DNA from: an uncultured Oscillospiraceae bacterium
GTDB taxonomy: Bacteria > Bacillota > Clostridia > Oscillospirales > Oscillospiraceae
Length of the DNA: 64,000 bases
Direction: 5' to 3'
NCBI GenBank assembly: GCA_947632175.1
Contig: CANROC010000007.1
Coordinates: 62,001 to 126,000, forward strand
In this document: positions 1 to 64,000 of the stretch, piece by piece
How the letters are laid out: each line of letters opens with the position of its first letter
Position numbering within the stretch: the stretch's first letter is position 1
The notes under the pieces: generated by a model
Told to the model about the DNA's origin: nothing
The model's database searches: none
Seen by the model: only the letters and a program-made list of their open reading frames with translations
Program-made: the position numbers and the translations under genes

Positions 1-2227
1 TCGGAGCGGCCGAACTTGCAAGCCGCATCTGCTTAACCGCCTCCAGTCGCCGCATAATCTCTGTGTTTCTGCGATAGACTGCTGGAGAGATGTCGCGCAA
101 CCATAGACAGTAGCGGACTGGCTTCCCGTTTATGAAGTCCATGGACCCCATGTAACGGCGAATACAGACAGAAATAGAGCTGTCTTTCTTGACAAGGGCG
201 TTTCTTTCTTCCTCGGACAGAATTAGATTGCCTCCATCTGATGGCTGGTTCCCCTTCCGCATTTCTGGGACTGCGCAAATCGGCGAACTTCTGCTTTCGA
301 CGCAAATGTTGTCACCGTCCAAGAGATAGCCATTTATGTTGCTCACAATCTGCATGCGGTTTTCAGAATACAAAAGCCGTGGATTATTATTCTGAGCGAC
401 ACTGAATCCGATAATGACACAGTGAACGTGCGCTTTGAGGGCAGCCTCGCTATCCCACCGGAAGGTTCGGTGAGCGAAGTCGATATGCACTCCAAACTCT
501 GAAAAGAGTCGGCCCCATAGCCCGGCAACCTGCTCACCTTGAGTAATGGAGTTTGTGGATACCAGAGCCGCTCTGATAGACGTACCTTGCATAAAGGATG
601 CCGCTTTGTGATACCATGCCCCAACGTAATCAATACTATGAGATCGCTTTACTTTCCCAAATATTGCAACAGCTTCTGCCTTCTGTTCCTTCGTCATCAT
701 AGACGCTCCGACAAACGGCGGATTACCCATAATGTACGAGAGTTTGGATTTCGGCACAACTTCCTCCCAATCAATCCTCAGTGCGTTGCCCTCAACAATG
801 TGAGCGTACGACCTTAGAGGCAGGAAGTCCAAATCCATGTCAACGATGCCTTCTGTCTCCCTCATCATTTGAGACTCGGCAATCCAAAGAGCAGTTCTGG
901 CTACGGACACAGCAAAGTCGTTTATCTCAATACCGTAGAATTGCCCGATGGAAACCTTGATCGGATTCATGTCTCCCATAATGATTTGGTCCTTGTTGAG
1001 AAGGGCAATGACATCGTTCTCCATCCTACGGAGACAAAGGTACGTCTCTGTCAGGAAGTTTCCGCTCCCGCACGCAGGATCCAGGAACGTCAGCGAGGCA
1101 AGCTTCTCTTGAAAAGCTTTCAGCTTAGCCTCTTGCGTACGCAAAATTCGTATCGCCTTAATCTCCTCAAATTCCTTCTCCAGGTCATCTAAGAATAAAG
1201 GATGGATTAATCTCCTTATATTGTCCACCGATGTAAAATGCATTCCGCCAGACCGACGCGTCACGGGATTCAGCGTAGACTCCATTAGCGCCCCGAATAT
1301 TGTGGGGGACAGATCTTCCCAGTCGAAGTCCATAGCTCTCGCCATGAGCAGTTTCTTTGTCTCCTCGTCGAACGGCGGAATTTCTGAGTCATCGTCTGCG
1401 AACAGCCCTCCGTTTACGTACGGAAATGCCGCGAGGATAGGATTGTCATCCTCAAGATACAGGTCTCTTTCCTCCAGCTTCTGATTAAGGACTTTGAATA
1501 AGTCTCGCAACGCCGTACGGATTTTGTTTGCAGGCACGTCCTTGAGGTAGTCATGGAAGATGGTCCTTGACCCGAAAATCCCAGCCGATTCGGCATAAAA
1601 GCAGAACACGAGCCGAGTCAAAAGAACGTTTAGGCTTTTCAGCGCTTTATCTGACTCTGGATTTTTGTACCTCTTCAGTAGGCCATCGTAGAGTTCGCCT
1701 ACAATCTCGCCGGCCTGAAGGGAGATTTCCATCTCCTTCTCGATATACGAGCTTCCCGTGTCTACCAGAAACTTCAGGCGGTAATACTCCGTAGGCAGAT
1801 CTTTCAACAGTATCTTCTCCGGTTCTCCTTGCGGATTGCGCATATTATACACCCATATCTCTGCGAAGTTACTCGTGACCACAAAGTAGGGATGCTTATC
1901 CACTGGTAGCTCAACGATGTATCTCTTCGCCTGCGTGAACGGGGTTAAAAACGTTCCGTCTGATTGTCTAATCGCCATGTTGAGATTCTTCCCCAGGCTC
2001 TTCTGCTCAATCATGATTCGCGTCGACGGAATCATAGCGTCAATGAAGCTCGTGTTGTCCAGGTGCACCTGTTCCTCGAACTGAATGAAGTCAGGGTCAT
2101 GCGGCGCTCCAAGCACATCTTGCAGAAGCTGTATCCAGAACTTCTGCGACTCGCCTTTCTCGTACCCGCGACCTGTCCATTCCTGTACGAACTTCTTTGC
2201 CGCCAACCTCATTTCCTTATCAGTCAC
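1..2227 (-). CDS. MmeI-like type IIL restriction-modification enzyme, partial (C-terminus outside window)
   Basis: A single frame runs from a GTG start (2225-2227) off the left edge, about 742 codons. The start follows GGAGGTG with good spacing. The N-terminal region (about residues 1-60) looks like the MmeI nuclease domain, with FIDAMIP followed by the EQK of a D-EXK site. The central region carries the SAM-binding motif DPACGSGNFL (near 1060-1090) and the adenine-methyltransferase motif GNPPFVGAS (near 700-730). In this family one polypeptide both methylates adenine and cuts DNA. Family members are about 900-950 residues, so the target-recognition part lies outside the window. It is transcribed away from the neighbouring plus-strand genes from its own promoter, which fits a defence or self-protection gene at a module border. 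Confidence 0.88.
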   Translation of the reverse strand, partial: MTDKEMRLAAKKFVQEWTGRGYEKGESQKFWIQLLQDVLGAPHDPDFIQFEEQVHLDNTSFIDAMIPSTRIMIEQKSLGKNLNMAIRQSDGTFLTPFTQAKRYIVELPVDKHPYFVVTSNFAEIWVYNMRNPQGEPEKILLKDLPTEYYRLKFLVDTGSSYIEKEMEISLQAGEIVGELYDGLLKRYKNPESDKALKSLNVLLTRLVFCFYAESAGIFGSRTIFHDYLKDVPANKIRTALRDLFKVLNQKLEERDLYLEDDNPILAAFPYVNGGLFADDDSEIPPFDEETKKLLMARAMDFDWEDLSPTIFGALMESTLNPVTRRSGGMHFTSVDNIRRLIHPLFLDDLEKEFEEIKAIRILRTQEAKLKAFQEKLASLTFLDPACGSGNFLTETYLCLRRMENDVIALLNKDQIIMGDMNPIKVSIGQFYGIEINDFAVSVARTALWIAESQMMRETEGIVDMDLDFLPLRSYAHIVEGNALRIDWEEVVPKSKLSYIMGNPPFVGASMMTKEQKAEAVAIFGKVKRSHSIDYVGAWYHKAASFMQGTSIRAALVSTNSITQGEQVAGLWGRLFSEFGVHIDFAHRTFRWDSEAALKAHVHCVIIGFSVAQNNNPRLLYSENRMQIVSNINGYLLDGDNICVESRSSPICAVPEMRKGNQPSDGGNLILSEEERNALVKKDSSISVCIRRYMGSMDFINGKPVRYCLWLRDISPAVYRRNTEIMRRLEAVKQMRLASSAAP

Positions 2228-2260
2228 CTAATCACCTCCTATCCGTAAAATAGCTCGTCT

Positions 2261-2289
2261 ATTATACACCATCTCCACGCGCATTTCAA
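2261..2289 (-). promoter_or_regulatory. Sigma-A-type promoter of the MmeI-like gene
   Basis: On the minus strand TTGAAA (2284-2289) is followed after exactly 17 bases by TATAAT (2261-2266), about 35 bases before the GTG start. Consensus boxes and spacing support a constitutive housekeeping promoter. Confidence 0.75.
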
Positions 2290-2462
2290 GAGTCAATCTG
2301 TCTGCACGCAATTTTGGCTTGCAATTTCCGCCCTCGCAATTTCCACCCCAAACAGGGACTCCTTTCACCTTGCGCCGTGCCTCCCAGCACGGTATAATCA
2401 TATCAGGAAGCAGCCGTGTTCAGGCGAAATTCCTGACCATTTCAACAGAAAGGATCATCCCC

Positions 2463-3167
2463 ATGACCGTCATTATCGAAGCGAAGCGCACCAGAAAGAG
2501 GTCGCGGCAAATCGTGGACCTCATTAACGACTGCAGCGACCGCAGAGTTCCCGTGCTGTACATTCCGGAGGCTGTCGCGTATGAGCGCAACACCATATCC
2601 CACACCATTGAGGACTTCTACACTCCGCGAATTCCGGAGATCCTCTCAACGGCAGAGGCCGCAGACCTGCGGCTTGCTATGCTGCTCGGCATGATCGGCG
2701 AAAATCGCAGCATCTCGCTCGACCAAACGCAGCTGGCGTATGTGACGCCGGAGGTCGTTGAGGCTCTCAGGAAGAGGGCGTACACCGTCATTATCGATGA
2801 GGCCGTGAACTCACTGATGTCACTGAATGAGCTGGTGCGGGAAGAGGGCTGGATGTTCACGGAGAGCGACGTGCGGCACATGATTGCCAACTGCCTGATC
2901 GGACCTTGCGGCGCAGGCCACCAGATGGAGTGGCGCGACAGGCCGGGAATCGCGTGGCCTGAGAAGTACCGGGAAGCCGAACGGTACGCGAAGTGCGGAA
3001 ACCTGTTTCTGCGGGACATGGAGCTGTGGGTTTTCGGCGTGTCTCCGCTGCTGGTGAGCGGGGAGCTGGACGTCAGAATTTTCGCGGAGGAGTTCGCGGG
3101 GAGCCAGCTCGGGCAGTATTGCCTGGAGCGCGGAGACCAGTTCGTCTTCTGGCCAGGGCTGGTGTGA
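2463..3167 (+). CDS. Degenerate, partial paralogue of the helicase-like protein at 5266
   Basis: 234 residues. ATG 2463 is chosen because AAAGGA sits just before it; an open frame extends further upstream without a better site. The sequence aligns by eye with the N-terminal half of the 5266-6636 protein: PVLYIPEAVAYERNTI against FIFVTPFLTEIQRII, YTVIIDEAVNSL against YHLILDEAVDVL, and ERYAKCGNLFL against QKYAEAGSLIL. The Walker B DEA is kept, but the place of the P-loop GAGKTT reads RKRSR, so nucleotide binding is probably lost, and the C-terminal half is missing. It opens the leftmost plus-strand gene series. It could be a decaying copy or a regulatory partner of the full-length protein. Function is unknown. 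Confidence 0.75.
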   Translation: MTVIIEAKRTRKRSRQIVDLINDCSDRRVPVLYIPEAVAYERNTISHTIEDFYTPRIPEILSTAEAADLRLAMLLGMIGENRSISLDQTQLAYVTPEVVEALRKRAYTVIIDEAVNSLMSLNELVREEGWMFTESDVRHMIANCLIGPCGAGHQMEWRDRPGIAWPEKYREAERYAKCGNLFLRDMELWVFGVSPLLVSGELDVRIFAEEFAGSQLGQYCLERGDQFVFWPGLV

Positions 3168-3514
3168 GGCGCAGATTGTGATTTCTGCGGATTCTATGTT
3201 ACATTGTCTCATTTTGCAACTTAGACCTGGGCTTGGTTGATGTGCGGCGATGCGGAATTTCTAAATGACGAAAGGAAAGAAATTCGCGGGAATTGATTTT
3301 TCGTCCAGATCCTGGTATGCAACATAGAACACCCGAAAATTTTGCACAAAACGTCGAATACGTTGCTGTTATTTCAGGATGTTTGTGAAAATTGTTGCTT
3401 GTTGGAAGTTCTGGCATCTGGTATACTCTGAGCACAGGATGAACGCCGGCAATCCTGCGTCGCGCATGCCACCCCATGCGCCTTAAAAATCTAATACTGA
3501 AAGGAAAAACAACT

Positions 3515-4282
3515 ATGGAATTTAGCAAGAAACACGAACGCCTGCTGGGTCTTCGCCCGGACTACCTGGCGTATCTATTCTACCTGGGCACCGCCGCTTG
3601 GGGCGACGGAGACGTACTCATGCAAACCGATACAGTCTTTGATTGCTATGGCGATGAACACTTCATACGCGACCGCCCGATGAGCTACAACGACATCGAG
3701 GACATGCTGGCAACTACGCTGTTGGACAACGACGTGGATCCCAAAGTATTCGGGCGCTTCTGGAAGGCTGTGTACGGAACTGCTATTAAGCAGAATGACG
3801 CCGGAAACTATGTGCTTTGCCGCGAATTTTTCGGAGGCCGTATGGCTGACCTGGACACCTATGACGACTTCGCAGATTACATCCGTGATGTGTGCGAGAC
3901 TCCTCTCGTCAATGATTTCCGCACGCTGGGCTATATGTTTTGCATGTTGAATCACATGAATCCGCACACATACATCGTCTCGGATAATGTCACAACCAAA
4001 TCGTTTGAGGAGTGCCCGATGATCGACATGGAGGACTTCTGCACCATGATCGGCGTGGACACCAAGAATGTACGGTCGCTGCAGAATGCCTACAGGCAGA
4101 TTCGCGTAATGCGCGACGGTAAGCAGAAGATTTTCTGCGGATTCCTCGGAGGCGGAGGGCACGAGAACGCCGTACCTATTGTCAATCCGTACGCAATCGG
4201 AGCGGAGGACGACTACCCGGACAATGCGGCAAAGTGCATTTTCGCGTATGAGGACAAGTGCCTCGCGAAAGAGAGCGCCTAA
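3515..4282 (+). CDS. Unknown protein, paralogue of the next gene; possible replication or winged-helix protein
   Basis: 255 residues. ATG 3515 follows GAAAGGA. It shares a plan with the 4309 protein: RFWKAVYGTAIK against QFWDRVYGKLIV, EDFCTMIGVDTKNV against FRFCTLIGVDTGKA, and a similar C-terminal strand region. The helical pattern and its place before a helicase-like gene recall winged-helix plasmid or phage replication proteins of the RepL type, but I see no decisive motif. It ends 26 bases before the next start, and both leaders contain a CTATTGAAAGGA-like stretch, so the genes are probably co-transcribed. Confidence 0.7.
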   Translation: MEFSKKHERLLGLRPDYLAYLFYLGTAAWGDGDVLMQTDTVFDCYGDEHFIRDRPMSYNDIEDMLATTLLDNDVDPKVFGRFWKAVYGTAIKQNDAGNYVLCREFFGGRMADLDTYDDFADYIRDVCETPLVNDFRTLGYMFCMLNHMNPHTYIVSDNVTTKSFEECPMIDMEDFCTMIGVDTKNVRSLQNAYRQIRVMRDGKQKIFCGFLGGGGHENAVPIVNPYAIGAEDDYPDNAAKCIFAYEDKCLAKESA

Positions 4283-4308
4283 TAACTATTGAAAGGAAGA
4301 TGCAAACC

Positions 4309-5187
4309 ATGGGAGATATTATTTTACGAGACCGTAAAACAGGTAAGTTCTCTCCGGAGTTAAAATACTTCTCAAGAGAGTATCTCGAAATGCTGGATGA
4401 ACTTGGCTACTACTATGTCCCAGATGGCGATACATTCTACATCACAGACGCAGACAACAACGATCTACGCGGACTCCTCAAGGAGGATGTTGTCAGATTG
4501 TTCCGCCTGGCAGAATGTTGCAGCCCGACGGGTGTATTTGTTACTGAGAACGCAACAACTATGGACAAAGAATCTATGGCAAACGTGCTTCGGATGCCTG
4601 AAGACCAGTTCAGCCAATTCTGGGATCGAGTCTATGGGAAGCTTATCGTTACGGACTCTAAAGGACACCTTACACTCGGCAAAGCATTCCGGCGCGGAAA
4701 GTTGTCACGCCTTTGGGAAGAAATTACGCAGGATTTCCTTGGCTGGGTGCGGAGAATGTATGACGATGCAAATTGCCCGTATAGCACGGACGAACTGTAC
4801 TACATCTTCAGCCTCCTCAACTACACGGTCGAATGCGGAGCTGTCACAGTCGTGACCGAGGACGTATTCATCGAGGATTATTATGAGCCGGAGGACATCA
4901 AAGACATTAGCATGTTCCGGTTCTGCACACTTATCGGTGTGGACACAGGCAAGGCCGAAGAGATGTACGACGCCTATGAGGCCATCTGCAATGATGGAGA
5001 CCACGGCCTGTGTTTGTTCCGTCCGTTCTGGAGAGGCTGTGATGACGCGGAGTTCATGGTGGACACGTTCGTTCTCGAGAAGATCATCATGGACTACGAT
5101 TATGACCCGGAAGACCTCGAATGCAGCTCTGATGATTTGGACGACTCCGACGACTACACGGAAGACTTTGACGATTCAGAATATTAA
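4309..5187 (+). CDS. Unknown acidic-tailed protein, paralogue of the preceding gene
   Basis: 292 residues. ATG 4309 is chosen over the upstream in-frame ATG because AAAGGA has proper spacing only to it. It matches the preceding protein along most of its length and adds a very acidic C-terminal tail of about 30 residues rich in D, E, S and Y, as often seen in proteins that contact DNA-binding partners or mimic DNA. The tandem pair followed by the helicase-like gene suggests a shared role, perhaps in replication initiation. This is inference from context; no enzyme motif is visible. Confidence 0.7.
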   Translation: MGDIILRDRKTGKFSPELKYFSREYLEMLDELGYYYVPDGDTFYITDADNNDLRGLLKEDVVRLFRLAECCSPTGVFVTENATTMDKESMANVLRMPEDQFSQFWDRVYGKLIVTDSKGHLTLGKAFRRGKLSRLWEEITQDFLGWVRRMYDDANCPYSTDELYYIFSLLNYTVECGAVTVVTEDVFIEDYYEPEDIKDISMFRFCTLIGVDTGKAEEMYDAYEAICNDGDHGLCLFRPFWRGCDDAEFMVDTFVLEKIIMDYDYDPEDLECSSDDLDDSDDYTEDFDDSEY

Positions 5188-5265
5188 TCCACCAACCACA
5201 ATGGGCTGTGGTATGTCACTGCAGCCCATCTCTCAGCAAATACTATTGAAAAGGAGAACATCAAT

Positions 5266-6636
5266 ATGATTACAGTAGTAGACGCTCCATGCGGAGCAGG
5301 CAAAACAACCTGGGCAATCCAGTACATGAATTCACATCCGGACGAGCCGTTCATTTTCGTTACTCCATTCCTTACGGAGATTCAACGTATCATTGACGCA
5401 ACTGGTAGTGACAGCGACCATAGATTCTACGATCCACAGTTTATCAACAGGCCGCAGCTCCTTGGAGGCGAAACATTCTCCAAGACTAAGGGCGACGACT
5501 TCTACGATCTACTCGACCGTGGGTATAATATCGCAACGACGCACACTACATTCCAGCATATGTCCAAAGAGACCGTAACAGCCATCATGCAGGGCGAGTA
5601 TCACCTGATTCTTGATGAGGCCGTAGACGTACTCTCTCCGTACAACGATGTCGTACGCGATCCTATGGACAAGGTAAATGCAGGAGACGCCGGATGGCTG
5701 CTCGCCAACAACATCATTGCCGTCGCCGACGACTGTCGAGTCAAATGGCTTGGTAAGGATATTGAAAACATGCAGGAATTTATGCCGAAGTATTACACGA
5801 TTCAGAAATACGCAGAGGCTGGAAGCCTCATCTTGGTCGACAATACATTTTTCGCATGGGAGTTCCCGCCTGATGTGTTCCAGATGGCGAAGGATGTCAC
5901 AATTCTGACATACCTCTTTGATTCTTCCTTTGTGGCTCCATACTTCAAGATTCATGGAATTCCGTACGAAAAAGTTGGTGTACGGAAAGTTCCTGAGAAG
6001 GACGAGTATGAGCTGTGTGAGTACCATGAGGATCTCGAGCTGCGCAAGAAGTGGCTTGAACTGATCGACCTCTTCGATGACGGCACCGTGTACAAGGGCA
6101 AGGCGCTAAGCGCCACGTGGTACAAGCGCAATATCACCCTCGACGTACACCTCGCTAATGACGCCACGAAGGAACTTAGCAAGGATCTTGAGTCATTTCT
6201 GAAGAAGGTAAAGGCGAAACCGAGCGACACTATGTGGACTTGCCCGAAGGGTAATCGTCATAATATGGCTCCGAAAGGATTCTTCCAGACACGGACACTC
6301 TCTGATGAGGAGAAGACGGGGAAGGATACGGCTGCCGTAGACGCCTATCTTGAAGAGAGCAACCTGATGTGCTGGGCACCTTCCGTAATGAAAGCAACGA
6401 ACAAGTACGCCAACAGGCACGTTCTTGCGTACATGCTTAACTTCTACGCGAATCCGGAGATTGTCAAGTATTTCAAGAGTATGCAGGCTGACTTCGACAT
6501 CGGCGCGTACTCCCTCTCTTGCCTCATCCAGTGGATCTGGCGGTCCGCAATCCGTAATGGTGAGAAAATCTCACTCTACCTCCCTAGCAAGCGGATGCGG
6601 TCGCTCCTTGTAGACTTCCTGAACGGGAAAATCTAA
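5266..6636 (+). CDS. Helicase-like P-loop ATPase
   Basis: 456 residues. ATG 5266 follows AAAAGGAG. The N-terminus has a clear Walker A, DAPCGAGKTTWA (about residues 6-17), a motif Ia-like FVTPFLTEI, THTTF (about residue 100) and a Walker B LILDEAVD (about residue 120). This order is typical of phage DEAD/DEAH-like superfamily 2 proteins. The C-terminal half (NFYANPEIVKYF, LSCLIQWIWRSAIR) resembles the helicase C region, where IQWIWRSAIR would be motif VI. It probably unwinds or translocates on nucleic acid during replication or transcription control. A stem-loop terminator lies 90 bases downstream. Confidence 0.78.
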   Translation: MITVVDAPCGAGKTTWAIQYMNSHPDEPFIFVTPFLTEIQRIIDATGSDSDHRFYDPQFINRPQLLGGETFSKTKGDDFYDLLDRGYNIATTHTTFQHMSKETVTAIMQGEYHLILDEAVDVLSPYNDVVRDPMDKVNAGDAGWLLANNIIAVADDCRVKWLGKDIENMQEFMPKYYTIQKYAEAGSLILVDNTFFAWEFPPDVFQMAKDVTILTYLFDSSFVAPYFKIHGIPYEKVGVRKVPEKDEYELCEYHEDLELRKKWLELIDLFDDGTVYKGKALSATWYKRNITLDVHLANDATKELSKDLESFLKKVKAKPSDTMWTCPKGNRHNMAPKGFFQTRTLSDEEKTGKDTAAVDAYLEESNLMCWAPSVMKATNKYANRHVLAYMLNFYANPEIVKYFKSMQADFDIGAYSLSCLIQWIWRSAIRNGEKISLYLPSKRMRSLLVDFLNGKI

Positions 6637-6725
6637 CGGCGCGGTGGGCATTCTGGCGTTTACCTGACACCTACTGCCTCCGCATCCACCCCAACAGGGG
6701 GGGGTGGCTGAATCGTGCCCGGAAT

Positions 6726-6752
6726 CCCTTGTGCCCCAAGGGTTTGCTTTTC
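6726..6752 (+). terminator. Rho-independent terminator after the helicase-like gene
   Basis: CCCTTG / CAAGGG stem (6726-6742) followed by TTTGCTTTT. A second GC-rich inverted repeat, CCACCCC / GGGGTGG, lies just upstream near 6685-6707. Confidence 0.6.
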
Positions 6753-7415
6753 CGGTACTTATAAAGAGGTCTACAAAAATTAAATATTATATAACCTATT
6801 GAAAAGAGAAAAGAAGAATAACACTGCATACACAGGAGAGTTCTACTTTCTCATGACCTACCCAAGTTACTATCAACGAACAAGCGCCGGACGCCTAATA
6901 AAAGGGCGATCCGGCGCGTTGTCATATATCCGTAAATATCGATACGGAAATTATAAATATTTTTTATTATCCCTATCGCTTAACTGCGTGCAGTCACTTC
7001 AATTACCACGTGAAGTGAGCTGGCCTAGGGATTGGTACGGATTCCGTAACAAGGAACTGAGTAGCTTGCAGGGCAAATATGAATGAATTTCTATGCGTTT
7101 TAAATGGTTTCTATAATATATTTTTCCTTTTCAATATGAAAGAGCCTGACTGTAGCATGGGAAGAAGGGAGAGGGAGGGTGAGCGCACCACGGGACTTGG
7201 TACGGACAACCGGTGGTTACCGCCCAGAAGGGCTACGCTGACGTTCTGTATTTGCAGAAAGAACGATTGCGGGGAAATTGTGTTTCTGTGGAAAGCACTG
7301 AGCCAAAGTTTCGTGCGCACTTCAATAGGTTTATTACGGACGAAACGACTGGTTTTAACGTAACAATTATAATTTTAACTCAGAGTATGTTAGAGTGGAA
7401 TTTTGATAGTTAGTG
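6753..7415 (+). other. Long non-coding stretch with strong hairpins
   Basis: I see no convincing gene here. A 95-codon open frame at 6799-7086 has no recognisable protein character and contains a large palindrome. That palindrome, GCGCCGGA-CGCC (6884-6895) against GGCG-A-TCCGGCGC (6905-6917), is a 12-bp stem with one bulge and is not followed by a T run. A second hairpin, TCCGTA / TACGGA near 6928-6950, is followed by an A/T-rich run ending in TTTTTT and could terminate transcription. The stretch separates two plus-strand operons and may hold a small RNA or control region. Confidence 0.4.
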
Positions 7416-7431
7416 TTGGATTATAATCCAA
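7416..7431. promoter_or_regulatory. 16-bp perfect palindrome overlapping a -10 box (candidate operator)
   Basis: TTGGATTATAATCCAA is perfectly self-complementary and contains TATAAT at 7422-7427. It lies 30 bases before the first gene of the recombinase operon. No good -35 box sits 17 bases upstream, so the promoter may need an activator, or a repressor may bind the palindrome. Confidence 0.5.
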
Positions 7432-7460
7432 ATTATAATAATTCAAGGGGGATGATCTGT

Positions 7461-7721
7461 ATGGAAGAGAATACTGAGAAGAAAGAAGTAAAGAAGGAAG
7501 GGGAGTCTGGGCTGGACGTGTTTCTCAAGAGGCTGAGCAGTATCCTGAGTATTAGGGGGCTACTGGCCGTATGTCTAGCCGTCGTTTTCTCTGTTTGCGT
7601 GTATCTGAGCATGACGTCGTTCACCGCAGACGGGACTCAGATTCCGGTGCCGGAGGCTGTTATTACCCTCTTCTCCTGCGTGGTCATGAGCTTCTTTCGT
7701 TCAGACGGGAGTAGTAAGTGA
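7461..7721 (+). CDS. Small membrane protein, two predicted helices
   Basis: 86 residues. ATG 7461 follows AAGGGGGATGA. A charged lysine- and glutamate-rich N-terminus (about 30 residues) is followed by two hydrophobic segments (about 34-54 and 62-80) and ends in the polar tail RSDGSSK. The layout resembles small phage holin-type or lysogeny-associated membrane proteins. Its stop overlaps the next start (GTGA), so it is translationally coupled to the coiled-coil protein and the recombinase. Function not known. Confidence 0.65.
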   Translation: MEENTEKKEVKKEGESGLDVFLKRLSSILSIRGLLAVCLAVVFSVCVYLSMTSFTADGTQIPVPEAVITLFSCVVMSFFRSDGSSK

Positions 7722-7942
7722 TAGATATGGCGACGTCTAGTATTTTTACAGAGATTGTGATTGATACTCCTGAAGCTGCGGAGAGATTCGTTAATGCGTT
7801 GGAGGAATCGGAGAAAGCGGTGAAGGAGATGGAGAAGAGGAAGAAGGAGCATCCGGAGGAGTTTCCGGAGAGTCATATTCATATTATGACAAAGGAAGAA
7901 GTTGCGGAATTTTTCAATAAGAAATATGGAAGGAAGGAGTGA
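7718..7942 (+). CDS. Small coiled-coil protein upstream of the recombinase
   Basis: 74 residues from GTG 7718, which overlaps the preceding stop; ATG 7727 is an alternative start. The middle is a strongly charged helix (EESEKAVKEMEKRKKEHPEE), likely coiled coil, followed by TKEEVAEFF. It overlaps the recombinase start by four bases. No family recognised; perhaps a small partner of the recombinase. Confidence 0.6.
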   Translation: MIDMATSSIFTEIVIDTPEAAERFVNALEESEKAVKEMEKRKKEHPEEFPESHIHIMTKEEVAEFFNKKYGRKE

Positions 7943-8973
7943 TCAAGTTGTCCAGGAAGATTAAACAGAACAGGATGGTTACGGACGAACTCTGGGAGCA
8001 AGTAAATCCAGAGAATAAAGAATTACTTAGAGATTTTCTTGATTATTTACGGAGCGTCGGAAGAAGTCCGACGACTATTGAGGCATACGAAAATGACGCC
8101 CGTATATTCTTCGTATGGTGTCTTCAAAATGCCTCGAACAAGCCTCTTTATGAGATTACGAAAAGACACATAATATCATTTCAAAACTTCTTAATGAGCA
8201 CAAATGAAAATGGCGCAAAACGCGTAAAAAGAATCAAATCAACCTTATCAAGTATGTGTAATTACATTGAGAATATTTTGGATGATGATTTTCCAAATTT
8301 TCGTAATATAATTCGCAAAATTCCGGATCCAACAGAAGAGGATCCAAGACAAACAAAAACCGTACTTACTGATGAACAAGTTCAGTCCATTCTCGATATG
8401 CTTGTTAAGAATAAGGAGTATGACAAGGCGGCAATGTTCAGTCTGAGTGTAAACTCTGGGCGCAGAAAGAGCGAGCTTATACTTTGGAAAACAAACTACT
8501 GTACGCCAGACACTATGTTTCTAGGGACGTTTTATAAGACGCCGGAGAAAATTCGTACAAAAGGCCGCGGCGTCGCGGGCAAGCCACTCTTCTGCTACGT
8601 GTTAGCAAGACCTTTCAACAAATACCTGAAGCTGTGGATGGATGAACGTGAACGTTTAGGAATCGAAAGTGAGTGGCTCTTCCCAAAGGCTGGTGACTAT
8701 AGTCAGCATATCGATATTGCTACTATGAATAGATGGATAGACTCCATATCTAAGCGTACTGGGCTTGAGCTATACTGGCATTCAACAAGGCATTACTGGG
8801 TCACGAGTCTATCTCGGCAGGGAATTCCACAGAAGGTAATCAAAACAATTTTGGGCTGGACAGACATAAGTATGTGCGATATCTATGACGATACGGAAGA
8901 AGACGAGGTGCTCAGCCAATACTTCTCAGACGGAGAGATCATTGGCAAGCAAAAGTCCCTTGCTGATCTGTGA
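7939..8973 (+). CDS. Tyrosine recombinase (phage integrase family)
   Basis: 344 residues from GTG 7939; a TTG at 7948 has better spacing to GGAAGGAG and is an alternative. The N-terminal SAM-like core-binding domain (about residues 20-115, with GRSPTTIEAYENDARIFF) is followed by a catalytic domain. Visible catalytic residues are Arg in NSGRRKSEL, the HSTRHYW box (H-x-x-R), Trp in place of the usual second His in LGWTDIS, and the nucleophile Tyr in CDIYDD. It catalyses site-specific strand exchange. It ends a three-gene coupled operon behind a palindromic operator candidate. It is distinct from the integrase at 15117, so it may act in inversion, resolution or excision rather than primary integration. 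Confidence 0.88.
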   Translation: MIKLSRKIKQNRMVTDELWEQVNPENKELLRDFLDYLRSVGRSPTTIEAYENDARIFFVWCLQNASNKPLYEITKRHIISFQNFLMSTNENGAKRVKRIKSTLSSMCNYIENILDDDFPNFRNIIRKIPDPTEEDPRQTKTVLTDEQVQSILDMLVKNKEYDKAAMFSLSVNSGRRKSELILWKTNYCTPDTMFLGTFYKTPEKIRTKGRGVAGKPLFCYVLARPFNKYLKLWMDERERLGIESEWLFPKAGDYSQHIDIATMNRWIDSISKRTGLELYWHSTRHYWVTSLSRQGIPQKVIKTILGWTDISMCDIYDDTEEDEVLSQYFSDGEIIGKQKSLADL

Positions 8974-9064
8974 TTTGTCCCGAATATCAGGTGGAATACG
9001 GCACAAGTTGCTGGCGACCTAATTTATTCTACTCGTTACTGGTTACATAATGGAGGTGGTGCCT

Positions 9065-9361
9065 ATGAATCCAGGACTTTTCGTAAGTCTGCCAATGGCT
9101 GGCAGAAAGCTGAGCGAGATTGAGGATGAGATGCAGGCGTGCTTGGCGAAGGCAAGGAGTATGACGGGAGTCAAATATGATCTTGTCGATTCTATCTGTC
9201 CTTTTGAAACGGATTCGCCAGTGTACGCGCTGGGGTATGCGGTGTGCGCGTTGTCGTTCGCACAGGCTGCGTATTTTGCGCCGGGATGGCGTGAGTATCG
9301 TGGATGTCAAATCGAAAGAGCTATCTGCGAGAAATATGGCATCCGGGTGATCGCGGAGTGA
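9065..9361 (+). CDS. DUF4406-like (nucleoside deoxyribosyltransferase-fold) protein
   Basis: 98 residues. ATG 9065 follows GGAGGTGG. The start LFVSLPMAGRKLSEIEDEM, the central ICPFETDSPVYALGYAV and FAPGWREYRGCQIERAICEKYGI are the hallmarks of DUF4406, whose fold is that of nucleoside 2-deoxyribosyltransferases. A paralogue is at 30434-30847. The role is probably nucleotide or NAD-like ligand binding; the actual substrate is unknown. A strong terminator follows. Confidence 0.75.
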   Translation: MNPGLFVSLPMAGRKLSEIEDEMQACLAKARSMTGVKYDLVDSICPFETDSPVYALGYAVCALSFAQAAYFAPGWREYRGCQIERAICEKYGIRVIAE

Positions 9362-9408
9362 CGCAAATTTTTCGAGGGAGTTTGGAGAGGTGAATTGAGA
9401 TTTGCGGG

Positions 9409-9435
9409 CCTCGCACGAAAGTGCGGGGATTTTTT
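9409..9435 (+). terminator. Rho-independent terminator
   Basis: CCTCGCAC-GAAA-GTGCGGGG stem with a stable GAAA tetraloop (9409-9428), followed by ATTTTTT. It separates the DUF4406 gene from the GIY-YIG gene. Confidence 0.8.
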
Positions 9436-9479
9436 GTGCCTATTTTTGGTTTTCAGAAATGAAACGAGAGGAGGATGCC

Positions 9480-10757
9480 ATGGTTACAGTAGAAGACGTT
9501 TTGAGGCCAACTACCATAAAGGAGCTTAACGCGAAGGAGGTAGTTCCTGAGGAGGAGAATTGGAAGATGTATATCCATATCTTTCCGAACGGGAAGTATT
9601 ACGTTGGCACAACATCTAGAAGTTTTGAAGATAGATGGGATGAAGGTCGAGGGTACAATGGTCAGCGTGTAATGAGAAATGCGATCAATCGATATCGCTG
9701 GGAGAACATAATCCACGTAAAATTTGCCACAGGATTGACAAGGAAAGAAGCAATGAATATGGAAATGCTACTAATCGCAAAGCTTCATTCTAATGATAGG
9801 AGATACGGTTATAACGTTACGGCAGGCGGAGAGGGAGCAAGAGGATATAAGAGGGACGAGAAGACTATCGAGAAGCTCAGAAATCAAAAGAAGTGTATCC
9901 CAGTTGTTCAATATGACCTTGAGCTTCGCAAAGTCGCGCGATATAGGAGCGCATCAGAAGCTTCAAGAGCTACTGGCGTAGCATCTGGCGAGATTCGCAG
10001 ATGTGTATCTCACTATAAAGGAGGGACTCCTTTTACAGGCGGATTCTTATGGATTGCAGAAAGCGAAGTTGACACATTTGATTTTGATGGAATTAAAGAT
10101 GCGCTTGAGCGATACAAGCAGAAGCTTAATATGGTAATTTGCCAATTGGACGAAGATTTGAATATCATCAACACATACAATGGATATTCTGAAGCAGCAA
10201 AAGCTACTGGCGTGTTTGCATCTAATATAGCAAAATGTTGTAAGGATTGGAAGATTGGGTCTGGAAGATTATCAACAGGGGGATTCGTGTGGATATTTCT
10301 AGAAGATTACAAATCAATTGGAAAGGATACAATGTTCATGATGGTTAGAAAAATTAACCCTCCTATTTTTCAATATGATAGATATGGTAATTTTATAAAA
10401 GAGCACAAAAATATTGATGTAGCTGCGGAGGAATTAGGAGTTGGGCGTTTTACCATAATAGCGGCAATATCTGGCAGAATGAGAACATGTAAGAATTGCA
10501 TTTTAAAATTAAAGAAAGAGGAGACTGCCCCAATGAAAAAATACGATTCCGACAAAATTGTAAACCAATACACTGAGGATGGCAAATATGTGCGAACATT
10601 CCTATCTGCGGCAGATGCAGCTAGAGCAATGGGAGTTTGGGCTACTTCAATACACAAAGCATATAGTAGACATAGGACTTCGTGCGGGTTTTATTGGAAA
10701 GTTGTAGACAGTGTCGATGATACAACAGATTTAGACGTAAAATCATGGAGGCTATAA
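9480..10757 (+). CDS. GIY-YIG homing endonuclease with NUMOD repeats
   Basis: 425 residues. ATG 9480 follows GAGGAGG. The N-terminal GIY-YIG domain (about residues 22-120) shows MYIHIFPNGKYYVGTTSRS and a downstream Glu in MNMEMLLIAKL. The rest is built of four repeats of about 60 residues, each beginning with a Q-Y/L-D strand and containing an AA-x-A-x-G-V helix (near residues 140, 220, 300 and 360). These match NUMOD1-type DNA-binding modules of homing endonucleases. The gene sits after a terminator and overlaps the lysin start (TAATG). Because the lysin intron has no ORF of its own, this enzyme may cut intronless lysin alleles and help spread that intron. Confidence 0.88.
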   Translation: MVTVEDVLRPTTIKELNAKEVVPEEENWKMYIHIFPNGKYYVGTTSRSFEDRWDEGRGYNGQRVMRNAINRYRWENIIHVKFATGLTRKEAMNMEMLLIAKLHSNDRRYGYNVTAGGEGARGYKRDEKTIEKLRNQKKCIPVVQYDLELRKVARYRSASEASRATGVASGEIRRCVSHYKGGTPFTGGFLWIAESEVDTFDFDGIKDALERYKQKLNMVICQLDEDLNIINTYNGYSEAAKATGVFASNIAKCCKDWKIGSGRLSTGGFVWIFLEDYKSIGKDTMFMMVRKINPPIFQYDRYGNFIKEHKNIDVAAEELGVGRFTIIAAISGRMRTCKNCILKLKKEETAPMKKYDSDKIVNQYTEDGKYVRTFLSAADAARAMGVWATSIHKAYSRHRTSCGFYWKVVDSVDDTTDLDVKSWRL

Positions 10758-12779
10758 TGACAAACGAAATATATATCTACGATTATCTCTCGAAGGAAGG
10801 ATTTACTCCCGCTGGCGTCTGCGGTTGTCTCGGCAACTTCTACTACGAGAGTACAGTCAGGTTTGATATCGGAGAAACCGCCAGACTCACCAAGCTCGGC
10901 ATGACATCTGAGCAGTACCGTAATGCCGTAGATGACGGCACGTACACAAACTTCGTCCACGATTCCGTCGGGTGGGGAATTTTTCAGGCGACCTGGTACG
11001 AATATAAGGCTGACATTCTTTCAAGAGCCAAAGCGAAAGGAGTGTCCATAGCGGACCCGGAGATTCAGATGGCGTCGTTTGTGAACGCAATTAAGACGGG
11101 GCTCTCGGCGTTGTACTCCGTACTGACTACGGCGACAGACCCAAGGGAAGCCGCTGAAGCGGTGTTGCTGCAGTATGAAAGGCCGGCGTCCGTTCAGCCC
11201 GGAGCTGACGAGGCTGGAAAGCGGAAGGTCATCAAACAGAGAGGAGATAAGGCAGTTGAGTATTTCAATAGATTTAGCAACGCAAATATTACAGGAGGTG
11301 GCAATCAGATGAAATACAAAGATGGAGTAAATATTCCTATCCAGTGTATGCAGACCAACAGTGCCTGCTACAAGAGTACTCAGGTCATGCAGGTATACGG
11401 AGTCCTCTGGCACAGCACAGGCTGTAACAATCCCAACGTGTGGAGATATGTACAGCCGTCTGACAACGCCCCGGGCAAGGACAAGATGTTAAAACTGCTC
11501 GGGAAGAATCCCTGGGCAAATGACTGGAACCACATTTACCACGAAGCAGGTCTGAACGCCTGGATTGGTAAGCTGGCTGACGGCACGGTCGCCGCCGTTC
11601 AGACGATGCCGTGGAATTACAAACCATGGGGTTGCGGTGTGGCGTATAGCGGCGGACCGTCCTGCAACAGCCATTGGATCCAGTTTGAGATTAGTAGCAT
11701 AGTCTCCGCGTAGAGTAATCTGCGTGCAAAAATACGCGCCAAACTGCTGGAAAATCCTAAAGCCAGACAGACCACAACGCAGCGATGAAAGACGCAAACG
11801 TGATGGTTACGAAAGTAGAAAGAACTGCCCGGATGGTATAAGGTCAAATCCTAAGTACCGTAGCAATGGACAATCAGCAACCAAGCCCCGAAGAGGGGAA
11901 GGCTCAACGACTACCCGAAAGGGACCTGTGAGACAGGGGCGGCGCGCGACGACGTTTGTCGCCGAAGATATAGTCTGCACTTTGCCGAAAGGCAAAGGGG
12001 CGAATGCCCGGCGTTTTCGTCTTCAATAGGACGAACGCTAACACAATGGGTGCGAAGACAGTCTAACCGACAAGAAGTATTTCGAGCAGTGCATTGAGGA
12101 GGCCGCTCAGCTTACGGCGTATCTGTGCAAAAAGTTTGGGCTTGACCCGCATGGGACCGTAAATTTCGCGGGGAAGAAGGTTCCCGTAATCCTCTGTCAC
12201 CAGGACAGCTATAAGTACGGACTGGGCTGTAACCACGGCGATATCTACAACTGGATCAATCGCTACGGAGTTACTATGGACCAGATTCGGAACCGGGTCG
12301 CGGAGATTATGAACGAAGATTCCAAACCAGTCGCCGTGAATTACAAGGCGAAAGTCACGGCAAAGGACGGCCTGAATTGCCGGAACTACCACGGGACTTC
12401 CGGCGCAATTCTGACCAGTTTCCCGTACAACACAGTCCTCACCATCACGCAGGAGGTAGATGGTTGGGGCTACGCAAACAACACAGGCTGGGTATCTCTT
12501 GCGTACACAGCCAAAGTCAACACTATGGAGGAGGATGATGACGAGATGACATACGAAGATTTCAAGAAGTACATCCATCAGTATAGGGCGGAATTGCAGG
12601 ATAACGACGCGGAGCCCTGGAGCCAGGCGGACCGTGACTGGGCAGTTTCCATTGGTCTCATGAAGGGAAGCGGCAAGGCTGCGGACGGCTCCCCGAACAT
12701 GATGTGGGATGATTTTCTGACAAGACAGCAGGCGGCCGCACTGTTTCACCGGCTCGCTCAGTATCTCGGCAAGGCGTGA
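10757..12779 (+). CDS. Modular endolysin (lysozyme-like plus amidase plus SH3), split by a group I intron
   Basis: Two exons, 10757-11691 and 12050-12779, join in frame to give 554 residues. ATG 10757 follows GGAGG. Residues 1-150 resemble the phage tail-lysozyme domain (GVCGCLGNFYYEST, VGWGIFQATWYEY). Residues about 190-400 form an amidase_2 domain with WHSTGCNNP, WIQFEM joined across the splice site to CEDSLTDKKYF, and CHQDSYKYGLGCNHGD. An SH3-like wall-binding domain follows (KDGLNCRNYHGTSG, about 420-475). The C-terminus (WSQADRDWAVSIGLMKG) resembles an S-layer-homology-like helix pair. It digests peptidoglycan for host lysis, and three membrane-protein genes follow. Without splicing, translation stops soon after the junction and the amidase is truncated. 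Confidence 0.9.
11692..12049 (+). ncRNA. Group I intron (ORF-less) in the endolysin gene
   Basis: 358 bases. The 5' exon ends GAGAT, which pairs with GUCUC shortly inside the intron (P1, with U-G at the splice site); the intron ends in G. Core elements are visible in order: AATCAGCAACC (Q), GGCTCAACGACTA (R) and GAAGATATAGTC (S). Exon joining restores FEMCEDSLTDKK of the amidase domain. No endonuclease gene lies inside; the GIY-YIG gene directly upstream may serve it. Confidence 0.88.
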
Positions 12780-12782
12780 CCC

Positions 12783-13145
12783 ATGGGAAAGCGTGAAGAC
12801 AAAAACAAGCGGGGACTCCTTTCAGGAATCTCCGCTTTCTTCAAGAGGATTGGCTTCACGAATATGCTAGCTCTGCTAATCGTGTGGCTAATCTTCGTAA
12901 CAATTTGCATGGGGTTTTATTTAGCGGTACTTTCCGTACGAAATGCGTACCTCGGAAGCTTGGTCGTCTTCTCAGCGGCCACCTCGCCACTCGAGCTGGG
13001 CTTGAGTGTCGTGCTGAATGCGGTCGTCAAGAAATCGACGGCTGAGAATACAGGTCCGAATAATACCGGCATCAAATACGCAGCTGCCGCCGCAAACAAT
13101 TTCCAGCAACCAGAAGAAACATCCGTAGATTCACCACCCATCTAG
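12783..13145 (+). CDS. Phage membrane protein next to endolysin
   Basis: 120 residues. ATG 12783 is three bases after the endolysin stop. A basic N-terminus (KREDKNKRG) precedes a strong membrane segment (about 27-50), possibly a second at about 57-80, then a polar alanine- and asparagine-rich tail. Its position right after the lysin suggests a holin or lysis-accessory role, but no holin family is recognisable. Confidence 0.65.
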   Translation: MGKREDKNKRGLLSGISAFFKRIGFTNMLALLIVWLIFVTICMGFYLAVLSVRNAYLGSLVVFSAATSPLELGLSVVLNAVVKKSTAENTGPNNTGIKYAAAAANNFQQPEETSVDSPPI

Positions 13146-13163
13146 AAAGGAGTTGATTTATAG

Positions 13164-13613
13164 ATGGACATCAATCCTGCCGTAATCGTGATCCTTGCGG
13201 TCATCATCGCTATCACCGTAATGATCGTAAAATTCTTCCACAAAGAGGCTGAGCTGGAAGATTTGTATACTGACATCATGAATTACGTAGACACCCTCAC
13301 CGACCTGTTGAAAGCCGGAGTTGACATCACCGAAGAAGTCATCCAGCACTCCGTCGCTTTCGCCCAGGAACTCGGTCTGAACGTCACGACCGACGAAATC
13401 CAGCAGTGGGTCGACGAATACCTCTCCTTCCTCAACATCCAGCTTGCCGAGGAAGATGATACAGGCGAAAAATCCGCCGAAATTTCCACCGCAAATTCCG
13501 CCGACACCAACGCTCCCTCCAAGTCTGACATCCCCAACGACGCGCCCATTGATGACGTTTCAGAAAACGATACCATCGACCAGAGCGACCTTGGACCAGA
13601 GGTGATCAAATGA
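13164..13613 (+). CDS. Membrane-anchored acidic protein in the lysis cluster
   Basis: 149 residues. ATG 13164 follows AAAGGAG. One N-terminal membrane helix (about 5-26) is followed by a helical domain (about 30-105) and a low-complexity acidic tail rich in S, D, N and P. It overlaps the next gene by ATGA. Probably a membrane-tethered lysis or envelope protein; function unassigned. Confidence 0.65.
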   Translation: MDINPAVIVILAVIIAITVMIVKFFHKEAELEDLYTDIMNYVDTLTDLLKAGVDITEEVIQHSVAFAQELGLNVTTDEIQQWVDEYLSFLNIQLAEEDDTGEKSAEISTANSADTNAPSKSDIPNDAPIDDVSENDTIDQSDLGPEVIK

Positions 13614-14083
13614 CCATCTCAGAGCTGCTCAGCGCCGTCACAGCTCCAGGGGCTGGAGGCGCGATTTTGGTGGCGCTCGTTGTGCTAACTTCACTCGTGG
13701 AAGTTTCGCCGTTACGCATCAACCCTTGGTCCGCAATCGCCAAGGCAGTCGGCAGGGCGTTGAACGGCGAAGTCATCAAGAAGATGGACGACCTTTCTAC
13801 GGAAGTTCGCCAGCTGGAGCAACGGGTGACCAACATTCAGGATGTCGCTGATGAGAGGGCGGCGGACGCAGCCAGGCGGGACATTCTGAATTTCGCGGAC
13901 TCATTGCTTCACTACACTCCGCATAGCAAGGACAGCTTTGACGACATCCTGAGGCGGTGTACGGAGTATGAGCGTTATTGCGAGGCCAACAGTTCGTACA
14001 AAAATAACGTAACCGCCTCCTCCATCCACCTCATCATGAAGGAGTACGAGAAGTGCATGGAGGAGAACTCATTTCTGAACTAA
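13610..14083 (+). CDS. Holin-like membrane protein with coiled coil
   Basis: 157 residues starting at the overlapping ATGA. A hydrophobic helix (about 11-34), then SPLRINPWSAIAKAVGRALNG and a coiled coil (about 55-85, MDDLSTEVRQLEQRV). The pattern of one membrane helix, an INPWS motif and a coiled coil recurs in holin-type phage proteins beside lysins. Holin function is inferred from this plan and context. A short hairpin follows the stop. Confidence 0.6.
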   Translation: MTISELLSAVTAPGAGGAILVALVVLTSLVEVSPLRINPWSAIAKAVGRALNGEVIKKMDDLSTEVRQLEQRVTNIQDVADERAADAARRDILNFADSLLHYTPHSKDSFDDILRRCTEYERYCEANSSYKNNVTASSIHLIMKEYEKCMEENSFLN

Positions 14084-14091
14084 CTACATTT

Positions 14092-14110
14092 CCGAAGCTC
14101 AGCACTTCGG
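14092..14110 (+). terminator. Short hairpin, weak terminator or attenuator
   Basis: CCGAAG / CTTCGG stem followed by ATTTGTG between two lysis-cluster genes. The T run is poor, so it may only attenuate or stabilise the mRNA end. Confidence 0.35.
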
Positions 14111-14130
14111 ATTTGTGAAAGGAGACAAAG

Positions 14131-14535
14131 ATGGATATCAGAACTGCCGCCGGTTATCTGCAGGCGAAAATTGCCGGCGACACAGCTTCCGGAATTGCTA
14201 GCGCCGTAGAAATTGCGCAGGTAGACCCACGCATCCAGCCAGCCCTCCGGCTTGCCGCAGTCCAGTTCTACATCGAGCACGGCAGACGGCTGTTCGACGC
14301 AGGTTTCGGCGAAAAGCCGGAGAAGGTGTACAGCCCGAAAGCCATCCTGCCGAAGAAGGTACTTGCTGAGAGAGAACGCAGGAGGGCGGAGGCTGTTGAG
14401 AGGGTGAAGAGGTTTGCAGGCGAAATTTCGCATGAGAAGAACACCCTCGACGCAATCGCGCTGATCGCAAGTCAGCACTCGGCGGACGAGCTGCGGGAGC
14501 TGGTTTGCGCGGATGACGCAATGGAGCTGTATTGA
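14131..14535 (+). CDS. Unknown helical protein at the end of the lysis cluster
   Basis: 134 residues. ATG 14131 follows GAAAGGAG. Alanine-rich and probably all-helical, with a basic middle (ERERRRAEAVERVKRFAG) and an acidic end. No membrane segment and no recognised family. It is the last gene of the plus-strand series; a structured RNA candidate and a strong terminator follow. Confidence 0.6.
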   Translation: MDIRTAAGYLQAKIAGDTASGIASAVEIAQVDPRIQPALRLAAVQFYIEHGRRLFDAGFGEKPEKVYSPKAILPKKVLAERERRRAEAVERVKRFAGEISHEKNTLDAIALIASQHSADELRELVCADDAMELY

Positions 14536-14549
14536 ACGGTCGGTATGCT

Positions 14550-14640
14550 ATATTGTCAGCCTCGTTGAGGTGAGACATCCAACTGGTCGGCATGGAGACC
14601 TTAAACCCATGCCAGTGGTTGGCTACCTAAAGCCGAAAAG
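14550..14640 (+). ncRNA. Candidate structured RNA in the 3' region of the lysis operon
   Basis: Several nested stems can be drawn: CCTC / GAGG (14560-14570), GGCATGG / CCATGCC (14589-14613) enclosed by CCAAC / GTTGG (14579-14622), and GGCT / AGCC (14621-14634). The stretch has no reading frame and directly precedes the terminator. It could be a 3'-UTR-derived small RNA or a regulatory element. I do not recognise the class. Confidence 0.4.
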
Positions 14641-14673
14641 AAAAGGGGACCCGTAATGGGTCCCCTCGTTTTT
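14641..14673. terminator. Strong bidirectional terminator
   Basis: GGGGACCC-GTAAT-GGGTCCCC (14645-14665) is flanked by AAAAGAAAA on the left and TCGTTTTT on the right, so it can stop transcription both from the lysis genes and from the convergent integrase gene. Confidence 0.85.
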
Positions 14674-15116
14674 GCGCAGATAGTCTGCTGGCGTTTTTGT
14701 TAGAACTGCGGAGGGTAGTGCTGACAAAAGCGTCAGAGTTGCGTGGGTGAATTGGTGGCGAAAAGAAAATGGCTTACGTTGGCGCCTGGAGATTAGTTGG
14801 ACAATTGCGGGTGGTCGCAGTTAGGACGGATTCCTAACCGTGGTTAGGCTGGAAAGTAGGATTGAAAGTGTACGATAGCGAATTTCAAGTTGTACAAATT
14901 GGTGGTTAGGACGTTCCGGAGGACTCGGAAAAGTTGCGAGAATCGGAGGTTTTGGTAGCTTTTTGAACAAAATGGCCGATTACTTCACCTCCGGCATCCG
15001 GAGGACACTGCCATATATTTGCGCAATTTTGCGGTGTTATATGGCTAATGCGAAGTAGTTTGAATCATTTTTGCCCGATTGCATAAGTTAGGAAGTTAGG
15101 TTTCCTAACCAAAATC
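14674..15116. other. Candidate phage attachment region (attP) with arm-type repeats
   Basis: Non-coding, directly downstream of the integrase. A short repeat with core GTTAGG / CCTAAC occurs at 14819-14827, 14832-14839 (inverted), 14842-14848, 14904-14913, 15086-15093, 15095-15100 and 15102-15110 (inverted). These flank inverted repeats CCTCCGG-CAT-CCGGAGG (14988-15004) and GCCATATA / TATATGGC (15010-15045). Arm-type repeats around a palindromic core next to int is the usual layout of attP. The core is not proven. Confidence 0.5.
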
Positions 15117-16364
15117 CTACGTGTTTTGCGCAATCTGCCTCCTGCCGGACGGGAGGATTCCCGACATGATACTGTTCATTGTGTCGGAGGTCTGCAGCTT
15201 GTCAGAATCCAACAAATGTGTGTAGATGTTCAGGGTCGTGCTGATGTCGCTATGCCCCAGGAACGCCTGTACCTGCTTCGGCGGTACGCGCCTTGCGAGG
15301 AGTGTAGCAGCCGTGTGGCGCAAGTCGTGCAGCCTGATGTGCTCGAGGCCGTACTTCTTCATCATGATCCTGGACCTCTTTGAGATGTAGGTCGGGTCTA
15401 TGTTGTGACCGTCAGGCCACCTGCATACCTTCGTTCTCAGGTCGTCGGTCAGAAGTCCGTTCGCCTTGTGAGTCTCAAACAGATTCCTGAAGTATTCGAC
15501 GGTCCCTCCGACAAACGGGATAATGCGGTTGCTTGCCTTCGTCTTCGTCTGTTCTTCCTCAACGATATCCGCGCCAACACGCACAACCGTGTTGCAGACG
15601 TGAATGTATCCTTCGTCGAAGTTTACGTCGCACCAACGGAGTCCAGCGATTTCGCTCCTGCGAAGTGCGTACGCAGACGCGAGTACTATTGCAGAGTAGA
15701 TTGGCTCCCCTTCCTGGTATGCAGCGTCGAGTAAATCTGCGAGTTGTTCCTCGGTGTACGAAGTCCCGGTGAACTTCTGCATCCGCTGGAATTCGACATA
15801 ATCCGTAAAGTCTACGGACAATATGCCTTCCCTGACCGCCTCCATAACTGCGCCGCTGATGACGACGTGGTGCTTGTGAACTGTGTTGACAGAGAGTACT
15901 TCCGACTTGTCGTCGCAGTATTTCTGCACGTCTGCGAGGCACAACTCTGTGATAGGGATGTCACCGAGGGCTGGGAGGACGTGCTTCTCAGCAATCCTCT
16001 TGTATTCGCATACAGTGTCCGGACGGAGACTCTTCTCCTTTTTCAAGAGGAATTTCTCGACGTACTCGCTGAAGGGGGCGGAGTTCTCTTCTTCCTCCGG
16101 CTCGTTCACGTTGTCGTCTACGGCTTCCGCCGCTCTACGGACAGCTTTGGAGGTCGGCTTTAGCTCGACCTCGCCGTTCTCGATGTCCTGGACGTACTTC
16201 TCAAGAGCTTTCTGCGCCTTGCGCTTGGTGTGGTCTTTCACGTAAAGACCAGTGCTGCGGGTCTTGGTGATTTGCTTCTTGGTGTCTGGGTCCTCGATGA
16301 CGGCTTTCATTCGCCAGATGCCGCCGTCATCGTAGATTGAGGCCCGCAATACTTTCGGTGCCAT
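15117..16364 (-). CDS. int: Site-specific integrase (tyrosine recombinase)
   Basis: 415 residues. I start at ATG 16364 because a consensus promoter occupies 16416-16444 and AAGGAGGT lies between it and this ATG (spacing is long, about 13 bases). The N-terminus is an AP2-like arm-binding domain (SIYDDGGIWRMKAVI with KTRSTGLYVKDHTKRKA), residues about 125-220 the core-binding domain, and 225-400 the catalytic domain. Catalytic residues visible are Arg in YALRRSEIAGLRW, Lys in TKTKASNRIIPF, HDLRHTAATLL, LGHSDISTTLNIYTH with the nucleophile Tyr. It inserts the phage genome at the host attB. It converges on the lysis genes and flanks the repeat-rich attP candidate. Confidence 0.92.
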   Translation of the reverse strand: MAPKVLRASIYDDGGIWRMKAVIEDPDTKKQITKTRSTGLYVKDHTKRKAQKALEKYVQDIENGEVELKPTSKAVRRAAEAVDDNVNEPEEEENSAPFSEYVEKFLLKKEKSLRPDTVCEYKRIAEKHVLPALGDIPITELCLADVQKYCDDKSEVLSVNTVHKHHVVISGAVMEAVREGILSVDFTDYVEFQRMQKFTGTSYTEEQLADLLDAAYQEGEPIYSAIVLASAYALRRSEIAGLRWCDVNFDEGYIHVCNTVVRVGADIVEEEQTKTKASNRIIPFVGGTVEYFRNLFETHKANGLLTDDLRTKVCRWPDGHNIDPTYISKRSRIMMKKYGLEHIRLHDLRHTAATLLARRVPPKQVQAFLGHSDISTTLNIYTHLLDSDKLQTSDTMNSIMSGILPSGRRQIAQNT

Positions 16365-16415
16365 GTTCTTAATAATTACCTCCTTAACAAAGGCACCAAC
16401 GTAAGCCATGATATC

Positions 16416-16444
16416 ATTATAGTTTGTTTGCGACATAAAGTCAA
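16416..16444 (-). promoter_or_regulatory. Promoter of the integrase gene
   Basis: TTGACT (16439-16444), a 17-base spacer, then TATAAT (16416-16421) on the minus strand. It overlaps the longer open frame of int, which argues for the downstream start at 16364. Confidence 0.8.
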
Positions 16445-16485
16445 GAGTTTGTGGTTGTGCTTTTGTGTACATTGCATTTCAGCTC

Positions 16486-16532
16486 CTTAAAAGAATAGTC
16501 GCCTCACTTATATAACAGGCAAGGCGACTATT
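16486..16532 (-). terminator. Terminator of the long minus-strand accessory operon
   Basis: AATAGTCGCC / GGCGACTATT stem (16494-16503 with 16523-16532), followed on the minus strand by CTTTTAA. It isolates the integrase promoter from upstream transcription. Confidence 0.7.
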
Positions 16533-16602
16533 TAATTTACCATGCCACGGTGGAATTTTTCAAGATTTTGTGAATTGCGCGGTTTTCGCGTTGAATGTGG
16601 CT

Positions 16603-16794
16603 TCAATCCAAGTTCATGGTTTCAGCAACAAGATCAGGCCATCTTGCCGCTACGGACTTCATATCCCAGCGGTAGTCCTTGACGATCCTCTTGAGCAGGG
16701 ATTTTGCGTCCGTATCAGTGCTGCTTGCGTTGCCAATATCGCGCATGTGCTGACGCTTGTCCAGCTCGAAGATTGTATTGTGGTACTCAGTCAT
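16603..16794 (-). CDS. Small protein with the Y-x-W...WP-x-L motif
   Basis: 63 residues. ATG 16794 overlaps the preceding stop (ATGA) and follows GGAGGTGG. The C-terminal half reads KDYRWDMKSVAARWPDLV, the same short motif found in several neighbours (19175, 22921, 23276, 23499). The motif looks like a compact helical, perhaps helix-turn-helix, unit. It is the last gene of the operon. Function unknown. Confidence 0.6.
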   Translation of the reverse strand: MTEYHNTIFELDKRQHMRDIGNASSTDTDAKSLLKRIVKDYRWDMKSVAARWPDLVAETMNLD

Positions 16795-17090
16795 TGCGTC
16801 CACCTCCCGTTCTTTGCTTCCGGCGCAACGTAGATGTCGTTGCTGAACGGCCCAGGTGTGTAGTCCTCAGGAATACAGACGTCACGCTTCACTGCCTTGA
16901 CCCTGCAAACCGTCGTCCCATCCGAATCTTCGCCCTCATAGATGCAGGCGTAGATGCCGTCGTCGTTTTCTTTGAGGTACATGAGCTTCTCCCGCGGTTT
17001 GAGATTCTGCAAGCTGAGAATGAAGTCTGCGACTTTCCTGTACTGCTCGCTGATCTCTACGGCACGCTCGTAGGCTTGTTCAAGTGTCAT
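16791..17090 (-). CDS. Unknown small protein
   Basis: 99 residues. ATG 17090 is chosen because AAAGGAGGG lies just upstream; the longer frame includes that site. The N-terminal MTLEQAYERAVEISEQYRKVADFIL resembles the start of the next gene (MTLEEAIEHAREVAD). The rest is beta-like (GIYACIYEGEDSDGTTVCRVKAVKR). No family recognised. Confidence 0.6.
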   Translation of the reverse strand: MTLEQAYERAVEISEQYRKVADFILSLQNLKPREKLMYLKENDDGIYACIYEGEDSDGTTVCRVKAVKRDVCIPEDYTPGPFSNDIYVAPEAKNGRWTQ

Positions 17091-17104
17091 GGTTGCCCTC
17101 CTTT

Positions 17105-17443
17105 TCATACGCCAGTATCGGGGACAGCCACCCAGAACGGGTCTTCGTCTTCCTCTGGCAGGTCAATCGGCGCATTTGCCCATTCGTTAAACCAGTTGTA
17201 GAACTCGCGCAGACACTGTTGACTGCAGAAATGCCCTTCAGAGCAGATGTCTATGCACCGTGCCGGCTTACCGCACATTGAGCACGGCTTAGCATCGCCA
17301 ACGATAATGGTGTCGTCAAAGTCGCGGTATGCCTTAAGCTCGCTGAGCCAGTCTGCAAGCTGTGCGTGGTCTTGCGCACACTCTGAGTTTTCGCAGGTGT
17401 CTGCCACTTCTCGTGCATGTTCAATAGCCTCTTCTAGTGTCAT
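17105..17443 (-). CDS. Small zinc-finger protein
   Basis: 112 residues. ATG 17443 follows GAGGAGG. After a helical N-terminus (MTLEEAIEHAREVADTC) comes CSMCGKPARCIDICSEGHFCSQQC (about residues 54-77), a cysteine/histidine cluster like MYM/FCS-type zinc fingers. The C-terminus is acidic and proline-rich. It may bind nucleic acid or protein; the role is unknown. Confidence 0.65.
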   Translation of the reverse strand: MTLEEAIEHAREVADTCENSECAQDHAQLADWLSELKAYRDFDDTIIVGDAKPCSMCGKPARCIDICSEGHFCSQQCLREFYNWFNEWANAPIDLPEEDEDPFWVAVPDTGV

Positions 17444-18051
17444 GGCCAGTCCTCCTCTTCAGCAATGAATTCTAGCGTCCACATCTTCCTGATTTCCGGG
17501 TCTTCGTTCTCCTTATCGTCCAGCCAGCGCAGTTCCTCCTCGTTGTATTCGTCAATCCATTCGGTGTGTTCAGCCCCGCCTACATGGTTTCTTGGAATGA
17601 AGATGTCATCGGCTGGATCTGCGCTTAAGAGTACGTGCTCGAAGAAGTCCGCCATGACCATTGAGTCGAGGCACTGGTCAGCGAGTTCGCGTACACCTGG
17701 CGTTGTGTTTTCTCGCAGCCCATTGCGAATTACAAACAGGTATCGGTTGTACATTTCCTCCGACATAGGCATTATCAGGGAGTCTTGGAGTCTGCCCGGA
17801 GATGAGTTGTCAAGCCTCGTAATGTAAACGTCGCCGGCGAACCTGTCGTAGGTCGCCTGGTAGTCGTTGTAGAGCCACATCTGTGCGTAGTATGGCGTGC
17901 CGACTGGATGTGAGTATGTGTTGAGGTAAATGCCGAGTTCCTCGACAGGATGCGTACGCCTCCAGATCGCCCTGTTCAGCACGTATTCCAGAATCTCATC
18001 TTTTGTGAATTCTGGCACTCTCCCAGCCCGAATCTCGATGTTAAATTCCAT
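17440..18051 (-). CDS. Unknown protein, first of a paralogous pair
   Basis: 203 residues, ATG 18051. It shares with the next protein HPVEELGIYLNTYSHP-type and TPYYAQMWLYNDYQATYD against APYYVRMFVRNDYRITYD, then MPMSEEMYNRYL and ADQCLDSM against ADQCLNAM. Acidic C-terminus. The stop overlaps the neighbour by four bases. No known family or catalytic motif seen. Confidence 0.65.
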   Translation of the reverse strand: MEFNIEIRAGRVPEFTKDEILEYVLNRAIWRRTHPVEELGIYLNTYSHPVGTPYYAQMWLYNDYQATYDRFAGDVYITRLDNSSPGRLQDSLIMPMSEEMYNRYLFVIRNGLRENTTPGVRELADQCLDSMVMADFFEHVLLSADPADDIFIPRNHVGGAEHTEWIDEYNEEELRWLDDKENEDPEIRKMWTLEFIAEEEDWP

Positions 18052-18064
18052 GGTCGTTTCCTCC

Positions 18065-18637
18065 TCAACCCGAAAGACTTGCCAGTCTCCAGAATTTTTG
18101 GACCGACGGGTCGTCCTTTACCTTTTCATCTAGCCAGTCAAGGTCATTTCCTTCTCCGTCAATCCAAGTCTCGTAGCATTGCTCGTCTACTGGTACACGA
18201 TTTCTGGCAACGAAGTCCTCATATGTTCCGTCATCTTTTACCGAGAAGCGATCAATGAAATCGTCTTGAAGCATGGCGTTGAGACACTGGTCAGCCAGTT
18301 TACGCGCCTCCAGCGGCATGTCAGTATTCAGCCCACAGTAGATTGCGAGCAGATACCTGTTATACATCTCTTCCGACATGGGCATCATGATGATGTCGGA
18401 GAGCCTTTCGGGGGATGGATCTTTCAGCTTTTCAATGTAAACGTCGCTGTAATCGTACGTAATCCTGTAGTCGTTACGGACGAACATCCGCACGTAGTAC
18501 GGAGCGTCGTACGGGTAGAGTCCCATGAAGTTGACGCAGATGTCGAATATCTCAATGGGGTGTGTGAGTTTCGCGTTGGCGCTTTTGGTTTGGTATTCAA
18601 ATATTTCTCCCTCTGGAAGCTCAATACTGAATGTCAT
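18065..18637 (-). CDS. Unknown protein, second of a paralogous pair
   Basis: 190 residues, ATG 18637 after GAGGAG. Similar across its length to the 17440 protein, with the conserved block IIMMPMSEEMYNRYLLAI. The repeat suggests tandem duplication. The fold appears mixed alpha-beta. Function not known. Confidence 0.65.
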   Translation of the reverse strand: MTFSIELPEGEIFEYQTKSANAKLTHPIEIFDICVNFMGLYPYDAPYYVRMFVRNDYRITYDYSDVYIEKLKDPSPERLSDIIMMPMSEEMYNRYLLAIYCGLNTDMPLEARKLADQCLNAMLQDDFIDRFSVKDDGTYEDFVARNRVPVDEQCYETWIDGEGNDLDWLDEKVKDDPSVQKFWRLASLSG

Positions 18638-19170
18638 GACTGCTCCTCCTCATTTTGATTTTCATCCGCAAAATCCGTAGTTTTGCGGAGATCTGTCTCA
18701 GGCTCCTGATAGTCTCTCGGAATCGGTTCTTTGAACAGCCTCTCTCCGAACGGACTCCAGATTGCCGACTTCAGTACCCGGCAGTCGACGATCGCCGTCT
18801 TCCCGAACAGGCTCTTGAAGATAGTATTGGCGGCGAGGAGCGACAAGTCGTAGTGGAGCACAAGCGCACGAAGCGCAAACAGCGGCTCATTCTGAATCCC
18901 GAACGGGGAGCCGGCGATGTGCTCGTACGGGTCACACCCAACCTTGTCGAAGTACCGCAGGGAGTCGAAGACGATTTCCTCCTGAACTTCGTCAGGATCA
19001 TACGGCTCCTCATACCCCATGAACTTTACGGCCTGCCGATCTCCGGCGTAACAAAACAAGCCTTTTCTGCCGTTTTTCGTTGGCATTAATGCCAGAATTG
19101 GTGTGTCAGGGAAGCGTTCTTTGTGCGAATTGCACAACGCTCTGTAAGTTTTGTAGTCGTCATTTTTCAT
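18634..19170 (-). CDS. Unknown protein
   Basis: 178 residues. ATG 19170 follows GAGGAGTG; an upstream ATG lies before this site. It contains ILALMPTKNGRKGLFCYAGDRQAVKFMGYEEPYDPDEVQEE and a C-terminal DLRKTTDFADENQNEEEQS tail. Predicted soluble. The stop overlaps the next start. No homology recognised. Confidence 0.6.
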   Translation of the reverse strand: MKNDDYKTYRALCNSHKERFPDTPILALMPTKNGRKGLFCYAGDRQAVKFMGYEEPYDPDEVQEEIVFDSLRYFDKVGCDPYEHIAGSPFGIQNEPLFALRALVLHYDLSLLAANTIFKSLFGKTAIVDCRVLKSAIWSPFGERLFKEPIPRDYQEPETDLRKTTDFADENQNEEEQS

Positions 19171-19174
19171 GGTT

Positions 19175-19609
19175 TCACTCCTCAAAAGAGATTGGCTTGT
19201 CGAACAGGGTAGGCCAGAGTCCGTGCAGAGATTCAGGCGAAAAATCGTAGTTCCTCATGAGATAGAAGCCAGCCTTGTCCGCCAGTAGTCTGCGCCTTGG
19301 GTTTTTCATACAGGTTGGGGAACGGCTGAGTAGCCCGGTGATGTAGTCCAGTACGTCCGTACAGGATACGCAGTCAGGGCAGAGCTTCTCTTCAGACGTC
19401 CGCTCAGTAAGATTTGGATACCGCTTGCTCAATGAGAGCCATGAGTCGTGCGGTTTGTAGTCCATCAGCAGCAGCGATTCACCCAGGAAAGGCTCTGCGT
19501 ATCGGTAGATTAGATTTCTGTCGTCGTCGTTACGGAAATACTGCCCGATATAATGCTCTGCGTTCTCGAGCATGAAGTCTGTGATATTCAAGATCAGAGT
19601 TCTATCCAC
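19175..19609 (-). CDS. Small protein with zinc-binding pair and WP-x-L motif
   Basis: 144 residues. GTG 19609 is preferred because AAGGG lies seven bases before it; TTG 19615 is possible. It carries CPDCVSC (about residue 80) and ends in YDFSPESLHGLWPTLFDK, the same short motif as in several neighbours. The start overlaps the end of the upstream gene region. Function unknown. Confidence 0.6.
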   Translation of the reverse strand: MDRTLILNITDFMLENAEHYIGQYFRNDDDRNLIYRYAEPFLGESLLLMDYKPHDSWLSLSKRYPNLTERTSEEKLCPDCVSCTDVLDYITGLLSRSPTCMKNPRRRLLADKAGFYLMRNYDFSPESLHGLWPTLFDKPISFEE

Positions 19610-19615
19610 ACTCAA

Positions 19616-19966
19616 TCACCCTTCTTTGTATTTGAGTTTCTGTCCGCAATATCTGCAGTAGGCATCGTATGACGCCACGCGCATTCTGCAGCTCGGACAG
19701 GCGTTGAATGCCATACCTCCAGCGACTTCTCTCACAATCTCCGCAGGCTTGTCCATCCTCTTAATGTTACGAAAAATCGGCTCGTCAGGACAGAGTAAGA
19801 ACTCATTACGGTGAAAGTCGCCGCCAAGCTTCACGCTCTTGATCCCGGCAGCCCTCTCTGACGCGATGGATGGATCTGACAGGACTACGCGGACATCGAA
19901 CGTTTGAAAGTCTGGAATTGGATCCTCATAAAGGCTGAGGCATGTTTTCAGTTCTGTTACAGTCAT
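19616..19966 (-). CDS. Zinc-ribbon protein
   Basis: 116 residues. ATG 19966 follows GGGAGG. The C-terminal CPSCRMRVASYDAYCRYCG is a clear four-cysteine zinc ribbon; the N-terminal 85 residues have no recognised domain. It directly follows a terminator-like hairpin on the minus strand, so it may begin a separate transcript or be controlled by attenuation. Confidence 0.65.
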   Translation of the reverse strand: MTVTELKTCLSLYEDPIPDFQTFDVRVVLSDPSIASERAAGIKSVKLGGDFHRNEFLLCPDEPIFRNIKRMDKPAEIVREVAGGMAFNACPSCRMRVASYDAYCRYCGQKLKYKEG

Positions 19967-19975
19967 AGCTTTCCT

Positions 19976-20036
19976 CCCAAAAATATAGGGAACATTGCGA
20001 GCGAATTTTAGCTCTGATGTTCCCTATTCTTTTTGC
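19976..20036. terminator. Bidirectional terminator or attenuator inside the minus-strand series
   Basis: ATAGGGAACAT (19985-19995) pairs with ATGTTCCCTAT (20017-20027), with an inner GAGC / GCTC. The plus side ends TCTTTTT and the minus side ATATTTTT. It lies just before the ribosome binding site of the 19616 gene. Confidence 0.65.
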
Positions 20037-20348
20037 CGTAGTAAAGGATTAGCAATCGCCACGAGATCTCCTAGGAAAGACCCCGTGGCGACCGCACACC
20101 TGCACGGTGCCAGGAAGGTAGGTTGATGGATTTTTCGGGAGGGAACTGTCTAACCTCCCAAAGCTGATGATGCTAAACTGTTTAGGTGATGTTTAGGTAA
20201 TGTTCATCCTACCTCCTGGTATATGTGAACTGGCATTCCGATTCCCCTCAGAGCCGTAGTCAGGCAGCTCTTCCTTCATCCCGTAGGCATCTTCATCAGG
20301 GTCTGGGCTGGCCAGATAGTCAGCGTTTTTGTGAATAAAATTATTGTT
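20037..20348 (-). other. Mostly non-coding region with hairpins; in-frame extension after a stop
   Basis: Contains a CGCCACG / CGTGGCG inverted repeat (20056-20092) and two AGGAGG-like sites. After the TAA of the 20349 gene the same frame stays open for about 55 codons with protein-like, acidic sequence (DYLASPDPDEDAYGMKEE) up to about 20190. No independent start with a good ribosome site is evident. It may be the remains of a longer protein or a short separate gene. Confidence 0.35.
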
Positions 20349-20573
20349 TTATCTTTCCCAGGTGAATTTAAAGTCCCCAATTTCTGTAAGATATTTGGGC
20401 ACTTCCGGAATGTCGTTGTCGACTCTGAAAATCCAGCAATCTCCAATTGGGAACGGCTCACTGTCAATGACGTGGAATCCGAGATTGGACATCTGTTTTT
20501 GCGGATGCTCACGGACGCCGCAGTCCCAGTCGGCTGTTATAAGACAGTAGCGGTAATGTTTTATCACGGTCAT
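20349..20573 (-). CDS. Unknown small protein
   Basis: 74 residues. ATG 20573 shares its A with the upstream stop (TGATG). The sequence KHYRYCLITADWDCGVREH and PFPIGDCWIFRV looks soluble and beta-rich. The frame continues beyond the stop, as noted for 20037-20348. No family recognised. Confidence 0.55.
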   Translation of the reverse strand: MTVIKHYRYCLITADWDCGVREHPQKQMSNLGFHVIDSEPFPIGDCWIFRVDNDIPEVPKYLTEIGDFKFTWER

Positions 20574-20968
20574 CACCACCACATACAGGGCATCACGAGT
20601 GCCCAGATTTGCTGAATCTCATTGACGTACTCCTCCTGCTCTTTGTCGAAGTCGTTGTACTCCGGCTTGAAGGAGAACTCGAGTCTCTCGAGCATCATGT
20701 CGATCAGCTCGCCTTGCGTGTACTCCTTGTCTTTAAACGTGAATTTGTGGTAGTCGAGTCTAATTGGAGCTACTTCCAGAAAGAAGCGGAGTCTCTCGTA
20801 CAGCCAGCACCTGAACGTACAGTCCATAGCCCAGGTTTCGCGCTCGTCGAAGCCGTAGATTTTGCGTTGCTCAGCCCACTTCTGTTTGCGCTTGTCGCCC
20901 TTTCTGCCAAACTTGTCAGGGCGGACTTCTCTTCTTGCGCCCACGTCGTCTAAAAATTTGTGTGCCAT
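20573..20968 (-). CDS. Unknown charged protein
   Basis: 131 residues. ATG 20968 follows GAGGAG at eight bases. A basic N-terminal third (RREVRPDKFGRKGDKRKQKW) and an acidic helical C-terminus. Translationally coupled at both ends. Function unknown. Confidence 0.6.
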   Translation of the reverse strand: MAHKFLDDVGARREVRPDKFGRKGDKRKQKWAEQRKIYGFDERETWAMDCTFRCWLYERLRFFLEVAPIRLDYHKFTFKDKEYTQGELIDMMLERLEFSFKPEYNDFDKEQEEYVNEIQQIWALVMPCMWW

Positions 20969-20973
20969 GACAA

Positions 20974-21549
20974 TCACTCCTCGTACTTATCGTAGTACTC
21001 CTCAAGCTCTTCTCTTGAGTAAGACCATGTGATACCCTCTGAGTCGAATTGGTAGGTAGGCCGTATATCATGGTCCGGATTTTCGTCTATTGAGATGTTG
21101 GCGCGGAACCAAAGATTGTCCAAGTCAAACTCCAAGTCCGCAGGATTGCAGGGTGCAATCGTTCTCTCCGGCACAGCTGCGCACGGCAATTCGACGTACA
21201 CAACGTCGTGTGTGAGCATCTCCGCCTTGTGCTTCTCAATACGTTCTTCCAGTTCCACACGCAACCTCCACAGCACATCGCTGGTGAGGTTTTTCTGCAG
21301 CTCCGGTTTTGAGAACGCCCAATCTTGTCCGTATGTGTCTCTTGCAATGACGCAATCGAACGTGATGTCCTTGGCAATCGTCCCGTGGAAGAAGCTGACG
21401 TTGCCTCCGTCCTCCCACTTCAGTGTGTGAGTCGGAATCTTGAGCATGAGTCCGCCGATTCGCTTGTTTGGGTCGTCCTCATGCTTGCCGTCAAGTGTTG
21501 AAAATGCGTAGATATATGGATGTTTCAGTACGAAATTGTTGAAGTCCAC
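20974..21549 (-). CDS. Unknown protein, related to the 25526 protein
   Basis: 191 residues. GTG 21549 is chosen because AAGGAG lies eight bases upstream; GTG 21558 overlaps the previous stop. The block IPTHTLKWEDGG...IARDTYGQDWAFSKPEL matches VPTDKLKWDKAK...FEELYGLQWAFTAEEL in the 25526 protein, so the two are paralogues. Its C-terminus ITWSYSREELEEYYDKY repeats the same end pattern. No known family. Confidence 0.65.
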   Translation of the reverse strand: MDFNNFVLKHPYIYAFSTLDGKHEDDPNKRIGGLMLKIPTHTLKWEDGGNVSFFHGTIAKDITFDCVIARDTYGQDWAFSKPELQKNLTSDVLWRLRVELEERIEKHKAEMLTHDVVYVELPCAAVPERTIAPCNPADLEFDLDNLWFRANISIDENPDHDIRPTYQFDSEGITWSYSREELEEYYDKYEE

Positions 21550-21554
21550 AAGCG

Positions 21555-22199
21555 TCACTCCTTCGGGCAGACGTCATTAACCTTCACCTTCACGATGACG
21601 CGGTTGCCGCTGCGGTAGCGAAGTTCGTGCACAGGGTGGCAGACGAGTCCTTCCATCTGGATGTCGCCGAGTGTGGATTGCGGCTTTGTGCGTACGTACT
21701 CCACAGCCTCCTCAAGAGTCCCGGTCATGATCACCGGAACTGCCTGGACGCCGAATGTCTTGGCGATTTCTTCTATGGACTCTCGCGTCAGCCAGACGTT
21801 TGCTTCAGGCATGTACACGTCGAAGAGGATGAAGCTGACGTCTCCGTACGCAGGTCCGGCAGCCTGAATGCGACCGCCGTATCCCTCGCCAAACAGGATG
21901 AACTGCTTCTCGCCGAACGTCTGCTCAAACAGCTCCTCAGTTTCATCGCCGCCAAAGAGTTCGTTCAGCTTGTTGACCAGAGGTGCTGGAATTTGCGCAC
22001 GCTCTGTGCGTCCCTGAAAGGACACCTTGTGCCCGTCCCAGACGACGCCGATATTTGTGCCGTCAACCTTCTCTGTGCAGAGCCAATTGACGTTTTTGAG
22101 CATGTCGACGGTTTCGTCGATGTACTCGCCCTGGATGATTTCCCGCTTGCCTTCAGTATCTCTCTTGAAGACGGCGGGGATTTTTACGTACTTGTACAT
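21555..22199 (-). CDS. RNA ligase (nucleotidyltransferase superfamily)
   Basis: 214 residues. ATG 22199 follows AAAGGATG; a GTG lies two codons upstream. Covalent nucleotidyltransferase motifs are visible: motif I EKVDGTNIG (Lys near residue 43), QGRTERA, motif IIIa ILFGEGYGG, motif IV MEGLVC, motif V IVKVKV. The length fits the short Rnl2/DRB0094-like ligases without a C-terminal domain. It would adenylate itself with ATP and seal nicked RNA, as in phage repair of host tRNA cleavage. It sits among small accessory genes. Confidence 0.85.
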   Translation of the reverse strand: MYKYVKIPAVFKRDTEGKREIIQGEYIDETVDMLKNVNWLCTEKVDGTNIGVVWDGHKVSFQGRTERAQIPAPLVNKLNELFGGDETEELFEQTFGEKQFILFGEGYGGRIQAAGPAYGDVSFILFDVYMPEANVWLTRESIEEIAKTFGVQAVPVIMTGTLEEAVEYVRTKPQSTLGDIQMEGLVCHPVHELRYRSGNRVIVKVKVNDVCPKE

Positions 22200-22201
22200 T
22201 T

Positions 22202-22924
22202 TCACTCATCCTTTCTGAGTGGAACAACAGCATCTGGATTCAGTACTACGATTGAATCGCAGTCCCATCCGCCGAGAGAGTAGTGCAGGTCGGTCTCCAT
22301 GTTCAACTCGGTGGGATGCTCACAGTCCTTGCCGTACCAGCACAGCTCGATTGCGTCGATGCCGCTGTCACGGCACTCCTCGAAATCAATCATGTACCAC
22401 CACGGGTCGTAGTGATAGCCAGGCTCGTACCAGAAGTCGTTCCACGGAAGTTTCTGCAGGTCGTCGTAATTGTGTACGGTAAACACTGCGTCGGGATTTC
22501 GCATGGTGAATTTGAAGCAGTCGTCCTTGTCGTATTTGCGGAAATGCTCTTCTTTACACCAGTCAATCCAGCCGAAATCTGCGTCTGCTCTTGACGCCCA
22601 AAGTCCGCCTTCAGGCTTGTTCCAGCACGTCTTGTTGGAAATCGGGAAGTTGATGTGCGGGTCAAACTTCTTTGCGCCGTAGTGAATGTATACCGGCTTA
22701 TCCATAGCTGTTGCCCCTTTCGTAGTTTGCGGATTGCCCTGCAAGCTGCCTGCAGAAACGCCAAACAGCTTGCCGAGCTTCGTTGCTTCGTCAGCAGATG
22801 TGTTGCGGATTCCTGCCTCAATTTGCGCGTAGGCTGCCACTGGCATCCCGAGATACCTGGCAACGTAATCTTGAGACAAGCTCAGGTCGGTCCGTAATCT
22901 TGCAATGCGGCTTGCGGTGTTCAT
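22202..22924 (-). CDS. XRE-type helix-turn-helix protein fused to an unknown domain
   Basis: 240 residues. Residues 1-65 form an XRE/Cro DNA-binding domain (RLRTDLSLSQDYVARYLGMPVAAYAQIEAG). After a short linker, residues 75-240 form a separate domain, PVYIHYGAKKFDPHINF...KPEGGLWASRADADFGWIDWC, rich in Trp, Tyr and Asp. The HYG...GGLWAS pattern faintly recalls ADP-ribosyltransferase-like folds, but this is a guess. A regulator fused to an effector-like domain could be a toxin-type or sensing protein. It overlaps the upstream gene by four bases. Confidence 0.65.
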   Translation of the reverse strand: MNTASRIARLRTDLSLSQDYVARYLGMPVAAYAQIEAGIRNTSADEATKLGKLFGVSAGSLQGNPQTTKGATAMDKPVYIHYGAKKFDPHINFPISNKTCWNKPEGGLWASRADADFGWIDWCKEEHFRKYDKDDCFKFTMRNPDAVFTVHNYDDLQKLPWNDFWYEPGYHYDPWWYMIDFEECRDSGIDAIELCWYGKDCEHPTELNMETDLHYSLGGWDCDSIVVLNPDAVVPLRKDE

Positions 22925-23292
22925 TCGCTGAACAACTCCGGGAATCTCTCGAGAAGGTCAGCCTGCGTGTAGTCGCGGTCGACCATGAGCTTGCTTGCGC
23001 AGTTCAGCATTTCGCGGACGCCGTAGTCTGTGAGGATGTCGCGTCCGTACTCCTTTACGTTGGTCTGCTTGCGCGTGAGCATATCGATAGGCTCAAAGTG
23101 GTCGTACAGCTCCGGCCAGGTGGAGTACAGCTCATACTTGCTCCAGCCGTACTCCTCAGAGAGGTCGTATGCCGCATCAATTGCCTCGGCAAACTCGTCC
23201 TGAGAGAGACCTTCCGTGAGTTCTTTGCGTGCGAGTTCGCGCACCGTGTTGATAATCGCTGCCAGCGTTTCGAGTTCAGTTACTTTTGCCAT
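22921..23292 (-). CDS. Small helical protein with two Y-x-W/Y...P-x-L motifs
   Basis: 123 residues. ATG 23292 follows GGAGGAG. Two copies of the local motif occur: SEEYGWSKYELYSTWPELYDHF (about residues 44-65) and DRDYTQADLLERFPELFSE at the C-terminus. This suggests a duplicated helical domain. Function unknown. Confidence 0.6.
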   Translation of the reverse strand: MAKVTELETLAAIINTVRELARKELTEGLSQDEFAEAIDAAYDLSEEYGWSKYELYSTWPELYDHFEPIDMLTRKQTNVKEYGRDILTDYGVREMLNCASKLMVDRDYTQADLLERFPELFSE

Positions 23293-23509
23293 GTGAATCT
23301 CCTCCTGTAGTTCTGAAAATGTTGGGAAGGACTGTGTGAAGATCCTCCTCAGACATGTTGTATTCATCCGAAATTTTGCAGATAAGGCAGTACATTGCCG
23401 TCTTGAATTCTGTTGAGAATGTTACGCCTGCGCCAACCTCGTTGTTGTAATCATCGAGAATTTCGCAAATCATCGTGTTCTCGATAGTCTTGCAGGTATC
23501 AGATGTCAT
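23276..23509 (-). CDS. Small helical protein with the local motif
   Basis: 77 residues, ATG 23509, overlapping both neighbours. It contains SDEYNMSEEDLHTVLPNIF, a variant of the motif in 22921 and 23499. No other feature recognised. Confidence 0.55.
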   Translation of the reverse strand: MTSDTCKTIENTMICEILDDYNNEVGAGVTFSTEFKTAMYCLICKISDEYNMSEEDLHTVLPNIFRTTGGDSHGKSN

Positions 23510-24089
23510 AAGCGGACCACCTTACCCTGTATTTGAACGTCGGACCTGTCTTCTGCACCAGCTTCTTCTTAGGCTTCTCGTTTGCGTCGAGCTTCCCTTT
23601 GTCGGATTCATCTGACTCAGTTTTACCTGACTCAGTTTCATCTGACTTAGGCTTGCCAGTCGGAATCTTGCGCTCCGGCAGTTTGACGTCGTAGCCGATA
23701 AGCCGGGAGACCAGCTTAGGCCAGCGCATTGCGATTTCCTTGGTCGTCCAAGCGTAGTACTCCTGAAGCTCCCTGATAATGAGCAGGAAGTCGTCATCGT
23801 CGACAAGTTCGAGTCCGTTCGGGTCGTTCTCGTCCCGCTCAACACCCTTCACGAAGTAGTCCAGGCGCTTCATGAGAGCCAATTCCCACTCGTCAATTGC
23901 GCCGGCATACCGCCCGCTGGCGATTTCTACGGCTTCCGCGTCCTTCTGGCGCTGAAGTGCGTCGAGTACGATGGAGTTCACGTCCTCTTCGAGTTCGCTG
24001 AGACAGTCGTTGATTGTCTCGTCATTCACGAATTTGAGATTGCGCTTAAGCGTCGCTCTCAGTGTATCCTGCTCTGTTCCTGTAAGCAT
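23499..24089 (-). CDS. Unknown protein with motif domain and a repetitive charged linker
   Basis: 196 residues. ATG 24089 follows AAGGAAGG. A helical N-terminal part ends with LQEYYAWTTKEIAMRWPKLVSR (the local motif, about residues 112-133), then a low-complexity linker of repeated SDE-T-ES-K units and a basic end. The repeated DNA behind the linker (tgactcag-type units at about 23600-23645) could change length by slippage. Function unknown. Confidence 0.6.
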   Translation of the reverse strand: MLTGTEQDTLRATLKRNLKFVNDETINDCLSELEEDVNSIVLDALQRQKDAEAVEIASGRYAGAIDEWELALMKRLDYFVKGVERDENDPNGLELVDDDDFLLIIRELQEYYAWTTKEIAMRWPKLVSRLIGYDVKLPERKIPTGKPKSDETESGKTESDESDKGKLDANEKPKKKLVQKTGPTFKYRVRWSAYDI

Positions 24090-24103
24090 TGCTATCCTTC
24101 CTT

Positions 24104-24676
24104 TCAATGTTCGGTTTTGGGTTGAATGTTCGCTTCTGAATGTTCAGTTTTCCAGGCGTCCTTTGCCTCTTTGAGATACTGCTCTAATAGAGCACGTTGC
24201 TCGTCAAAGTCTGTAATTTCATAGTTGCAGGACAAAGTCCTTGGGGGTGTGCCCTCAAGCCACCACATACACTCTTCGGCATTCAAGTACGCATGGTTGA
24301 TTATACGGAGCATCTTGCAATACGGATCTCCACTGCAAGCATCGTCTTCCTTCCACTCGTCATCCAGGCATTCTCCGCCTTCCCCGCAATCTCTGCACGG
24401 ATTGAAATCTCCCATGTCGTAGAGGAAGTTTACCAGCATGTTTGTAATGGCCTTCCTCCGGGCCGGGGTAGGTCCGCGACTGAAGTCCATGATGTGATTC
24501 GGGTCAGCCGTGTTGTCAACGAGATGCAGGATGTCTTTTGAAACGACCCACATCTGGTCGTATGGGTAGTTGATGCGCAGATTCGGATTCCAGCTGTTGA
24601 TGCGGTCGATGATGTCACGCTGGATTTTGTCCGCAATTTCGGAGATGATTTTGTCCTGATCGTCGATGTCAATCAT
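24104..24676 (-). CDS. Unknown protein with cysteine pairs
   Basis: 190 residues, ATG 24676 after GGAGG. Residues about 90-120 contain CRDCGEGGEC and CSGDPYCK, a possible metal site. The flanks are helical. It begins the cysteine-rich gene array that runs to 28117. No family recognised. Confidence 0.6.
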   Translation of the reverse strand: MIDIDDQDKIISEIADKIQRDIIDRINSWNPNLRINYPYDQMWVVSKDILHLVDNTADPNHIMDFSRGPTPARRKAITNMLVNFLYDMGDFNPCRDCGEGGECLDDEWKEDDACSGDPYCKMLRIINHAYLNAEECMWWLEGTPPRTLSCNYEITDFDEQRALLEQYLKEAKDAWKTEHSEANIQPKTEH

Positions 24677-24786
24677 GCGCTGTCCCTCCTTTCGCAGTGG
24701 TCTGTGTAGACGGTGAAGGTCGCGATGTATTTGTTACGGAATTTCGCCTGAATAGCGGCGACCAGCCTCTTGAAAAGCTTAATCAT
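24673..24786 (-). CDS. Very small basic protein
   Basis: 37 residues (MIKLFKRLVAAIQAKF start). ATG 24786 follows GGGAGG at proper spacing and the stop overlaps the next start by four bases, which supports a real gene. Amphipathic basic N-terminus. Function unknown. Confidence 0.45.
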   Translation of the reverse strand: MIKLFKRLVAAIQAKFRNKYIATFTVYTDHCERRDSA

Positions 24787-25069
24787 ACATAAACCTCCCG
24801 TTGTCGATGTCCAGTGCGCAGTTATGAAGTTCCTTTGAGATGCGCTCCATGATTGCGTCAACGATGCCTACGGCACATTCTCCCATGCTCTCTTCATTAA
24901 TCTCCCAGCCACTTATTGAGGCCGCAGGAGTGAGGCACTTGGAGCATGGCACGCTTGTGGGGCTTTCGTCCTTGTGCGCGCAATTTGCGCAACTTGCGTG
25001 CTTAAACCAAGTGTGGATGCAGTTTACCGCTTCACACCTGCAGTCCGTAATGAATTCCCAGTCAAACAT
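24779..25069 (-). CDS. Cysteine-rich protein of the zinc-ribbon array
   Basis: 96 residues. ATG 25069 follows GAGGACG. CRCEAVNC, CANC and CSKC pairs are followed by SGWEINEESMGECAVGIVDAI, the pattern shared across this array (two CxxC pairs, a Trp and a helix). Likely binds zinc. Function unknown. Confidence 0.6.
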   Translation of the reverse strand: MFDWEFITDCRCEAVNCIHTWFKHASCANCAHKDESPTSVPCSKCLTPAASISGWEINEESMGECAVGIVDAIMERISKELHNCALDIDNGRFMYD

Positions 25070-25529
25070 CGTCGTCGTCCTCAACTATCTCGGAAGCCGT
25101 TGTCAGTACGCCAGGGTCCCATTCCGGGGTCTTGCCTACATCGCTAAATGCGCTCAGGAATACGTGTGGCTCGTGCGGCAATGCCACAATGCCATCATCC
25201 GTAGAGATCTGGATTCTGTTTCCGCCCTTGTCCTCTATGATGAATCCCGTCTTCCACTGTGCGGCGATATCCTCGGCGACTTTCTTGTCCACGATTCCCG
25301 CCAGTACCTTTGTGATATCGAACGTAATCCACTTCGCAACGGCGGCAGCGTACTCAGTGGACAAGGTATACATAGAGTAGAAGTACTTGACGCAGCAGTC
25401 TCCGCACTCGTGCTCGTCACTCTTGCCTTTAGATTCGCAGGTGTCGCAGGACATCATCACGCCTCGGATTGCAATGGACCTCTCAATTGCCGCCTCGATT
25501 TCGTCGACTTCATTCTTTGTGAGTTTCAT
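25062..25529 (-). CDS. Cysteine-rich protein of the zinc-ribbon array
   Basis: 155 residues. ATG 25529 follows AAAGGAG. CDTCESKG and CGDCC (about residues 28-48) form the putative metal site, followed by a helical stretch AAAVAKWITFDITKVLAGIVDKK. The longer C-terminal half is acidic. Overlaps the next gene by eight bases. Confidence 0.6.
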   Translation of the reverse strand: MKLTKNEVDEIEAAIERSIAIRGVMMSCDTCESKGKSDEHECGDCCVKYFYSMYTLSTEYAAAVAKWITFDITKVLAGIVDKKVAEDIAAQWKTGFIIEDKGGNRIQISTDDGIVALPHEPHVFLSAFSDVGKTPEWDPGVLTTASEIVEDDDDV

Positions 25530-25819
25530 GTGCTCGCTCCTTTCGCTCCTAATGAGACTTTGAGTTCCTCTGCAGTGAACGCCCACTGCAGTCCGTACAG
25601 TTCCTCGAAGATGGTGCGGCTGTAGATGGGCTGACCGTTTCTGCCCAAAATTTCGCAGGTACACTCAGTCTTGGCCTTGTCCCACTTCAGCTTGTCAGTG
25701 GGCACCTTAATGATGTAGTCCACGTTATGAGGCCGTGCCTCGGGAGGCTTGATGGTTTGCCCGACTACGTGGACGAAGATTTCGGGAACGGATTTGATGC
25801 GCTTGTAGAAATTTCGCAT
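25526..25819 (-). CDS. Unknown protein, paralogue of the 20974 protein
   Basis: 97 residues. ATG 25819 follows GAGAGGTG. It matches the central part of the 20974 protein (VPTDKLKWDKAK, ELYGLQWAFTAEEL). Probably a one-domain version. Function unknown. Confidence 0.6.
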   Translation of the reverse strand: MRNFYKRIKSVPEIFVHVVGQTIKPPEARPHNVDYIIKVPTDKLKWDKAKTECTCEILGRNGQPIYSRTIFEELYGLQWAFTAEELKVSLGAKGAST

Positions 25820-25824
25820 GGCTG

Positions 25825-26100
25825 TCACCTCTCATATCGGTCCAGGATCTCGTCTATGAGGTCCACGATTTTCTCCGCGATTTTCGCCGCAGACTCTCTG
25901 GAGAGTCCCCAGTTGTCGCTCTCGGATCTGCAGTCTTCACAGTGCACAGGGTTTACGGTGCCAAAGTCGCTCTTGAAATAGCGACAGCTGAAGCAGGAGA
26001 TGGTCTCAAATTCGCGGACCAGAACTTCCTCGATGATGGAGTATTTAAGTCTGGTGTTGAGGATCTCCCGCCACTTCTGGATTTCGGATTTCGGAATCAT
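25825..26100 (-). CDS. Cysteine-rich protein of the zinc-ribbon array
   Basis: 91 residues, ATG 26100. CFSCRYFK and CEDCRSESDNWGLSRESAAKIAEKIVDLI show the array pattern of two CxxC pairs, then N/W-W-x-L-S and a helix. It overlaps the upstream gene by 56 bases, more than usual here. Confidence 0.6.
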   Translation of the reverse strand: MIPKSEIQKWREILNTRLKYSIIEEVLVREFETISCFSCRYFKSDFGTVNPVHCEDCRSESDNWGLSRESAAKIAEKIVDLIDEILDRYER

Positions 26101-26455
26101 CCGTATCAGCCTCCTTTATCTTCTCGAATTCGCGCTTTACGGTATCGAATAGCTTGTTTGCGTATGATGCTGAGAGATTTACGGCTGTGTCGTACATGGT
26201 TTTGGACAGCGCGTAGATAATTTCGTCGCTTACCAGCGTGATGATTTCGCGCGCAATATCATCTGCAAGCTCTTTTGAAAGATACCAGTAGTTGTCGTAC
26301 GCCTCTCTCCCAGCTTTGCATTGCTCGCATTGATGGCTGTAGAAGGTGGAGTTTGTCTTGTTTCTGAAGTCCGCTTTATTGCAGTGAAAGCACTCTCCGT
26401 ACAAAACGTCATGCCGCAGAATGTTTGCCACCATTTCTACGAGTTTTTCATTCAT
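26045..26455 (-). CDS. Cysteine-rich protein of the zinc-ribbon array
   Basis: 136 residues, ATG 26455. CFHCNKADF, CEQCKAGREAYDNYWYLSKELADDIAREI repeat the array pattern. The C-terminal third is a charged helix. The 3' end overlaps the next gene by 56 bases in another frame. Confidence 0.6.
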   Translation of the reverse strand: MNEKLVEMVANILRHDVLYGECFHCNKADFRNKTNSTFYSHQCEQCKAGREAYDNYWYLSKELADDIAREIITLVSDEIIYALSKTMYDTAVNLSASYANKLFDTVKREFEKIKEADTDDSEIRNPEVAGDPQHQT

Positions 26456-26942
26456 ATTCAGGGACCTCCTCGTCGAGTACGCTCAGAATTTCGCCTGCAA
26501 GTTCCTTTGACTTGTTGTGAGCAATAATCCAAGAACTTGCCTCACAGCAGTCACACCACCGCACCTCGTGATTCCCGGCCTTCTCATCCTTGTACTCGCA
26601 GGTCTCGCATGACCCGAGTCCAAAGTTGTCGATCTTGTCTGCGATGCGTTCTACAAGTCCTGAGTAGCACGCACCATCCTCTCCGGACTTAATCCAGCCG
26701 AGCAGGTGGATGAAAACCGCCGCCTGGTGTGCTGCTTCTTCGTCGGACATCTCCCAGTTCACGTCGGAGTGCATGCAGTTGACGCACTCATTAGGCTCCT
26801 CAAGGATGTACTCGTGGTCGACGTCCCATACGCGCTTTTTGTCGTATGCGCAGGTTTCGCAGCTTACTGAAGCCCCACTCTTGATAATGTTTGCAAGCTC
26901 TGAAACTGCGTGGAGTCTATGGCTGTTTGTCTTGAAAAGCAT
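26448..26942 (-). CDS. Double zinc-ribbon protein of the array
   Basis: 164 residues, ATG 26942. It carries two complete units: CETCAYDKK...CVNCMHSDVNWEMSDEEAA (about residues 29-70) and CETCEYKDE...CDCCEASSWIIAHNKSKELA (about 112-150). The internal duplication suggests the array expanded by unit duplication. Function unknown. Confidence 0.65.
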   Translation of the reverse strand: MLFKTNSHRLHAVSELANIIKSGASVSCETCAYDKKRVWDVDHEYILEEPNECVNCMHSDVNWEMSDEEAAHQAAVFIHLLGWIKSGEDGACYSGLVERIADKIDNFGLGSCETCEYKDEKAGNHEVRWCDCCEASSWIIAHNKSKELAGEILSVLDEEVPEYE

Positions 26943-26943
26943 A

Positions 26944-27222
26944 TTACCGTCCCTCCAGTATCGCTTCGATTCTTTCTACGGCTTCCTGTGCTATTAGCTT
27001 GGCGTATGCTCTTGAGATTTCAAACTGCATGTTATAGCTGTTGCAGTTACTGCAGGAATTCCAAGGCCAGTCCGTATCATCGTTCTCCTCGATACTGCGG
27101 AGATGCCCGTCTAAGTCGTGGCGGCAATGGTCACAGCAGTCGCCGCTGTCGAGAGCTTCGACGTGGTTGTAAATTTCGTGCGCGATGGCGTCAATCATCG
27201 TCTGCTTTGTCTTCTGGTCCAT
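26944..27222 (-). CDS. Cysteine-rich protein of the zinc-ribbon array
   Basis: 92 residues. ATG 27222 follows AAGGAGG. CCDHCRHDLDG and CSNCNSYNMQFEISRAYAKLI repeat the array pattern, with Phe replacing the usual Trp. Confidence 0.6.
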   Translation of the reverse strand: MDQKTKQTMIDAIAHEIYNHVEALDSGDCCDHCRHDLDGHLRSIEENDDTDWPWNSCSNCNSYNMQFEISRAYAKLIAQEAVERIEAILEGR

Positions 27223-27532
27223 ACTTCTCACGGTCCTCCTTCTCATACGCGAGGTCCTCACTAATCTTGCGGAGTATCTCGTTGGTGAGTACCTCCGCAA
27301 ATTTCGTGATGTTGTTCACGCTCTTTCGAGAGAGAGCATCTCGTATAGACGGGTCGTCTATGTCGCTGATAATCTCGCGCATTTTGTCCTCGCTGATGTC
27401 ACCCTCGAAAATTCCGTGCGGAATTTCGGTGTACAGGTCACGGACGAGAGATTCGATGTAGCTCTTGACCCGGATGTGAATTGCGTTGAGCTGCTCGTCG
27501 CTCAGCGTGTAATAGATCTTGCCTGTCACCAC
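27191..27532 (-). CDS. Unknown acidic helical protein
   Basis: 113 residues from GTG 27532 (GTG 27529 is equally possible after AGGAG). Helical throughout, no cysteine pairs, charged C-terminus KEDREKYGPEDKADDD. Translationally coupled to the upstream gene. Function unknown. Confidence 0.55.
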   Translation of the reverse strand: MVTGKIYYTLSDEQLNAIHIRVKSYIESLVRDLYTEIPHGIFEGDISEDKMREIISDIDDPSIRDALSRKSVNNITKFAEVLTNEILRKISEDLAYEKEDREKYGPEDKADDD

Positions 27533-27879
27533 CAGTCACTCCTGTCGTCAGCTCCGTTGTATCGGTTGATTGCTCGGAATGTTTCGGATACGATGTCACT
27601 CGCAATGTAATAGGCGGCGTCTCTAATTGTGTCACACTCATCAACTGGCAGAGAGTCCGGTCCGTAGTCCCACAGATTTTTGTATCGGTCCCCAAAATCG
27701 CTCTTGAGCGTATCCTGAATTCTGGAGTAGTCAAGGTCGCCTGTATAACTGGCCTCATCTTTAATCGGATGCATGGTGAGGTACAGGATGATGTCGCGCA
27801 TCATCTTTTCAATAGGCTCGACAATCAGGTCGCTGTCGTCGAAAGCCAGCTCGAATCTGAGTTCTGGTAAATTTGCCAT
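27526..27879 (-). CDS. Unknown protein
   Basis: 117 residues. ATG 27879 follows AAGGAAG. Contains PELRFELAFDDSDLIVEPIEKMMRD and a helical C-terminus. No motif recognised. Its stop (WW then TGA) overlaps the next start. Confidence 0.6.
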   Translation of the reverse strand: MANLPELRFELAFDDSDLIVEPIEKMMRDIILYLTMHPIKDEASYTGDLDYSRIQDTLKSDFGDRYKNLWDYGPDSLPVDECDTIRDAAYYIASDIVSETFRAINRYNGADDRSDWW

Positions 27880-27880
27880 G

Positions 27881-28117
27881 TCAATCTTCCTTTCCAAGTG
27901 CTTTCAGTATTCGGTGTATGTATTCTTCGATAATCCAGCTTGCAGGCTCCCAGTCAAAGCATTCGAGTGTGTAGTCGTTTACGCATGTGCTGCACGGAGT
28001 CTCATCGTCGTCGCGGTCGTTGTAGGCGCAAGCCGAGCAGTACTTAAACCTCAGACTTTCGTCTGTGAACGCGTCTTTCAACACTCTACGGAGAGCCTTG
28101 TGCTGAGCGTCTGTCAT
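27881..28117 (-). CDS. Cysteine-rich protein of the zinc-ribbon array
   Basis: 78 residues. ATG 28117 follows AGGAG. CSACAYNDRDDDETPCSTCVN then FDWEPASWIIEEYIHRI gives the compact form of the array pattern. It lies next to the dUTPase gene. Confidence 0.6.
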   Translation of the reverse strand: MTDAQHKALRRVLKDAFTDESLRFKYCSACAYNDRDDDETPCSTCVNDYTLECFDWEPASWIIEEYIHRILKALGKED

Positions 28118-28122
28118 GTTGC

Positions 28123-28704
28123 TCACACTCCTGTGGATCCAAATCCACCAGTGCGAGTCCCGGTTGCCTGGTCGTTTTCCGCAGTCAGGTAGGGGAGGAT
28201 GATTCCCTGCGCAATTTTCGTACCAGCCAGGAATTTGGTCTCATGCTTGTGGTAGTCGAAATCACCTGTTGAAAAGTGAAGCATGATGTGCCCCTCGTTG
28301 TCTGCGTTGTAGTAGTCCTCGTCAATGATGCCCACAGTGTTGTCCAGCCGGAAATCATACTTGACGCCAAGACTGCTGCGTGGAACGATCATGAGGAAGG
28401 TGCCTGGGTCAAGTTTCGCCCGAATACCAGTGCAGACCGTGTACCAGGAATTCGGAGCAAGGTCGAGGTCGTACGGGAGGTAGAAGTCGTATCCGGCAGA
28501 CCCAGCTGTCGAACGTGCCGGGAGCTTGACTTTTTCGTACGCCAAGATTACTGAGGTGTAGATGTCGTCGCACATTGCGTCCATGGCGTATTTGCTGATG
28601 TGCGTCCATAGCCCATTGTCTCCGAGGGTTGTCGCTATCTCTGTCTCTGCGACCTTTGTGACATCCTCGTCCCACTGCTCTTTGCTGATCTTTTCAAAAT
28701 GCAT
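28123..28704 (-). CDS. dut: dUTP diphosphatase
   Basis: 193 residues, ATG 28704. Trimeric dUTPase motifs are visible: AGSAGYDFYLP (motif 1), PRSSLGVKYDF (motif 2), NTVGIIDEDYYNADNEGHI (motif 3), KIAQGIILPY (motif 4) and the C-terminal GFGSTGV (motif 5). It hydrolyses dUTP to dUMP, keeping uracil out of DNA and supplying dUMP for thymidylate synthesis, which fits the ThyX-like gene at 41569. An N-terminal extension of about 55 residues precedes the domain. Confidence 0.93.
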   Translation of the reverse strand: MHFEKISKEQWDEDVTKVAETEIATTLGDNGLWTHISKYAMDAMCDDIYTSVILAYEKVKLPARSTAGSAGYDFYLPYDLDLAPNSWYTVCTGIRAKLDPGTFLMIVPRSSLGVKYDFRLDNTVGIIDEDYYNADNEGHIMLHFSTGDFDYHKHETKFLAGTKIAQGIILPYLTAENDQATGTRTGGFGSTGV

Positions 28705-28716
28705 AGCTATCTCTCC

Positions 28717-29262
28717 TTATCTTCTGACTTTTGTATACAGCACAACTTCGCCTGCCTGTAACGTTGCCGGCACGTCGATGATGCGCTGGTTTTCTGAGCC
28801 GCGCCAAACCAAGAAGCGGTTGGACAGCTCCTCTTTGAAGAGTCCGTCGACGCAGATGTCGACTTCCTTGAGCAATTTGCGTGCCCAGATAATCCGGAGC
28901 TGCTCGCTCCTGGTCGTTGGCTTCATGCGAAAAACGTCTTCCCACTTGTAGCCTGTCCACAGCCAGACGTTCTTGCCAATTTCGTGCACAGATTTCGTGA
29001 GGTTGACGAGCGTCTCGATGTCGGTGTGCGTCTGCCAGAGCGGGTCGCCGCCGAGTAGGGAAAGACCGGAAACTTCGGGCTTCTGAAGCTCTTGAAGAAT
29101 CATTGCGGTCTCTTTCTCTGTGTACGGATCGCCGTAGTCAAAGTTCTGCTGCTCAAAATTGAAGCACCCTGGGCAGTGGAAGTTACACCCGGAAACAAAG
29201 AGGGAGACTCGGACGCCTTCGCCGTTGGCGATGTCGTTGAAGCGAATTTTCGCGTAGTTCAT
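28717..29262 (-). CDS. nrdG: Anaerobic ribonucleotide reductase activating protein (radical SAM)
   Basis: 181 residues, ATG 29262. The cluster-binding CNFHCPGC (about residues 26-33) is the radical-SAM CxxxCxxC of NrdG, followed by SGLSLLGGDPL, the SAM-binding GGD/E motif. It forms the glycyl radical on NrdD. It lies in the same transcription direction as the split nrdD gene at 33272-38969, about 4 kb downstream of it. Its presence implies growth in an anaerobic host. Confidence 0.93.
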   Translation of the reverse strand: MNYAKIRFNDIANGEGVRVSLFVSGCNFHCPGCFNFEQQNFDYGDPYTEKETAMILQELQKPEVSGLSLLGGDPLWQTHTDIETLVNLTKSVHEIGKNVWLWTGYKWEDVFRMKPTTRSEQLRIIWARKLLKEVDICVDGLFKEELSNRFLVWRGSENQRIIDVPATLQAGEVVLYTKVRR

Positions 29263-29624
29263 TGCTGCACCTGCTTTTGCGCCTGCATGTTATGCGTGAA
29301 AATCGTGTCGTCTGTGGAGATTGCTGTTGAGATGTTCTCCAGGATGCACTCTCTGGTGCTGTATCCATTCTCCTCAAGTTTAGTAATGAGAGAGTCGATT
29401 GCACTGAGAGCAAATGCGATGCCGCCAATCATGTCGTAGAAGGCAGAGTCTTCAGACATGTCCATGGGCGTGTTGCTGTCTGTGATAAGCTCAAATTTCG
29501 CGCAGTCTGTACTGCATTCGCCTAAGTCACGCTGAAGAAGCAGAAGCTCGTCGCGCAGGGTAAGCTCTTTGTGCGCGTTCAGCACATCCTGGCTTCTGTC
29601 CGTAATGCCAATGTAGGTCGCCAT
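29259..29624 (-). CDS. Unknown small protein upstream of nrdG
   Basis: 121 residues. ATG 29624 follows AAGGAGG. Mostly helical and acidic, with DMIGGIAFALSAIDSLITKLEENGYSTREC. The stop overlaps nrdG by four bases, suggesting co-translation. No family recognised. Confidence 0.6.
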   Translation of the reverse strand: MATYIGITDRSQDVLNAHKELTLRDELLLLQRDLGECSTDCAKFELITDSNTPMDMSEDSAFYDMIGGIAFALSAIDSLITKLEENGYSTRECILENISTAISTDDTIFTHNMQAQKQVQQ

Positions 29625-29678
29625 GCTGATTCCTCCTTGACGTATATATTGTTATTGAAAAGCTAAAATCTTAAGTAC

Positions 29679-29715
29679 CACACCTACGAGGGGTCGTCGG
29701 CTCCCCGCAGGTGTG
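29679..29715 (-). promoter_or_regulatory. Long hairpin in the gap before the nrdG group
   Basis: CACACCT / AGGTGTG with an inner GGGG / CCCC stem, in a 188-base non-coding gap. On the minus strand it precedes the 29259 gene. No direct T run follows, so it may be an attenuator or a processing site. Confidence 0.4.
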
Positions 29716-29812
29716 TAGACTGTCCGTAACGTTGGAAAGGATGGAGTCAAATGCCACTCTTTACTCCGGAATTTCTCATCGCTTCTCGTTCTGTTACGGT
29801 TGAGTCTTTTGT

Positions 29813-30175
29813 TTATTCCTCTCCGCGCGGATTGAACGGCTCGTCCTTATCCTTCCTGAGAGTATCAAGGTAGATTGTGTAGAATACACAGCCATTATTG
29901 GTAAGATACTGGCAACCTTCGCAGTCCTGTTTGATTCCGCAATGTCCGCATCTTTCGTACGCCAGCATGGCGTCCTTGTTCATTCTGCCGTTACTGATCC
30001 CCACAACCTCGCTGAGCCTATGTATCTGACGTTCGTACGTAAGGGCGGCAAGGTCCTCATACAGTCCACGAGCAAATGCGATGAACTCCACAATAAGAGC
30101 AAAGATGAATAACACCCCAACAATTCCACACAAAACCATGAAAAGCCCGGCGATTGCGCCTACAATGGTTACCAT
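29813..30175 (-). CDS. Membrane-anchored cysteine-cluster protein
   Basis: 120 residues, ATG 30175. One or two N-terminal membrane helices (about 5-35), then YERQIHRL and CGHCGIKQDCEGCQYLTNNGCVFYTIYLD (about 82-108), a five-cysteine cluster. It is a paralogue of the 31048 protein. Probably a membrane-bound metal-binding protein of unknown role. Confidence 0.65.
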   Translation of the reverse strand: MVTIVGAIAGLFMVLCGIVGVLFIFALIVEFIAFARGLYEDLAALTYERQIHRLSEVVGISNGRMNKDAMLAYERCGHCGIKQDCEGCQYLTNNGCVFYTIYLDTLRKDKDEPFNPRGEE

Positions 30176-30177
30176 GC

Positions 30178-30456
30178 TCAGCCCTCCTCGTCCACTTCAA
30201 CGACGAAGTTCTTCCACTTCTTGTACGCATCGACGTAGATTTCGTGCCAATCGCCGTTGTGCGTACACTCGTAATACATACCGTCAGGAACGGTGGTGGA
30301 CAGCAGTGCCTTGTTATTCTGAAGTGCGCGGACGAGCCAGACCACGTACACGTCGTCCTCGGTGATCTTGCCGTTCTTGTCCGTAGAGTCCGCCTGAGTA
30401 TTGAAGTAGTCCACGACGGCCTTCTTGCAGTGATTAATAAAATCGGTATTCTGCAT
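30178..30456 (-). CDS. DUF6275-like protein
   Basis: 92 residues. ATG 30456 follows AAGGAGAG. FINHCKKAVVDYFNTQADSTDKNG...VYVVWLVRALQNNKALLSTT and GMYYECTHNGD-EIYVDAYKKW match the small DUF6275 family, common in Bacillota phages. Function unknown. Confidence 0.7.
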   Translation of the reverse strand: MQNTDFINHCKKAVVDYFNTQADSTDKNGKITEDDVYVVWLVRALQNNKALLSTTVPDGMYYECTHNGDWHEIYVDAYKKWKNFVVEVDEEG

Positions 30457-30847
30457 CTGGTGGTATCTCTCCTTCCTGAATTTCCTCGATTTCGATTGAG
30501 CCGGTCCAGATTGAGTCCCGGCTCTTATTGGTGTAAAAGATTTGCTTGATTCCGTACTCTCCTGCGTATGCCCCGGAAATTTCGTCTTCAAATCTGCATC
30601 CTCTTGAAGCCTCCCAGCCGGGAGCGAAGAAGATTGCATCGGACTTTGACATCTGCACAAGCGCGTTGGCAAGTGCGCCGAGTGGGTCGCGGTCGCCGTT
30701 TGGGAAGAGGGTGTCGGCGACTACGTATTTTTCGCCTGTAAGCTCTTCCACCTTTTTGCGGCACCACTCCATGTCTGCCTTGATGTCCGCCAGTTTGCGG
30801 CCTGTCATTGGCACGCTCACGAAAAGCAGCTTTGGCTCAGAGTCCAC
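30434..30847 (-). CDS. DUF4406-like protein (nucleoside deoxyribosyltransferase fold)
   Basis: 137 residues. GTG 30847 is chosen because GGAAGAGG lies upstream and the previous stop is near. KLLFVSVPMTGRKLADIKADM, DPLGALANALVQMSKSD and FFAPGWEASRGCRFEDEI are the family motifs, as in the 9065 protein, which it extends by about 40 C-terminal residues. Likely binds nucleotides; substrate unknown. Confidence 0.72.
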   Translation of the reverse strand: MDSEPKLLFVSVPMTGRKLADIKADMEWCRKKVEELTGEKYVVADTLFPNGDRDPLGALANALVQMSKSDAIFFAPGWEASRGCRFEDEISGAYAGEYGIKQIFYTNKSRDSIWTGSIEIEEIQEGEIPPDAEYRFY

Positions 30848-31058
30848 AGATACCACCCTCTTCCTTATGCTCGTCCTCAAACCGCCACTGCTCCAGCTCC
30901 CACATGAGGTAGAGGAGGGAGAGGCACTGAGCGGCTTCGTGGGGATCGGACGTCTCCTCGAGTTTGCGCTTGAACAGCTTGATTGCGGAGTTCAAGTCCA
31001 GAACGTCCGCCTGGAATTCGCCCTCGTACAGGAGCTTGTTGGCTTCACTAATTCTCAT
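30837..31058 (-). CDS. Unknown small helical protein
   Basis: 73 residues. ATG 31058 follows AAGGAGG. Helical (AIKLFKRKLEETSDPHEAAQCLSLLYLMWELEQWRFE). Overlaps both neighbours by 10-11 bases. Function unknown. Confidence 0.55.
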   Translation of the reverse strand: MRISEANKLLYEGEFQADVLDLNSAIKLFKRKLEETSDPHEAAQCLSLLYLMWELEQWRFEDEHKEEGGICGL

Positions 31059-31440
31059 AAGGTCCTCCTTCTTCGCGCATAGACGGCGGCAGTACGTACT
31101 CGTTGAGACGGTCGTGTGGCTGGCTGCTGCTGTTGATGATATGGATGAGGTAGCAGCCGTATTTGCCATAGTTGTCACAGCCCTTGCATCTGTAGTCCGT
31201 ACAGTAGTAGTCGTTGTGCTTGCACTGCTTCAGCACGAGTTCTGCATCGTTGAGCAGACGTTCGTAGGTGATGGCGGTGCTTGTGCGGAGCCGGATGGCC
31301 TTGCGGATTTTCGGGTAGATGATACTGAATTCTGTCATCAGAAACAAAATCAGTCCAAGCATTGCGCCGAGACACGATATAAAGCCAAGCGCGAAGATAA
31401 ACTGATTAACTATCTCTGGTACGTGTGAAAACCCAACCAC
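31048..31440 (-). CDS. Membrane-anchored cysteine-cluster protein
   Basis: 130 residues from GTG 31440, directly after the upstream stop. A hydrophobic N-terminus (about 10-40) is followed by TYERLLNDAELVLKQC and CTDYRCKGCDNYGKYGCYLIHII. Paralogue of the 29813 protein. Function unknown. Confidence 0.62.
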   Translation of the reverse strand: MVGFSHVPEIVNQFIFALGFISCLGAMLGLILFLMTEFSIIYPKIRKAIRLRTSTAITYERLLNDAELVLKQCKHNDYYCTDYRCKGCDNYGKYGCYLIHIINSSSQPHDRLNEYVLPPSMREEGGPYEN

Positions 31441-31441
31441 C

Positions 31442-32239
31442 TCACAGCACCCCCTCGTGATCGATTGTCAGCCAGCGTTTCTTGCCGAAGTATCGCCACT
31501 CGATGTGCCCGTTGAAAACGCGGGTCTCTACGTCAACCAGATTGTCGAGTCCCATGATGAAGTCCAGGACTTTCTGCTTCGTTTCCGCGGAGATGTGGTA
31601 GACGCCAGCCCAGTGGTCAACTGTGTTCTGAATCTGTTCGATTGACCAGTCCAAATCTGTTAGGTTGCGCTGGCGGAGAATTTCGGCCTCCTCTTTGCGT
31701 GCGTAATCCATAGCCTCTTGAAAGGTCTTAAAGGCCAGGTGCATCGGGATGGTGGAGTAGGCGGAGACAGGCGGCGGGAACCAGTCGTTGTACTTGCGGA
31801 CAAGCCGCCAGCCTTTGTCCTTCTCAATTTCCGCGTCAATCGTGCACCAGTCGTAGTCGAGTGCGTCGACGAGGTAGCCTTTCTCGTAGCAACGCAAAAT
31901 TTCGTCTGGAGAGGACGGTGCGACGGTTTCGTCTGGGAGGAGAGGGGAGTCGGACTGGGTGAAAAGTTCCGTGTAGTAAGTCCAGTTCTTCGGAAGTTTA
32001 TGCCAGCGAGTGGGCGTCTCTAAGTCGGCAATGGGAATGCCGTTGATGAGGCGCCGATCGCGGGGAACCAGATTTTTCGCGGCAAGGCAGGTCGGGTATT
32101 CCTCGATGACGATGCCGGAAGTGATAGCTTCGCGTGGACCATAGCCGATGCCGCGGTAGGCGATGACGCCGGGGGAGACCCAGTAGACGACGGAACCGAC
32201 GGGAAATTCGTGGTGCATTACCATGTCTTCCGTTTTCAT
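31442..32239 (-). CDS. Unknown protein
   Basis: 265 residues, ATG 32239 after AAGGAGG. An N-terminal beta-type stretch HEFPVGSVVYWVSPGVIAYRGIGYG, a middle with WRLVRKYNDWFPPP, and a C-terminal domain ISAETKQKVLDFIMGLDNLVDVETRVFNGHIEWRYFGKKRW. Tyr- and Trp-rich. No family recognised. Confidence 0.6.
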   Translation of the reverse strand: MKTEDMVMHHEFPVGSVVYWVSPGVIAYRGIGYGPREAITSGIVIEEYPTCLAAKNLVPRDRRLINGIPIADLETPTRWHKLPKNWTYYTELFTQSDSPLLPDETVAPSSPDEILRCYEKGYLVDALDYDWCTIDAEIEKDKGWRLVRKYNDWFPPPVSAYSTIPMHLAFKTFQEAMDYARKEEAEILRQRNLTDLDWSIEQIQNTVDHWAGVYHISAETKQKVLDFIMGLDNLVDVETRVFNGHIEWRYFGKKRWLTIDHEGVL

Positions 32240-32254
32240 TGCGCACCTCCTTGC

Positions 32255-33211
32255 TTACCGCTTCATAGCTTCAGGAATCGGCATATCGAAAGAGTCCGGG
32301 TCCCTGAGCTTGTATGAGCGGTTGTTCTTTGTCTCGATGTCGTGGATCATTTTTCGGATGTATTCCTTGTTGTTTTCTGAGAAGAAGTTGTGGACGATGC
32401 GGTCGAGTTCCAGGATGTCCTTGTACTCGCGTCTGAGTTCCCTTGCTTCGTGGATTTGCTTGATTGCCATGTGACTTCTGCGCAAATCCAGCGGGAAGAA
32501 CTCGATATAGTGCTCCAAGTCCATTATCTGAGCCTCACAGTTGTTGATGACGTAGTATGTCTTGGCTAGTTCTGCGTCCAGCATATCCATAGCAGCGAGC
32601 AGACTGGTAAGAGCAGATAGTACAGCGCCGGGTACAACTTCGTCTGTAAATTGGCGAGGACCTGCAAAGCCAGCTGTTGGTTTCTCTGTCTCTTCTCCTG
32701 TTTCTGAGGAGCATACATTATTCGCAGGCAAAGTTGCTATTGCCTCACATACGGTTTCTGCTGTCGGAGTAACCGTATCGGTATTAGATTCTGGTTCTTC
32801 CACATCGATATCCTCCTCTCTTGGTGATTTTTCGTACGGAGATTGCGGCGCAGGCACTCTTACTGAGTAGATGCATGCGTTGCGCTTCATTGCGTAGTAC
32901 GGCATCTTCCCTCGGTAGTTCTGGTTCTTCAGAGGGGCGACGTAGGCAGGATTGCATGTTCCGTTGTCTACGTCTTCCAGCGCTCCGAATTCGTTGACCA
33001 GGACGATCCATGAGTTGGTGAGGGCGACGTCGGTTACGATTTTCGCTGATTTGCGGAAGTCCGCGTTCGTCTTCTGGAGAATGTTTTCCAGCTGACGTTT
33101 GTTTTGAGAGGTGACGATTTTGCCTGGAAGTCTGAGAGCGTCGCCTCTTGAAAGCCAATGGTCTGTTCCCATGATTGCCGTTTTGTCGTGGCGCATGATA
33201 TAGAATTGCAT
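32255..33211 (-). CDS. Unknown phage protein with C-terminal helical domain
   Basis: 318 residues, ATG 33211 after AAAGGAA. Residues 1-125 form a mixed domain, 126-190 a low-complexity linker rich in E, T and P, and 195-318 a helical domain (DLEHYIEFFPLDLRRSHMAIKQIHEARELRREYKDIL) of a kind common in Bacillota phage proteins. It is the first gene downstream of nrdD, behind a strong hairpin. Function unknown. Confidence 0.6.
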   Translation of the reverse strand: MQFYIMRHDKTAIMGTDHWLSRGDALRLPGKIVTSQNKRQLENILQKTNADFRKSAKIVTDVALTNSWIVLVNEFGALEDVDNGTCNPAYVAPLKNQNYRGKMPYYAMKRNACIYSVRVPAPQSPYEKSPREEDIDVEEPESNTDTVTPTAETVCEAIATLPANNVCSSETGEETEKPTAGFAGPRQFTDEVVPGAVLSALTSLLAAMDMLDAELAKTYYVINNCEAQIMDLEHYIEFFPLDLRRSHMAIKQIHEARELRREYKDILELDRIVHNFFSENNKEYIRKMIHDIETKNNRSYKLRDPDSFDMPIPEAMKR

Positions 33212-33228
33212 GGCTTATTCCTTTCTTT

Positions 33229-33258
33229 CGGCCCCGGGGTTGCGTGTAACAACCCCGG
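33229..33258 (-). promoter_or_regulatory. Strong hairpin between nrdD and the next gene
   Basis: A 10-bp stem, CCCGGGGTTG / CAACCCCGGG, 14 bases after the nrdD stop and just before a ribosome binding site. There is no T run, so it may mark an RNA processing or attenuation point. Confidence 0.45.
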
Positions 33259-33271
33259 GTATGTTAATGTG

Positions 33272-36200
33272 TTAGTCGCCGCCGAGATGGACGTAACGTT
33301 CCTTAATCTCTTGCGTGCGGCCTTGGTTCCAATCATTGGTTCCGATGTAACCACTATATGGTATTATTATACCACGACTGTGAACTTTCGTAAACAGATG
33401 GACTATCTCTTCACCTTTCTCCTATTGAAGGAGTGAAGGGACCGCCACTATAAGTCTCTGAGCGTTCTCCTGTTCGGAGCTTCGTTGCTGATTGCCCAAT
33501 CTGCGCAGTTTTCGTGCGTTCGCGCTTGCGCATGTTTCATCGCTACGCTGTAGCCTGCGCGGCTCTAAGGGGTTCCCAGCAGTTCAACGGTGATTTGACA
33601 TCACATTTCTGTGAAGGCACCCATGGTTATAGGTGCGACGAGCAATGTTCATTTTGTGCTTATCTGTGTTTCCACAATTCGGACAGCGCCAGATAAGTTT
33701 TCCATTCTCGTCCTCTACAATTTCTATTTCTTTGTCGTATCCGCAGACTTGACAGTAGTCAGACTTGGTGTTCAATTCTGCGTACATGATATTGTCATAA
33801 ATGTACTTGATTACTGCGAGGACAGCTGGAATATTGTCCTCCAGGTTTGCTACTTCTATATACGAGATTGCCGAGTTAAATTTCAACCAGAAGATTCTCT
33901 CGAGTACAGTTGAGCGGGTCGCCGTCAATGTGGAAGATATTGTGAGGCGGGTCCATGTCGAAAATTACGTTTTCAACGCCTCTGATCTTCTTCGCAGCTG
34001 TGCCTGTTACAACACGCCCGTGTGAAAGGCGCCACTTTTTGTACCGAATTTGCGGAAAATCATACAAATCTACCACGAATTCCGCAATCTTATCGCAGTT
34101 CTGGTTGTATAGAGAGACGTAAACCACATCGCCTTCAATACGATACTCGTTCAGGTCATTCACAGTTCTCGGATTGTTATCCAAGAACCTGCCTTGACGC
34201 ATGATCTGACGCTTGTGTTTCTGGCAAAGTACGTAGCCGAATGCTTTGTACTTTTTATTGGATTTGCGTCCACAAATTTCGCATGTATGCATTTTCATTA
34301 CCTCCGACTATATCTTAACGGAAGAGGATTCCTCTTCTACGTTCTGTGCACTTCGAGCTGTGCTCATATCAGCCCTATTCCTAGTCTGTACACCTTCCTG
34401 AATTATCAGGCTTGGCACGGGATTGGCGTTTGCGTTCCCCGTTAGCCCTCTTGAAGGACACCCGCTGAGCGTTGCGGTTCACACAGTTTTGGGTGGCTGC
34501 TCAGGATATAGAAGTAACCACCCGGAGAAAGTAACTGGAATTCAGATTCAAACTTTAATTTCTCAAACGCACCGATGTTCTCGGTTACGTGCACCTATCG
34601 TACCCCCGCTTTCGCGGTATTTCTGAGGGAATAGACTATCTCATTATCCAGTCGCTGTTACCACAACTGGACACTCAGCACTTCCCATACGGCATTTCAT
34701 CCGTACAGTAGCCAACCCGCTTCATCCATCTTTCTTGAAATGAGCAGGGAAGGGTAGTCGTTACACTACTACATGTGTAATAGCACGGTATTATCAGCTA
34801 TCTGCAACGCAGACCTTAGATTCTCTTACGAAGCTTATTCGTGTATTTGCTTCTACCGTTAGCAGCATCTTTGCCACACCCAGCATTTGCTGGTTCACTG
34901 AGTTCTCACTAACACATTACTGTATTAGGCCACCTGATTTGATGGTAACTGTTCGTTATGTAGTTTTTATCTGTAATTCCTTCAATAATTCCAAATCTTC
35001 TTTGCAATGATTTCGCAAATTTGTAAGTCACGGATTCAATCAATAATACCCCGTGTTTCCACGTATTTACTAATAGGGTTTAGACTATATTTTAAACTGG
35101 CCCACTGTTACTGCAGGCCAGCCCACCTGTCTTTCCATGCATGATGTACCCTACTTGCCAATTGCGCCGTGTTTCTCGTACGCATTGGGGTTCGGTAGTC
35201 GTTAGAGATTTATGCTATAAGCAATTTACTACGGGATTTGCAATGTCCGCTTGGATTTAGCATTCCTTACCGGCCTTATTCATTATTCAGGTCTGCCCGT
35301 TTAGCAGGTGTATTTTCTTCATAGTGTCGCCACTATGCCGCCCTTGAACTCTCAGGCGTGCCGTAGACGGAATAATCTATGTTCTCGGCCAATTTCCATG
35401 CCTTACATTTTGCGTTCATATATTCCATAACTTGGAGTGCGAATTCTTTGGCTTCAGGATCTGTATGTGACTTTCCAGTCATTGATTTTACGCATTCATA
35501 CAGACCTGCGTATCCAAGAGAGATTGTACTGTATCCACCGTAAAGCAGCTTATCAATCTTCTCACCTTTCTTGAGACGTGCAATTGCGCCTGCCTGCCAA
35601 TGGATGGGTGATGCGTCGGAAACTGTACCGAGGAGTCTCTCGTGTCTGAGTCTTAGCGCTCTATGGCACAGTTCCAAACGGTCGTCGAGGATTTTCCAGA
35701 AGACATCGAAGTTGTGCCCTGCGGAAAGTCCGACGTCAGGGAGGTTAATTGTTACAACGCCTTGGTTGACAAATGATATCTGACATTGCTGCCAGTTTAG
35801 ACTATCTCATAACTAGAATCTCTAGTCCCACGCGCTTCGAGCAGTGGCTTCCTCTGCTCTATGTTACTTGCTATCGCGTTCACTTAGTCGTTACACCTTC
35901 CTCGAGAGAGGCTTGGCACGGTATTGTCCACGAGGGAGTTCGCCGTTAGCACCTGTAATCAGGCACACCGCTTTGCCATGCGTTCACGTGGTTTAAGGAC
36001 GCCCCAACACGCGTCAAGCGTCCGTAATACTTTGGCTTCCCTGTGTCTTGGTCGACGTAGGGAGTCAAGAAACTTCGACACAATAATATATACACTTATT
36101 GGACTATCTCTTATAGCCTAACGACTATCCTGGTGCTTTGAGCGGTGCTAATCTCCGCCCTACTCTACTCGCTTCTGCGTATTGCCGCTTTCGATAGTCT

Positions 36201-38969
36201 CTACACCTTCCTGATATTCAGGCTCGGCACGGTGTTGTTGTGCACGTTCACCGTTAGCGCCTATTTTTAGGCACACCGCTTTTGCATGCGTTCTCCAGGT
36301 TTTACATGAGCAATCGAATTATGTTTACCCCACTTACTTTGTTAATACAATTTGCAAGATTGTACGCACATTATGTGCTCTGTATATTGCTATACAGTTC
36401 GGACCATATCACTAACTTGTTTCCAAGCTATCTGCCATTTCGATTTAAGTGGACTTAGCACCCCAATGCCACACCGCCATTAGCTTGCGGCTCTACAATT
36501 GGTCTCTAGGCTTTTATGAACTGTTATATAAATTCAATTACTGAAATGCCATAATTGACGTATTTCTTTGATAGCCCTTTAAGCCAGTTTTTAACATAAC
36601 ATCTGTCGGCTTTTATCTCATTTGCGAGTTCGGTTGATGTTTCGTAGTTCTTTTCAGTGCCATCATTAAACACAACTCTATATGGCCTATAATTCTTTTT
36701 ATTTGTGAGAGATTTTCTAGCATGAAGCTCGTTCATTTCTCTTGTGCACCACTCCAAGTTCTCAGCCCTGTTATCTGTTTTGATGCCATTAATATGATTC
36801 ACTTCTTTGTACCCATTTTATTTTCAACAAAGTATGTGGCAACTAATCTATGCACAAACCATCTATCAGAACCGAGCATAACTCTTCTATATCCACACGA
36901 ATTAATATCTCCGCCAAGTATTTTGCCTGTGTTATTATTTCTCACTCTTCCTAGATTGCTAACACTGTAAATTCCATCATGGTCTTTAACTTCTTTCCAC
37001 ATTTCAATAGTATTTTCATCCATATTATCACCTCCTTTTGATAGTACATAACAGTTCAATTTAGCACGGCAAGTTGTCTCTATTGAGAGTTTCTCCGTTT
37101 AGGCAGATTTGCTTATACCGTCACCGATATAAGGCACAGGTTTGTTTATGCAGGGGTAGCAATGGCCTTCTCCATTTTTGTCTATTTTATTCTGCAGCAT
37201 CATCTTCTCAGAGATATAGTCAGGAACCATTCTCTTAGCAGTGCATTTCGCTGCGAGCTTTGTCAGGTAAAAATATTTTCCATCTTCTTCTATATTTTCC
37301 GGTTCTAGGATGTACAAAAGTTTCGGAAAAGCTGGCGTTATCCAAGCTCCTTGCTCGTTTTTGACACCCTGTGTTCTCTGCTTCAGTACCTCTTCAATCA
37401 CCATCGCGAGATCTTCTTTTGTCTGCGGATCATCAACCTCTCCGAGATACATGCAGATTGACACAAATGGAGCCTGTCCGTTTGTTGTGAGCAATGTATT
37501 GATCTGGTACTGCATTGTCTGTACTCCGTTCTTGATATCATCCCTCACACGGTCCTCAACAATGCTATCAATCTCTGTCTCTGAAAGCTTCTTAACCCCT
37601 GCTCTGTCTAGTTCCTCCAGAACCTGCTTTTTGATGAGCTTTCTGGTATCATTAACAAACGGGGCAAGATGCGACAATGTTACTGTTTGTCCTCCATACT
37701 GGGAAGACCTACCAATTTTGGTAAATACCCCCACTTTCGTGGTATTTTAAGGGAGTAGACTATACCATCACATATTGAAATATGCCAAGCATTATAGTCG
37801 TTGAGCGTTCTCCATGCGCTATGCGTTTAGGAGCTTCGTTGCGTCTGGGTAACTCGCATACCCGGTTGCCCCTGTCCTGACAATTTTTATGGTCTCTGAA
37901 GCTTTCAGCTTGTGCCGCTTTCACGTCAACCGTTTCCAGTCCCGTTGTAGCTTGCCAGGGTTATGGGGGTGTCCCCGCAATTTAGCTTGTTTAACGTGGC
38001 CTCTTCCAGTAAGCCACCTGCGCCATGATCTGAGTAGCAATCGTACAGGCTGTTGAAAACCTGTGAGGCTTCTCGACCAACACGCCATTGATCATAGTTC
38101 CGTTCTGAAGCATGTCTTCAAGATTGCATAGGCAGCAATTGAAGCTGTGCATAATGAAGTAATCTGCATCCGAAATAGCCTGTATTTTGTGCATATTGTA
38201 CACAAGCCATTCTGACTATATCATAATCTCTCCGCTATCATCACGAAGAGACCCGTGGCACTTCCACAGGACGACTTTCACGCCTGTGTACTCTATAAAG
38301 ATAGTCGATTAACCTTCCTCTCGAAGAGGCTTGGCACAGGATTCCTTACGGTTCCCTGTTAGCATGCGGATTAGACGCCATTTCCTGCGCCTCCTACAGT
38401 CCCACATACACCCCGGATTTCCGGGTTCACCACGTTTTCACTAACCTGTCACCAGATTAGGCCACAATGCTCTCATGGAAATGGATAAGCCCTTCATCAT
38501 GCGCCTGCTGGATATCCTGCGGAAGAAGCAGTCGATTCGTCATGTCTCTGCTGACTTCACCAGCCACGTAATCCCGCTGTGTGGACAGCATAATAGGATT
38601 CTTATTCGAGTTCTCTTGAATAACCTCCTCATTCACGCCATCTACCAGCGCCAGGATCTTGTTATCCAGCACTGTATCATTGCGCATATACTCATGCGCA
38701 TATCTGTACCTAATATAATTCCTCGCAGTCCGGAACTCATCTGCCCGAAACAGCTCAATCTCCACGTCATCCTGAATCTCCTCCACGGAAATTGCCCGAT
38801 TCCGCTTCTTATACCTCGTCTTCAACTTCTCTGTGATTGCCCTGGCCTTGTTGATATTCTCCTTCGAGTCCTTTACATCGTAGGTTTCATTAAACGCAGC
38901 CATAATCGCATTGAAGATCTTTGCGCGGTCGAAGTGTTCCTCACGGCCGCTCCGCTTAATCACATTCAT
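33272..38969 (-). CDS. nrdD: Anaerobic ribonucleoside-triphosphate reductase, ten exons split by nine group I introns
   Basis: Exons (minus strand): 38475-38969, 38012-38170, 37148-37707, 36327-36330, 36017-36080, 35354-35769, 34942-35040, 34517-34594, 33631-33871 and 33272-33354. They total 2199 bases and give 732 residues, a normal NrdD length. Domains: ATP-cone (residues 1-95), catalytic barrel with HFHDADYF, QVASSQYGGQ, YPCMGCRSFL (residues 402-411), [15 protein letters not shown] and [14 protein letters not shown], a zinc site CQVCG...CPNC, and the glycyl-radical end CGYIGT (Gly707). It reduces NTPs to dNTPs after activation by NrdG. The reading frame stays intact across all junctions. 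Every intron lies in a conserved motif. The last junction is the least certain. Confidence 0.9.
33355..33630 (-). ncRNA. nrdD intron 9 (group I) at the glycyl-radical site
   Basis: 276 bases. The 5' exon end CGCACCT pairs with GGGTGC inside the intron. Core elements AATCAGCAACG, CGCTCAGAGACT and AAGAGATAGTCC are visible. It splits the Cys706 codon just before radical Gly707. To keep the frame, the intron must end in A (ATATA before GTGG) rather than the usual G, so the 3' end is uncertain by a base or so. Confidence 0.78.
33872..34516 (-). ncRNA. nrdD intron 8 (group I) carrying an HNH endonuclease gene
   Basis: 645 bases. The exon end GGGTGGT pairs perfectly with GCCACCC in the intron; the intron ends in G. 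The S element GATATAGTC is at about 34310, upstream of the HNH ORF, which fills the 3' part of the intron. Joining gives LSPGG-AISYIEV. Confidence 0.88.
33876..34298 (-). CDS. HNH homing endonuclease in nrdD intron 8
   Basis: 140 residues, ATG 34298 preceded by GGAGGTAATGAAA. An N-terminal zinc-type CEICGRKSN is followed by an HNH-like core: [27 protein letters not shown], with the H-x-D/N-G-D-x-x-N pattern. It would nick or cut intronless nrdD and drive copying of the intron. The stop lies four bases before the intron's 3' end. Confidence 0.82.
   Translation of the reverse strand: MKMHTCEICGRKSNKKYKAFGYVLCQKHKRQIMRQGRFLDNNPRTVNDLNEYRIEGDVVYVSLYNQNCDKIAEFVVDLYDFPQIRYKKWRLSHGRVVTGTAAKKIRGVENVIFDMDPPHNIFHIDGDPLNCTRENLLVEI
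34595..34941 (-). ncRNA. nrdD intron 7 (group I)
   Basis: 347 bases, ORF-less. Exon end CCAT pairs with GTGG; intron ends in G. Joining gives NSYH-VHVTE. S element GAGATAGTC at about 34632. Its 5' part (GTGGCCTAAT...GTTAGTGA) closely resembles intron 1, which also follows CCAT. Confidence 0.87.
35041..35353 (-). ncRNA. nrdD intron 6 (group I)
   Basis: 313 bases, ORF-less. Exon end CGCCT pairs with GGGCG; the intron ends TATTATTG. Joining gives [13 protein letters not shown] element ATATAGTC at about 35084. Confidence 0.87.
35770..36016 (-). ncRNA. nrdD intron 5 (group I)
   Basis: 247 bases, ORF-less. Exon end GGACGCT pairs with GGCGTCC; intron ends in G. Joining gives YYGR-FNQGVV. The core ATACCGTGCCAAGCC...GGTGTAACGACTA...GAGATAGTC is nearly the same as in intron 4. 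Confidence 0.9.
36081..36326 (-). ncRNA. nrdD intron 4 (group I)
   Basis: 246 bases, ORF-less, sister of intron 5. Its guide sequence GCTCATGT (36304-36311) pairs over eight bases with GCAT-GGGT, of which GGGT is the microexon and GCAT the end of exon 3. P1 is therefore complete only after intron 3 has been removed. The intron ends TATTATTG. S element AAGAGATAGTCC at about 36100. Confidence 0.87.
36327..36330 (-). other. nrdD: Four-base microexon of nrdD
   Basis: GGGT between introns 3 and 4. With AT from exon 3 and TGT from exon 5 it spells ATG-GGT-TGT (Met-Gly-Cys), required for the near-universal PCMGCRSF motif. Intron 3 ends in G just before it. Confidence 0.82.
36331..37147 (-). ncRNA. 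nrdD intron 3 (group I) carrying a broken HNH endonuclease gene
   Basis: 817 bases. Exon 3 ends TGCAT and can pair with GTGC; the intron ends in G before GGGT. A CCGTGCTAA stretch lies at about 37045-37070, the ORF at 36524-37059, and the R/S part (AAGTCCACTTAAATCG, GTGATATGGTCC) at about 36410-36480. Joining with the microexon restores YPCMGCRSF. Confidence 0.83.
36524..37059 (-). pseudogene. NUMOD4-HNH homing endonuclease, frameshifted, in nrdD intron 3
   Basis: Upstream frame (36799-37059; ATG 37023 follows AGGAGG) has NUMOD4-like [23 protein letters not shown] and a partial HNH core [12 protein letters not shown]. The other frame continues with [19 protein letters not shown] and a C-terminal helix-turn-helix-like module. 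Adding one A to the A-run near 36820 (AATAAAATGGG) restores [14 protein letters not shown], so a single-base deletion, or an assembly error, separates the parts. The full-length product would be about 165 residues from ATG 37023. Confidence 0.8.
37708..38011 (-). ncRNA. nrdD intron 2 (group I)
   Basis: 304 bases, ORF-less. Exon end GTGGCT pairs perfectly with GGCCAC; intron ends in G before TCTTCC. Joining gives QIMAQVA-SSQYGGQ. The sequence GATGGTATAGTC at about 37757 is the S element. Confidence 0.9.
38171..38474 (-). ncRNA. nrdD intron 1 (group I)
   Basis: 304 bases, ORF-less. Exon end CCAT pairs with GTGG; intron ends in G. Joining gives LIHFH-DADYF. Core CTGTGCCAAGCCTC...GGAAGGTTAATCGACTATC and ATGATATAGTC are clear. 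Confidence 0.9.
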
Positions 38970-39011
38970 TCGTCATTCCCCCTATTTCAATATTTCGTAT
39001 CGCCGTCAGAC

Positions 39012-39566
39012 TCATACGCAGTTTCCCTTTATGATTCGATAAGCCTCTTCCCACGAATTCGCCCTCACAGCGCCATACGACTTCGGATTCGACCGCTCAT
39101 TATACGGTCTCGAGAACAGTATCTTCAGCTTAGCTGGACTGCTCCTCAGGTTTTCAGGCGAATCGTCTATGATGACGTCACCTTGCACAAGATTCTTCAG
39201 CCCCGTCACAATGACATCTGACCACTTGAACACGTCGAACTTGTCGAACAGGCAGTAGTCCATCTTCGGGCGCAAAGTCTTGTAGTACGTTCCGGTAAGT
39301 AATACCGGCCAATACCCATCATCCTTGAGTTTCCGCAGATACTCATTTGCTCCTTCAATAGGCTTAACGGTCTTCCAGAATTCGGGCTCATGCAAAACGC
39401 CATAATACTCTTCATCCGAAAGTCCAAGGTAGTAGCGGTGCAGATTGTAAAACGCCACCTCGTCGGGATTGACGTTCAGGCCATACTTGCTGTTGAGTGC
39501 GGACGTCCAAGCACTCACAAGGTCCTCAAGCACGCCATCCATATCTACCAAAATTACCTTGGTCAT
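39012..39566 (-). CDS. 5'(3')-deoxyribonucleotidase-like HAD phosphatase
   Basis: 184 residues. ATG 39566 follows AGGAGG (ggatcaggc leader). HAD motif I VDMDGVLED (residues 5-13), motif II-like LLTGTYY, Lys in the K-L-V-Q region, and motif III VIIDDSPENL. The fold matches NT5C-type deoxyribonucleotidases that dephosphorylate dNMPs, for example to adjust pools during phage DNA synthesis. It lies just upstream of nrdD. Confidence 0.82.
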   Translation of the reverse strand: MTKVILVDMDGVLEDLVSAWTSALNSKYGLNVNPDEVAFYNLHRYYLGLSDEEYYGVLHEPEFWKTVKPIEGANEYLRKLKDDGYWPVLLTGTYYKTLRPKMDYCLFDKFDVFKWSDVIVTGLKNLVQGDVIIDDSPENLRSSPAKLKILFSRPYNERSNPKSYGAVRANSWEEAYRIIKGNCV

Positions 39567-39577
39567 GCCTGATCCTC

Positions 39578-40288
39578 CTAGATAATGAAGTTGTCTGCGT
39601 GCTGGCTGATCCAGCCACGATAGTTGGTGGAGAGCGCGCAAACCGCGCACCGCTCCATACCCTCGAAATGCTTCATGTATTTCAAGAAGCCACTGGTCGA
39701 CGGCTTATCCAGGTCGCACTGCTCGTTATGCCCGACCACCACGACGCGAACGTTCTTGCCGACACGTGTCAGCGTCTTCTTCAGCTGTTCAGCGGTGTAA
39801 TTCTGCGCTTCGTCAAGTATCACTACGCAATTTTCAAGAGTTGTGCCTCTCAGGAATGTGTCTGTGATGCACGTGATATACCCGTCACCGTTCTTCTGGT
39901 TCGCCATGATATCAGAACTGATGGCGATGTTCGGGTTCACGTTGCAATCGATAAGCGCATGCCACACAGGATCAAAGTACACCGCACTTTTCTCCTGGAT
40001 ATCGCCAGGCAACCAGCCCTGCTTGCGCTCTCCGTACGGAGAAACGATGTATACGATGCTGTCAAAAATCCCATACTGCACAAGCAGGTTTGCGACTCCT
40101 ATTGAGATGAACGTCTTGCCGGACCCGGCCTTTGCGTTCACAAATATGATGTCGTAGTCGCCGCACCAGATTGCCTCTGCGAACTGCTGCTGTTCCTCAT
40201 CCAACTGCACTCCATAGAAGAGCTCGCCCAGCAGACTTTTAGGCGGAGTTGGAGACGTTTCAATAGACTGTTTCTTCCTCTTCGGCAT
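39578..40288 (-). CDS. phoH: PhoH-family ATPase
   Basis: 236 residues. ATG 40288 follows GTGAGGTG. Walker A NAKAGSGKTFISIG (about residues 50-63), Walker B VVILDEAQNYT, and the sensor VVVGHNEQCD followed by the usual PhoH C-terminus. PhoH-like proteins are frequent in phages; they bind ATP and may act as RNA helicases or nucleases under stress. It is in the nucleotide-metabolism operon. Confidence 0.9.
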   Translation of the reverse strand: MPKRKKQSIETSPTPPKSLLGELFYGVQLDEEQQQFAEAIWCGDYDIIFVNAKAGSGKTFISIGVANLLVQYGIFDSIVYIVSPYGERKQGWLPGDIQEKSAVYFDPVWHALIDCNVNPNIAISSDIMANQKNGDGYITCITDTFLRGTTLENCVVILDEAQNYTAEQLKKTLTRVGKNVRVVVVGHNEQCDLDKPSTSGFLKYMKHFEGMERCAVCALSTNYRGWISQHADNFII

Positions 40289-40298
40289 GGCAAACACC

Positions 40299-40964
40299 TC
40301 ACCGAATCAGATCTTCGATATCACAGTCCTCGCCAATGATGTAGTCGGCGCACCCGTACTTCTTCTGATCACCGGCGTTCATGTACCACTCGCTTCTGTG
40401 CTTGTTGGAATACATGCGCTTTGAGATTTTTGTTCTGGAGATGATGTAATCACGCAAAGACTGCTCAGTCTGCGCTAAAAACTTCGCATGGTCCTGAAAC
40501 TTGCTTCCGGAATCGACAGCTCCTACGCAACCGTCGTGAATCAGAAGCTGAGAGTGCTCCGTGCAAAACCTCTTATGTCCGGTAATAAAGATGCATGTAG
40601 CCATGGAATAGACATACGAATCATTCACCGTCCAGATTGGCGTCTTGCTTTCCAGCATCGTGTCAATCAGAGTGAAACCATCATCGACGTTGCCTCCGTT
40701 GCTGGAGATGTGGAAGATGATTGGGCGACGCTCTTCAACAGGTTTCCCGTAGTCCTCACGGTTTGCGTACCTGATTGCCTGGATAATGTAGTCAACAGAT
40801 TCGGTTTCGATCTCGCTCTGCAGATACAAAACCCGGTTTTTTGCGTTCAGGTAGTCGTACATCCCGTATACCGAGATGTTCTGCAGGTAATCCTCCAAAC
40901 TCGGGAGCATCTCCGAAAGGGGAGGGTCGTTGTGCTTGTATTTTCGCGTAGTCATGTCAGTCAT
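40299..40964 (-). CDS. ClpP-like serine protease
   Basis: 221 residues. ATG 40964 follows GGAGG at seven bases. ClpP fold: RVLYLQSEIETESVDYIIQAIRY, PIIFHISSNGGNVDDGFTLIDTM, VYSMATCIFITG (candidate catalytic Ser) and LLIHDGCVG (His). It may degrade host or phage proteins with or without a Clp ATPase. Here it is far from capsid genes, so a prohead role is unlikely. Confidence 0.82.
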   Translation of the reverse strand: MTDMTTRKYKHNDPPLSEMLPSLEDYLQNISVYGMYDYLNAKNRVLYLQSEIETESVDYIIQAIRYANREDYGKPVEERRPIIFHISSNGGNVDDGFTLIDTMLESKTPIWTVNDSYVYSMATCIFITGHKRFCTEHSQLLIHDGCVGAVDSGSKFQDHAKFLAQTEQSLRDYIISRTKISKRMYSNKHRSEWYMNAGDQKKYGCADYIIGEDCDIEDLIR

Positions 40965-41556
40965 ATGTGTACCTCCTTGCCAAATAATCCTTCACCCACT
41001 GACACGCCACGTCATGAAGCTCGTCAATGGATCCGTTGTTGGTCATTGTCGTTGTGTAGACATCAGGAGCCGTGTATGAGTCCAGCGCAGTTTCGGAGAT
41101 ATGCTCCATTGCGTCTTTCGTCATCTGACTCTCAGCGTCTCTTGAAATGCGGATGTGCTCCACGTAAAAGTCGTCCCGGAATCCCTCAATTTCGTTCGGA
41201 AATCTTGCGTCCGGAATAATCACATAGTCCCAATTGCCTTTCAGAATGAAGAAGATGTCCCACAGGAACGACACAAACCAGTCCTCGTTGTACTCACGAA
41301 CCAGGCCAGTCCCCACATACTGCAGAAGCTGACGTCCGTACTCGTCCTTGTTGCCGTCCCAGTCCAGATACTGAACACAGATGTACTTGAGCACGTCTGC
41401 GAAGTGTGTAATCAGCACGCGCTGTCCTCTTGCCGAAAGTTCACACTTGATCATCTTCGCAAGCGTGTCTTTCCCTGCGCCAGCATGACCTGAAATCAGG
41501 ATGAGTGCCGGCAAATCGCGTGCATCATCATAAGCTTTGAGTTCTTCAGGACTCAT
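40957..41556 (-). CDS. Deoxynucleoside monophosphate kinase-like P-loop kinase
   Basis: 199 residues, ATG 41556 after AGGAGG. Walker A ISGHAGAGKDTLAKMI (residues 21-36), ADVLKYICVQYL, DARFPNEIEGF (the DxRF/PNE motif of phage dNMP kinases) and IRISRDAE. It would phosphorylate dNMPs to dNDPs. It overlaps the ClpP-like gene by eight bases. Confidence 0.85.
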   Translation of the reverse strand: MSPEELKAYDDARDLPALILISGHAGAGKDTLAKMIKCELSARGQRVLITHFADVLKYICVQYLDWDGNKDEYGRQLLQYVGTGLVREYNEDWFVSFLWDIFFILKGNWDYVIIPDARFPNEIEGFRDDFYVEHIRISRDAESQMTKDAMEHISETALDSYTAPDVYTTTMTNNGSIDELHDVACQWVKDYLARRYTYD

Positions 41557-41568
41557 GACCTATCCTCC

Positions 41569-42285
41569 TCAGTTCTTGATGCCCATCAGCAGCTCACGAC
41601 TGATCCAACCGTTCGACCACTGACCCAGTTGCTTCAGCATTTCCTCCACGCACTCCTTCACTTCAGGATGTGCGCTTGTGGTGCTGTTTCGCATCTGGTA
41701 TATATGCGCAAATTCAGCAAGATTCGCGTCAAAGATAAAGCTCGACGGAATCGACAGCATGTACAGCCCTCTCAGCACGTCCTGGTTGTCTTTGTATTCC
41801 TGTGCAACATAGCCGTTCGTCGTTTTGACATATGTCTTGCCATCCTTTTCAAAAGACTCAGGAACCTCGATGCCAAGATCTTTAAGCGCAACGTCCGTCG
41901 GAATGATTTTGCCTTTGTAGTAGGCTGACATTGCGCCTTCAGGGAACTTGCTTAGTCGTGTTGAGGCGCGAATGATGCGGTTGTCCATGCGTTTTGCGTG
42001 AGCATCCATATCATCCTGTCCGCCACGGTGAAGACCATAAACGCTGAACGACAGGTCGATGAACTTCAGCAGGGTAATATGCCTTGTACCCCACTTGAAG
42101 AGTGTCTTCAGTTCTTTCTCGAATTCTTCCGATGGATTCTGTACGAATTTTCCGTGACTCAACAGATTTTTAGCCACCAAAGTTCGTATCTCAAGCTCTT
42201 TATCATGGTCCGAATGCTGTTTGGACATTCGTAATGCCACAAGCGCATCGTCTAACCCGTCAATCTTGTGGAGTATGACTTGCAT
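41569..42285 (-). CDS. Divergent flavin-dependent thymidylate synthase (ThyX-like)
   Basis: 238 residues, ATG 42285. The order of elements resembles ThyX: HITLLKFIDLSFSVYGLHRGG, the region DAHAKRMDNRIIRASTRL in place of the usual RHRxxSxNxxSxRY, and the C-terminal MRNSTTSAHPEVKECVEEML. If active it would methylate dUMP, linking dUTPase to dTTP supply. The altered signature motif makes activity uncertain. Confidence 0.6.
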   Translation of the reverse strand: MQVILHKIDGLDDALVALRMSKQHSDHDKELEIRTLVAKNLLSHGKFVQNPSEEFEKELKTLFKWGTRHITLLKFIDLSFSVYGLHRGGQDDMDAHAKRMDNRIIRASTRLSKFPEGAMSAYYKGKIIPTDVALKDLGIEVPESFEKDGKTYVKTTNGYVAQEYKDNQDVLRGLYMLSIPSSFIFDANLAEFAHIYQMRNSTTSAHPEVKECVEEMLKQLGQWSNGWISRELLMGIKN

Positions 42286-42287
42286 TG

Positions 42288-43076
42288 TTAGCCCTCCTTG
42301 TATAGTTCTGGATGTTCTGAGTAGCAGAGATATGTGTTGCCAAGCTTTTTGTCTCTCAGAATTTCGTGGACTCCACTACCTTGCCTGAAACCAGCCTGGA
42401 ACACCACTGCCGGATTGTTCAGTAACCTCTCACCAGTCAGTAACCTCGCCGCCGCTTCTGCGCTCAGTCCATCTGGGAGCAGAGTTTTGAACGAGTCATA
42501 CTTGACAGGGGAGTACTGGTTCTTCTGATATACCACATCATGAATGGTGTCCGGGAATTCCGGAGAGGCCACGCGGTTAAGCACGACCTCTCCGACCTTC
42601 ATCCTCCATTCAAGAGGAATCCAACTTGACCCGGCTTCAGCATGGATGATTTTCGCGAGCAGGAACAGTTCATCAAAATGTACAACCGGAGACGTATCGC
42701 CGACGTCGTTTTGCGCCGATATACGCAACTGCTCAAGATACCTACCAGATTCCACGTTCCCTGTGGTGCAGCAGGCCACCATATCTTCAAGACAACTGCG
42801 AACCTGGATGAGTTCTATCTCCCGTTTCTGTCTCTCGGCCTCTTGCTCCATCGCTTCAAGCTCCGAAGCTGAAAATTCGTCAGATTTTGGAAGTTCAGGC
42901 TCCGGAACTTCGTGTTCAGGCACAGTTACGGGCATTTCGGGCGATTGACTGCAAGATTTTTGTGCAAAACACACAAGCAGGATGGCGACAGCGGCGATTA
43001 GTACGGCAAATTGCACAAAGAATTTGGCGATTTTTCGTGATGAAATTGTAGTTTCATTGCGACTGCTCTTGTTCAT
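42288..43076 (-). CDS. Membrane-anchored cell-wall hydrolase (SleB/Hydrolase_2 type)
   Basis: 262 residues, ATG 43076. An N-terminal membrane helix (about 19-40) with basic residues before it, a Pro/Glu-rich linker, a coiled coil (about 68-90), then the hydrolase domain: FLLAKIIHAEAGSSWIPLEWRMKVGEVVLNRV (the catalytic Glu in AEAG), FPDTIHDVVYQKNQYSPV and QAGFRQGSG. It probably cuts peptidoglycan outside the membrane. Its place in the replication operon, not the lysis cluster, is unusual. Confidence 0.8.
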   Translation of the reverse strand: MNKSSRNETTISSRKIAKFFVQFAVLIAAVAILLVCFAQKSCSQSPEMPVTVPEHEVPEPELPKSDEFSASELEAMEQEAERQKREIELIQVRSCLEDMVACCTTGNVESGRYLEQLRISAQNDVGDTSPVVHFDELFLLAKIIHAEAGSSWIPLEWRMKVGEVVLNRVASPEFPDTIHDVVYQKNQYSPVKYDSFKTLLPDGLSAEAAARLLTGERLLNNPAVVFQAGFRQGSGVHEILRDKKLGNTYLCYSEHPELYKEG

Positions 43077-43135
43077 AGAAAATCTCCTTTAATTGGTAAT
43101 TACTGGAAAACTTTTTCAGCTTCGCGTGACCTCAG

Positions 43136-43372
43136 TCACTCTGCGTCGGCTGCAGCTTTGGATAACATCTCCTGGAACTCTGGGTAGCAGGTCGTACAGA
43201 TGTCAGCGCAAAGAATGCGGTCGCCGACTACCTCATCATCTTTGATTGGGTCACGCTGTGTATCTGTGTATACCTCTCGCTTCTTGAGATAAGGCTTGTA
43301 CACACGAACTACGTACCCATCTCGCGGATGCTTGATTACCTCACCGCACATGTCGCAAACGATACACTTCAT
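43136..43372 (-). CDS. Small zinc-ribbon protein
   Basis: 78 residues, ATG 43372. CDMCGEVIKH and CADICTTCYPEF pairs form a zinc ribbon. The start overlaps the end of the polymerase gene by four bases. Function unknown; possibly a polymerase-associated factor by position. Confidence 0.65.
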   Translation of the reverse strand: MKCIVCDMCGEVIKHPRDGYVVRVYKPYLKKREVYTDTQRDPIKDDEVVGDRILCADICTTCYPEFQEMLSKAAADAE

Positions 43373-46300
43373 TTTCTTTTTGCCCCTTTCGGTTTGGCCG
43401 AAGCCAGAATTTTATATGACAGCAGTACGAAGTACTGTTTGTCACGTTGGTATCGCGTGCAGAATATTAGGTCACCCTTCTGCACTGGGTCTTTATCGTA
43501 AATGGGATTCTTCAGAGTAAACCTTGCTTCTTTGCCACTGCCAACAGACCTGGTGAAAATTGAGTAAGCCCACTGCGAGCCATCTCTCTTTGAATAGATC
43601 GGCTTGACTTCCGTAACGAGCAGCTTTGGCCTGTCCTCATCCTTGTAGGACACGTAACCTGCACCACCCATCAACTCTTGAAAGTTCGTAATCTTCTCCA
43701 AGTCATCCAGGTCTGGAATTCCGCAGGACTTCACATACTTTTCAATAGCATGCATCATCCCAACTGAGTCTTTAATCTTGCAATGCACAGCCGGCGAACC
43801 ACTCTTGGTGGTCATCACCAGGTACTGAGATATCACAGGCTCAAGTTCCGTACCGACAAATGATTTTCTGCTGATAGACTGCTTATTGAACGGAGCTATC
43901 GTGTAGAAATAGTCCGCTATCCTTAACAGCTCGCGCTGATTTCCGTACTCTGAGAAGTAGTCTATCTTGATTAGGGCAGTGACCTGGCCTGAATCGACAG
44001 CAGTTTTCTCTTTGATGTCCATCAGGACATCCATAAATGAACCGTGTTCAATCTTGCCAAGTTCGTACAACTGCTCAGCAGGTTTGACTCCAACGGATTT
44101 GACGGACGCAACCCCACGATAAATCATCCTTGTAGTTCTGTCGAAGAAGTAACCGCTTCTTGACTTGCGAAATTTCGGATTCTCAATCCGGATTCTGTAC
44201 CTCTGTGCCAGTTTGATTCCGCTGGCTATGTCATCGTCGTTCTTGGTGTTGTTCAGGAACGCCGTTGTATATTCAAGTGGGTAGTAGTATCGGTAAAATG
44301 CACAAAAATAGCTTAGAAGACTGTACGCAATGGCGTGATTTTGGCCAAATTGATAAGAAGCACTGTCTTCTATAATCTTCAAGAACTCTTTTGCTTCTCG
44401 CTCAGCATCCTGTCTAGGCTTCGGAGACTTGGCGCAGTACCCGTTAAGGATTAATGGCAAAGCCTTATCAATCTTCGCCCTATCCTTCTTGCCTATGGCG
44501 CGCCGAACCGAGTCACTTGCACTTCCTGACATTCCGCATATCTGTTGAAGGAACTTAATCGTGTCCTCCTGATAGATTAGATAACCCATATTGTCTTTCA
44601 ATAGGTCATCAATCATCTCGGATGGATTTTTGTGTGGCTTTCTAGCTATCAGTTCATTCCTGTAAGACTGCCCTGACGGCCTAATTGCAGCTGTGAGCAT
44701 CGTGACTTCAAAGATATTGCGCGGTCTGAACTTTTTGAAGCATTCTTTACTGTACGAAGATTCAAACTGGAAGATAGAGGTTTGGTCTTCATCTACGTCG
44801 TCCCAAACCATATCGTCGTCCCAGTTAATCTCGTTCGTTTTTGGATACTGTTTCCCTATATATTGACAGGTATCACGAATTACCTGGACTGTTTTCAATG
44901 CGAGGAGGTCATACTTGATTAACCCAACCGCATGCGCTTCACCCATGTCGAGAAGGAGACAACGCTCTCCGTCTTTCCAGAAGACTCCGTACAGATCGTC
45001 AAGACAGATAGGACTGATGACCATTCCGGCAGGGTGGACCGACTGTGAAGTCTTGCATCCTACAAGGCCATCAAAGTAGTAGAACAGCTCAGGCCATTTT
45101 GCCTTTGCTGACTCAGCGTCCTTGGCGAACTCTGTTTTGATTTTCTCAACATTGGTTAGCGCATATCTCTTGTCCTCGCTCTGCTTAAACAAAGCTTTGG
45201 CAACCATCTCAATTACTGATTTGTCTTGCAAAGTTCCGTATGCAGCAACCCTCGCTGTATTCTGCTTTCCGAATCTCTCTTCGATGTGAGCAAAAATTTG
45301 CGGTCTATCTGTATCCACCACGTCGACGTCGATATCGCCAGGCTCAACTCTGTCCTCGTTCGCAAATCTCGAAAACACCGTATGCCATTGCTCTGGGTTC
45401 AAGTCAATGATGTCTGTTACATACGCCGCTCTCGAACCTCCAACCGAACCACGCGCAGTACCGATTGCCATCCCCTGGCTCTTACACCACATGATGATGT
45501 CTGACATGGAAAGCATGAAGCCTCCCATGCCGATCTTATGAAAGACTCGAAGCTCTTCTGTGATCGCTTCTCTGAACGCATTTTCCTGGCTTCGTGGGAT
45601 AATCCCAGCCTCCAGTTTTTCGTCCAGCATTCGCCAGCATCTTTCTCCGAACAACCGTTCGTCCTCTTCTGGAGAACCATTCAGTATCGGATACTTGAAC
45701 GTTTTGTCCAATTCAAATGGCTCACACATCTCTTCAACCAACAACGTGTTCTCAATAGCCTTTCTGTGCTCCTCTTCTGGGAAGCTTTGGTCTTGCGTAC
45801 GAAAAGCCTGGAACAACTCGTCGCCATTCATATATGTAAGGTTGAAGCTGTCTTCATCGCCGTACGACTTGTCCTTTGCGAGCATAAATATCTTTCTGCA
45901 CTCCGCCTTATATTGAGAAGAGTTGTGTGTATCAGTTCCTGCAATCAGTGGGATCCTTCGCTCTCTGCTGTATTCCAGCAGCTTCCTGTTGAACTCACGC
46001 TGAGCATCGCAGTCGTGCGGCTGGATTTCCAGGAATGTGTAAGCGTTAAGCAGTCGATCGAACCACGGATTTTCCGGACTCAACTTCGCAAGCGGACTAG
46101 CTAGGCACGCGCTCGTCTTGATGACGTTATCAGAAAGTTGCAGGAACTCCTCAAACGATATCCGATTGGTGTAGTAGAAGTGGTCCTCATTTGTTGAAAG
46201 CTCCATCAACCTGTTGATTTCCTTGACTCCTTCAAGATTTCGTGCAAGCAGTACCGTGTGGTAGTTGTCACGAATTTTCGGATACAAGTTCTCAGTCAGG

Positions 46301-46503
46301 TAAATCTCAACTCCGTGGATGTACTTCAGCCCTATTGAATCACAGTAGATTTTCTTACTAACCCAACCTCGTGGCAGACCATGCTCTGTAAATGCAATCG
46401 CAGTCCCTCCGTCTCGCTTCACCATGTCACAATAGGTCTGCGGATTCGTGCATGAGTCTAACAACGAGTAATCGCTATGAAGATGGTAGAGCAGATACTT
46501 CAC
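43369..46503 (-). CDS. dnaE: DNA polymerase III alpha subunit (DnaE-type)
   Basis: 1044 residues from GTG 46503, which overlaps the primase stop (GTGA) and follows GGAGGTGG at eight bases. The N-terminal PHP domain shows LLYHLHSDYSLLDS and AFTEHGLPRG; the polymerase domain shows the catalytic PGDIDVDVVDTDR and an FQFESSYSKECF stretch; then helix-hairpin-helix and OB-type C-terminal regions (LKNPIYDKDPVQKGD). It is slightly shorter than host DnaE (about 1100-1160). It is the phage's own replicative polymerase, encoded next to primase and helicase. Confidence 0.95.
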   Translation of the reverse strand: MKYLLYHLHSDYSLLDSCTNPQTYCDMVKRDGGTAIAFTEHGLPRGWVSKKIYCDSIGLKYIHGVEIYLTENLYPKIRDNYHTVLLARNLEGVKEINRLMELSTNEDHFYYTNRISFEEFLQLSDNVIKTSACLASPLAKLSPENPWFDRLLNAYTFLEIQPHDCDAQREFNRKLLEYSRERRIPLIAGTDTHNSSQYKAECRKIFMLAKDKSYGDEDSFNLTYMNGDELFQAFRTQDQSFPEEEHRKAIENTLLVEEMCEPFELDKTFKYPILNGSPEEDERLFGERCWRMLDEKLEAGIIPRSQENAFREAITEELRVFHKIGMGGFMLSMSDIIMWCKSQGMAIGTARGSVGGSRAAYVTDIIDLNPEQWHTVFSRFANEDRVEPGDIDVDVVDTDRPQIFAHIEERFGKQNTARVAAYGTLQDKSVIEMVAKALFKQSEDKRYALTNVEKIKTEFAKDAESAKAKWPELFYYFDGLVGCKTSQSVHPAGMVISPICLDDLYGVFWKDGERCLLLDMGEAHAVGLIKYDLLALKTVQVIRDTCQYIGKQYPKTNEINWDDDMVWDDVDEDQTSIFQFESSYSKECFKKFRPRNIFEVTMLTAAIRPSGQSYRNELIARKPHKNPSEMIDDLLKDNMGYLIYQEDTIKFLQQICGMSGSASDSVRRAIGKKDRAKIDKALPLILNGYCAKSPKPRQDAEREAKEFLKIIEDSASYQFGQNHAIAYSLLSYFCAFYRYYYPLEYTTAFLNNTKNDDDIASGIKLAQRYRIRIENPKFRKSRSGYFFDRTTRMIYRGVASVKSVGVKPAEQLYELGKIEHGSFMDVLMDIKEKTAVDSGQVTALIKIDYFSEYGNQRELLRIADYFYTIAPFNKQSISRKSFVGTELEPVISQYLVMTTKSGSPAVHCKIKDSVGMMHAIEKYVKSCGIPDLDDLEKITNFQELMGGAGYVSYKDEDRPKLLVTEVKPIYSKRDGSQWAYSIFTRSVGSGKEARFTLKNPIYDKDPVQKGDLIFCTRYQRDKQYFVLLSYKILASAKPKGAKRK

Positions 46504-47486
46504 AGCCGCCACCTCCGTTGGTACAGTACTTTCCAAGTCACTGGACCTGCGTCCACTGGACTCATTTTGCGGTCTAACAAACCGCCCGTGTCGCAGATGT
46601 ACTCTACAGGCACGTAGTGTTTTAATAACCTAATTTGAGAATCCTCTTTGATGTCGACGTCCTTATCCAGCGCAAAAACCACACGGCATCCGAGCTTAAT
46701 CAGGATTTTGACCTGCGCTCTATTGAGATGACTCGTCAGGATTGCCCCTGTATTCCGAACTCCCATCGAGTCAGCTATCATCACGGACTTCGCACCCTCA
46801 AACAAGATGATTTCGCCTTGCTCGAGATAGCTGTCGTGGTTGTCGGAGAACGCATATATCGTTGTGAGTGCCCCAAATTTCTGGTAGTAGGTGTACTTCC
46901 TCAAATTCTTCTTCTTGAAGTCCGGGTCCAAAGTTCGTCCGGAAACATTGATGATCTTCCCGTCGATATCCCGGATGGGGAAGACCAGTCTGTTCTGAAT
47001 GCCGTCGTACCGAACCTGAAACCGCTCCATAGACTCGTCTGTAATACCCTCGTTTCGCCAGATATCCGCACGTGACCCCGCAATTTCGTACATATCCATG
47101 TAGTTGTCAGGCAATGGTTTTGCCGTACAAACTTTTTCGGTTTTCTTTTGTGCGAATTTTCGTGCGACTCTGCATGCCACGATTCTCTGCAGACATGGGT
47201 GGTCTCCGGTTGTTTGTCCGTTTGCGTACTCGCGTGCTATATCAATCGCTGTACCAATACTGCAATGATCGTGAGCCTGGATAAACGAGATTACATTGCC
47301 TGACTTTCCACTAGAGAAGTCATAGAATGTTGTCCTGTCACTATCGATATGGAAACTCGGAGTAACTTCAGAGGTAAGGGGTGACAGCGCCCAGTACTCA
47401 CCGTTTCGCTCCTCAACATCTGTGTACTGTGAAACATAATCAACCAGATCTACTATGCTCAGGATTTCTTCAATAGTGAGTTCCAC
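46500..47486 (-). CDS. dnaG: DNA primase (DnaG-type) with degenerate zinc-binding domain
   Basis: 328 residues, ATG 47486. The N-terminal region aligns with the CHC2 domain (SPLTSEVTPSFHIDSDRTTFYDFSSGKSGNVISFI), but the zinc-binding Cys/His residues are missing. The TOPRIM region has EGAKSVMIADSMG (the catalytic Glu) and VVFALDKDVD. It makes RNA primers and lies between helicase and polymerase genes. The missing zinc ligands suggest altered template recognition. Confidence 0.88.
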   Translation of the reverse strand: MELTIEEILSIVDLVDYVSQYTDVEERNGEYWALSPLTSEVTPSFHIDSDRTTFYDFSSGKSGNVISFIQAHDHCSIGTAIDIAREYANGQTTGDHPCLQRIVACRVARKFAQKKTEKVCTAKPLPDNYMDMYEIAGSRADIWRNEGITDESMERFQVRYDGIQNRLVFPIRDIDGKIINVSGRTLDPDFKKKNLRKYTYYQKFGALTTIYAFSDNHDSYLEQGEIILFEGAKSVMIADSMGVRNTGAILTSHLNRAQVKILIKLGCRVVFALDKDVDIKEDSQIRLLKHYVPVEYICDTGGLLDRKMSPVDAGPVTWKVLYQRRWRL

Positions 47487-47504
47487 ACTGCCACCCCTCT
47501 CGGT

Positions 47505-49867
47505 TTAATAAGGTTCTTCTACCTCGTGCTGACGGGCCTCTTCATAGCTGATGAGGTCTCCGTTGAACTCTATATCGATGTACTCGCCGTCCGTCATTTG
47601 CATCCCGTTTCTATTGAATGGGATTGTGAGCTTCTTGTTCCCACACTGTGGTCCGTCCTTAGCTATCTCATCTTGTGTCTTTGGCTGAATCATTATGATT
47701 GTCGACGCATTCCTGGCAATCTTCGCTGAGTCCGCAAGCTTGCCATTGATAGTAGCTTGAGCTGCAGCTAAGCCCGCCACATTCATGCTCCCACAGATTC
47801 TGTTCTTAATTGTCACTTGTGTTCGGTGCCGCATCTGCATTGTTTCTTTTCTTTCTGAATGGTTTTGCAACCGCTTCTTCAAGTGTGAGGTGCTGATATT
47901 TTATTCTTGAAAATAACGCCTTGTAATCTATCCCAAGAATATCAGCCCACTCTTTAAGTCTCTTAACTTCCCCGTTGTACTCTGCATAGAATGTGTTTTG
48001 TTTGTTATTTGCTTGTTCCTTCATTGGTATCCACTTACAATTGGATGGAGTATACCCTTTATTTACATCTATTCTTTCGAGGGTCAAAGTTTCAGCATAA
48101 CCATTACTCATGGCCCACTCTTTAAACTTAAAGTAACCATTTATGCCGTCATCCCATTCAGGGCATACTTTTATCCCTCTTCCTCCATATAAATAATAAG
48201 CTGGTGATGTTTCATTGTTACATCTATACAGCATTAGATACCAGATATTATGTATACGCTCTCTGCTATCACCGTATTTTGCCTGCGGTGGATGTTCTTT
48301 CATATATTCCGATATACGTTCCCTTCGCAGACATCCACATGATCTTGTCGGTTTTGTTTTTGCCAACAGCCCATCCTCTCTTACAATAACCATGTTCCCA
48401 CAATCGCACAAGCAATTCCAGTACTTTCTATGATGAGCCTCTGACGCTTCCGTTACCTTCTCAAAATTCCTATCAATGACAACAAGCCTTCCGAATCTTT
48501 GCCCAGTCAAGTCTCTTTCCGTTTTCGAGTCCATTTCAGCACCTCCTTTCTAAAAAATAGCAACACCTGCATTACGCCTCATGCTTTCACATGAGATCAG
48601 ACTATATCTTCGTCTTTCGACGTTATCACCACTTCGTACGTGTGCAGTCACGCACTACTCCTCGTCAGGATAGTCGTTGAACCTTCCTCTATTCAAGGAT
48701 TGGCTGCTGATTGCCCATTGTTCATACAGGCCATTTTTAACGTTCACGTACGTCTCTGTTTCAAAACCGCGTTGTAGTTGACCTGTCTTTAGGGTGTTCC
48801 AGCAATTCGATGATTTTCCACGGCTAAGCCGCTTCGGGACGCAATCCATCCACAAATTCACCAAGTTCTTGGTATGACGCAAACGCATCCGTCGATCCGT
48901 TGCCTTTAATGTAATCCACAATAAGCACATCGCACCCCATCGTGTGATACACTTTCTTGAAAATGGTATATACACTCTGTGAATCCATGATTGGCATGTA
49001 GATATGAGTAAACGACTGACGCTTCAACCATGTTATCCAGCTTTTGATGATTGATTCCTCAGACTGTGTATATGCTCCATCTCTAATCTTCCTAAACTCA
49101 ATCCTTGAAAGGTGAGCAATCAATCTACACGTGAACATACGTGTATTCAACTCACTGTCGAGATAGACAACTTTCTTGCCCTTCTTCAATAAGTCAACAG
49201 CGCAGTTCAAAAGCATCATGCTCTTTCCTTCCTTAGCTCCTGCCCCAAAAACTATTAACTCTCCTGGTTCGATATTTACATATTCATTCAGCGTTGGGAA
49301 CTTGAATGGTATGCTACCATAATTACCGCTCTGCCTTGCAACGATATCAGCCCACACATCATCAATGACATCCTTGAACTGAGGTATATCATTCTTCATC
49401 GAATACCCCATAAGAACCTCATCGATTTGTCTGTAAACGTTCTGCTCGATGTCTTCCTGTCCTTCTCTTAAGCACATGTCCTCGCACACCTTAAGCTTCT
49501 TGAACAAGTCACGCTTCAATGCGCTGTCCAAAACTGCGTTGACCGACATCATGTACCCTTCCAAGTCATGTCTTGCCAGCAGATCAGCCATCTCAACGAA
49601 CTCTTTGATTTGGTCCAAGTTGACCACATCTGAGTACATCTTCAGCGTCTCGTCCTGCTTAAGTCTGGTACTAATATTGAAAGCATCAATCTGCATGATG
49701 TTGTCATGCGCAAGCGCGGATATTGCCGCGTAAATCGCAGCATTCTGTTTATCCGAAAAATGTTTCGGACTCAGATGCTCCGAGTTAAACGCGAACTCCG
49801 GGTGGTAAACCAGAGTGTTTACCACTCCGGCCTCCGCTTGTATATTGCTTATTTCCTGTTGTGCCAT
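47505..49867 (-). CDS. dnaB: Replicative DNA helicase DnaB, split by a group I intron
   Basis: Exons 48839-49867 and 47505-47804 join to 442 residues. ATG 49867 follows GGAGGG. The N-terminal helicase domain (EAGVVNTLVYHPEFAFN, residues 8-110) is followed by the RecA-like core: Walker A FGAGAKEGKSMML, Walker B DVLIVDYIKG, then the intron, then ICGSMNVAGLAAAQAT and the arginine-finger region SAKIARNAST. It unwinds the replication fork. Reading through the junction without splicing stops after five codons and loses motif H4. The exon 1 end is placed by alignment with DnaB length; its P1 pairing was not found. Confidence 0.9.
47805..48838 (-). ncRNA. Group I intron in dnaB carrying an HNH endonuclease gene
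   Basis: About 1034 bases. Core elements GGCAATCAGCAGCC, GGAAGGTTCAACGACTATC and AAGATATAGTC (about 48600-48720) lie upstream of the endonuclease ORF. The 3' end is G directly after the ORF stop. The 5' end is approximate. Confidence 0.85.
47806..48534 (-). CDS. HNH homing endonuclease in the dnaB intron
   Basis: 242 residues, ATG 48534 after AAAGGAGG. RDLTGQRFGRLVVIDR, the zinc-type WNCLCDCG...SCGCLRRER, then IHNIWYLMLYRCNNETSPAYYLYGGRGIKVC and LERIDVNKGYTPSNCKWI match a phage HNH family frequent in introns; a C-terminal module (LKEWADILGIDYKALFSRI) looks like a DNA-binding helix-turn-helix. Its TAA ends one base before the 3' splice site. Confidence 0.88.
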   Translation of the reverse strand: MDSKTERDLTGQRFGRLVVIDRNFEKVTEASEAHHRKYWNCLCDCGNMVIVREDGLLAKTKPTRSCGCLRRERISEYMKEHPPQAKYGDSRERIHNIWYLMLYRCNNETSPAYYLYGGRGIKVCPEWDDGINGYFKFKEWAMSNGYAETLTLERIDVNKGYTPSNCKWIPMKEQANNKQNTFYAEYNGEVKRLKEWADILGIDYKALFSRIKYQHLTLEEAVAKPFRKKRNNADAAPNTSDN

Positions 49868-49878
49868 CCACAACCCTC

Positions 49879-50658
49879 CTAGGCGTTCAACCAAAAATCA
49901 CAGTAGTCGTGTCTGTCACATAAGTATCTACAAAAGAAGTAGTCGGTTTCGGGATAGAAGCTTGTCGTCTTAGCGATTTCGTCCACCTTGTCTTTGACCC
50001 ACTGCTTTGTCTCCTCAAAAGTTTCCTGCACGAAAGGCTCCTCAATGAACCCTCCTTTTCTGAAACAGTTGAAACACAGTTTATCAGGAAGTTTGCCGTA
50101 CTTTTCTTCGACAGGAATTGCGTAGATGTACAACTGCTTGAGCTTTTTATCCAGCAACTCATCTGTCTTCGTCGGCTTCTTTCGCTTTGAACGCGGCTTC
50201 ATTTCGGACGATTTGTGGTCAACCACCATCAGCTCTCCGTTCTCATTCTCAAGAACCAGATCGATGATACCTGTCATTTTGATGTCTCCGATGTTGAAAT
50301 TGTGTGAACCCTCAACCTCCAAAATATTTCCTTTCGGAAACTCCATGTTCTTCAGGTACGAAAGTCCAGCATCGAAGTACGTCGTAATCAAACTTGGAAG
50401 ACCACGAGTCTCTGAAACCATGCTGTAATCCTTCACGAATTTTGACTGCAGTTCCTCTTTTGTGTACTCGCCTTTGAGGTAACTGGCAATCAATTCATGC
50501 ATCGTCTTGCCATATGTTGAAAAGAAGAGATGCTCGTTTTTCACACCAGGATACAGGATGTACTTCAAATACCACTGATACTTGCAGTCGTCATACGCTG
50601 TAAGCCTGGTGTGACTCCAAGTCATATCTCTTATCAACGGTTCATAGTTAACACTCAC
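49879..50658 (-). CDS. PD-(D/E)XK nuclease, Cas4/RecB-like
   Basis: 259 residues, ATG 50658. An N-terminal WSHTRLTAYDDCKYQWYLKYI with one Cys, the nuclease core GIIDLVLENENGELMVVDHKSS (D-x(n)-D-x-K), the Q-x-x-x-Y motif KLKQLYIYAI and a C-terminal cysteine cluster CRYLCDRHDYC. One N-terminal and three C-terminal Cys is the iron-sulfur arrangement of Cas4/AddB-type exonucleases. It likely resects DNA ends to feed the ERF annealing protein two genes upstream. Confidence 0.87.
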   Translation of the reverse strand: MSVNYEPLIRDMTWSHTRLTAYDDCKYQWYLKYILYPGVKNEHLFFSTYGKTMHELIASYLKGEYTKEELQSKFVKDYSMVSETRGLPSLITTYFDAGLSYLKNMEFPKGNILEVEGSHNFNIGDIKMTGIIDLVLENENGELMVVDHKSSEMKPRSKRKKPTKTDELLDKKLKQLYIYAIPVEEKYGKLPDKLCFNCFRKGGFIEEPFVQETFEETKQWVKDKVDEIAKTTSFYPETDYFFCRYLCDRHDYCDFWLNA

Positions 50659-50664
50659 GGGGCA

Positions 50665-51081
50665 TCAGAACGGCATATCATTGTCGTCCGTCTCAAGCTC
50701 TGACAACTCGTCAGGGGAGGCGTAGTTGTTCCTGCGACCGCCGCCGCTGTTTCGCTGCCCTCCTCCTGGCTTCTTCTGTCCAGCCTTGCTGTCATTGACA
50801 GCCTCAAAGTTGTACATTTTGAAGTCTGTGTACTGGGTGTTCGTCTCCTTCACATATCTCGTGGAAACATCAATGTCGCCGATCTTGATACGGTCTCCCG
50901 TCTCGAGCTTCGCCGCCTGCGCAGCTACATCTCCGAGACAGGATACGAAACCACTGAAGTCAGTGTCGTACTCGCCAGTATCCCTGTTCTTCTTTGAGAC
51001 TGAAATTCTCAGAGACGTTACCTTCGGCGACTTGACTCTGACTTCCCAAACCTTTGCGTAAGCTCCTGTTCTGAAACCCAT
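50665..51081 (-). CDS. ssb: Single-stranded DNA-binding-like protein
   Basis: 138 residues. ATG 51081 follows AAGGAGG. An OB-fold-like N-terminal part (about 1-95), a Gly/Arg/Asn-rich linker (QKKPGGGQRNSGGGRRNN) and the acidic tip ETDDNDMPF, which resembles the SSB DDDIPF tail. It would coat single strands and recruit partners. It lies between the nuclease and the ERF gene. Confidence 0.75.
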   Translation of the reverse strand: MGFRTGAYAKVWEVRVKSPKVTSLRISVSKKNRDTGEYDTDFSGFVSCLGDVAAQAAKLETGDRIKIGDIDVSTRYVKETNTQYTDFKMYNFEAVNDSKAGQKKPGGGQRNSGGGRRNNYASPDELSELETDDNDMPF

Positions 51082-51082
51082 G

Positions 51083-51796
51083 TTAATTCTCCTCCTTAAG
51101 GAAATTTGTTTTGAAATCAGCGAGGACCTTTGCGGCCACCGCGGACTCACGAATGTTAACGTACTTCCCGTCTGCTACGTACTTCGCACAGAAATCCTTC
51201 ACATCTTTCTTTTTGTCAGGATTTGCCGTGAGGAAAGACCTGATAGCAGTATCAAGTTCCTTGATGATGTCATCACGAAGCTGTCTCTCCGCGTTCTGCT
51301 CCGCTTCTTTCTGCTTTGTGCGGTATTCGTCCGGGTCGAGGTTGGATGTAGCAATGTTGAAGTACTTCAAAAGGAAATATCTCTGCGCATAAGTCAGCGC
51401 AGAACCAAATGCCTGAGACGGATCTCCTTGTTGACCAACCATGTACCAAGGAACTGTGATGCGGTCGTCTGTGTTATCGACATCGATCCAAGTAAAGTTC
51501 AGCTGACCGCTGACTTTAATCTCGATATTCTCCTCAAAATATGGGTCGATTCCTTTCGGAGTCTTCCGCTTTGAGATTTTGATAACCTCTTCCTTCACAG
51601 TACCTGGCTCGATATCAACTGTCAGAGCAACGTGATTCTTCATCATCCACGTCTTGACATTCGCAAGAACCGTATCTTCAGAAGTGTACTGGTAGTTAAA
51701 ACCAGACGCGTCCTTCTTCAAATACTGCACATGCTTATTGATGTCGTCCAACTTTTGGATCAGGTTCATCTTTGGCTTTTCTTTCTGTTGTGGCAT
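51083..51796 (-). CDS. erf: ERF-family single-strand annealing protein
   Basis: 237 residues, ATG 51796. MNLIQKLDDINKHVQYLKKDASGFNYQY at the start and GSALTYAQRYFLLKYFNIATSNLD (about residues 130-153) are the ERF signatures. The C-terminal third is helical and charged. It anneals complementary strands in phage recombination, working with the nearby exonuclease and SSB. Confidence 0.9.
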   Translation of the reverse strand: MPQQKEKPKMNLIQKLDDINKHVQYLKKDASGFNYQYTSEDTVLANVKTWMMKNHVALTVDIEPGTVKEEVIKISKRKTPKGIDPYFEENIEIKVSGQLNFTWIDVDNTDDRITVPWYMVGQQGDPSQAFGSALTYAQRYFLLKYFNIATSNLDPDEYRTKQKEAEQNAERQLRDDIIKELDTAIRSFLTANPDKKKDVKDFCAKYVADGKYVNIRESAVAAKVLADFKTNFLKEEN

Positions 51797-51799
51797 GTC

Positions 51800-52369
51800 T
51801 TACTTCTCCCTTTCCTCAAGAATATATGTGGCCTCGGTGTCCGCTATATGAGTGTAGACAGCGAGAGGACACTTCTCAAAACATCCACCGATGATGTTGC
51901 CCTTGCCGTGAGCTGAGTCATCCCATGAACCCATGTGAGCACGAATTGCGTAGATCTCATCCATCGTCAGGTCCATAAACTTCTGAATCAGGATGATGGA
52001 TTTCTCACTGTGGCCAATCGGGACCTTCTCATCGATTGTCCAAATCTCTTTCTGAATCCAAACTCCGTCAACCTTAACATTCCGCAGGTCTTTCTTGTAG
52101 AAGTTGACCTTACAGATGTCGTGCAGAAGACCAACGATTGCGATTGTCTCATCGCTGTACTTTCCGTTGAGCATAGAATGTTCAAGCTGATGCTTGAGTC
52201 TCTCATAAACATTGATAGAGTGCTCAACCAGCCCTCCTTCATGAGTGCCATGGAACCTTGTTGACGCGGGAGCTGTGAAAAAGTCTGACTTTTCAAGCCA
52301 CTTTAGCAGGTTTTCTGCACCGTCTCGCTTGATATTGTCACGAAAAATCTTACAAAAATTGTCTTTCAT
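51800..52369 (-). CDS. HD-domain phosphohydrolase
   Basis: 189 residues. ATG 52369 follows AGAAAGGAA. HEGGLVEHSINVYERL gives the first His, GLLHDICKVNFY the HD pair, and GHSEKS and HIADTEAT further metal ligands. It probably hydrolyses nucleotides or phosphate esters; the substrate is unknown. It is the first gene of the long replication operon, with an upstream element shared with the antirepressor gene. Confidence 0.82.
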   Translation of the reverse strand: MKDNFCKIFRDNIKRDGAENLLKWLEKSDFFTAPASTRFHGTHEGGLVEHSINVYERLKHQLEHSMLNGKYSDETIAIVGLLHDICKVNFYKKDLRNVKVDGVWIQKEIWTIDEKVPIGHSEKSIILIQKFMDLTMDEIYAIRAHMGSWDDSAHGKGNIIGGCFEKCPLAVYTHIADTEATYILEEREK

Positions 52370-52494
52370 AAAACAGTTTCCTTTCTGTATTTGCTAGAGT
52401 GATTAACACGACTGCCTTAATAAAAGTGACTGTGTGTGCTACACAAAATTCACTCTTTGAATTTTGGCCTTGTTTCGAGGATCTACTCTAAACC

Positions 52495-52522
52495 TTTGGC
52501 GGACCGCGCAAATATGCCAGCC
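52495..52522 (-). promoter_or_regulatory. Conserved upstream element, copy 1
   Basis: TTTGGC-N5-GCGCAAAYATRCCAGCC (plus-strand reading), 126 bases before the start of the HD gene. The second copy is at 58725-58752. A further shared block, ACRYGACTGCCT, lies nearer the gene at about 52407-52417. Likely a phage regulator site or a phage-type promoter. Confidence 0.5.
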
Positions 52523-52579
52523 GTATCAATCACAGAATTAATCAACCCACTTGCACTGTAGGTAATTGGCGTATGAGTG

Positions 52580-52617
52580 ATAAAAATAATAAAGCCCGCT
52601 GACTTTCGCCAGCGGGT
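52580..52617 (-). terminator. Rho-independent terminator of the 52636 gene
   Basis: CCCGCTGG-CGAAAGT-CAGCGGG stem, then CTTTATTATTTTTATC on the minus strand. Confidence 0.85.
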
Positions 52618-52635
52618 TGCTTTATGTATTCATGT

Positions 52636-53583
52636 TTAGCCAGGGAAGAATGCTGCCTTCCATCTGTTGTAGTCTTCTTGAGCATATTTTTTGCACTGGC
52701 TTCTCTTATCTGCCATCCTGTGCTCATCTCTTCCAGCAACTTTCTTGTCTACTATGCGATCAAATGACGGGGTGATTCCTCTCATTTCATTTATGTATAT
52801 GTAGTAAAATTCTCCAGAAGTCCATATCTTCCTGTAATCCAAAGACTTGATATCTGGATTAATCTCAGTTGCCTTTCTTTCAGCGATAGATAATGCAGTA
52901 GTTAAAGATATGAGTGTCGAATCTCCGGAGAAAGTCCTCAAAAATTGCGCGCCATTAGCTCTGGCTCTCGTTGATGAGTAAATCAAACCTTTCGCACTTT
53001 TTCTAGAGATATAAAACACATCTGATTGTTTCAGCTTCGAGAACGCAGGCTTAGAAAAACCTGATAAGGCGTATTTCTTCCCGACCGCAGTGAATGTTGA
53101 GCCGCTTAAATCAACATCGCTGTCCATAACTGTAATAGTATCCTCTTTATCAACACCGCAAAACGCCATCCAGCACCAGCATCTGTACACATTTCCGACC
53201 GTCTGCGAATTCACACTTGGAAAAACTGCATCAAGATAATCTTGAAGATCTTGCGGAGAGCCAATCATATTCCTTCTCATCACATCGATACCAGATGTAT
53301 CAACATGAAGTATGGAGTCAAGCGATTCATCCGCATACTTTACTCTGGCCCATGCGAGATACGAACGAAGATTTCTCAATGTGTGGTTTCTTCCTTCAGT
53401 CTGCACACCAAGAAGATTATCAACGACAGATTGCATCTCATCAACTGAGAATGCACACAGGTCTTTTCCGTACTCCTCCTCGAACTCAGCTGTCCTGGAA
53501 AACCAGTTTTTATACCACCTTTTCGTGGCTTCACTTTCAGAGCATTGGTCCATGAACAGCTGCTTCCGTTCTGGATTATGCAT
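52636..53583 (-). CDS. Tyrosine-recombinase-like protein with degenerate catalytic domain
   Basis: 315 residues. ATG 53583 is chosen because a consensus promoter covers 53605-53633 and GAGGTGA precedes this ATG. Residues about 10-105 look like the SAM-like core-binding domain of integrases (WYKNWFSRTAEFEEEYG...LRNLRSYLAWARVKY). The rest has the size of a catalytic domain, but I do not find the Arg...H-x-x-R...Tyr set. It may be a DNA-binding relic or regulator, transcribed alone between its own promoter and terminator. Confidence 0.65.
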   Translation of the reverse strand: MHNPERKQLFMDQCSESEATKRWYKNWFSRTAEFEEEYGKDLCAFSVDEMQSVVDNLLGVQTEGRNHTLRNLRSYLAWARVKYADESLDSILHVDTSGIDVMRRNMIGSPQDLQDYLDAVFPSVNSQTVGNVYRCWCWMAFCGVDKEDTITVMDSDVDLSGSTFTAVGKKYALSGFSKPAFSKLKQSDVFYISRKSAKGLIYSSTRARANGAQFLRTFSGDSTLISLTTALSIAERKATEINPDIKSLDYRKIWTSGEFYYIYINEMRGITPSFDRIVDKKVAGRDEHRMADKRSQCKKYAQEDYNRWKAAFFPG

Positions 53584-53604
53584 ATATGAAATCACCTCAT
53601 ACAC

Positions 53605-53633
53605 ACTATACATGATGGGATACAATCTGTCAA
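53605..53633 (-). promoter_or_regulatory. Promoter of the recombinase-like gene
   Basis: TTGACA (53628-53633), 17-base spacer, TATAGT (53605-53610) on the minus strand, 22 bases before the ATG. Near-perfect consensus. Confidence 0.85.
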
Positions 53634-53657
53634 GAAAAATCTGGGCTAACGATACTA

Positions 53658-54566
53658 TCAATGAATTTTGCCTAATTTCTTCATATACTCAATCTGACGC
53701 GCTCTCGAATCCTTAACGCTTGAAATAGAGTCCATATAATACACTTCTATACAACCGCCGGATCTTTTATTTGGATTAATGAAGTATGGTGAACGAACAT
53801 ACTGACTAATATTGTATGAAAACACCCACTTACATACCATCTCTCTAAGCATGTCGTCATACTCTACATTTTCAATAGGAATAGATTCAGCGACAGCGCC
53901 ATGCTCGATAAAATAGCAAAGCATAAACATCTCGATGCCTTTTACTTCGGTGAAACGCTTAACTATTTCGTCACGAAATGCCATCGCTCTGAACTTAGAT
54001 TCTTCAAACAATTCTCTTGAATCTTTTCCGTCTCTCGGAGTCAAATCTATAACGGATATCTGTTCCATTGCGTTAATATCTGTGTCACTGGAACTAACAG
54101 AATTACTTCCAGAAAAACTGGCAACTTTATTAAGCAAATATCCATTATACATAAGTGCGTCAAACTTGTCACTAAAACGAGGTCTTACTGCGAGCTGCTC
54201 TGTCGTCAGTACTTCTTTCAATGATTCTCTGTACAGCTTTGCCTGCTCCAAATATTTCTGTACAAAAATATCATTTTTGTCCTTCTCTGTAATGCACGTC
54301 AGTTTTGACGAAATAACACGCTCAGTCTCCTCGTTTACCAACTGGGACAAAATCGCTTTCTGCTCACCATACGTCGCCCATCCACGCTTTGTTCCACCGC
54401 CATACCTCGCGCGAAATAATATCACAATGAAAACGAGGCAAAGAATGAGAATGGAATAAAGTACAAAAAGTACAGGGTCCATGTGAGTGATGTCATCCCA
54501 AATTACTTCAAGACGGCGCGGCAATCCGTGGAAAAAATAATACACATTAGCGAGAAAGTAATCCAT
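53658..54566 (-). CDS. Unknown single-pass membrane protein
   Basis: 302 residues, ATG 54566. An amphipathic start, one strong membrane helix (about 31-52, VLFVLYSILILCLVFIVILF), then a large charged helical domain with EVLTTEQLAVRPRFSDKFDALMYNGYLLNKVASFSGS. It may face the cytoplasm. No family recognised. Its 3' end lies just upstream of the 53605 promoter. Confidence 0.62.
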   Translation of the reverse strand: MDYFLANVYYFFHGLPRRLEVIWDDITHMDPVLFVLYSILILCLVFIVILFRARYGGGTKRGWATYGEQKAILSQLVNEETERVISSKLTCITEKDKNDIFVQKYLEQAKLYRESLKEVLTTEQLAVRPRFSDKFDALMYNGYLLNKVASFSGSNSVSSSDTDINAMEQISVIDLTPRDGKDSRELFEESKFRAMAFRDEIVKRFTEVKGIEMFMLCYFIEHGAVAESIPIENVEYDDMLREMVCKWVFSYNISQYVRSPYFINPNKRSGGCIEVYYMDSISSVKDSRARQIEYMKKLGKIH

Positions 54567-54581
54567 CGCAAACCTCCGAAC

Positions 54582-54815
54582 TCAATAACTCACCGCATCA
54601 GCCAAGCTCTCAATAAGCTCCTCCATAGACTGTACCGCCTCTTCCAAATGCCCGATTGCGTCCTGCATACAGCATCCACGATCTGAATCCTTGAGATTTT
54701 CGGGCAATGAATCGAACGCCATCTCTTCCTCATCGTAGATCATCTGTACGTCGTCCTGGATCTTTGCGAGCTTGATCAGTGCTGAGTTAATCCTCTTACG
54801 TCGATCGTTGTTCAT
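54582..54815 (-). CDS. Small helical phage protein
   Basis: 77 residues. ATG 54815 follows AGGAGG. INSALIKLAKIQDDVQMIYDEEEMAFDSLPENLKDSDRG...AIGHLEEAVQSMEELIESL is an all-helical pattern I have seen in many Bacillota phage small proteins. Likely coiled coil. Function unknown. Confidence 0.65.
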   Translation of the reverse strand: MNNDRRKRINSALIKLAKIQDDVQMIYDEEEMAFDSLPENLKDSDRGCCMQDAIGHLEEAVQSMEELIESLADAVSY

Positions 54816-54866
54816 TACGAACCTCCTATAGTATATATCTTTGTTCGTGAGATTTCAAGCGCAAAA

Positions 54867-55085
54867 CTAGATTTCAATGATGTCCTCAAATGTATCTGGT
54901 GTCTTACTCCTCGACAATTTCTTCAGCTTTTCTCCGTTCCACTCGTACAGGAAATAGTAGTCTCTGCTCTTCTTGCTCGTTACTACATACCTCAGGTCTC
55001 CTTCCTCGTTGTAGTATCGTTCCCAAACTATCTCGTCTTTCGGATAATTGGGAACTCCATCTGACTCATGCTTAGAATGTCCCAC
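54867..55085 (-). CDS. Unknown small protein
   Basis: 72 residues. GTG 55085 follows GAGGAG and lies three bases after the upstream stop region. Beta-rich (IVWERYYNEEGDLRYVVTSKKSRDYYFLYEWNG). Coupled to the cysteine desulfurase gene. Function unknown. Confidence 0.58.
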   Translation of the reverse strand: MGHSKHESDGVPNYPKDEIVWERYYNEEGDLRYVVTSKKSRDYYFLYEWNGEKLKKLSRSKTPDTFEDIIEI

Positions 55086-55087
55086 GG

Positions 55088-56332
55088 TTAACACTCCTCA
55101 CTATAGCTCTGCAACATATCAATGCACTCCACTAATTTCTCAACAGCATTGTCCACATCATCATAGCTCATAACCCACGGGAAAGAGATGCGTACTGTCA
55201 TGTTTGCATCAGTTTCTGAAAAACCGTACGCAAGAAGCGCCCTGCTTGCTTCCATATCTGTCGTTCTGCACGCAGATCCAGCGGCAATACACACGCCCTT
55301 CTCATCCATTGTAAGAACAAGCGAGTCCGCAGACACACCAAACACAGTAAGGCTCAAAACCTTATTGCCTTGACCAGTATAATTGTTCTCCGTCTGTTCA
55401 TTGACACGCACCTCAATATACTTACCCATGATTTCCTGCATAAGATGTGTAACAAATTCTTTCCGCAACAACACTAAGCTTTGCTGACGCTCTTCCATTT
55501 TCTCAACAGCAAGCTCGCATGCTTTACCAAACCCTACTATGCCGGCAACATTCTCTGTGCCTCCACGGAGACCGTATTCCTGTTCTTCTCCGCCATGAAT
55601 CATCGGCTCTACCATCGAGAGGTTCCTGACGTATACCGCACCGACTCCTTTAGGTCCGCCAATCTTATGAGAAGACACAACCGCAAAATCCAGATTGTCT
55701 TCATCAACGTTCAGTGGTCTCTGTCCTGCCGCCTGTACGCAATCTGAGCCGAACCACAACGTTCCGTGATTGTTAACCGACCTGCAATACTCTCCGATGC
55801 CATGAATATCATTTTCAACGCCTGTCTCGTTGTTCATTTTCATGATGTACAGGAGAGTGAGGCAATCGTCAGAAGCGATTGTTGTGTTATTCTCTGACTC
55901 CCATTGTTTGATGTCTTCCACAGTAATCCCGCTCATCGGCTTTGGAACTATCGTATAGACCTTGATTTTAAGACTGTCAAACGTCTTGACTGCATTCAAA
56001 ACTGAGTCGTGCTCTGCCGCAGAAATGATAACCCGAACATGATTACTTGACTTTGTAATCATCCACCTCAACATGCTGGCTCTTTCTGTAAAACCCTTCA
56101 GTACGAAGTTGTTACCCTCGCTTCCGCCAGAAGTGAAGATGACTCTGTTTGTATCCTTCGTGCCGAATAGAGTCGCCACACGACCTCTCGCTGTTTCAAT
56201 AGCTCTCTTTGCGCGACGCCCTATTGAGTATGATGTACCAGCGTTGCCGTACTCATCTGTAAGATACGGCATCATTTCTTCGAGAACTTCGTCCTCGATT
56301 TTCGTTGTTGCAGCTGTATCAAGATAAATCAT
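55088..56332 (-). CDS. Cysteine desulfurase (NifS/IscS/DndA family)
   Basis: 414 residues, ATG 56332. PLP-enzyme class V motifs: YLDTAATT at the N-terminus, GGSEGNNF, SAAEHDSVLN, NNETGVEND, SHKIGGPKGVGAVYV with the PLP-binding Lys, EYGLRGGTEN and the active-site Cys in AAGSACRTTD. It removes sulfur from cysteine and passes it as persulfide. In a phage this could feed thio-modification of DNA or tRNA; a DndC/PAPS-reductase-like gene lies 5 kb upstream in the same direction (61064). Confidence 0.92.
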   Translation of the reverse strand: MIYLDTAATTKIEDEVLEEMMPYLTDEYGNAGTSYSIGRRAKRAIETARGRVATLFGTKDTNRVIFTSGGSEGNNFVLKGFTERASMLRWMITKSSNHVRVIISAAEHDSVLNAVKTFDSLKIKVYTIVPKPMSGITVEDIKQWESENNTTIASDDCLTLLYIMKMNNETGVENDIHGIGEYCRSVNNHGTLWFGSDCVQAAGQRPLNVDEDNLDFAVVSSHKIGGPKGVGAVYVRNLSMVEPMIHGGEEQEYGLRGGTENVAGIVGFGKACELAVEKMEERQQSLVLLRKEFVTHLMQEIMGKYIEVRVNEQTENNYTGQGNKVLSLTVFGVSADSLVLTMDEKGVCIAAGSACRTTDMEASRALLAYGFSETDANMTVRISFPWVMSYDDVDNAVEKLVECIDMLQSYSEEC

Positions 56333-56350
56333 TCTAAAAACTCCTGTCTC

Positions 56351-56974
56351 TTAATGTTCGTGGAATACGACCTGCTCCCCCTTACGGAGAGTCCAGCAAC
56401 CAGTCTCAGTCAGCCCGCACATAGTGCAGTTTCCTCCGCAAAGCTTCGCATCCGGCCTCGCAGTAGTTGTGCCATCACGGAAATCAACGTGTGCCTCCGG
56501 GAAGTTATACGGATTATCCATCTCAAGATTCTTCCATCCGCTGAAGATAATGTGCAGGTTCGACGGAAGGTCCGCACAAACTCCATCAATCGTCATCACA
56601 GTCTCCATGTACTTGTTCACAATGTCGTACCTCTTTGTGAATGCAAGGATCTGGCAATGTGGATTCCTCTGCGCAATCTGCACCATGTGGTCAAAGTAAT
56701 CTTCATTCAGGATGTCTCCGGACACGTGAAACCTGAAGAAATGTGAAAGCATCACAGCCGCTTCAACTTCGCGCCAATACACGTCCGGCTGGTTAAGACA
56801 CACATCCAGATTCCTCTGATATGCGTTCCTCACATTCGGACGAAACCGCTCAAGTTTTGCCGCATAGCACTTATTTGCGCACTCGCATTTTCTGCACGTC
56901 TTGATGGCGGGGAGTGAGACGGACGGGATGCGCCCCATCTTGATGTTACCGTTGCTGATATTAACTGCTGGCAT
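56351..56974 (-). CDS. GP88-family cysteine-rich phage protein
   Basis: 207 residues. ATG 56974 follows AAAAGGAG. NGNIKMGRIPSVSLPAIKTC-RKCECANKCYAAKLERF at the N-terminus, FHVSGDI, ILAFTKRYDIVNKYM and the C-terminal CGGNCTMCGLTETGCW match the GP88 phage family. The cysteine clusters and barrel-like pattern recall radical-SAM or iron-sulfur enzymes, but the activity is unknown. It lies next to the cysteine desulfurase gene. Confidence 0.75.
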   Translation of the reverse strand: MPAVNISNGNIKMGRIPSVSLPAIKTCRKCECANKCYAAKLERFRPNVRNAYQRNLDVCLNQPDVYWREVEAAVMLSHFFRFHVSGDILNEDYFDHMVQIAQRNPHCQILAFTKRYDIVNKYMETVMTIDGVCADLPSNLHIIFSGWKNLEMDNPYNFPEAHVDFRDGTTTARPDAKLCGGNCTMCGLTETGCWTLRKGEQVVFHEH

Positions 56975-57033
56975 AGTCGTATTCTCCTTTTCAAAATTAC
57001 AGAAGACGTGATGCAATGCACCACGTCCACGCC

Positions 57034-57467
57034 TTACTTACTTCTGAATATTGCCAACATGCTTGGGAACGGTGCTGCGTTTTTGCATCCGCCAAACTTC
57101 AATCTACCTTTGATAAACCGTATCTCCACGTTGTCTTTCTGGTAGATAAATTTGTGGAAGTATGTGGTGTCAGTTCTTGCAAAAATTAACAGCACGATCA
57201 ACGTACCTGGCTTCTGCGCTTCAGTAGCGCATTTCTCTACCCATTTTGAGACCTGTCTTCCGTATGGCGGATTACAGAAAACTGTCTGCCCCCCCAATTT
57301 TGTAAGAGTCCGTTCTCTTTCTCCGTGTAGTACATGTCACATTTGTGGTTATCATCACTTGCGCACGGATCGAGAGTGAAGTGGAACTCTTTATCCAGTT
57401 CGTCAAACAAATCCTGTGGAGTAGACCAATCATCCGACTTCGATGAAAACATCAAATCTGTGTTCAT
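57034..57467 (-). pseudogene. dam: Phage Dam (DNA adenine N6) methyltransferase, frameshifted at a G tract
   Basis: Frame 1 (57467 downward) has FSSKSDDWSTPQDLFDELDKEFHFTLDPCAS and YYTEKENGLLQNWGG; the other frame continues with FCNPPYGRQVSKWVEK...VEIRFIKGRLKFGGCKNAAPFPSM. The NPPY catalytic motif is in the second part. The break is in a run of seven G (near 57290); one more G restores a 144-residue protein of normal length. This may be phase variation, a true mutation, or a homopolymer error. When on, it would methylate adenine in phage DNA. Confidence 0.85.
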
Positions 57468-57482
57468 GCTCTCACCCCGAAC

Positions 57483-58601
57483 TCACTGCTTGTAGTCGCT
57501 CGCAAGCTTCGCGAACAACCACAGCCGTCCCGCATCGGTGATGTACACCTGTCTGTATGTTGCAGGGCCATCTGGCACGATACTCTCAACAACCTTGAGA
57601 TACCCTTCGTTGATGTACCGCTGATATGGGAGGTTGTTCTTTCTTCGCAAAATCCGGTTCGTACGCATAAATTCGTACAGCCTGTTGCGTCCGATATCAA
57701 ATCCGAGTTCTCCACTAACCATCTTTGAAAACTCCTCAACAGAAATCAGGTCACCATTTTCACTGACCGTTGTTGCATACGCAACTTTCGGAGCATCCTC
57801 CTCAACCTTCGCCTGTAACTCAATCATGCGGTCATGGTTTTTCTTCCATCCTGTTGCGACCTCCATGAGGAAGTCAGGATCTTCGATGAGTCTCTTCCTT
57901 ACTTCCTCAGTAGCGTAGATACCGTGCTTACGGATAGACGGGATGACTTCGCTGGTCAACCACCTCTTGAAACTGCGTGCGGAGGGAAGTTTGCTAGAAA
58001 GTATCAAAGAATACACTCCAGACTCATTTATCATAATCATTTCGCGAGTTTGGAAGGGGGTGGCGATTCGCCACCTCAGCTTATCCTCATGAAAAACATG
58101 ATCCTGAATGGCGCTCACTGTATCCTTATATCCAAGAGCGGTCGCAATATCCTTCGCTGCAAACCATGGATTACCATCTATATCCGCTACGCGTACATCA
58201 CCGAACTCAGTATTGCTGAACATCTGCACATCCTGATTTACATCAATTGGCGCAATATCATTGAGAATCTGGGGCACATTATCAGAACCCTCTGTACTAT
58301 TATCTTCTACAACATTTTCAACAATCTCATTAGCTTTTACCGCTAACTCATTAACAACCTCGGCGAGTTTCTCACCATTTATCTTCTCTTCTCCATGGTG
58401 AGCACACATAATCTCGCTGATTCTCTTAATTGAGTCGATATCAACTACACGGAAACTCCTCTTGCCAAACTCAGCCAACCTCGGATGGATGCCATTCACC
58501 TTCATGAGGTATGCTAAATCCCTTTTGGCAACATCCTGAATATCAGCCAACCGATACCAAACCTTACCGTCGATTCTTGTGCCACGAATTTCGCGGTCCA
58601 T
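57483..58601 (-). CDS. Phage antirepressor (BRO-N plus KilAC-type)
   Basis: 372 residues. ATG 58601 follows AAGGAGTG. Residues about 130-235 are a BRO-N domain (FGDVRVADIDGNPWFAAKDIATALGYKD, INESGVYSLILSSKLPSARSFKRWLTSEVIPSIRKHG). Residues 280-372 resemble the ANT/KilAC DNA-binding end (GFDIGRNRLYEFMRTNRILRRKNNLPYQRYINEGY, TDAGRLWL). The N-terminal 125 residues are extra. Such proteins relieve repression of lytic genes. The upstream element at 58725 is shared with the replication operon, suggesting common control. Confidence 0.88.
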   Translation of the reverse strand: MDREIRGTRIDGKVWYRLADIQDVAKRDLAYLMKVNGIHPRLAEFGKRSFRVVDIDSIKRISEIMCAHHGEEKINGEKLAEVVNELAVKANEIVENVVEDNSTEGSDNVPQILNDIAPIDVNQDVQMFSNTEFGDVRVADIDGNPWFAAKDIATALGYKDTVSAIQDHVFHEDKLRWRIATPFQTREMIMINESGVYSLILSSKLPSARSFKRWLTSEVIPSIRKHGIYATEEVRKRLIEDPDFLMEVATGWKKNHDRMIELQAKVEEDAPKVAYATTVSENGDLISVEEFSKMVSGELGFDIGRNRLYEFMRTNRILRRKNNLPYQRYINEGYLKVVESIVPDGPATYRQVYITDAGRLWLFAKLASDYKQ

Positions 58602-58724
58602 TTTGTACACTCCTTACTTTTAGTTTAGTTTGTGGATACGGTCTATCTCACTGCAACGTGACTGCCTCCTGTGACCTGTGATGGGCTAATGCGGCCTAAA
58701 TCCTATCTCGACATGCCCTCAACA

Positions 58725-58752
58725 TTTGGCTGTCAGCGCAAACATACCAGCC
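58725..58752 (-). promoter_or_regulatory. Conserved upstream element, copy 2
   Basis: Same 28-base motif as at 52495-52522, 124 bases before the antirepressor start, with the second shared block ACRYGACTGCCT at about 58656-58666. It may control the antirepressor/Dam unit together with the replication operon. Confidence 0.5.
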
Positions 58753-58768
58753 ACGTTGCAAATGATGA

Positions 58769-59740
58769 TTATGTAATGCTTTTGTCTAGCTCATTAAGCT
58801 TGCTTATCACAAGCTCTGCGACGTTCTCTATCAATGGAACCACAACTGAGTTACCAAACTGTTTGTAAGCCTGCATGTTTGACACAACTATCTTGAATGT
58901 ATCAGGGAAACCTTGCAACCTGGCGCATTCTCTAGGCGTCATCCTCCGCGGGTTCTTTCCGTCTTGTGCAATCAGAATCTCTGTGCCATCTTTGTAATAC
59001 CTTGCACTCAATGTCCTGGATACTCCGTCTAGAGGCGCAATTCCGTACCCAAAACCATGCCCCGCTTTCTTGTGCTTGTCTGCGTATCGAATCATCCAGC
59101 CCCACAATGTATCAGATAGTGTGTACTTCGCGTCCACATCGTCATTGTTGAACAGGATGTCCTTCATGACCGGCTTTGGTTGAACGCCATGTATGTTAAA
59201 CTCAAACTCGGAGACATTACCATATCGCTCGCGGTCAAACCCAACTATAATGAGGCGTTCTCTGTGCTGTGGCACAAAGGCTTGTCCATCAAGAACTCTA
59301 TAGAAAACACTATAGTTCAGCTCATCCAGAGACTTGAGTATTATCTTGAATGTCTCGCCTTTGCTGTTGCTCATTAGATTCTTCACATTCTCAAGCATGA
59401 ATGCTTTTGGCCTCTTCGTCTTGAGGATTCTGCAAATCTCAAAGAATAACGTCCCGGACGTCTCGTCCTCAAAACCAGTTGGTCTATCAAGACTTCTACG
59501 CTTGGAAATTCCGGAGATAGAGAACGGCTGGCATGGGAAACCCCCAACCAGAATGTCGTGGTCGGGGATCTCTGCAGCATCTATTTCTCTTATATCTCCA
59601 TACGGTTTGTCTCCGAAATTTGCCTCGTAAGTCTGTTGACAGAACCTGTCAATCTCGCTTGAGAACACACACCTTGCTCCTGCCTGTTCGTACGCAAGTC
59701 TCATACCTCCTATGCCTGCAAACAGGTCAATGAATGTCAT
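58769..59740 (-). CDS. dcm: DNA (cytosine-5) methyltransferase
   Basis: 323 residues. ATG 59740 overlaps the upstream stop (ATGA); an ATG five codons earlier is possible. C5-methylase motifs in order: I FIDLFAGIGGMRLA, IV GGFPCQPFSISG (catalytic Cys), VI ENVKNL, VIII QHRERLIIVGF, IX RMTPRECARLQGFPD and X KQFGNSVVVPLI. It methylates cytosine, probably to protect phage DNA. No partner restriction enzyme is visible beside it. Confidence 0.95.
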   Translation of the reverse strand: MTFIDLFAGIGGMRLAYEQAGARCVFSSEIDRFCQQTYEANFGDKPYGDIREIDAAEIPDHDILVGGFPCQPFSISGISKRRSLDRPTGFEDETSGTLFFEICRILKTKRPKAFMLENVKNLMSNSKGETFKIILKSLDELNYSVFYRVLDGQAFVPQHRERLIIVGFDRERYGNVSEFEFNIHGVQPKPVMKDILFNNDDVDAKYTLSDTLWGWMIRYADKHKKAGHGFGYGIAPLDGVSRTLSARYYKDGTEILIAQDGKNPRRMTPRECARLQGFPDTFKIVVSNMQAYKQFGNSVVVPLIENVAELVISKLNELDKSIT

Positions 59741-60435
59741 GCCGCTGGTTTCCATATCTCAACCACGTTCTTTCCGTTCGCCTGATATTCCTTCCGAATG
59801 ATCTCAAGAACTGTATCCCAATCGCTCTCATTCTTTGAGCATCCGATACCGTACGGAATTCTGATAACCTTGCCTTCGTTGTTCTTGAAGAGTTCCCTAA
59901 ATGTAACCTTCATAACATCAAAGTCCGTTCCGCCCGGCTCTCTGCTCCATTTGTACTGATTGAACAGCGATGCGACCTGCGTCTTGCCATCTATATTGGA
60001 GTACAGGACATCTCCCATAAGCCCGCTCGAAAACCGCTTTGCTCTGCAGTGCTCAAAGTACTCGGTGTAAACCGCAGGATACCTTTCTCGAATCTTTCCT
60101 GCTGTTCCTGGATTGATCTTGCCTTTGCAGTTGACTTGGCAACAAACAATCACGTCCGGTCCACTCTCATTTGCTTTGCTCAAGATGTCTCCATCTCTCC
60201 ACAAAACATCTTTCTTGAACTCGTGCTTGTTGACTGTCTTGGCTTCAGTCTTCATCCATGTCTGCCATGCATCAAACATAACTCCGCTGCTTGAAATCCA
60301 CGTCATGTCAGCTTTGTCTTTCTCACAACGCAGAATCCATCCGTCGTCTCGAAGCTTGTACACATACTTGCCGGCTTCTACTGTTTCGCCAGCGGCATCA
60401 ATGATCTCCTGAACAAGACCTTCTCTTTTCTTCAT
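59737..60435 (-). CDS. Macro-domain protein
   Basis: 232 residues. ATG 60435 follows GGAGGG. Residues about 1-80 form an N-terminal domain (YVYKLRDDGWILRCEK, SSSGVMFDAWQTW). Residues about 85-232 resemble a macro domain: DVIVCCQVNCKGKINPGTAGKI, GDVLYSNIDGKTQVASLFNQYKW, and VIRIPYGIGCSKNESDWDTVLEII. Macro domains bind or remove ADP-ribose. In a phage it may counter ADP-ribosylation-based defence or process NAD products. It is coupled to the Dcm gene. Confidence 0.75.
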   Translation of the reverse strand: MKKREGLVQEIIDAAGETVEAGKYVYKLRDDGWILRCEKDKADMTWISSSGVMFDAWQTWMKTEAKTVNKHEFKKDVLWRDGDILSKANESGPDVIVCCQVNCKGKINPGTAGKIRERYPAVYTEYFEHCRAKRFSSGLMGDVLYSNIDGKTQVASLFNQYKWSREPGGTDFDVMKVTFRELFKNNEGKVIRIPYGIGCSKNESDWDTVLEIIRKEYQANGKNVVEIWKPAA

Positions 60436-60448
60436 GGCACCCTCCGTA

Positions 60449-60766
60449 TCATTCGTCTGCCTCAAAAGGCGTGATGCTCAGCACATGCTTTGCGTTGTGC
60501 AAAGCCCCGTTTGTATCACACACATTCTGTTTATAAGTACAGCAAACAACATCGCCGAACATATCTTCATACGACTCAAAATCATTTATGGCTTCGTAAT
60601 TGATAATGTCTCCGTGATATAAAATGAAATTCATAAACGATTTTGCTTTGTCTGACGTCAAAAACACGCGAGTATCTCTTGCCACAATTGACACGACTGG
60701 CCCTTCAGGAATTGGGTCGATTTCCGGATAAACCACATGGTTGAAGATGTAGACTGTCTTCTTCAT
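60449..60766 (-). CDS. Unknown small protein
   Basis: 105 residues. ATG 60766 follows GAAAGGA. KKTVYIFNHVVYPEIDPIPEGPVVSIVARDTRVFLTSDKAKSFM is beta-alpha-like; the end is acidic. No family recognised. Confidence 0.55.
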   Translation of the reverse strand: MKKTVYIFNHVVYPEIDPIPEGPVVSIVARDTRVFLTSDKAKSFMNFILYHGDIINYEAINDFESYEDMFGDVVCCTYKQNVCDTNGALHNAKHVLSITPFEADE

Positions 60767-60872
60767 TTTTCTGGTCCTTTCTTTGTGTTGTGTCATAAGG
60801 CTTTTGCTTGTACAGGTATCGCTTGAATGACTCTCGGAACTTTAGCTCGATATTGTTGATGCGATCTTCCAT
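60705..60872 (-). CDS. Doubtful small ORF
   Basis: 55 residues from ATG 60872 (MEDRINNIELKFRESFKRYLYKQK start). The first part looks like a helical protein, but it overlaps the next gene by 62 bases and the ribosome site is weak. Confidence 0.25.
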   Translation of the reverse strand: MEDRINNIELKFRESFKRYLYKQKPYDTTQRKDQKNEEDSLHLQPCGLSGNRPNS

Positions 60873-61063
60873 GCGAATCACCACCATACATTTGATTCCC
60901 CGGGGAAACCTACTCAAATTACCCTGTGAGCACTCCCGGAAGTGCTCTTTCTCCTTCATATAAAGCAAAATCTCATAAAATCCCGTATGCCTTGCGGCGC
61001 AAGGGATAGGGGAGAGTCCTATTTTCAAACATCGGGCAAAATATTCAAATCGGACCGACCAAA
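60873..61063 (-). other. Non-coding gap with hairpins
   Basis: Holds two inverted repeats: GAGCACT / AGTGCTC (about 60928-60948) and CCTTGC / GCAAGG (about 60990-61005). Neither has a clear T run on the minus strand. It may be an attenuator after the 61064 gene. Confidence 0.35.
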
Positions 61064-62134
61064 TTATTCTCTCCCGTTCCCCTGGTAAGCAGATTTTGTT
61101 TCCGGATTAATTGTCCTTCTTGATAATCCTGCGCAGCTGGCCTTTAGCGGCCTCTTTTTTTGCTGCTTCATCTTGTCTCTGAACTCAAGATACTGCCGAG
61201 TGTATTCATACGAAATCCCGAACACATTCTCTGCTGCGATACCAAGCTGTGGTTCATGCTTATGCAGTATCTCAAGTTCCTGCTCGAAGTTTTTTCCGAA
61301 CGGACATCCGACACATCCAGTCCGTTTCAATCCATATTCTGTATAGCAACGACTGTGAACAATCCCGTAGTGTTTGCAATACTCGTCCTTATCAGAATCT
61401 TCAAACCAAAATATCGGACGGAACATGTCGGTCCTTCCGTTCTCGCCAGATGAAAAACAATCTGTAAATGTGCCGGAACGGATTCCGCCCTCCGCCTTTC
61501 TAACGCCGGTGCAACCCATATCAAAATCTCTGCCCTTCTCAAATCGATGCGAAACCTTCTTCTTTGCGTACTCGCAACACATATCAGAAACCTTAAACTG
61601 TGGCGGATTCTGGATCATAAACTCCTTTAAGAACGGCGCACGGTCAATAAAATACAAATTCGATTTTCCTGTCCTCTTATTACACCACCATTCAAGCGCT
61701 GTCTTGCAGTGTGGATACTCTTCAATCAATTCTTCAAAAGGCTTATCTTCCCATTTAAAACCGTGTTTCTGGAGACGATAAATCATTTCAGATGCATGCT
61801 TGCCCCAGAATGGAATCCCGTATTCTCTGCATGAAGTTGGGATTGACTTCACGGCACGGACACGCTCGATATGAATTTTGTATTTTTCTTCAAGTTCGTC
61901 CAGGTGTTCAAGAGTGGCTTTGTACTCAAGACCAGTATTGAAAAACACGAATGTGGTCTTATCTCTTCCGCCGCATCTCAAAATCATATCCAGCATAACA
62001 TCGCTGTCCGCTCCTCCTGAGATTGAACACATCACATTATTGTGCTCACGCAAAACCTCATAGCACTTTTGCAACGCATTTTTGATAACAAAGTTATCTG
62101 GCGCGCTACTCAGGATCTCCTCAATATCTACCAA
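61064..62134 (-). CDS. Phosphoadenosine phosphosulfate reductase-family protein (DndC-like ATP pyrophosphatase)
   Basis: 356 residues from TTG 62134, nine bases after GGGAGG; no better start is seen. The PP-loop SISGGADSDVMLDMIL (about residues 38-53), FFNTGLEYKATLEHLDEL, then cysteines in DMCCEYAKKK and a C-terminal CVGCPFGKNFEQE. The PP-loop and cysteine placement match PAPS reductase/DndC-type enzymes, which activate a substrate with ATP and handle sulfur, often with an iron-sulfur cluster. With the cysteine desulfurase it could form a sulfur-transfer pair. Confidence 0.82.
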   Translation of the reverse strand: MVDIEEILSSAPDNFVIKNALQKCYEVLREHNNVMCSISGGADSDVMLDMILRCGGRDKTTFVFFNTGLEYKATLEHLDELEEKYKIHIERVRAVKSIPTSCREYGIPFWGKHASEMIYRLQKHGFKWEDKPFEELIEEYPHCKTALEWWCNKRTGKSNLYFIDRAPFLKEFMIQNPPQFKVSDMCCEYAKKKVSHRFEKGRDFDMGCTGVRKAEGGIRSGTFTDCFSSGENGRTDMFRPIFWFEDSDKDEYCKHYGIVHSRCYTEYGLKRTGCVGCPFGKNFEQELEILHKHEPQLGIAAENVFGISYEYTRQYLEFRDKMKQQKKRPLKASCAGLSRRTINPETKSAYQGNGRE

Positions 62135-62138
62135 GGCT

Positions 62139-62483
62139 CTATACCTCCCATTGGAATTCTGCGTTATCTTTCAGCACATCCTTATATTCATCATCCACTT
62201 TCGCAATGTAGAACAGGTTGTTCGTTATCACATCTTTCCCGTTGAAGTAGCGGATGTGATGAACTCGACCTTCAAAACCTAACCACTCTGGATGCCTCGG
62301 GCTCTCAACATTACCGCCGTCTTTGTACACAGTTCCTTTGATAATCGCGTAATCTTTCTTGTTCTCTATGATTTCCTGGAAAAATAGTTTGTGCGCGCAG
62401 CTGTCACTGCACGCACATCTCCCACCGTAATATCGAAAGCCATGTCCTCTAATCTCGTTACCACATACACTGCAGACATTCAT
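62139..62483 (-). CDS. Small zinc-binding protein
   Basis: 114 residues. ATG 62483; the ribosome site is weak. CSVCGNEIRG and CACSDSCAHK form a zinc site at the N-terminus, followed by DYAIIKGTVYKDGGNVESP and GFEGRVHHIRYFNGK, an OB- or SH3-like beta pattern. It overlaps the region just upstream of the PAPS-reductase-like gene and is co-transcribed. Confidence 0.6.
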   Translation of the reverse strand: MNVCSVCGNEIRGHGFRYYGGRCACSDSCAHKLFFQEIIENKKDYAIIKGTVYKDGGNVESPRHPEWLGFEGRVHHIRYFNGKDVITNNLFYIAKVDDEYKDVLKDNAEFQWEV

Positions 62484-62492
62484 GGCGATCAC

Positions 62493-62915
62493 TCATCCAA
62501 CACGAATAACTCCACCATTCTCAGTCCTGCTAAGAACAATGGAACCAAACTCAGAAAGCTCTGGATGTCTGTAGTTGCGAACATAAGCGACAGGAATCAT
62601 ATTTGCACAGTCAATGATGTCATCACACCACTCGTCTTTGTGTTCGCTGACATACAGATAAGAATCCAGCATGTTCCCGTCTTCCATTACATTCCTGATA
62701 ACCAAATAAACCAAAGCATTATACTGTTTCTCAAACTCTCGAACTGCTTCCTTATCATCTGTGTCCATCAGATACATTTTGCCAAACGGATGTTCGCACA
62801 GCTTTGGCTCAAGAGAAGACATAAAGTTGACAATCTCATCATCTTTAATCCTTAACACTCCAAGTCTTGAAACTGCCTGGTCTTTCTGCATTGCTTTCAA
62901 AAGAATGTCTTCCAT
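62493..62915 (-). CDS. Unknown acidic protein
   Basis: 140 residues, ATG 62915 after AGGAGG. ILLKAMQKDQAVSRLGVLRIKDDEIVNF, then MYLMDTDDKEAVREFEKQYNALVYLVIR. Soluble, mixed fold. No family recognised. Confidence 0.6.
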   Translation of the reverse strand: MEDILLKAMQKDQAVSRLGVLRIKDDEIVNFMSSLEPKLCEHPFGKMYLMDTDDKEAVREFEKQYNALVYLVIRNVMEDGNMLDSYLYVSEHKDEWCDDIIDCANMIPVAYVRNYRHPELSEFGSIVLSRTENGGVIRVG

Positions 62916-62926
62916 GATAAATCCTC

Positions 62927-63265
62927 CTAAGATTGATGTTCTGGATACGGACTCACATACGGCTTCATGCCACGCTTTTTCTTCTCATCAAGTATCATTT
63001 TGTGGAACTGTATCCACACAGGCTTGTCGATCTGCTCATCTCCGTACGCACCTTCGCCCCAGCTTCTCTGGTTCACAATTTCCCGGTCCAGCATATCAAG
63101 AAGATAATCAGTCGCCGTTGGAATCATAGAGGCGATAAAATCGACAACGACATGAGGCATATATGTCTGCCGCCCAATCGCATATCGCGTTGCGCACAGA
63201 AGAATCAGGTCGAAATCCTTCTGGTTTACCGCGATATTTACTTTCTTTTCATGGATATCCAGCAT
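62927..63265 (-). CDS. Unknown protein
   Basis: 112 residues, ATG 63265. KVNIAVNQKDFDLILLCATRYAIGRQTYMPHVVVDFIASMIP is helical, followed by GYGDEQIDKPVWIQFHKMI-like sequence. The pattern is seen in small phage proteins of unknown role. Tightly spaced with both neighbours. Confidence 0.6.
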   Translation of the reverse strand: MLDIHEKKVNIAVNQKDFDLILLCATRYAIGRQTYMPHVVVDFIASMIPTATDYLLDMLDREIVNQRSWGEGAYGDEQIDKPVWIQFHKMILDEKKKRGMKPYVSPYPEHQS

Positions 63266-63267
63266 AA

Positions 63268-63522
63268 TTACACCCTCTCACGAGATACACCAGTCTTATC
63301 TCTCTTGTTCCACGCTTCGATTGCGTCCTCTTTTGTCATGAAAATTCCGCCACGCATTGTCAGGAACCCAAAATACATGTTACAATTCCTGCAAACCACA
63401 ACATATTGTGGTATGTCATCCTCTCGAAAATCAAACATCCTGTTCTTTGGATTTCTCCTGGCTGTCGTGATTGTCGGTTCTTTTCCACAGAACGGGCACG
63501 GCTTGATTCTGATTTTCTCCAT
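63268..63522 (-). CDS. Lar-like restriction-alleviation family protein
   Basis: 84 residues. ATG 63522 follows GGAAG. The start KIRIKPCPFCGKEP, the second pair VCRNCNMYFG and the end TKEDAIEAWNKRDK are the Lar family hallmarks. The prototype modulates type I restriction; here the fold is a zinc ribbon and an anti-restriction role is inferred. Confidence 0.78.
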   Translation of the reverse strand: MEKIRIKPCPFCGKEPTITTARRNPKNRMFDFREDDIPQYVVVCRNCNMYFGFLTMRGGIFMTKEDAIEAWNKRDKTGVSRERV

Positions 63523-63553
63523 TTGGCATCTTCCTTTCAAAACGTTGTTCGTA

Positions 63554-64000
63554 TTAGACATGCTCATGCTCCTGACGGAACCAGTTCTTTTCGCTGTTGA
63601 GGACGGTGTAAAACTCGTGAGTGATGTCCCGCATTTCAACCTCGTACGTGCCAGCACGACCATGCCCAGGATACCCTTCCTCAGTGACCATCACACGCAC
63701 AGCGAACAGCTTACGATACCGATCTGTCATGTGGGAGTTTCCGAACGCATTACGGCTGGAGTTTGCATGAGACATCACGAAGTCAGAACCATCGACCCCG
63801 CTATCACGAAGTCCGAAAAGCATGATACTGTTATCGCCAGGCTTGGACTCTTTGATGACTCGCTTCAGAGTTTCCCAGTCATAGAACAAATCGGATGCGT
63901 AGTTCTCCACAAAACGTCCAACATTCTGGATGAGCGCAGTTCCAATGCTGGAGATGTTCAGCTCAGCGTCGCTTCCATACTCGGTTGCGATCTTCTTACC
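63554..64000 (-). CDS. Unknown protein, partial (N-terminus outside window)
   Basis: 148 codons are visible; the frame runs off the right edge without a stop, so the GTG at 63910 is probably internal. Sequence includes SSIGTALIQNVGRFVENYA, GDNSIMLFGLRDSGVDGSDFVMSHANSS and FAVRVMVTEEGYPG. No family recognised. Confidence 0.6.
   Translation of the reverse strand, partial: GKKIATEYGSDAELNISSIGTALIQNVGRFVENYASDLFYDWETLKRVIKESKPGDNSIMLFGLRDSGVDGSDFVMSHANSSRNAFGNSHMTDRYRKLFAVRVMVTEEGYPGHGRAGTYEVEMRDITHEFYTVLNSEKNWFRQEHEHV

Follow-up and report, generated by a model that had tools for sequence, protein, structure and literature searches.

Nine group I introns in one phage nrdD gene, two of them four nucleotides apart

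The closest described systems are summarized here from the accessible parts of the papers cited. Among the genes of nucleotide metabolism, those for ribonucleotide reductase are the most frequently interrupted (PMC3653736). In the Jug gut phages, nrdD is fragmented in 95 of 104 genomes, and RNA reads support 37 of 76 predicted group I introns (PMC12363816). Genes with two or three introns each occur in the Bastillevirinae phages, with exon skipping in SIOphi (PMC11878797), and crAss-like Zeta phages show a high intron density, with the MCP gene in five fragments (PMC7886860). For very short exons, the Ceratocystis mitochondrial introns SPAM3 and SPAM7 enclose a single-base exon, and the same source cites other organisms with exons of 3 bp and of 1 bp (PMC8208691). 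The mitochondrial cox1 gene of Agaricus bisporus spans 29.9 kb and holds 18 group I introns and one group II intron, in which eroded endonucleases are common (PMC2987802).

The window examined here, by which we mean the whole 64-kb stretch of DNA, runs from base 62001 to base 126000 of a contig that is 147,029 bases long and bears an exact terminal repeat of 77 bases. This contig, which carries genes for terminase, DNA polymerase, primase, helicase, endolysin and integrase, probably represents all or almost all of a phage genome, and no near relative of window positions 20000-44000 was found among phage records. An earlier note on this DNA had proposed that the class III ribonucleotide reductase gene of the phage, nrdD, is divided by nine group I introns into ten exons between 33272 and 38969, and that the exons join to a continuous 732-residue NrdD with its conserved motifs restored. 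Exact coordinates, reading frame and intron models now agree on this structure. The gene lies on the minus strand, with its ATG at 38969 and a stop codon that ends at 33272; the joined exons amount to 2199 nt (732 codons plus stop), exceeded by the 3499 nt of the introns. Borders were set from protein alignment together with U and G at the intron ends, and were then tested. The parts of the gene are as follows.

38475..38969, minus strand: exon 1, 495 nt (165 codons); ATP cone and beginning of NRDD
38171..38474, minus strand: intron 1, group I, 304 nt; R1 9.7e-15
38012..38170, minus strand: exon 2, 159 nt (53 codons); from protein alignment
37708..38011, minus strand: intron 2, group I, 304 nt; ectopic relative of introns at the RTCG/Y site
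37148..37707, minus strand: exon 3, 560 nt (186 codons and 2 nt)
36331..37147, minus strand: intron 3, group I, 817 nt; HNH homing endonuclease ORF within
36327..36330, minus strand: exon 4, 4 nt, GGGT
36081..36326, minus strand: intron 4, group I, 246 nt; R1 1.7e-19
36017..36080, minus strand: exon 5, 64 nt
35770..36016, minus strand: intron 5, group I, 247 nt; R1 2.9e-22
35354..35769, minus strand: exon 6, 416 nt
35041..35353, minus strand: intron 6, group I, 313 nt; RF00028 6.3e-5 genome-wide
34942..35040, minus strand: exon 7, 99 nt (33 codons)
34595..34941, minus strand: intron 7, group I, 347 nt; R1 1.7e-12
34517..34594, minus strand: exon 8, 78 nt (26 codons)
33872..34516, minus strand: intron 8, group I, 645 nt; ORF 3' of the S element; R1 1e-15
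33631..33871, minus strand: exon 9, 241 nt; Cys4 motif; ends with RRT and 1 nt
33355..33630, minus strand: intron 9, group I, 276 nt; RF00028 53.2 bits, above cut-off
33272..33354, minus strand: exon 10, 83 nt; rest of the Cys codon, then GYIG to the stop

The ORFs that hold exons 1, 3, 6 and 9 were searched separately against Pfam, and each matched NRDD (38457-38969 at 9.4e-10, together with ATP-cone at 4.8e-19; 37099-37734 at 1.9e-36; 35333-35677 at 7.7e-28; 33584-33928 at 2.9e-17). The matched profile ranges, 1-48, 99-256, 308-415 and 471-539, are collinear, in keeping with the membership of the joined protein in the NrdD families. The intact nrdD genes of relatives align without a break across the junctions of the window gene, and all 26 residues of exon 10 are identical to those of the relative locus L287. 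Exon 9 carries CQVCGY...CPNCG, which we take to be the Cys4 site of NrdD, and intron 9 splits the motif TCGYIG, presumably the glycyl radical region. Across the 2199 exon nt there is neither a stop nor a frameshift. Compared with the nearest relative of each exon, codon positions 1, 2 and 3 differ 151, 93 and 458 times over 727 codons, and the third position is the most changed in all nine exons that are long enough for testing. The phage also has nrdG on the minus strand at 28717-29262 (NrdG 2e-44; phrog_626 1.6e-47).

An in-frame stop lies within 75 nt of the start of each of the nine introns, which rules out inteins as the identity of the inserts. Because of these early stops, NrdD protein is impossible from unspliced RNA, and the gene, to judge from its reading frame, should work only if the introns are precisely spliced out. 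We infer that all nine are removed in the cell, and that the supply of dNTPs relies on this splicing. The same assembly carries two other nrdD genes, one in an open frame of 750 aa (contig C1) and one in an open frame of 777 aa (contig C3), so that the cell may have other dNTP sources.

The group I identity of the inserts was examined with covariance models. Across the 3.5-Mb assembly, the Rfam model RF00028 matched introns 9 (1.4e-12), 6 (6.3e-5), 1 (0.0014), 3 (0.0019), 5 (0.0024) and 7 (0.13), with intron 9 the only one of the nine to pass the Rfam cut-off. Introns 2, 4 and 8 were missing from this genome-wide match list; intron 8 searched alone gave a partial RF00028 match of 12 bits, and introns 2 and 4 searched singly with Rfam gave no match. 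Since Rfam was thus insufficient, a covariance model, R1, was built without using this nrdD, from eight introns that other genomes (viral contigs and one bacterial genome) carry at seven loci; a mixed alignment of 14 introns was discarded for modelling as too gappy, at 506 columns. On the 64-kb window, R1 recovered introns 5 (2.9e-22), 4 (1.7e-19), 8 (1e-15), 1 (9.7e-15), 7 (1.7e-12), 6 (6.1e-5) and 2 (0.078), all as rough E-values, together with two introns besides those of nrdD, and the next match stood at 0.37. When R1 was run on nrdD alone with filters off, intron 9 was matched at 0.016 and intron 3 by two partial matches (0.041 and 0.32). Intron 2 matched a sequence profile of four relatives' introns over almost its full length (E 8.9e-53), and the relatives' introns themselves by nhmmer at 1.6e-27 to 3.8e-25. 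The weakest core evidence appears to be that of intron 3, where the Rfam match (0.0019) lies below the cut-off and is backed by introns at the same site in other genomes. Covariance searching over nrdD, which the earlier note had expected to reveal group I structure, does so for most inserts, by R1 for introns 1 and 4 to 8, by Rfam for intron 9 and weakly for intron 3.

R1 also matched seven further introns on the same contig (C7) outside nrdD, two of them just 0.4 kb apart, which with the nine in nrdD makes at least 16 group I introns on the contig; one more match lies on a separate 3.5-kb contig, C66.

48578-48872 of the window, minus strand: group I intron scoring 66.3 bits with RF00028, at the end of the DnaB-like helicase ORF 48824-49894; the HNH endonuclease ORF 47806-48534 then follows
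11682-11997 of the window, plus strand: group I intron scoring 66.0 bits, at the end of the endolysin ORF 10745-11713; adjoins the homing endonuclease ORF 9402-10757
Contig C7: group I introns by R1 at L095 8532-8723 and 9101-9295, L096 2974-3136 and 16581-16722, and L097 3163-3312
Contig C66: group I intron by R1 at L101 1424-1583

The splice sites were assessed by the pairing of the flanking exons with the internal guide of each intron. In all nine introns the last base of the 5' exon is U and the guide starts no more than 20 nt from the intron start. The P1 helices of introns 1 to 9 comprise 4, 6, 4, 9, 7, 5, 4, 7 and 6 bp, and a helix with an equal or better score is found at fractions of 0.27, 0.03, 0.27, 0.003, 0.01, 0.07, 0.27, 0.01 and 0.03, respectively, of the U-ending window positions. 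Taken together, the nine helices give a Fisher p of 6.6e-6 against U-ending window positions, a statistic that, like those for P10, carries some selection because the splice sites were picked using the protein alignment; the 4-bp helices of introns 1, 3 and 7 are individually not significant, being equalled at 27% of U-ending positions. The P10 helices comprise 5, 6, 5, 6, 5, 6, 2, 2 and 7 bp, where, as for P1, the counts for intron 4 and for the 3' exon of intron 3 assume a spliced neighbour. Their sum of 44 was reached by none of 20000 random 3'-exon sets and by none of 20000 sets in which the nine 3' exons were permuted, with introns 7 and 8 at chance level (30% and 32% of random 3' exons do as well) and intron 5 modest (10%). 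Pairing of exon ends with a guide had been claimed for eight introns; it is borne out for these eight, and the proper count is nine, with only 4 bp in introns 1, 3 and 7.

The terminal base is G in eight of the nine introns. For intron 9 the G assumed earlier gives way to an A if the frame is to be kept. This A-ending border was accepted because it keeps the frame of RTCGYIG and yields the best P10 of the nine, at 7 bp, and we take the terminal A to be either a real oddity or a sequencing error. Two other borders were judged by eye and rejected: with a G one base later the frame is broken, and an earlier G, although in frame, would put six extra residues into RTCGY at the cost of the 7-bp P10.

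Only the four bases GGGT, exon 4, separate the end of intron 3 from the start of intron 4. At L130 and L136, an intron homologous to intron 3 with the same start base is followed by GGGATGT or GGGTTGC and no second intron, and at five other loci (L079, L251, L295, L317 and L245) an intron at the site of intron 4 is preceded by an unbroken ATGGGT. A scan of viral contigs extended both observations. ATGGGT stands immediately 5' of an intron 4-type start in 22 of 31 pattern stretches, the remainder being four without it and five not displayed since no nrdD fixed their strand; nrdD was recognised in 18 of the 22 at the score limit used, and one of the 22 is the contig of L245. Likewise, an intron 3-type start lies at GCAT of nrdD in six of seven pattern matches, among them the contigs of L130 and L136. 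As introns of both types occur singly elsewhere, the window holds both.

As RNA, exon 4 reads GGGU; it forms P10 of intron 3 by pairing with ACCU, and P1 of intron 4 by pairing with the guide of that intron. Because the same four bases are needed in both helices, the two cannot coexist. P1 of intron 4 has 4 bp with intron 3 present and 9 bp after intron 3 is removed (UGCAUGGGU with GCUCAUGUA). Intron 3 would usually leave before intron 4, an order that is favoured and not proven, because intron 4 has its 4-bp P1, equal to those of introns 1, 3 and 7, even before intron 3 leaves. Skipping of exon 4 would shift the nrdD frame, and the spliced junction with exon 4 kept is predicted to read TGCATGGGTTGTCGA. 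A separate observation, made by eye, concerns the nrdD genes of L121 and L246: each has an apparent intein just ahead of the CRSF cysteine, the very residue at which intron 4 ends in the window gene. This conserved position of nrdD seems to serve introns and inteins alike.

Relative nrdD loci, chosen by short peptide patterns, were fetched at the best 80 per scan, giving 391 loci, 219 of them distinct. Among these 219, 190 have no insert in nrdD, 22 have one, six have two and one has three, and none has more than three; both strands were read, and the counts serve as a guide and not a census, since a few inteins or in-frame inserts are included and very short exons may escape. Outside this count, L447 also has three nrdD introns, at the sites of introns 3, 5 and 7, and the distant locus L432 has up to four group I model matches near nrdD, some perhaps halves of one intron, with only two inserts by its protein pieces.

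Seven of the nine sites in the window gene are intron-bearing in other genomes, one to three at a time: those of intron 1 (L238, L317, L207), intron 3 (L130, L136, L446, L447, L450, L451), intron 4 (the five loci with ATGGGT named above), intron 5 (L138, L216, L447), intron 6 (L450), intron 7 (L238, L130, L107, L365, L447) and intron 8 (L138, L451). No same-site relatives of introns 2 and 9 were found among the relative nrdD loci examined. For 14 of 17 relatives, the first 70 nt of the intron match best the window intron at the same site, and the other three are swaps between introns 1 and 7, which have in common a CCAT target and a GUGG guide; some of this similarity is to be expected on functional grounds alone, because each guide has to match its own site. 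Summed weak BLAST pieces were rejected as a same-site test, being dominated by the long intron 3 and placing the same-site intron first in about half of the relatives. The pattern of same-site occupancy is, on this comparison, that expected of homing. Other nrdD intron sites are empty in the window gene: TTNG/Q (used in L079, L361 and L214), QYG/GQ (L238) and RTCG/Y (L020, L339, L222, L230, L295, L312 and L330).

The relatives of intron 2 in L312, L230, L295 and L330 sit at RTCG/Y, close to the end of nrdD. In L312, the target GTGGCT and the guide GGCCAC are identical to those of intron 2, and the 3' exons differ; the targets in the other three are one base off. An identical 6-nt target and guide with a different 3' exon makes reverse splicing likelier than an endonuclease that reads both sides of the site, and intron 2 probably moved between nrdD sites by reverse splicing, on evidence that is circumstantial. 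The invasion of nrdD by homing or reverse splicing, as suggested before, is upheld by the seven shared sites and this ectopic relative.

Two of the introns contain ORFs, as listed below, and no minus-strand ORF longer than 54 aa lies wholly inside any of the other seven.

36799..37059, minus strand: intron 3 endonuclease, first half (NUMOD4), Pfam 5.6e-13
36524..36802, minus strand: intron 3 endonuclease, second half (HNH_3), Pfam 2.5e-7
33876..34298, minus strand: intron 8 ORF, 140 aa

The NUMOD4-HNH endonuclease of intron 3 (36524-37059) is divided between two overlapping frames. The ORF of intron 8 resembles a 227-aa protein from an nrdD intron of Enterocloster phage CB473P1 (BLASTP 1e-29, 36%) and has no Pfam and no PHROG match. 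Neither ORF looks whole as an endonuclease gene. Directly 3' of the S element of intron 8, a GGAGGT that resembles a ribosome-binding site precedes the ORF (34298-34320, minus strand); translation of the ORF and the ribozyme core may compete.

Several other explanations of the locus were considered. That most introns spread within this genome, by reverse splicing or template switching, and did not home from other phages is unlikely: introns 1, 4, 5 and 8 do share core similarity (72-81% over 39-112 nt), introns 1 and 7 have similar guide regions and CCAT targets, and intron 2 is an ectopic relative, but seven sites are occupied at the same position in other genomes and 14 of 17 relatives are closest to the same-site intron. 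Slightly less probable still is that nrdD is a decaying pseudogene in which some introns are splicing-dead, NrdD is not made and another NrdD of the host cell serves. The open-frame nrdD genes on C1 and C3 would allow this, and the intron 3 endonuclease in two frames, the intron 8 ORF shorter than its relative and the final A of intron 9 could be read as decay; against it stand 2199 exon nt without a stop or frameshift, substitutions mostly at third positions in each exon tested and the retention of nrdG in the same phage.

We regard it as very improbable that introns 3 and 4 form one composite unit (a twintron) or have other borders, leaving no 4-nt exon. An exon of four nucleotides is extreme, and GGGT is all that lies between the two introns; yet homologues of intron 3 end before the GGG of the Gly codon where intron 4 is absent (L130, L136, L447), intron 4-type introns follow ATGGGT where intron 3 is absent (the same five loci and 22 of 31 pattern stretches), and the four bases are required for the conserved CMGCRS codons. 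An assembly artefact or chimera is hardly credible. The source assembly does comprise 82 contigs, but the contig of 147,029 bases has an exact terminal repeat, the inserts are distinct (the best intron pair reaches only 87% over 39 nt) and seven inserts lie at sites used in other genomes.

The reading we prefer, and hold with high confidence, is that the phage nrdD collected nine group I introns that are self-spliced to give the NrdD mRNA, most of them having homed and intron 2 having been reverse-spliced. It builds on the anatomy, frame, site homology and pairing observed in the nrdD introns, from which we infer cellular splicing, its order and the routes of mobility. The nrdD of a 147-kb phage, found in a bacterial genome assembly, would have gathered most of its nine introns by site-specific homing from nrdD genes in other phages, given that introns occupy the same sites in those genes, and intron 2 was probably relocated within nrdD sites by reverse splicing. 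In each transcript, the internal guide of every intron would form P1 with the last bases of the exon before it and, in seven introns, also P10 with the first bases of the exon after it; the introns would leave through ordinary guanosine-initiated self-splicing, and the joined exons would encode a 732-residue NrdD activated by the phage's own NrdG. Introns 3 and 4 appear to have settled four bases apart, with exon 4 used twice (intron 3 P10, intron 4 P1), and this double need would make their removal sequential.

A stronger version joins three claims: that the order of introns 3 and 4 is forced, as a group I ratchet, that intron 2 transposed by reverse splicing, and that splicing forms a slow, multi-step gate on dNTP synthesis. 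This combination is conceivable, with the balance leaning slightly against it. In the ratchet, exon 4 would act first as the P10 partner of intron 3 and, once joined to exon 3, would supply P1 of intron 4; no group I ratchet at a micro-exon is described in the accessible parts of the literature searched. If the joint claim is true, the nrdD with early stops in every intron would be such a gate. With one 5.7-kb transcript, three questions become testable: the folding and splicing of nine ribozymes within a single bacterial RNA, the ability of adjacent group I introns to impose a splicing order, and the movement of group I introns by reverse splicing and subsequent reverse transcription. A 2014 review, in its accessible part, knew of no direct experimental evidence for this last route (PMC3984707).

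Compared with known systems, again as far as the accessible parts of the sources extend, the locus resembles T4 nrdD (sunY) in that a group I intron interrupts a phage nrdD; the T4 gene has one intron, at a position unused in the window gene, which has nine (PMC3653736). The nrdE of Brochothrix phage A9 has three introns and an intein-encoded endonuclease, against nine introns here (PMC3653736), and a Jug phage nrdD in a figure legend has four fragments, against ten exons (PMC12363816). The Bastillevirinae reach at most three introns per gene (PMC11878797), and the crAss-like Zeta phages at most four insertions per gene in the examples given (PMC7886860), where the window gene again has nine. 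The earlier note knew of no phage gene with nine introns, and this agrees with the literature searched, subscription journals being largely outside it: none was found there, and the maximum is about four insertions in one gene. Within that literature, this nrdD is the most intron-rich phage gene, and exon 4 is the shortest phage exon to lie between two group I introns. Among the nearest to exon 4 is the "small exon" of phiNIT1, for which the accessible text gives no length (PMC11878797). In the SPAM3/SPAM7 pair, as in introns 3 and 4, removal of the first intron creates the binding site of the second; that pair lies in a fungal mitochondrial rnl and uses IBS/EBS pairing as in group II, with its class not stated in the accessible text (PMC8208691), whereas introns 3 and 4 belong to group I, interrupt a protein gene of a phage, and have P10 and P1 helices that compete for the exon. 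The cox1 of Agaricus bisporus is likewise one gene serving as a group I reservoir, with nrdD a compact phage gene of 5.7 kb (PMC2987802). The nine-intron nrdD is an extreme case of a known kind, and its 4-nt exon is the one new structural feature.
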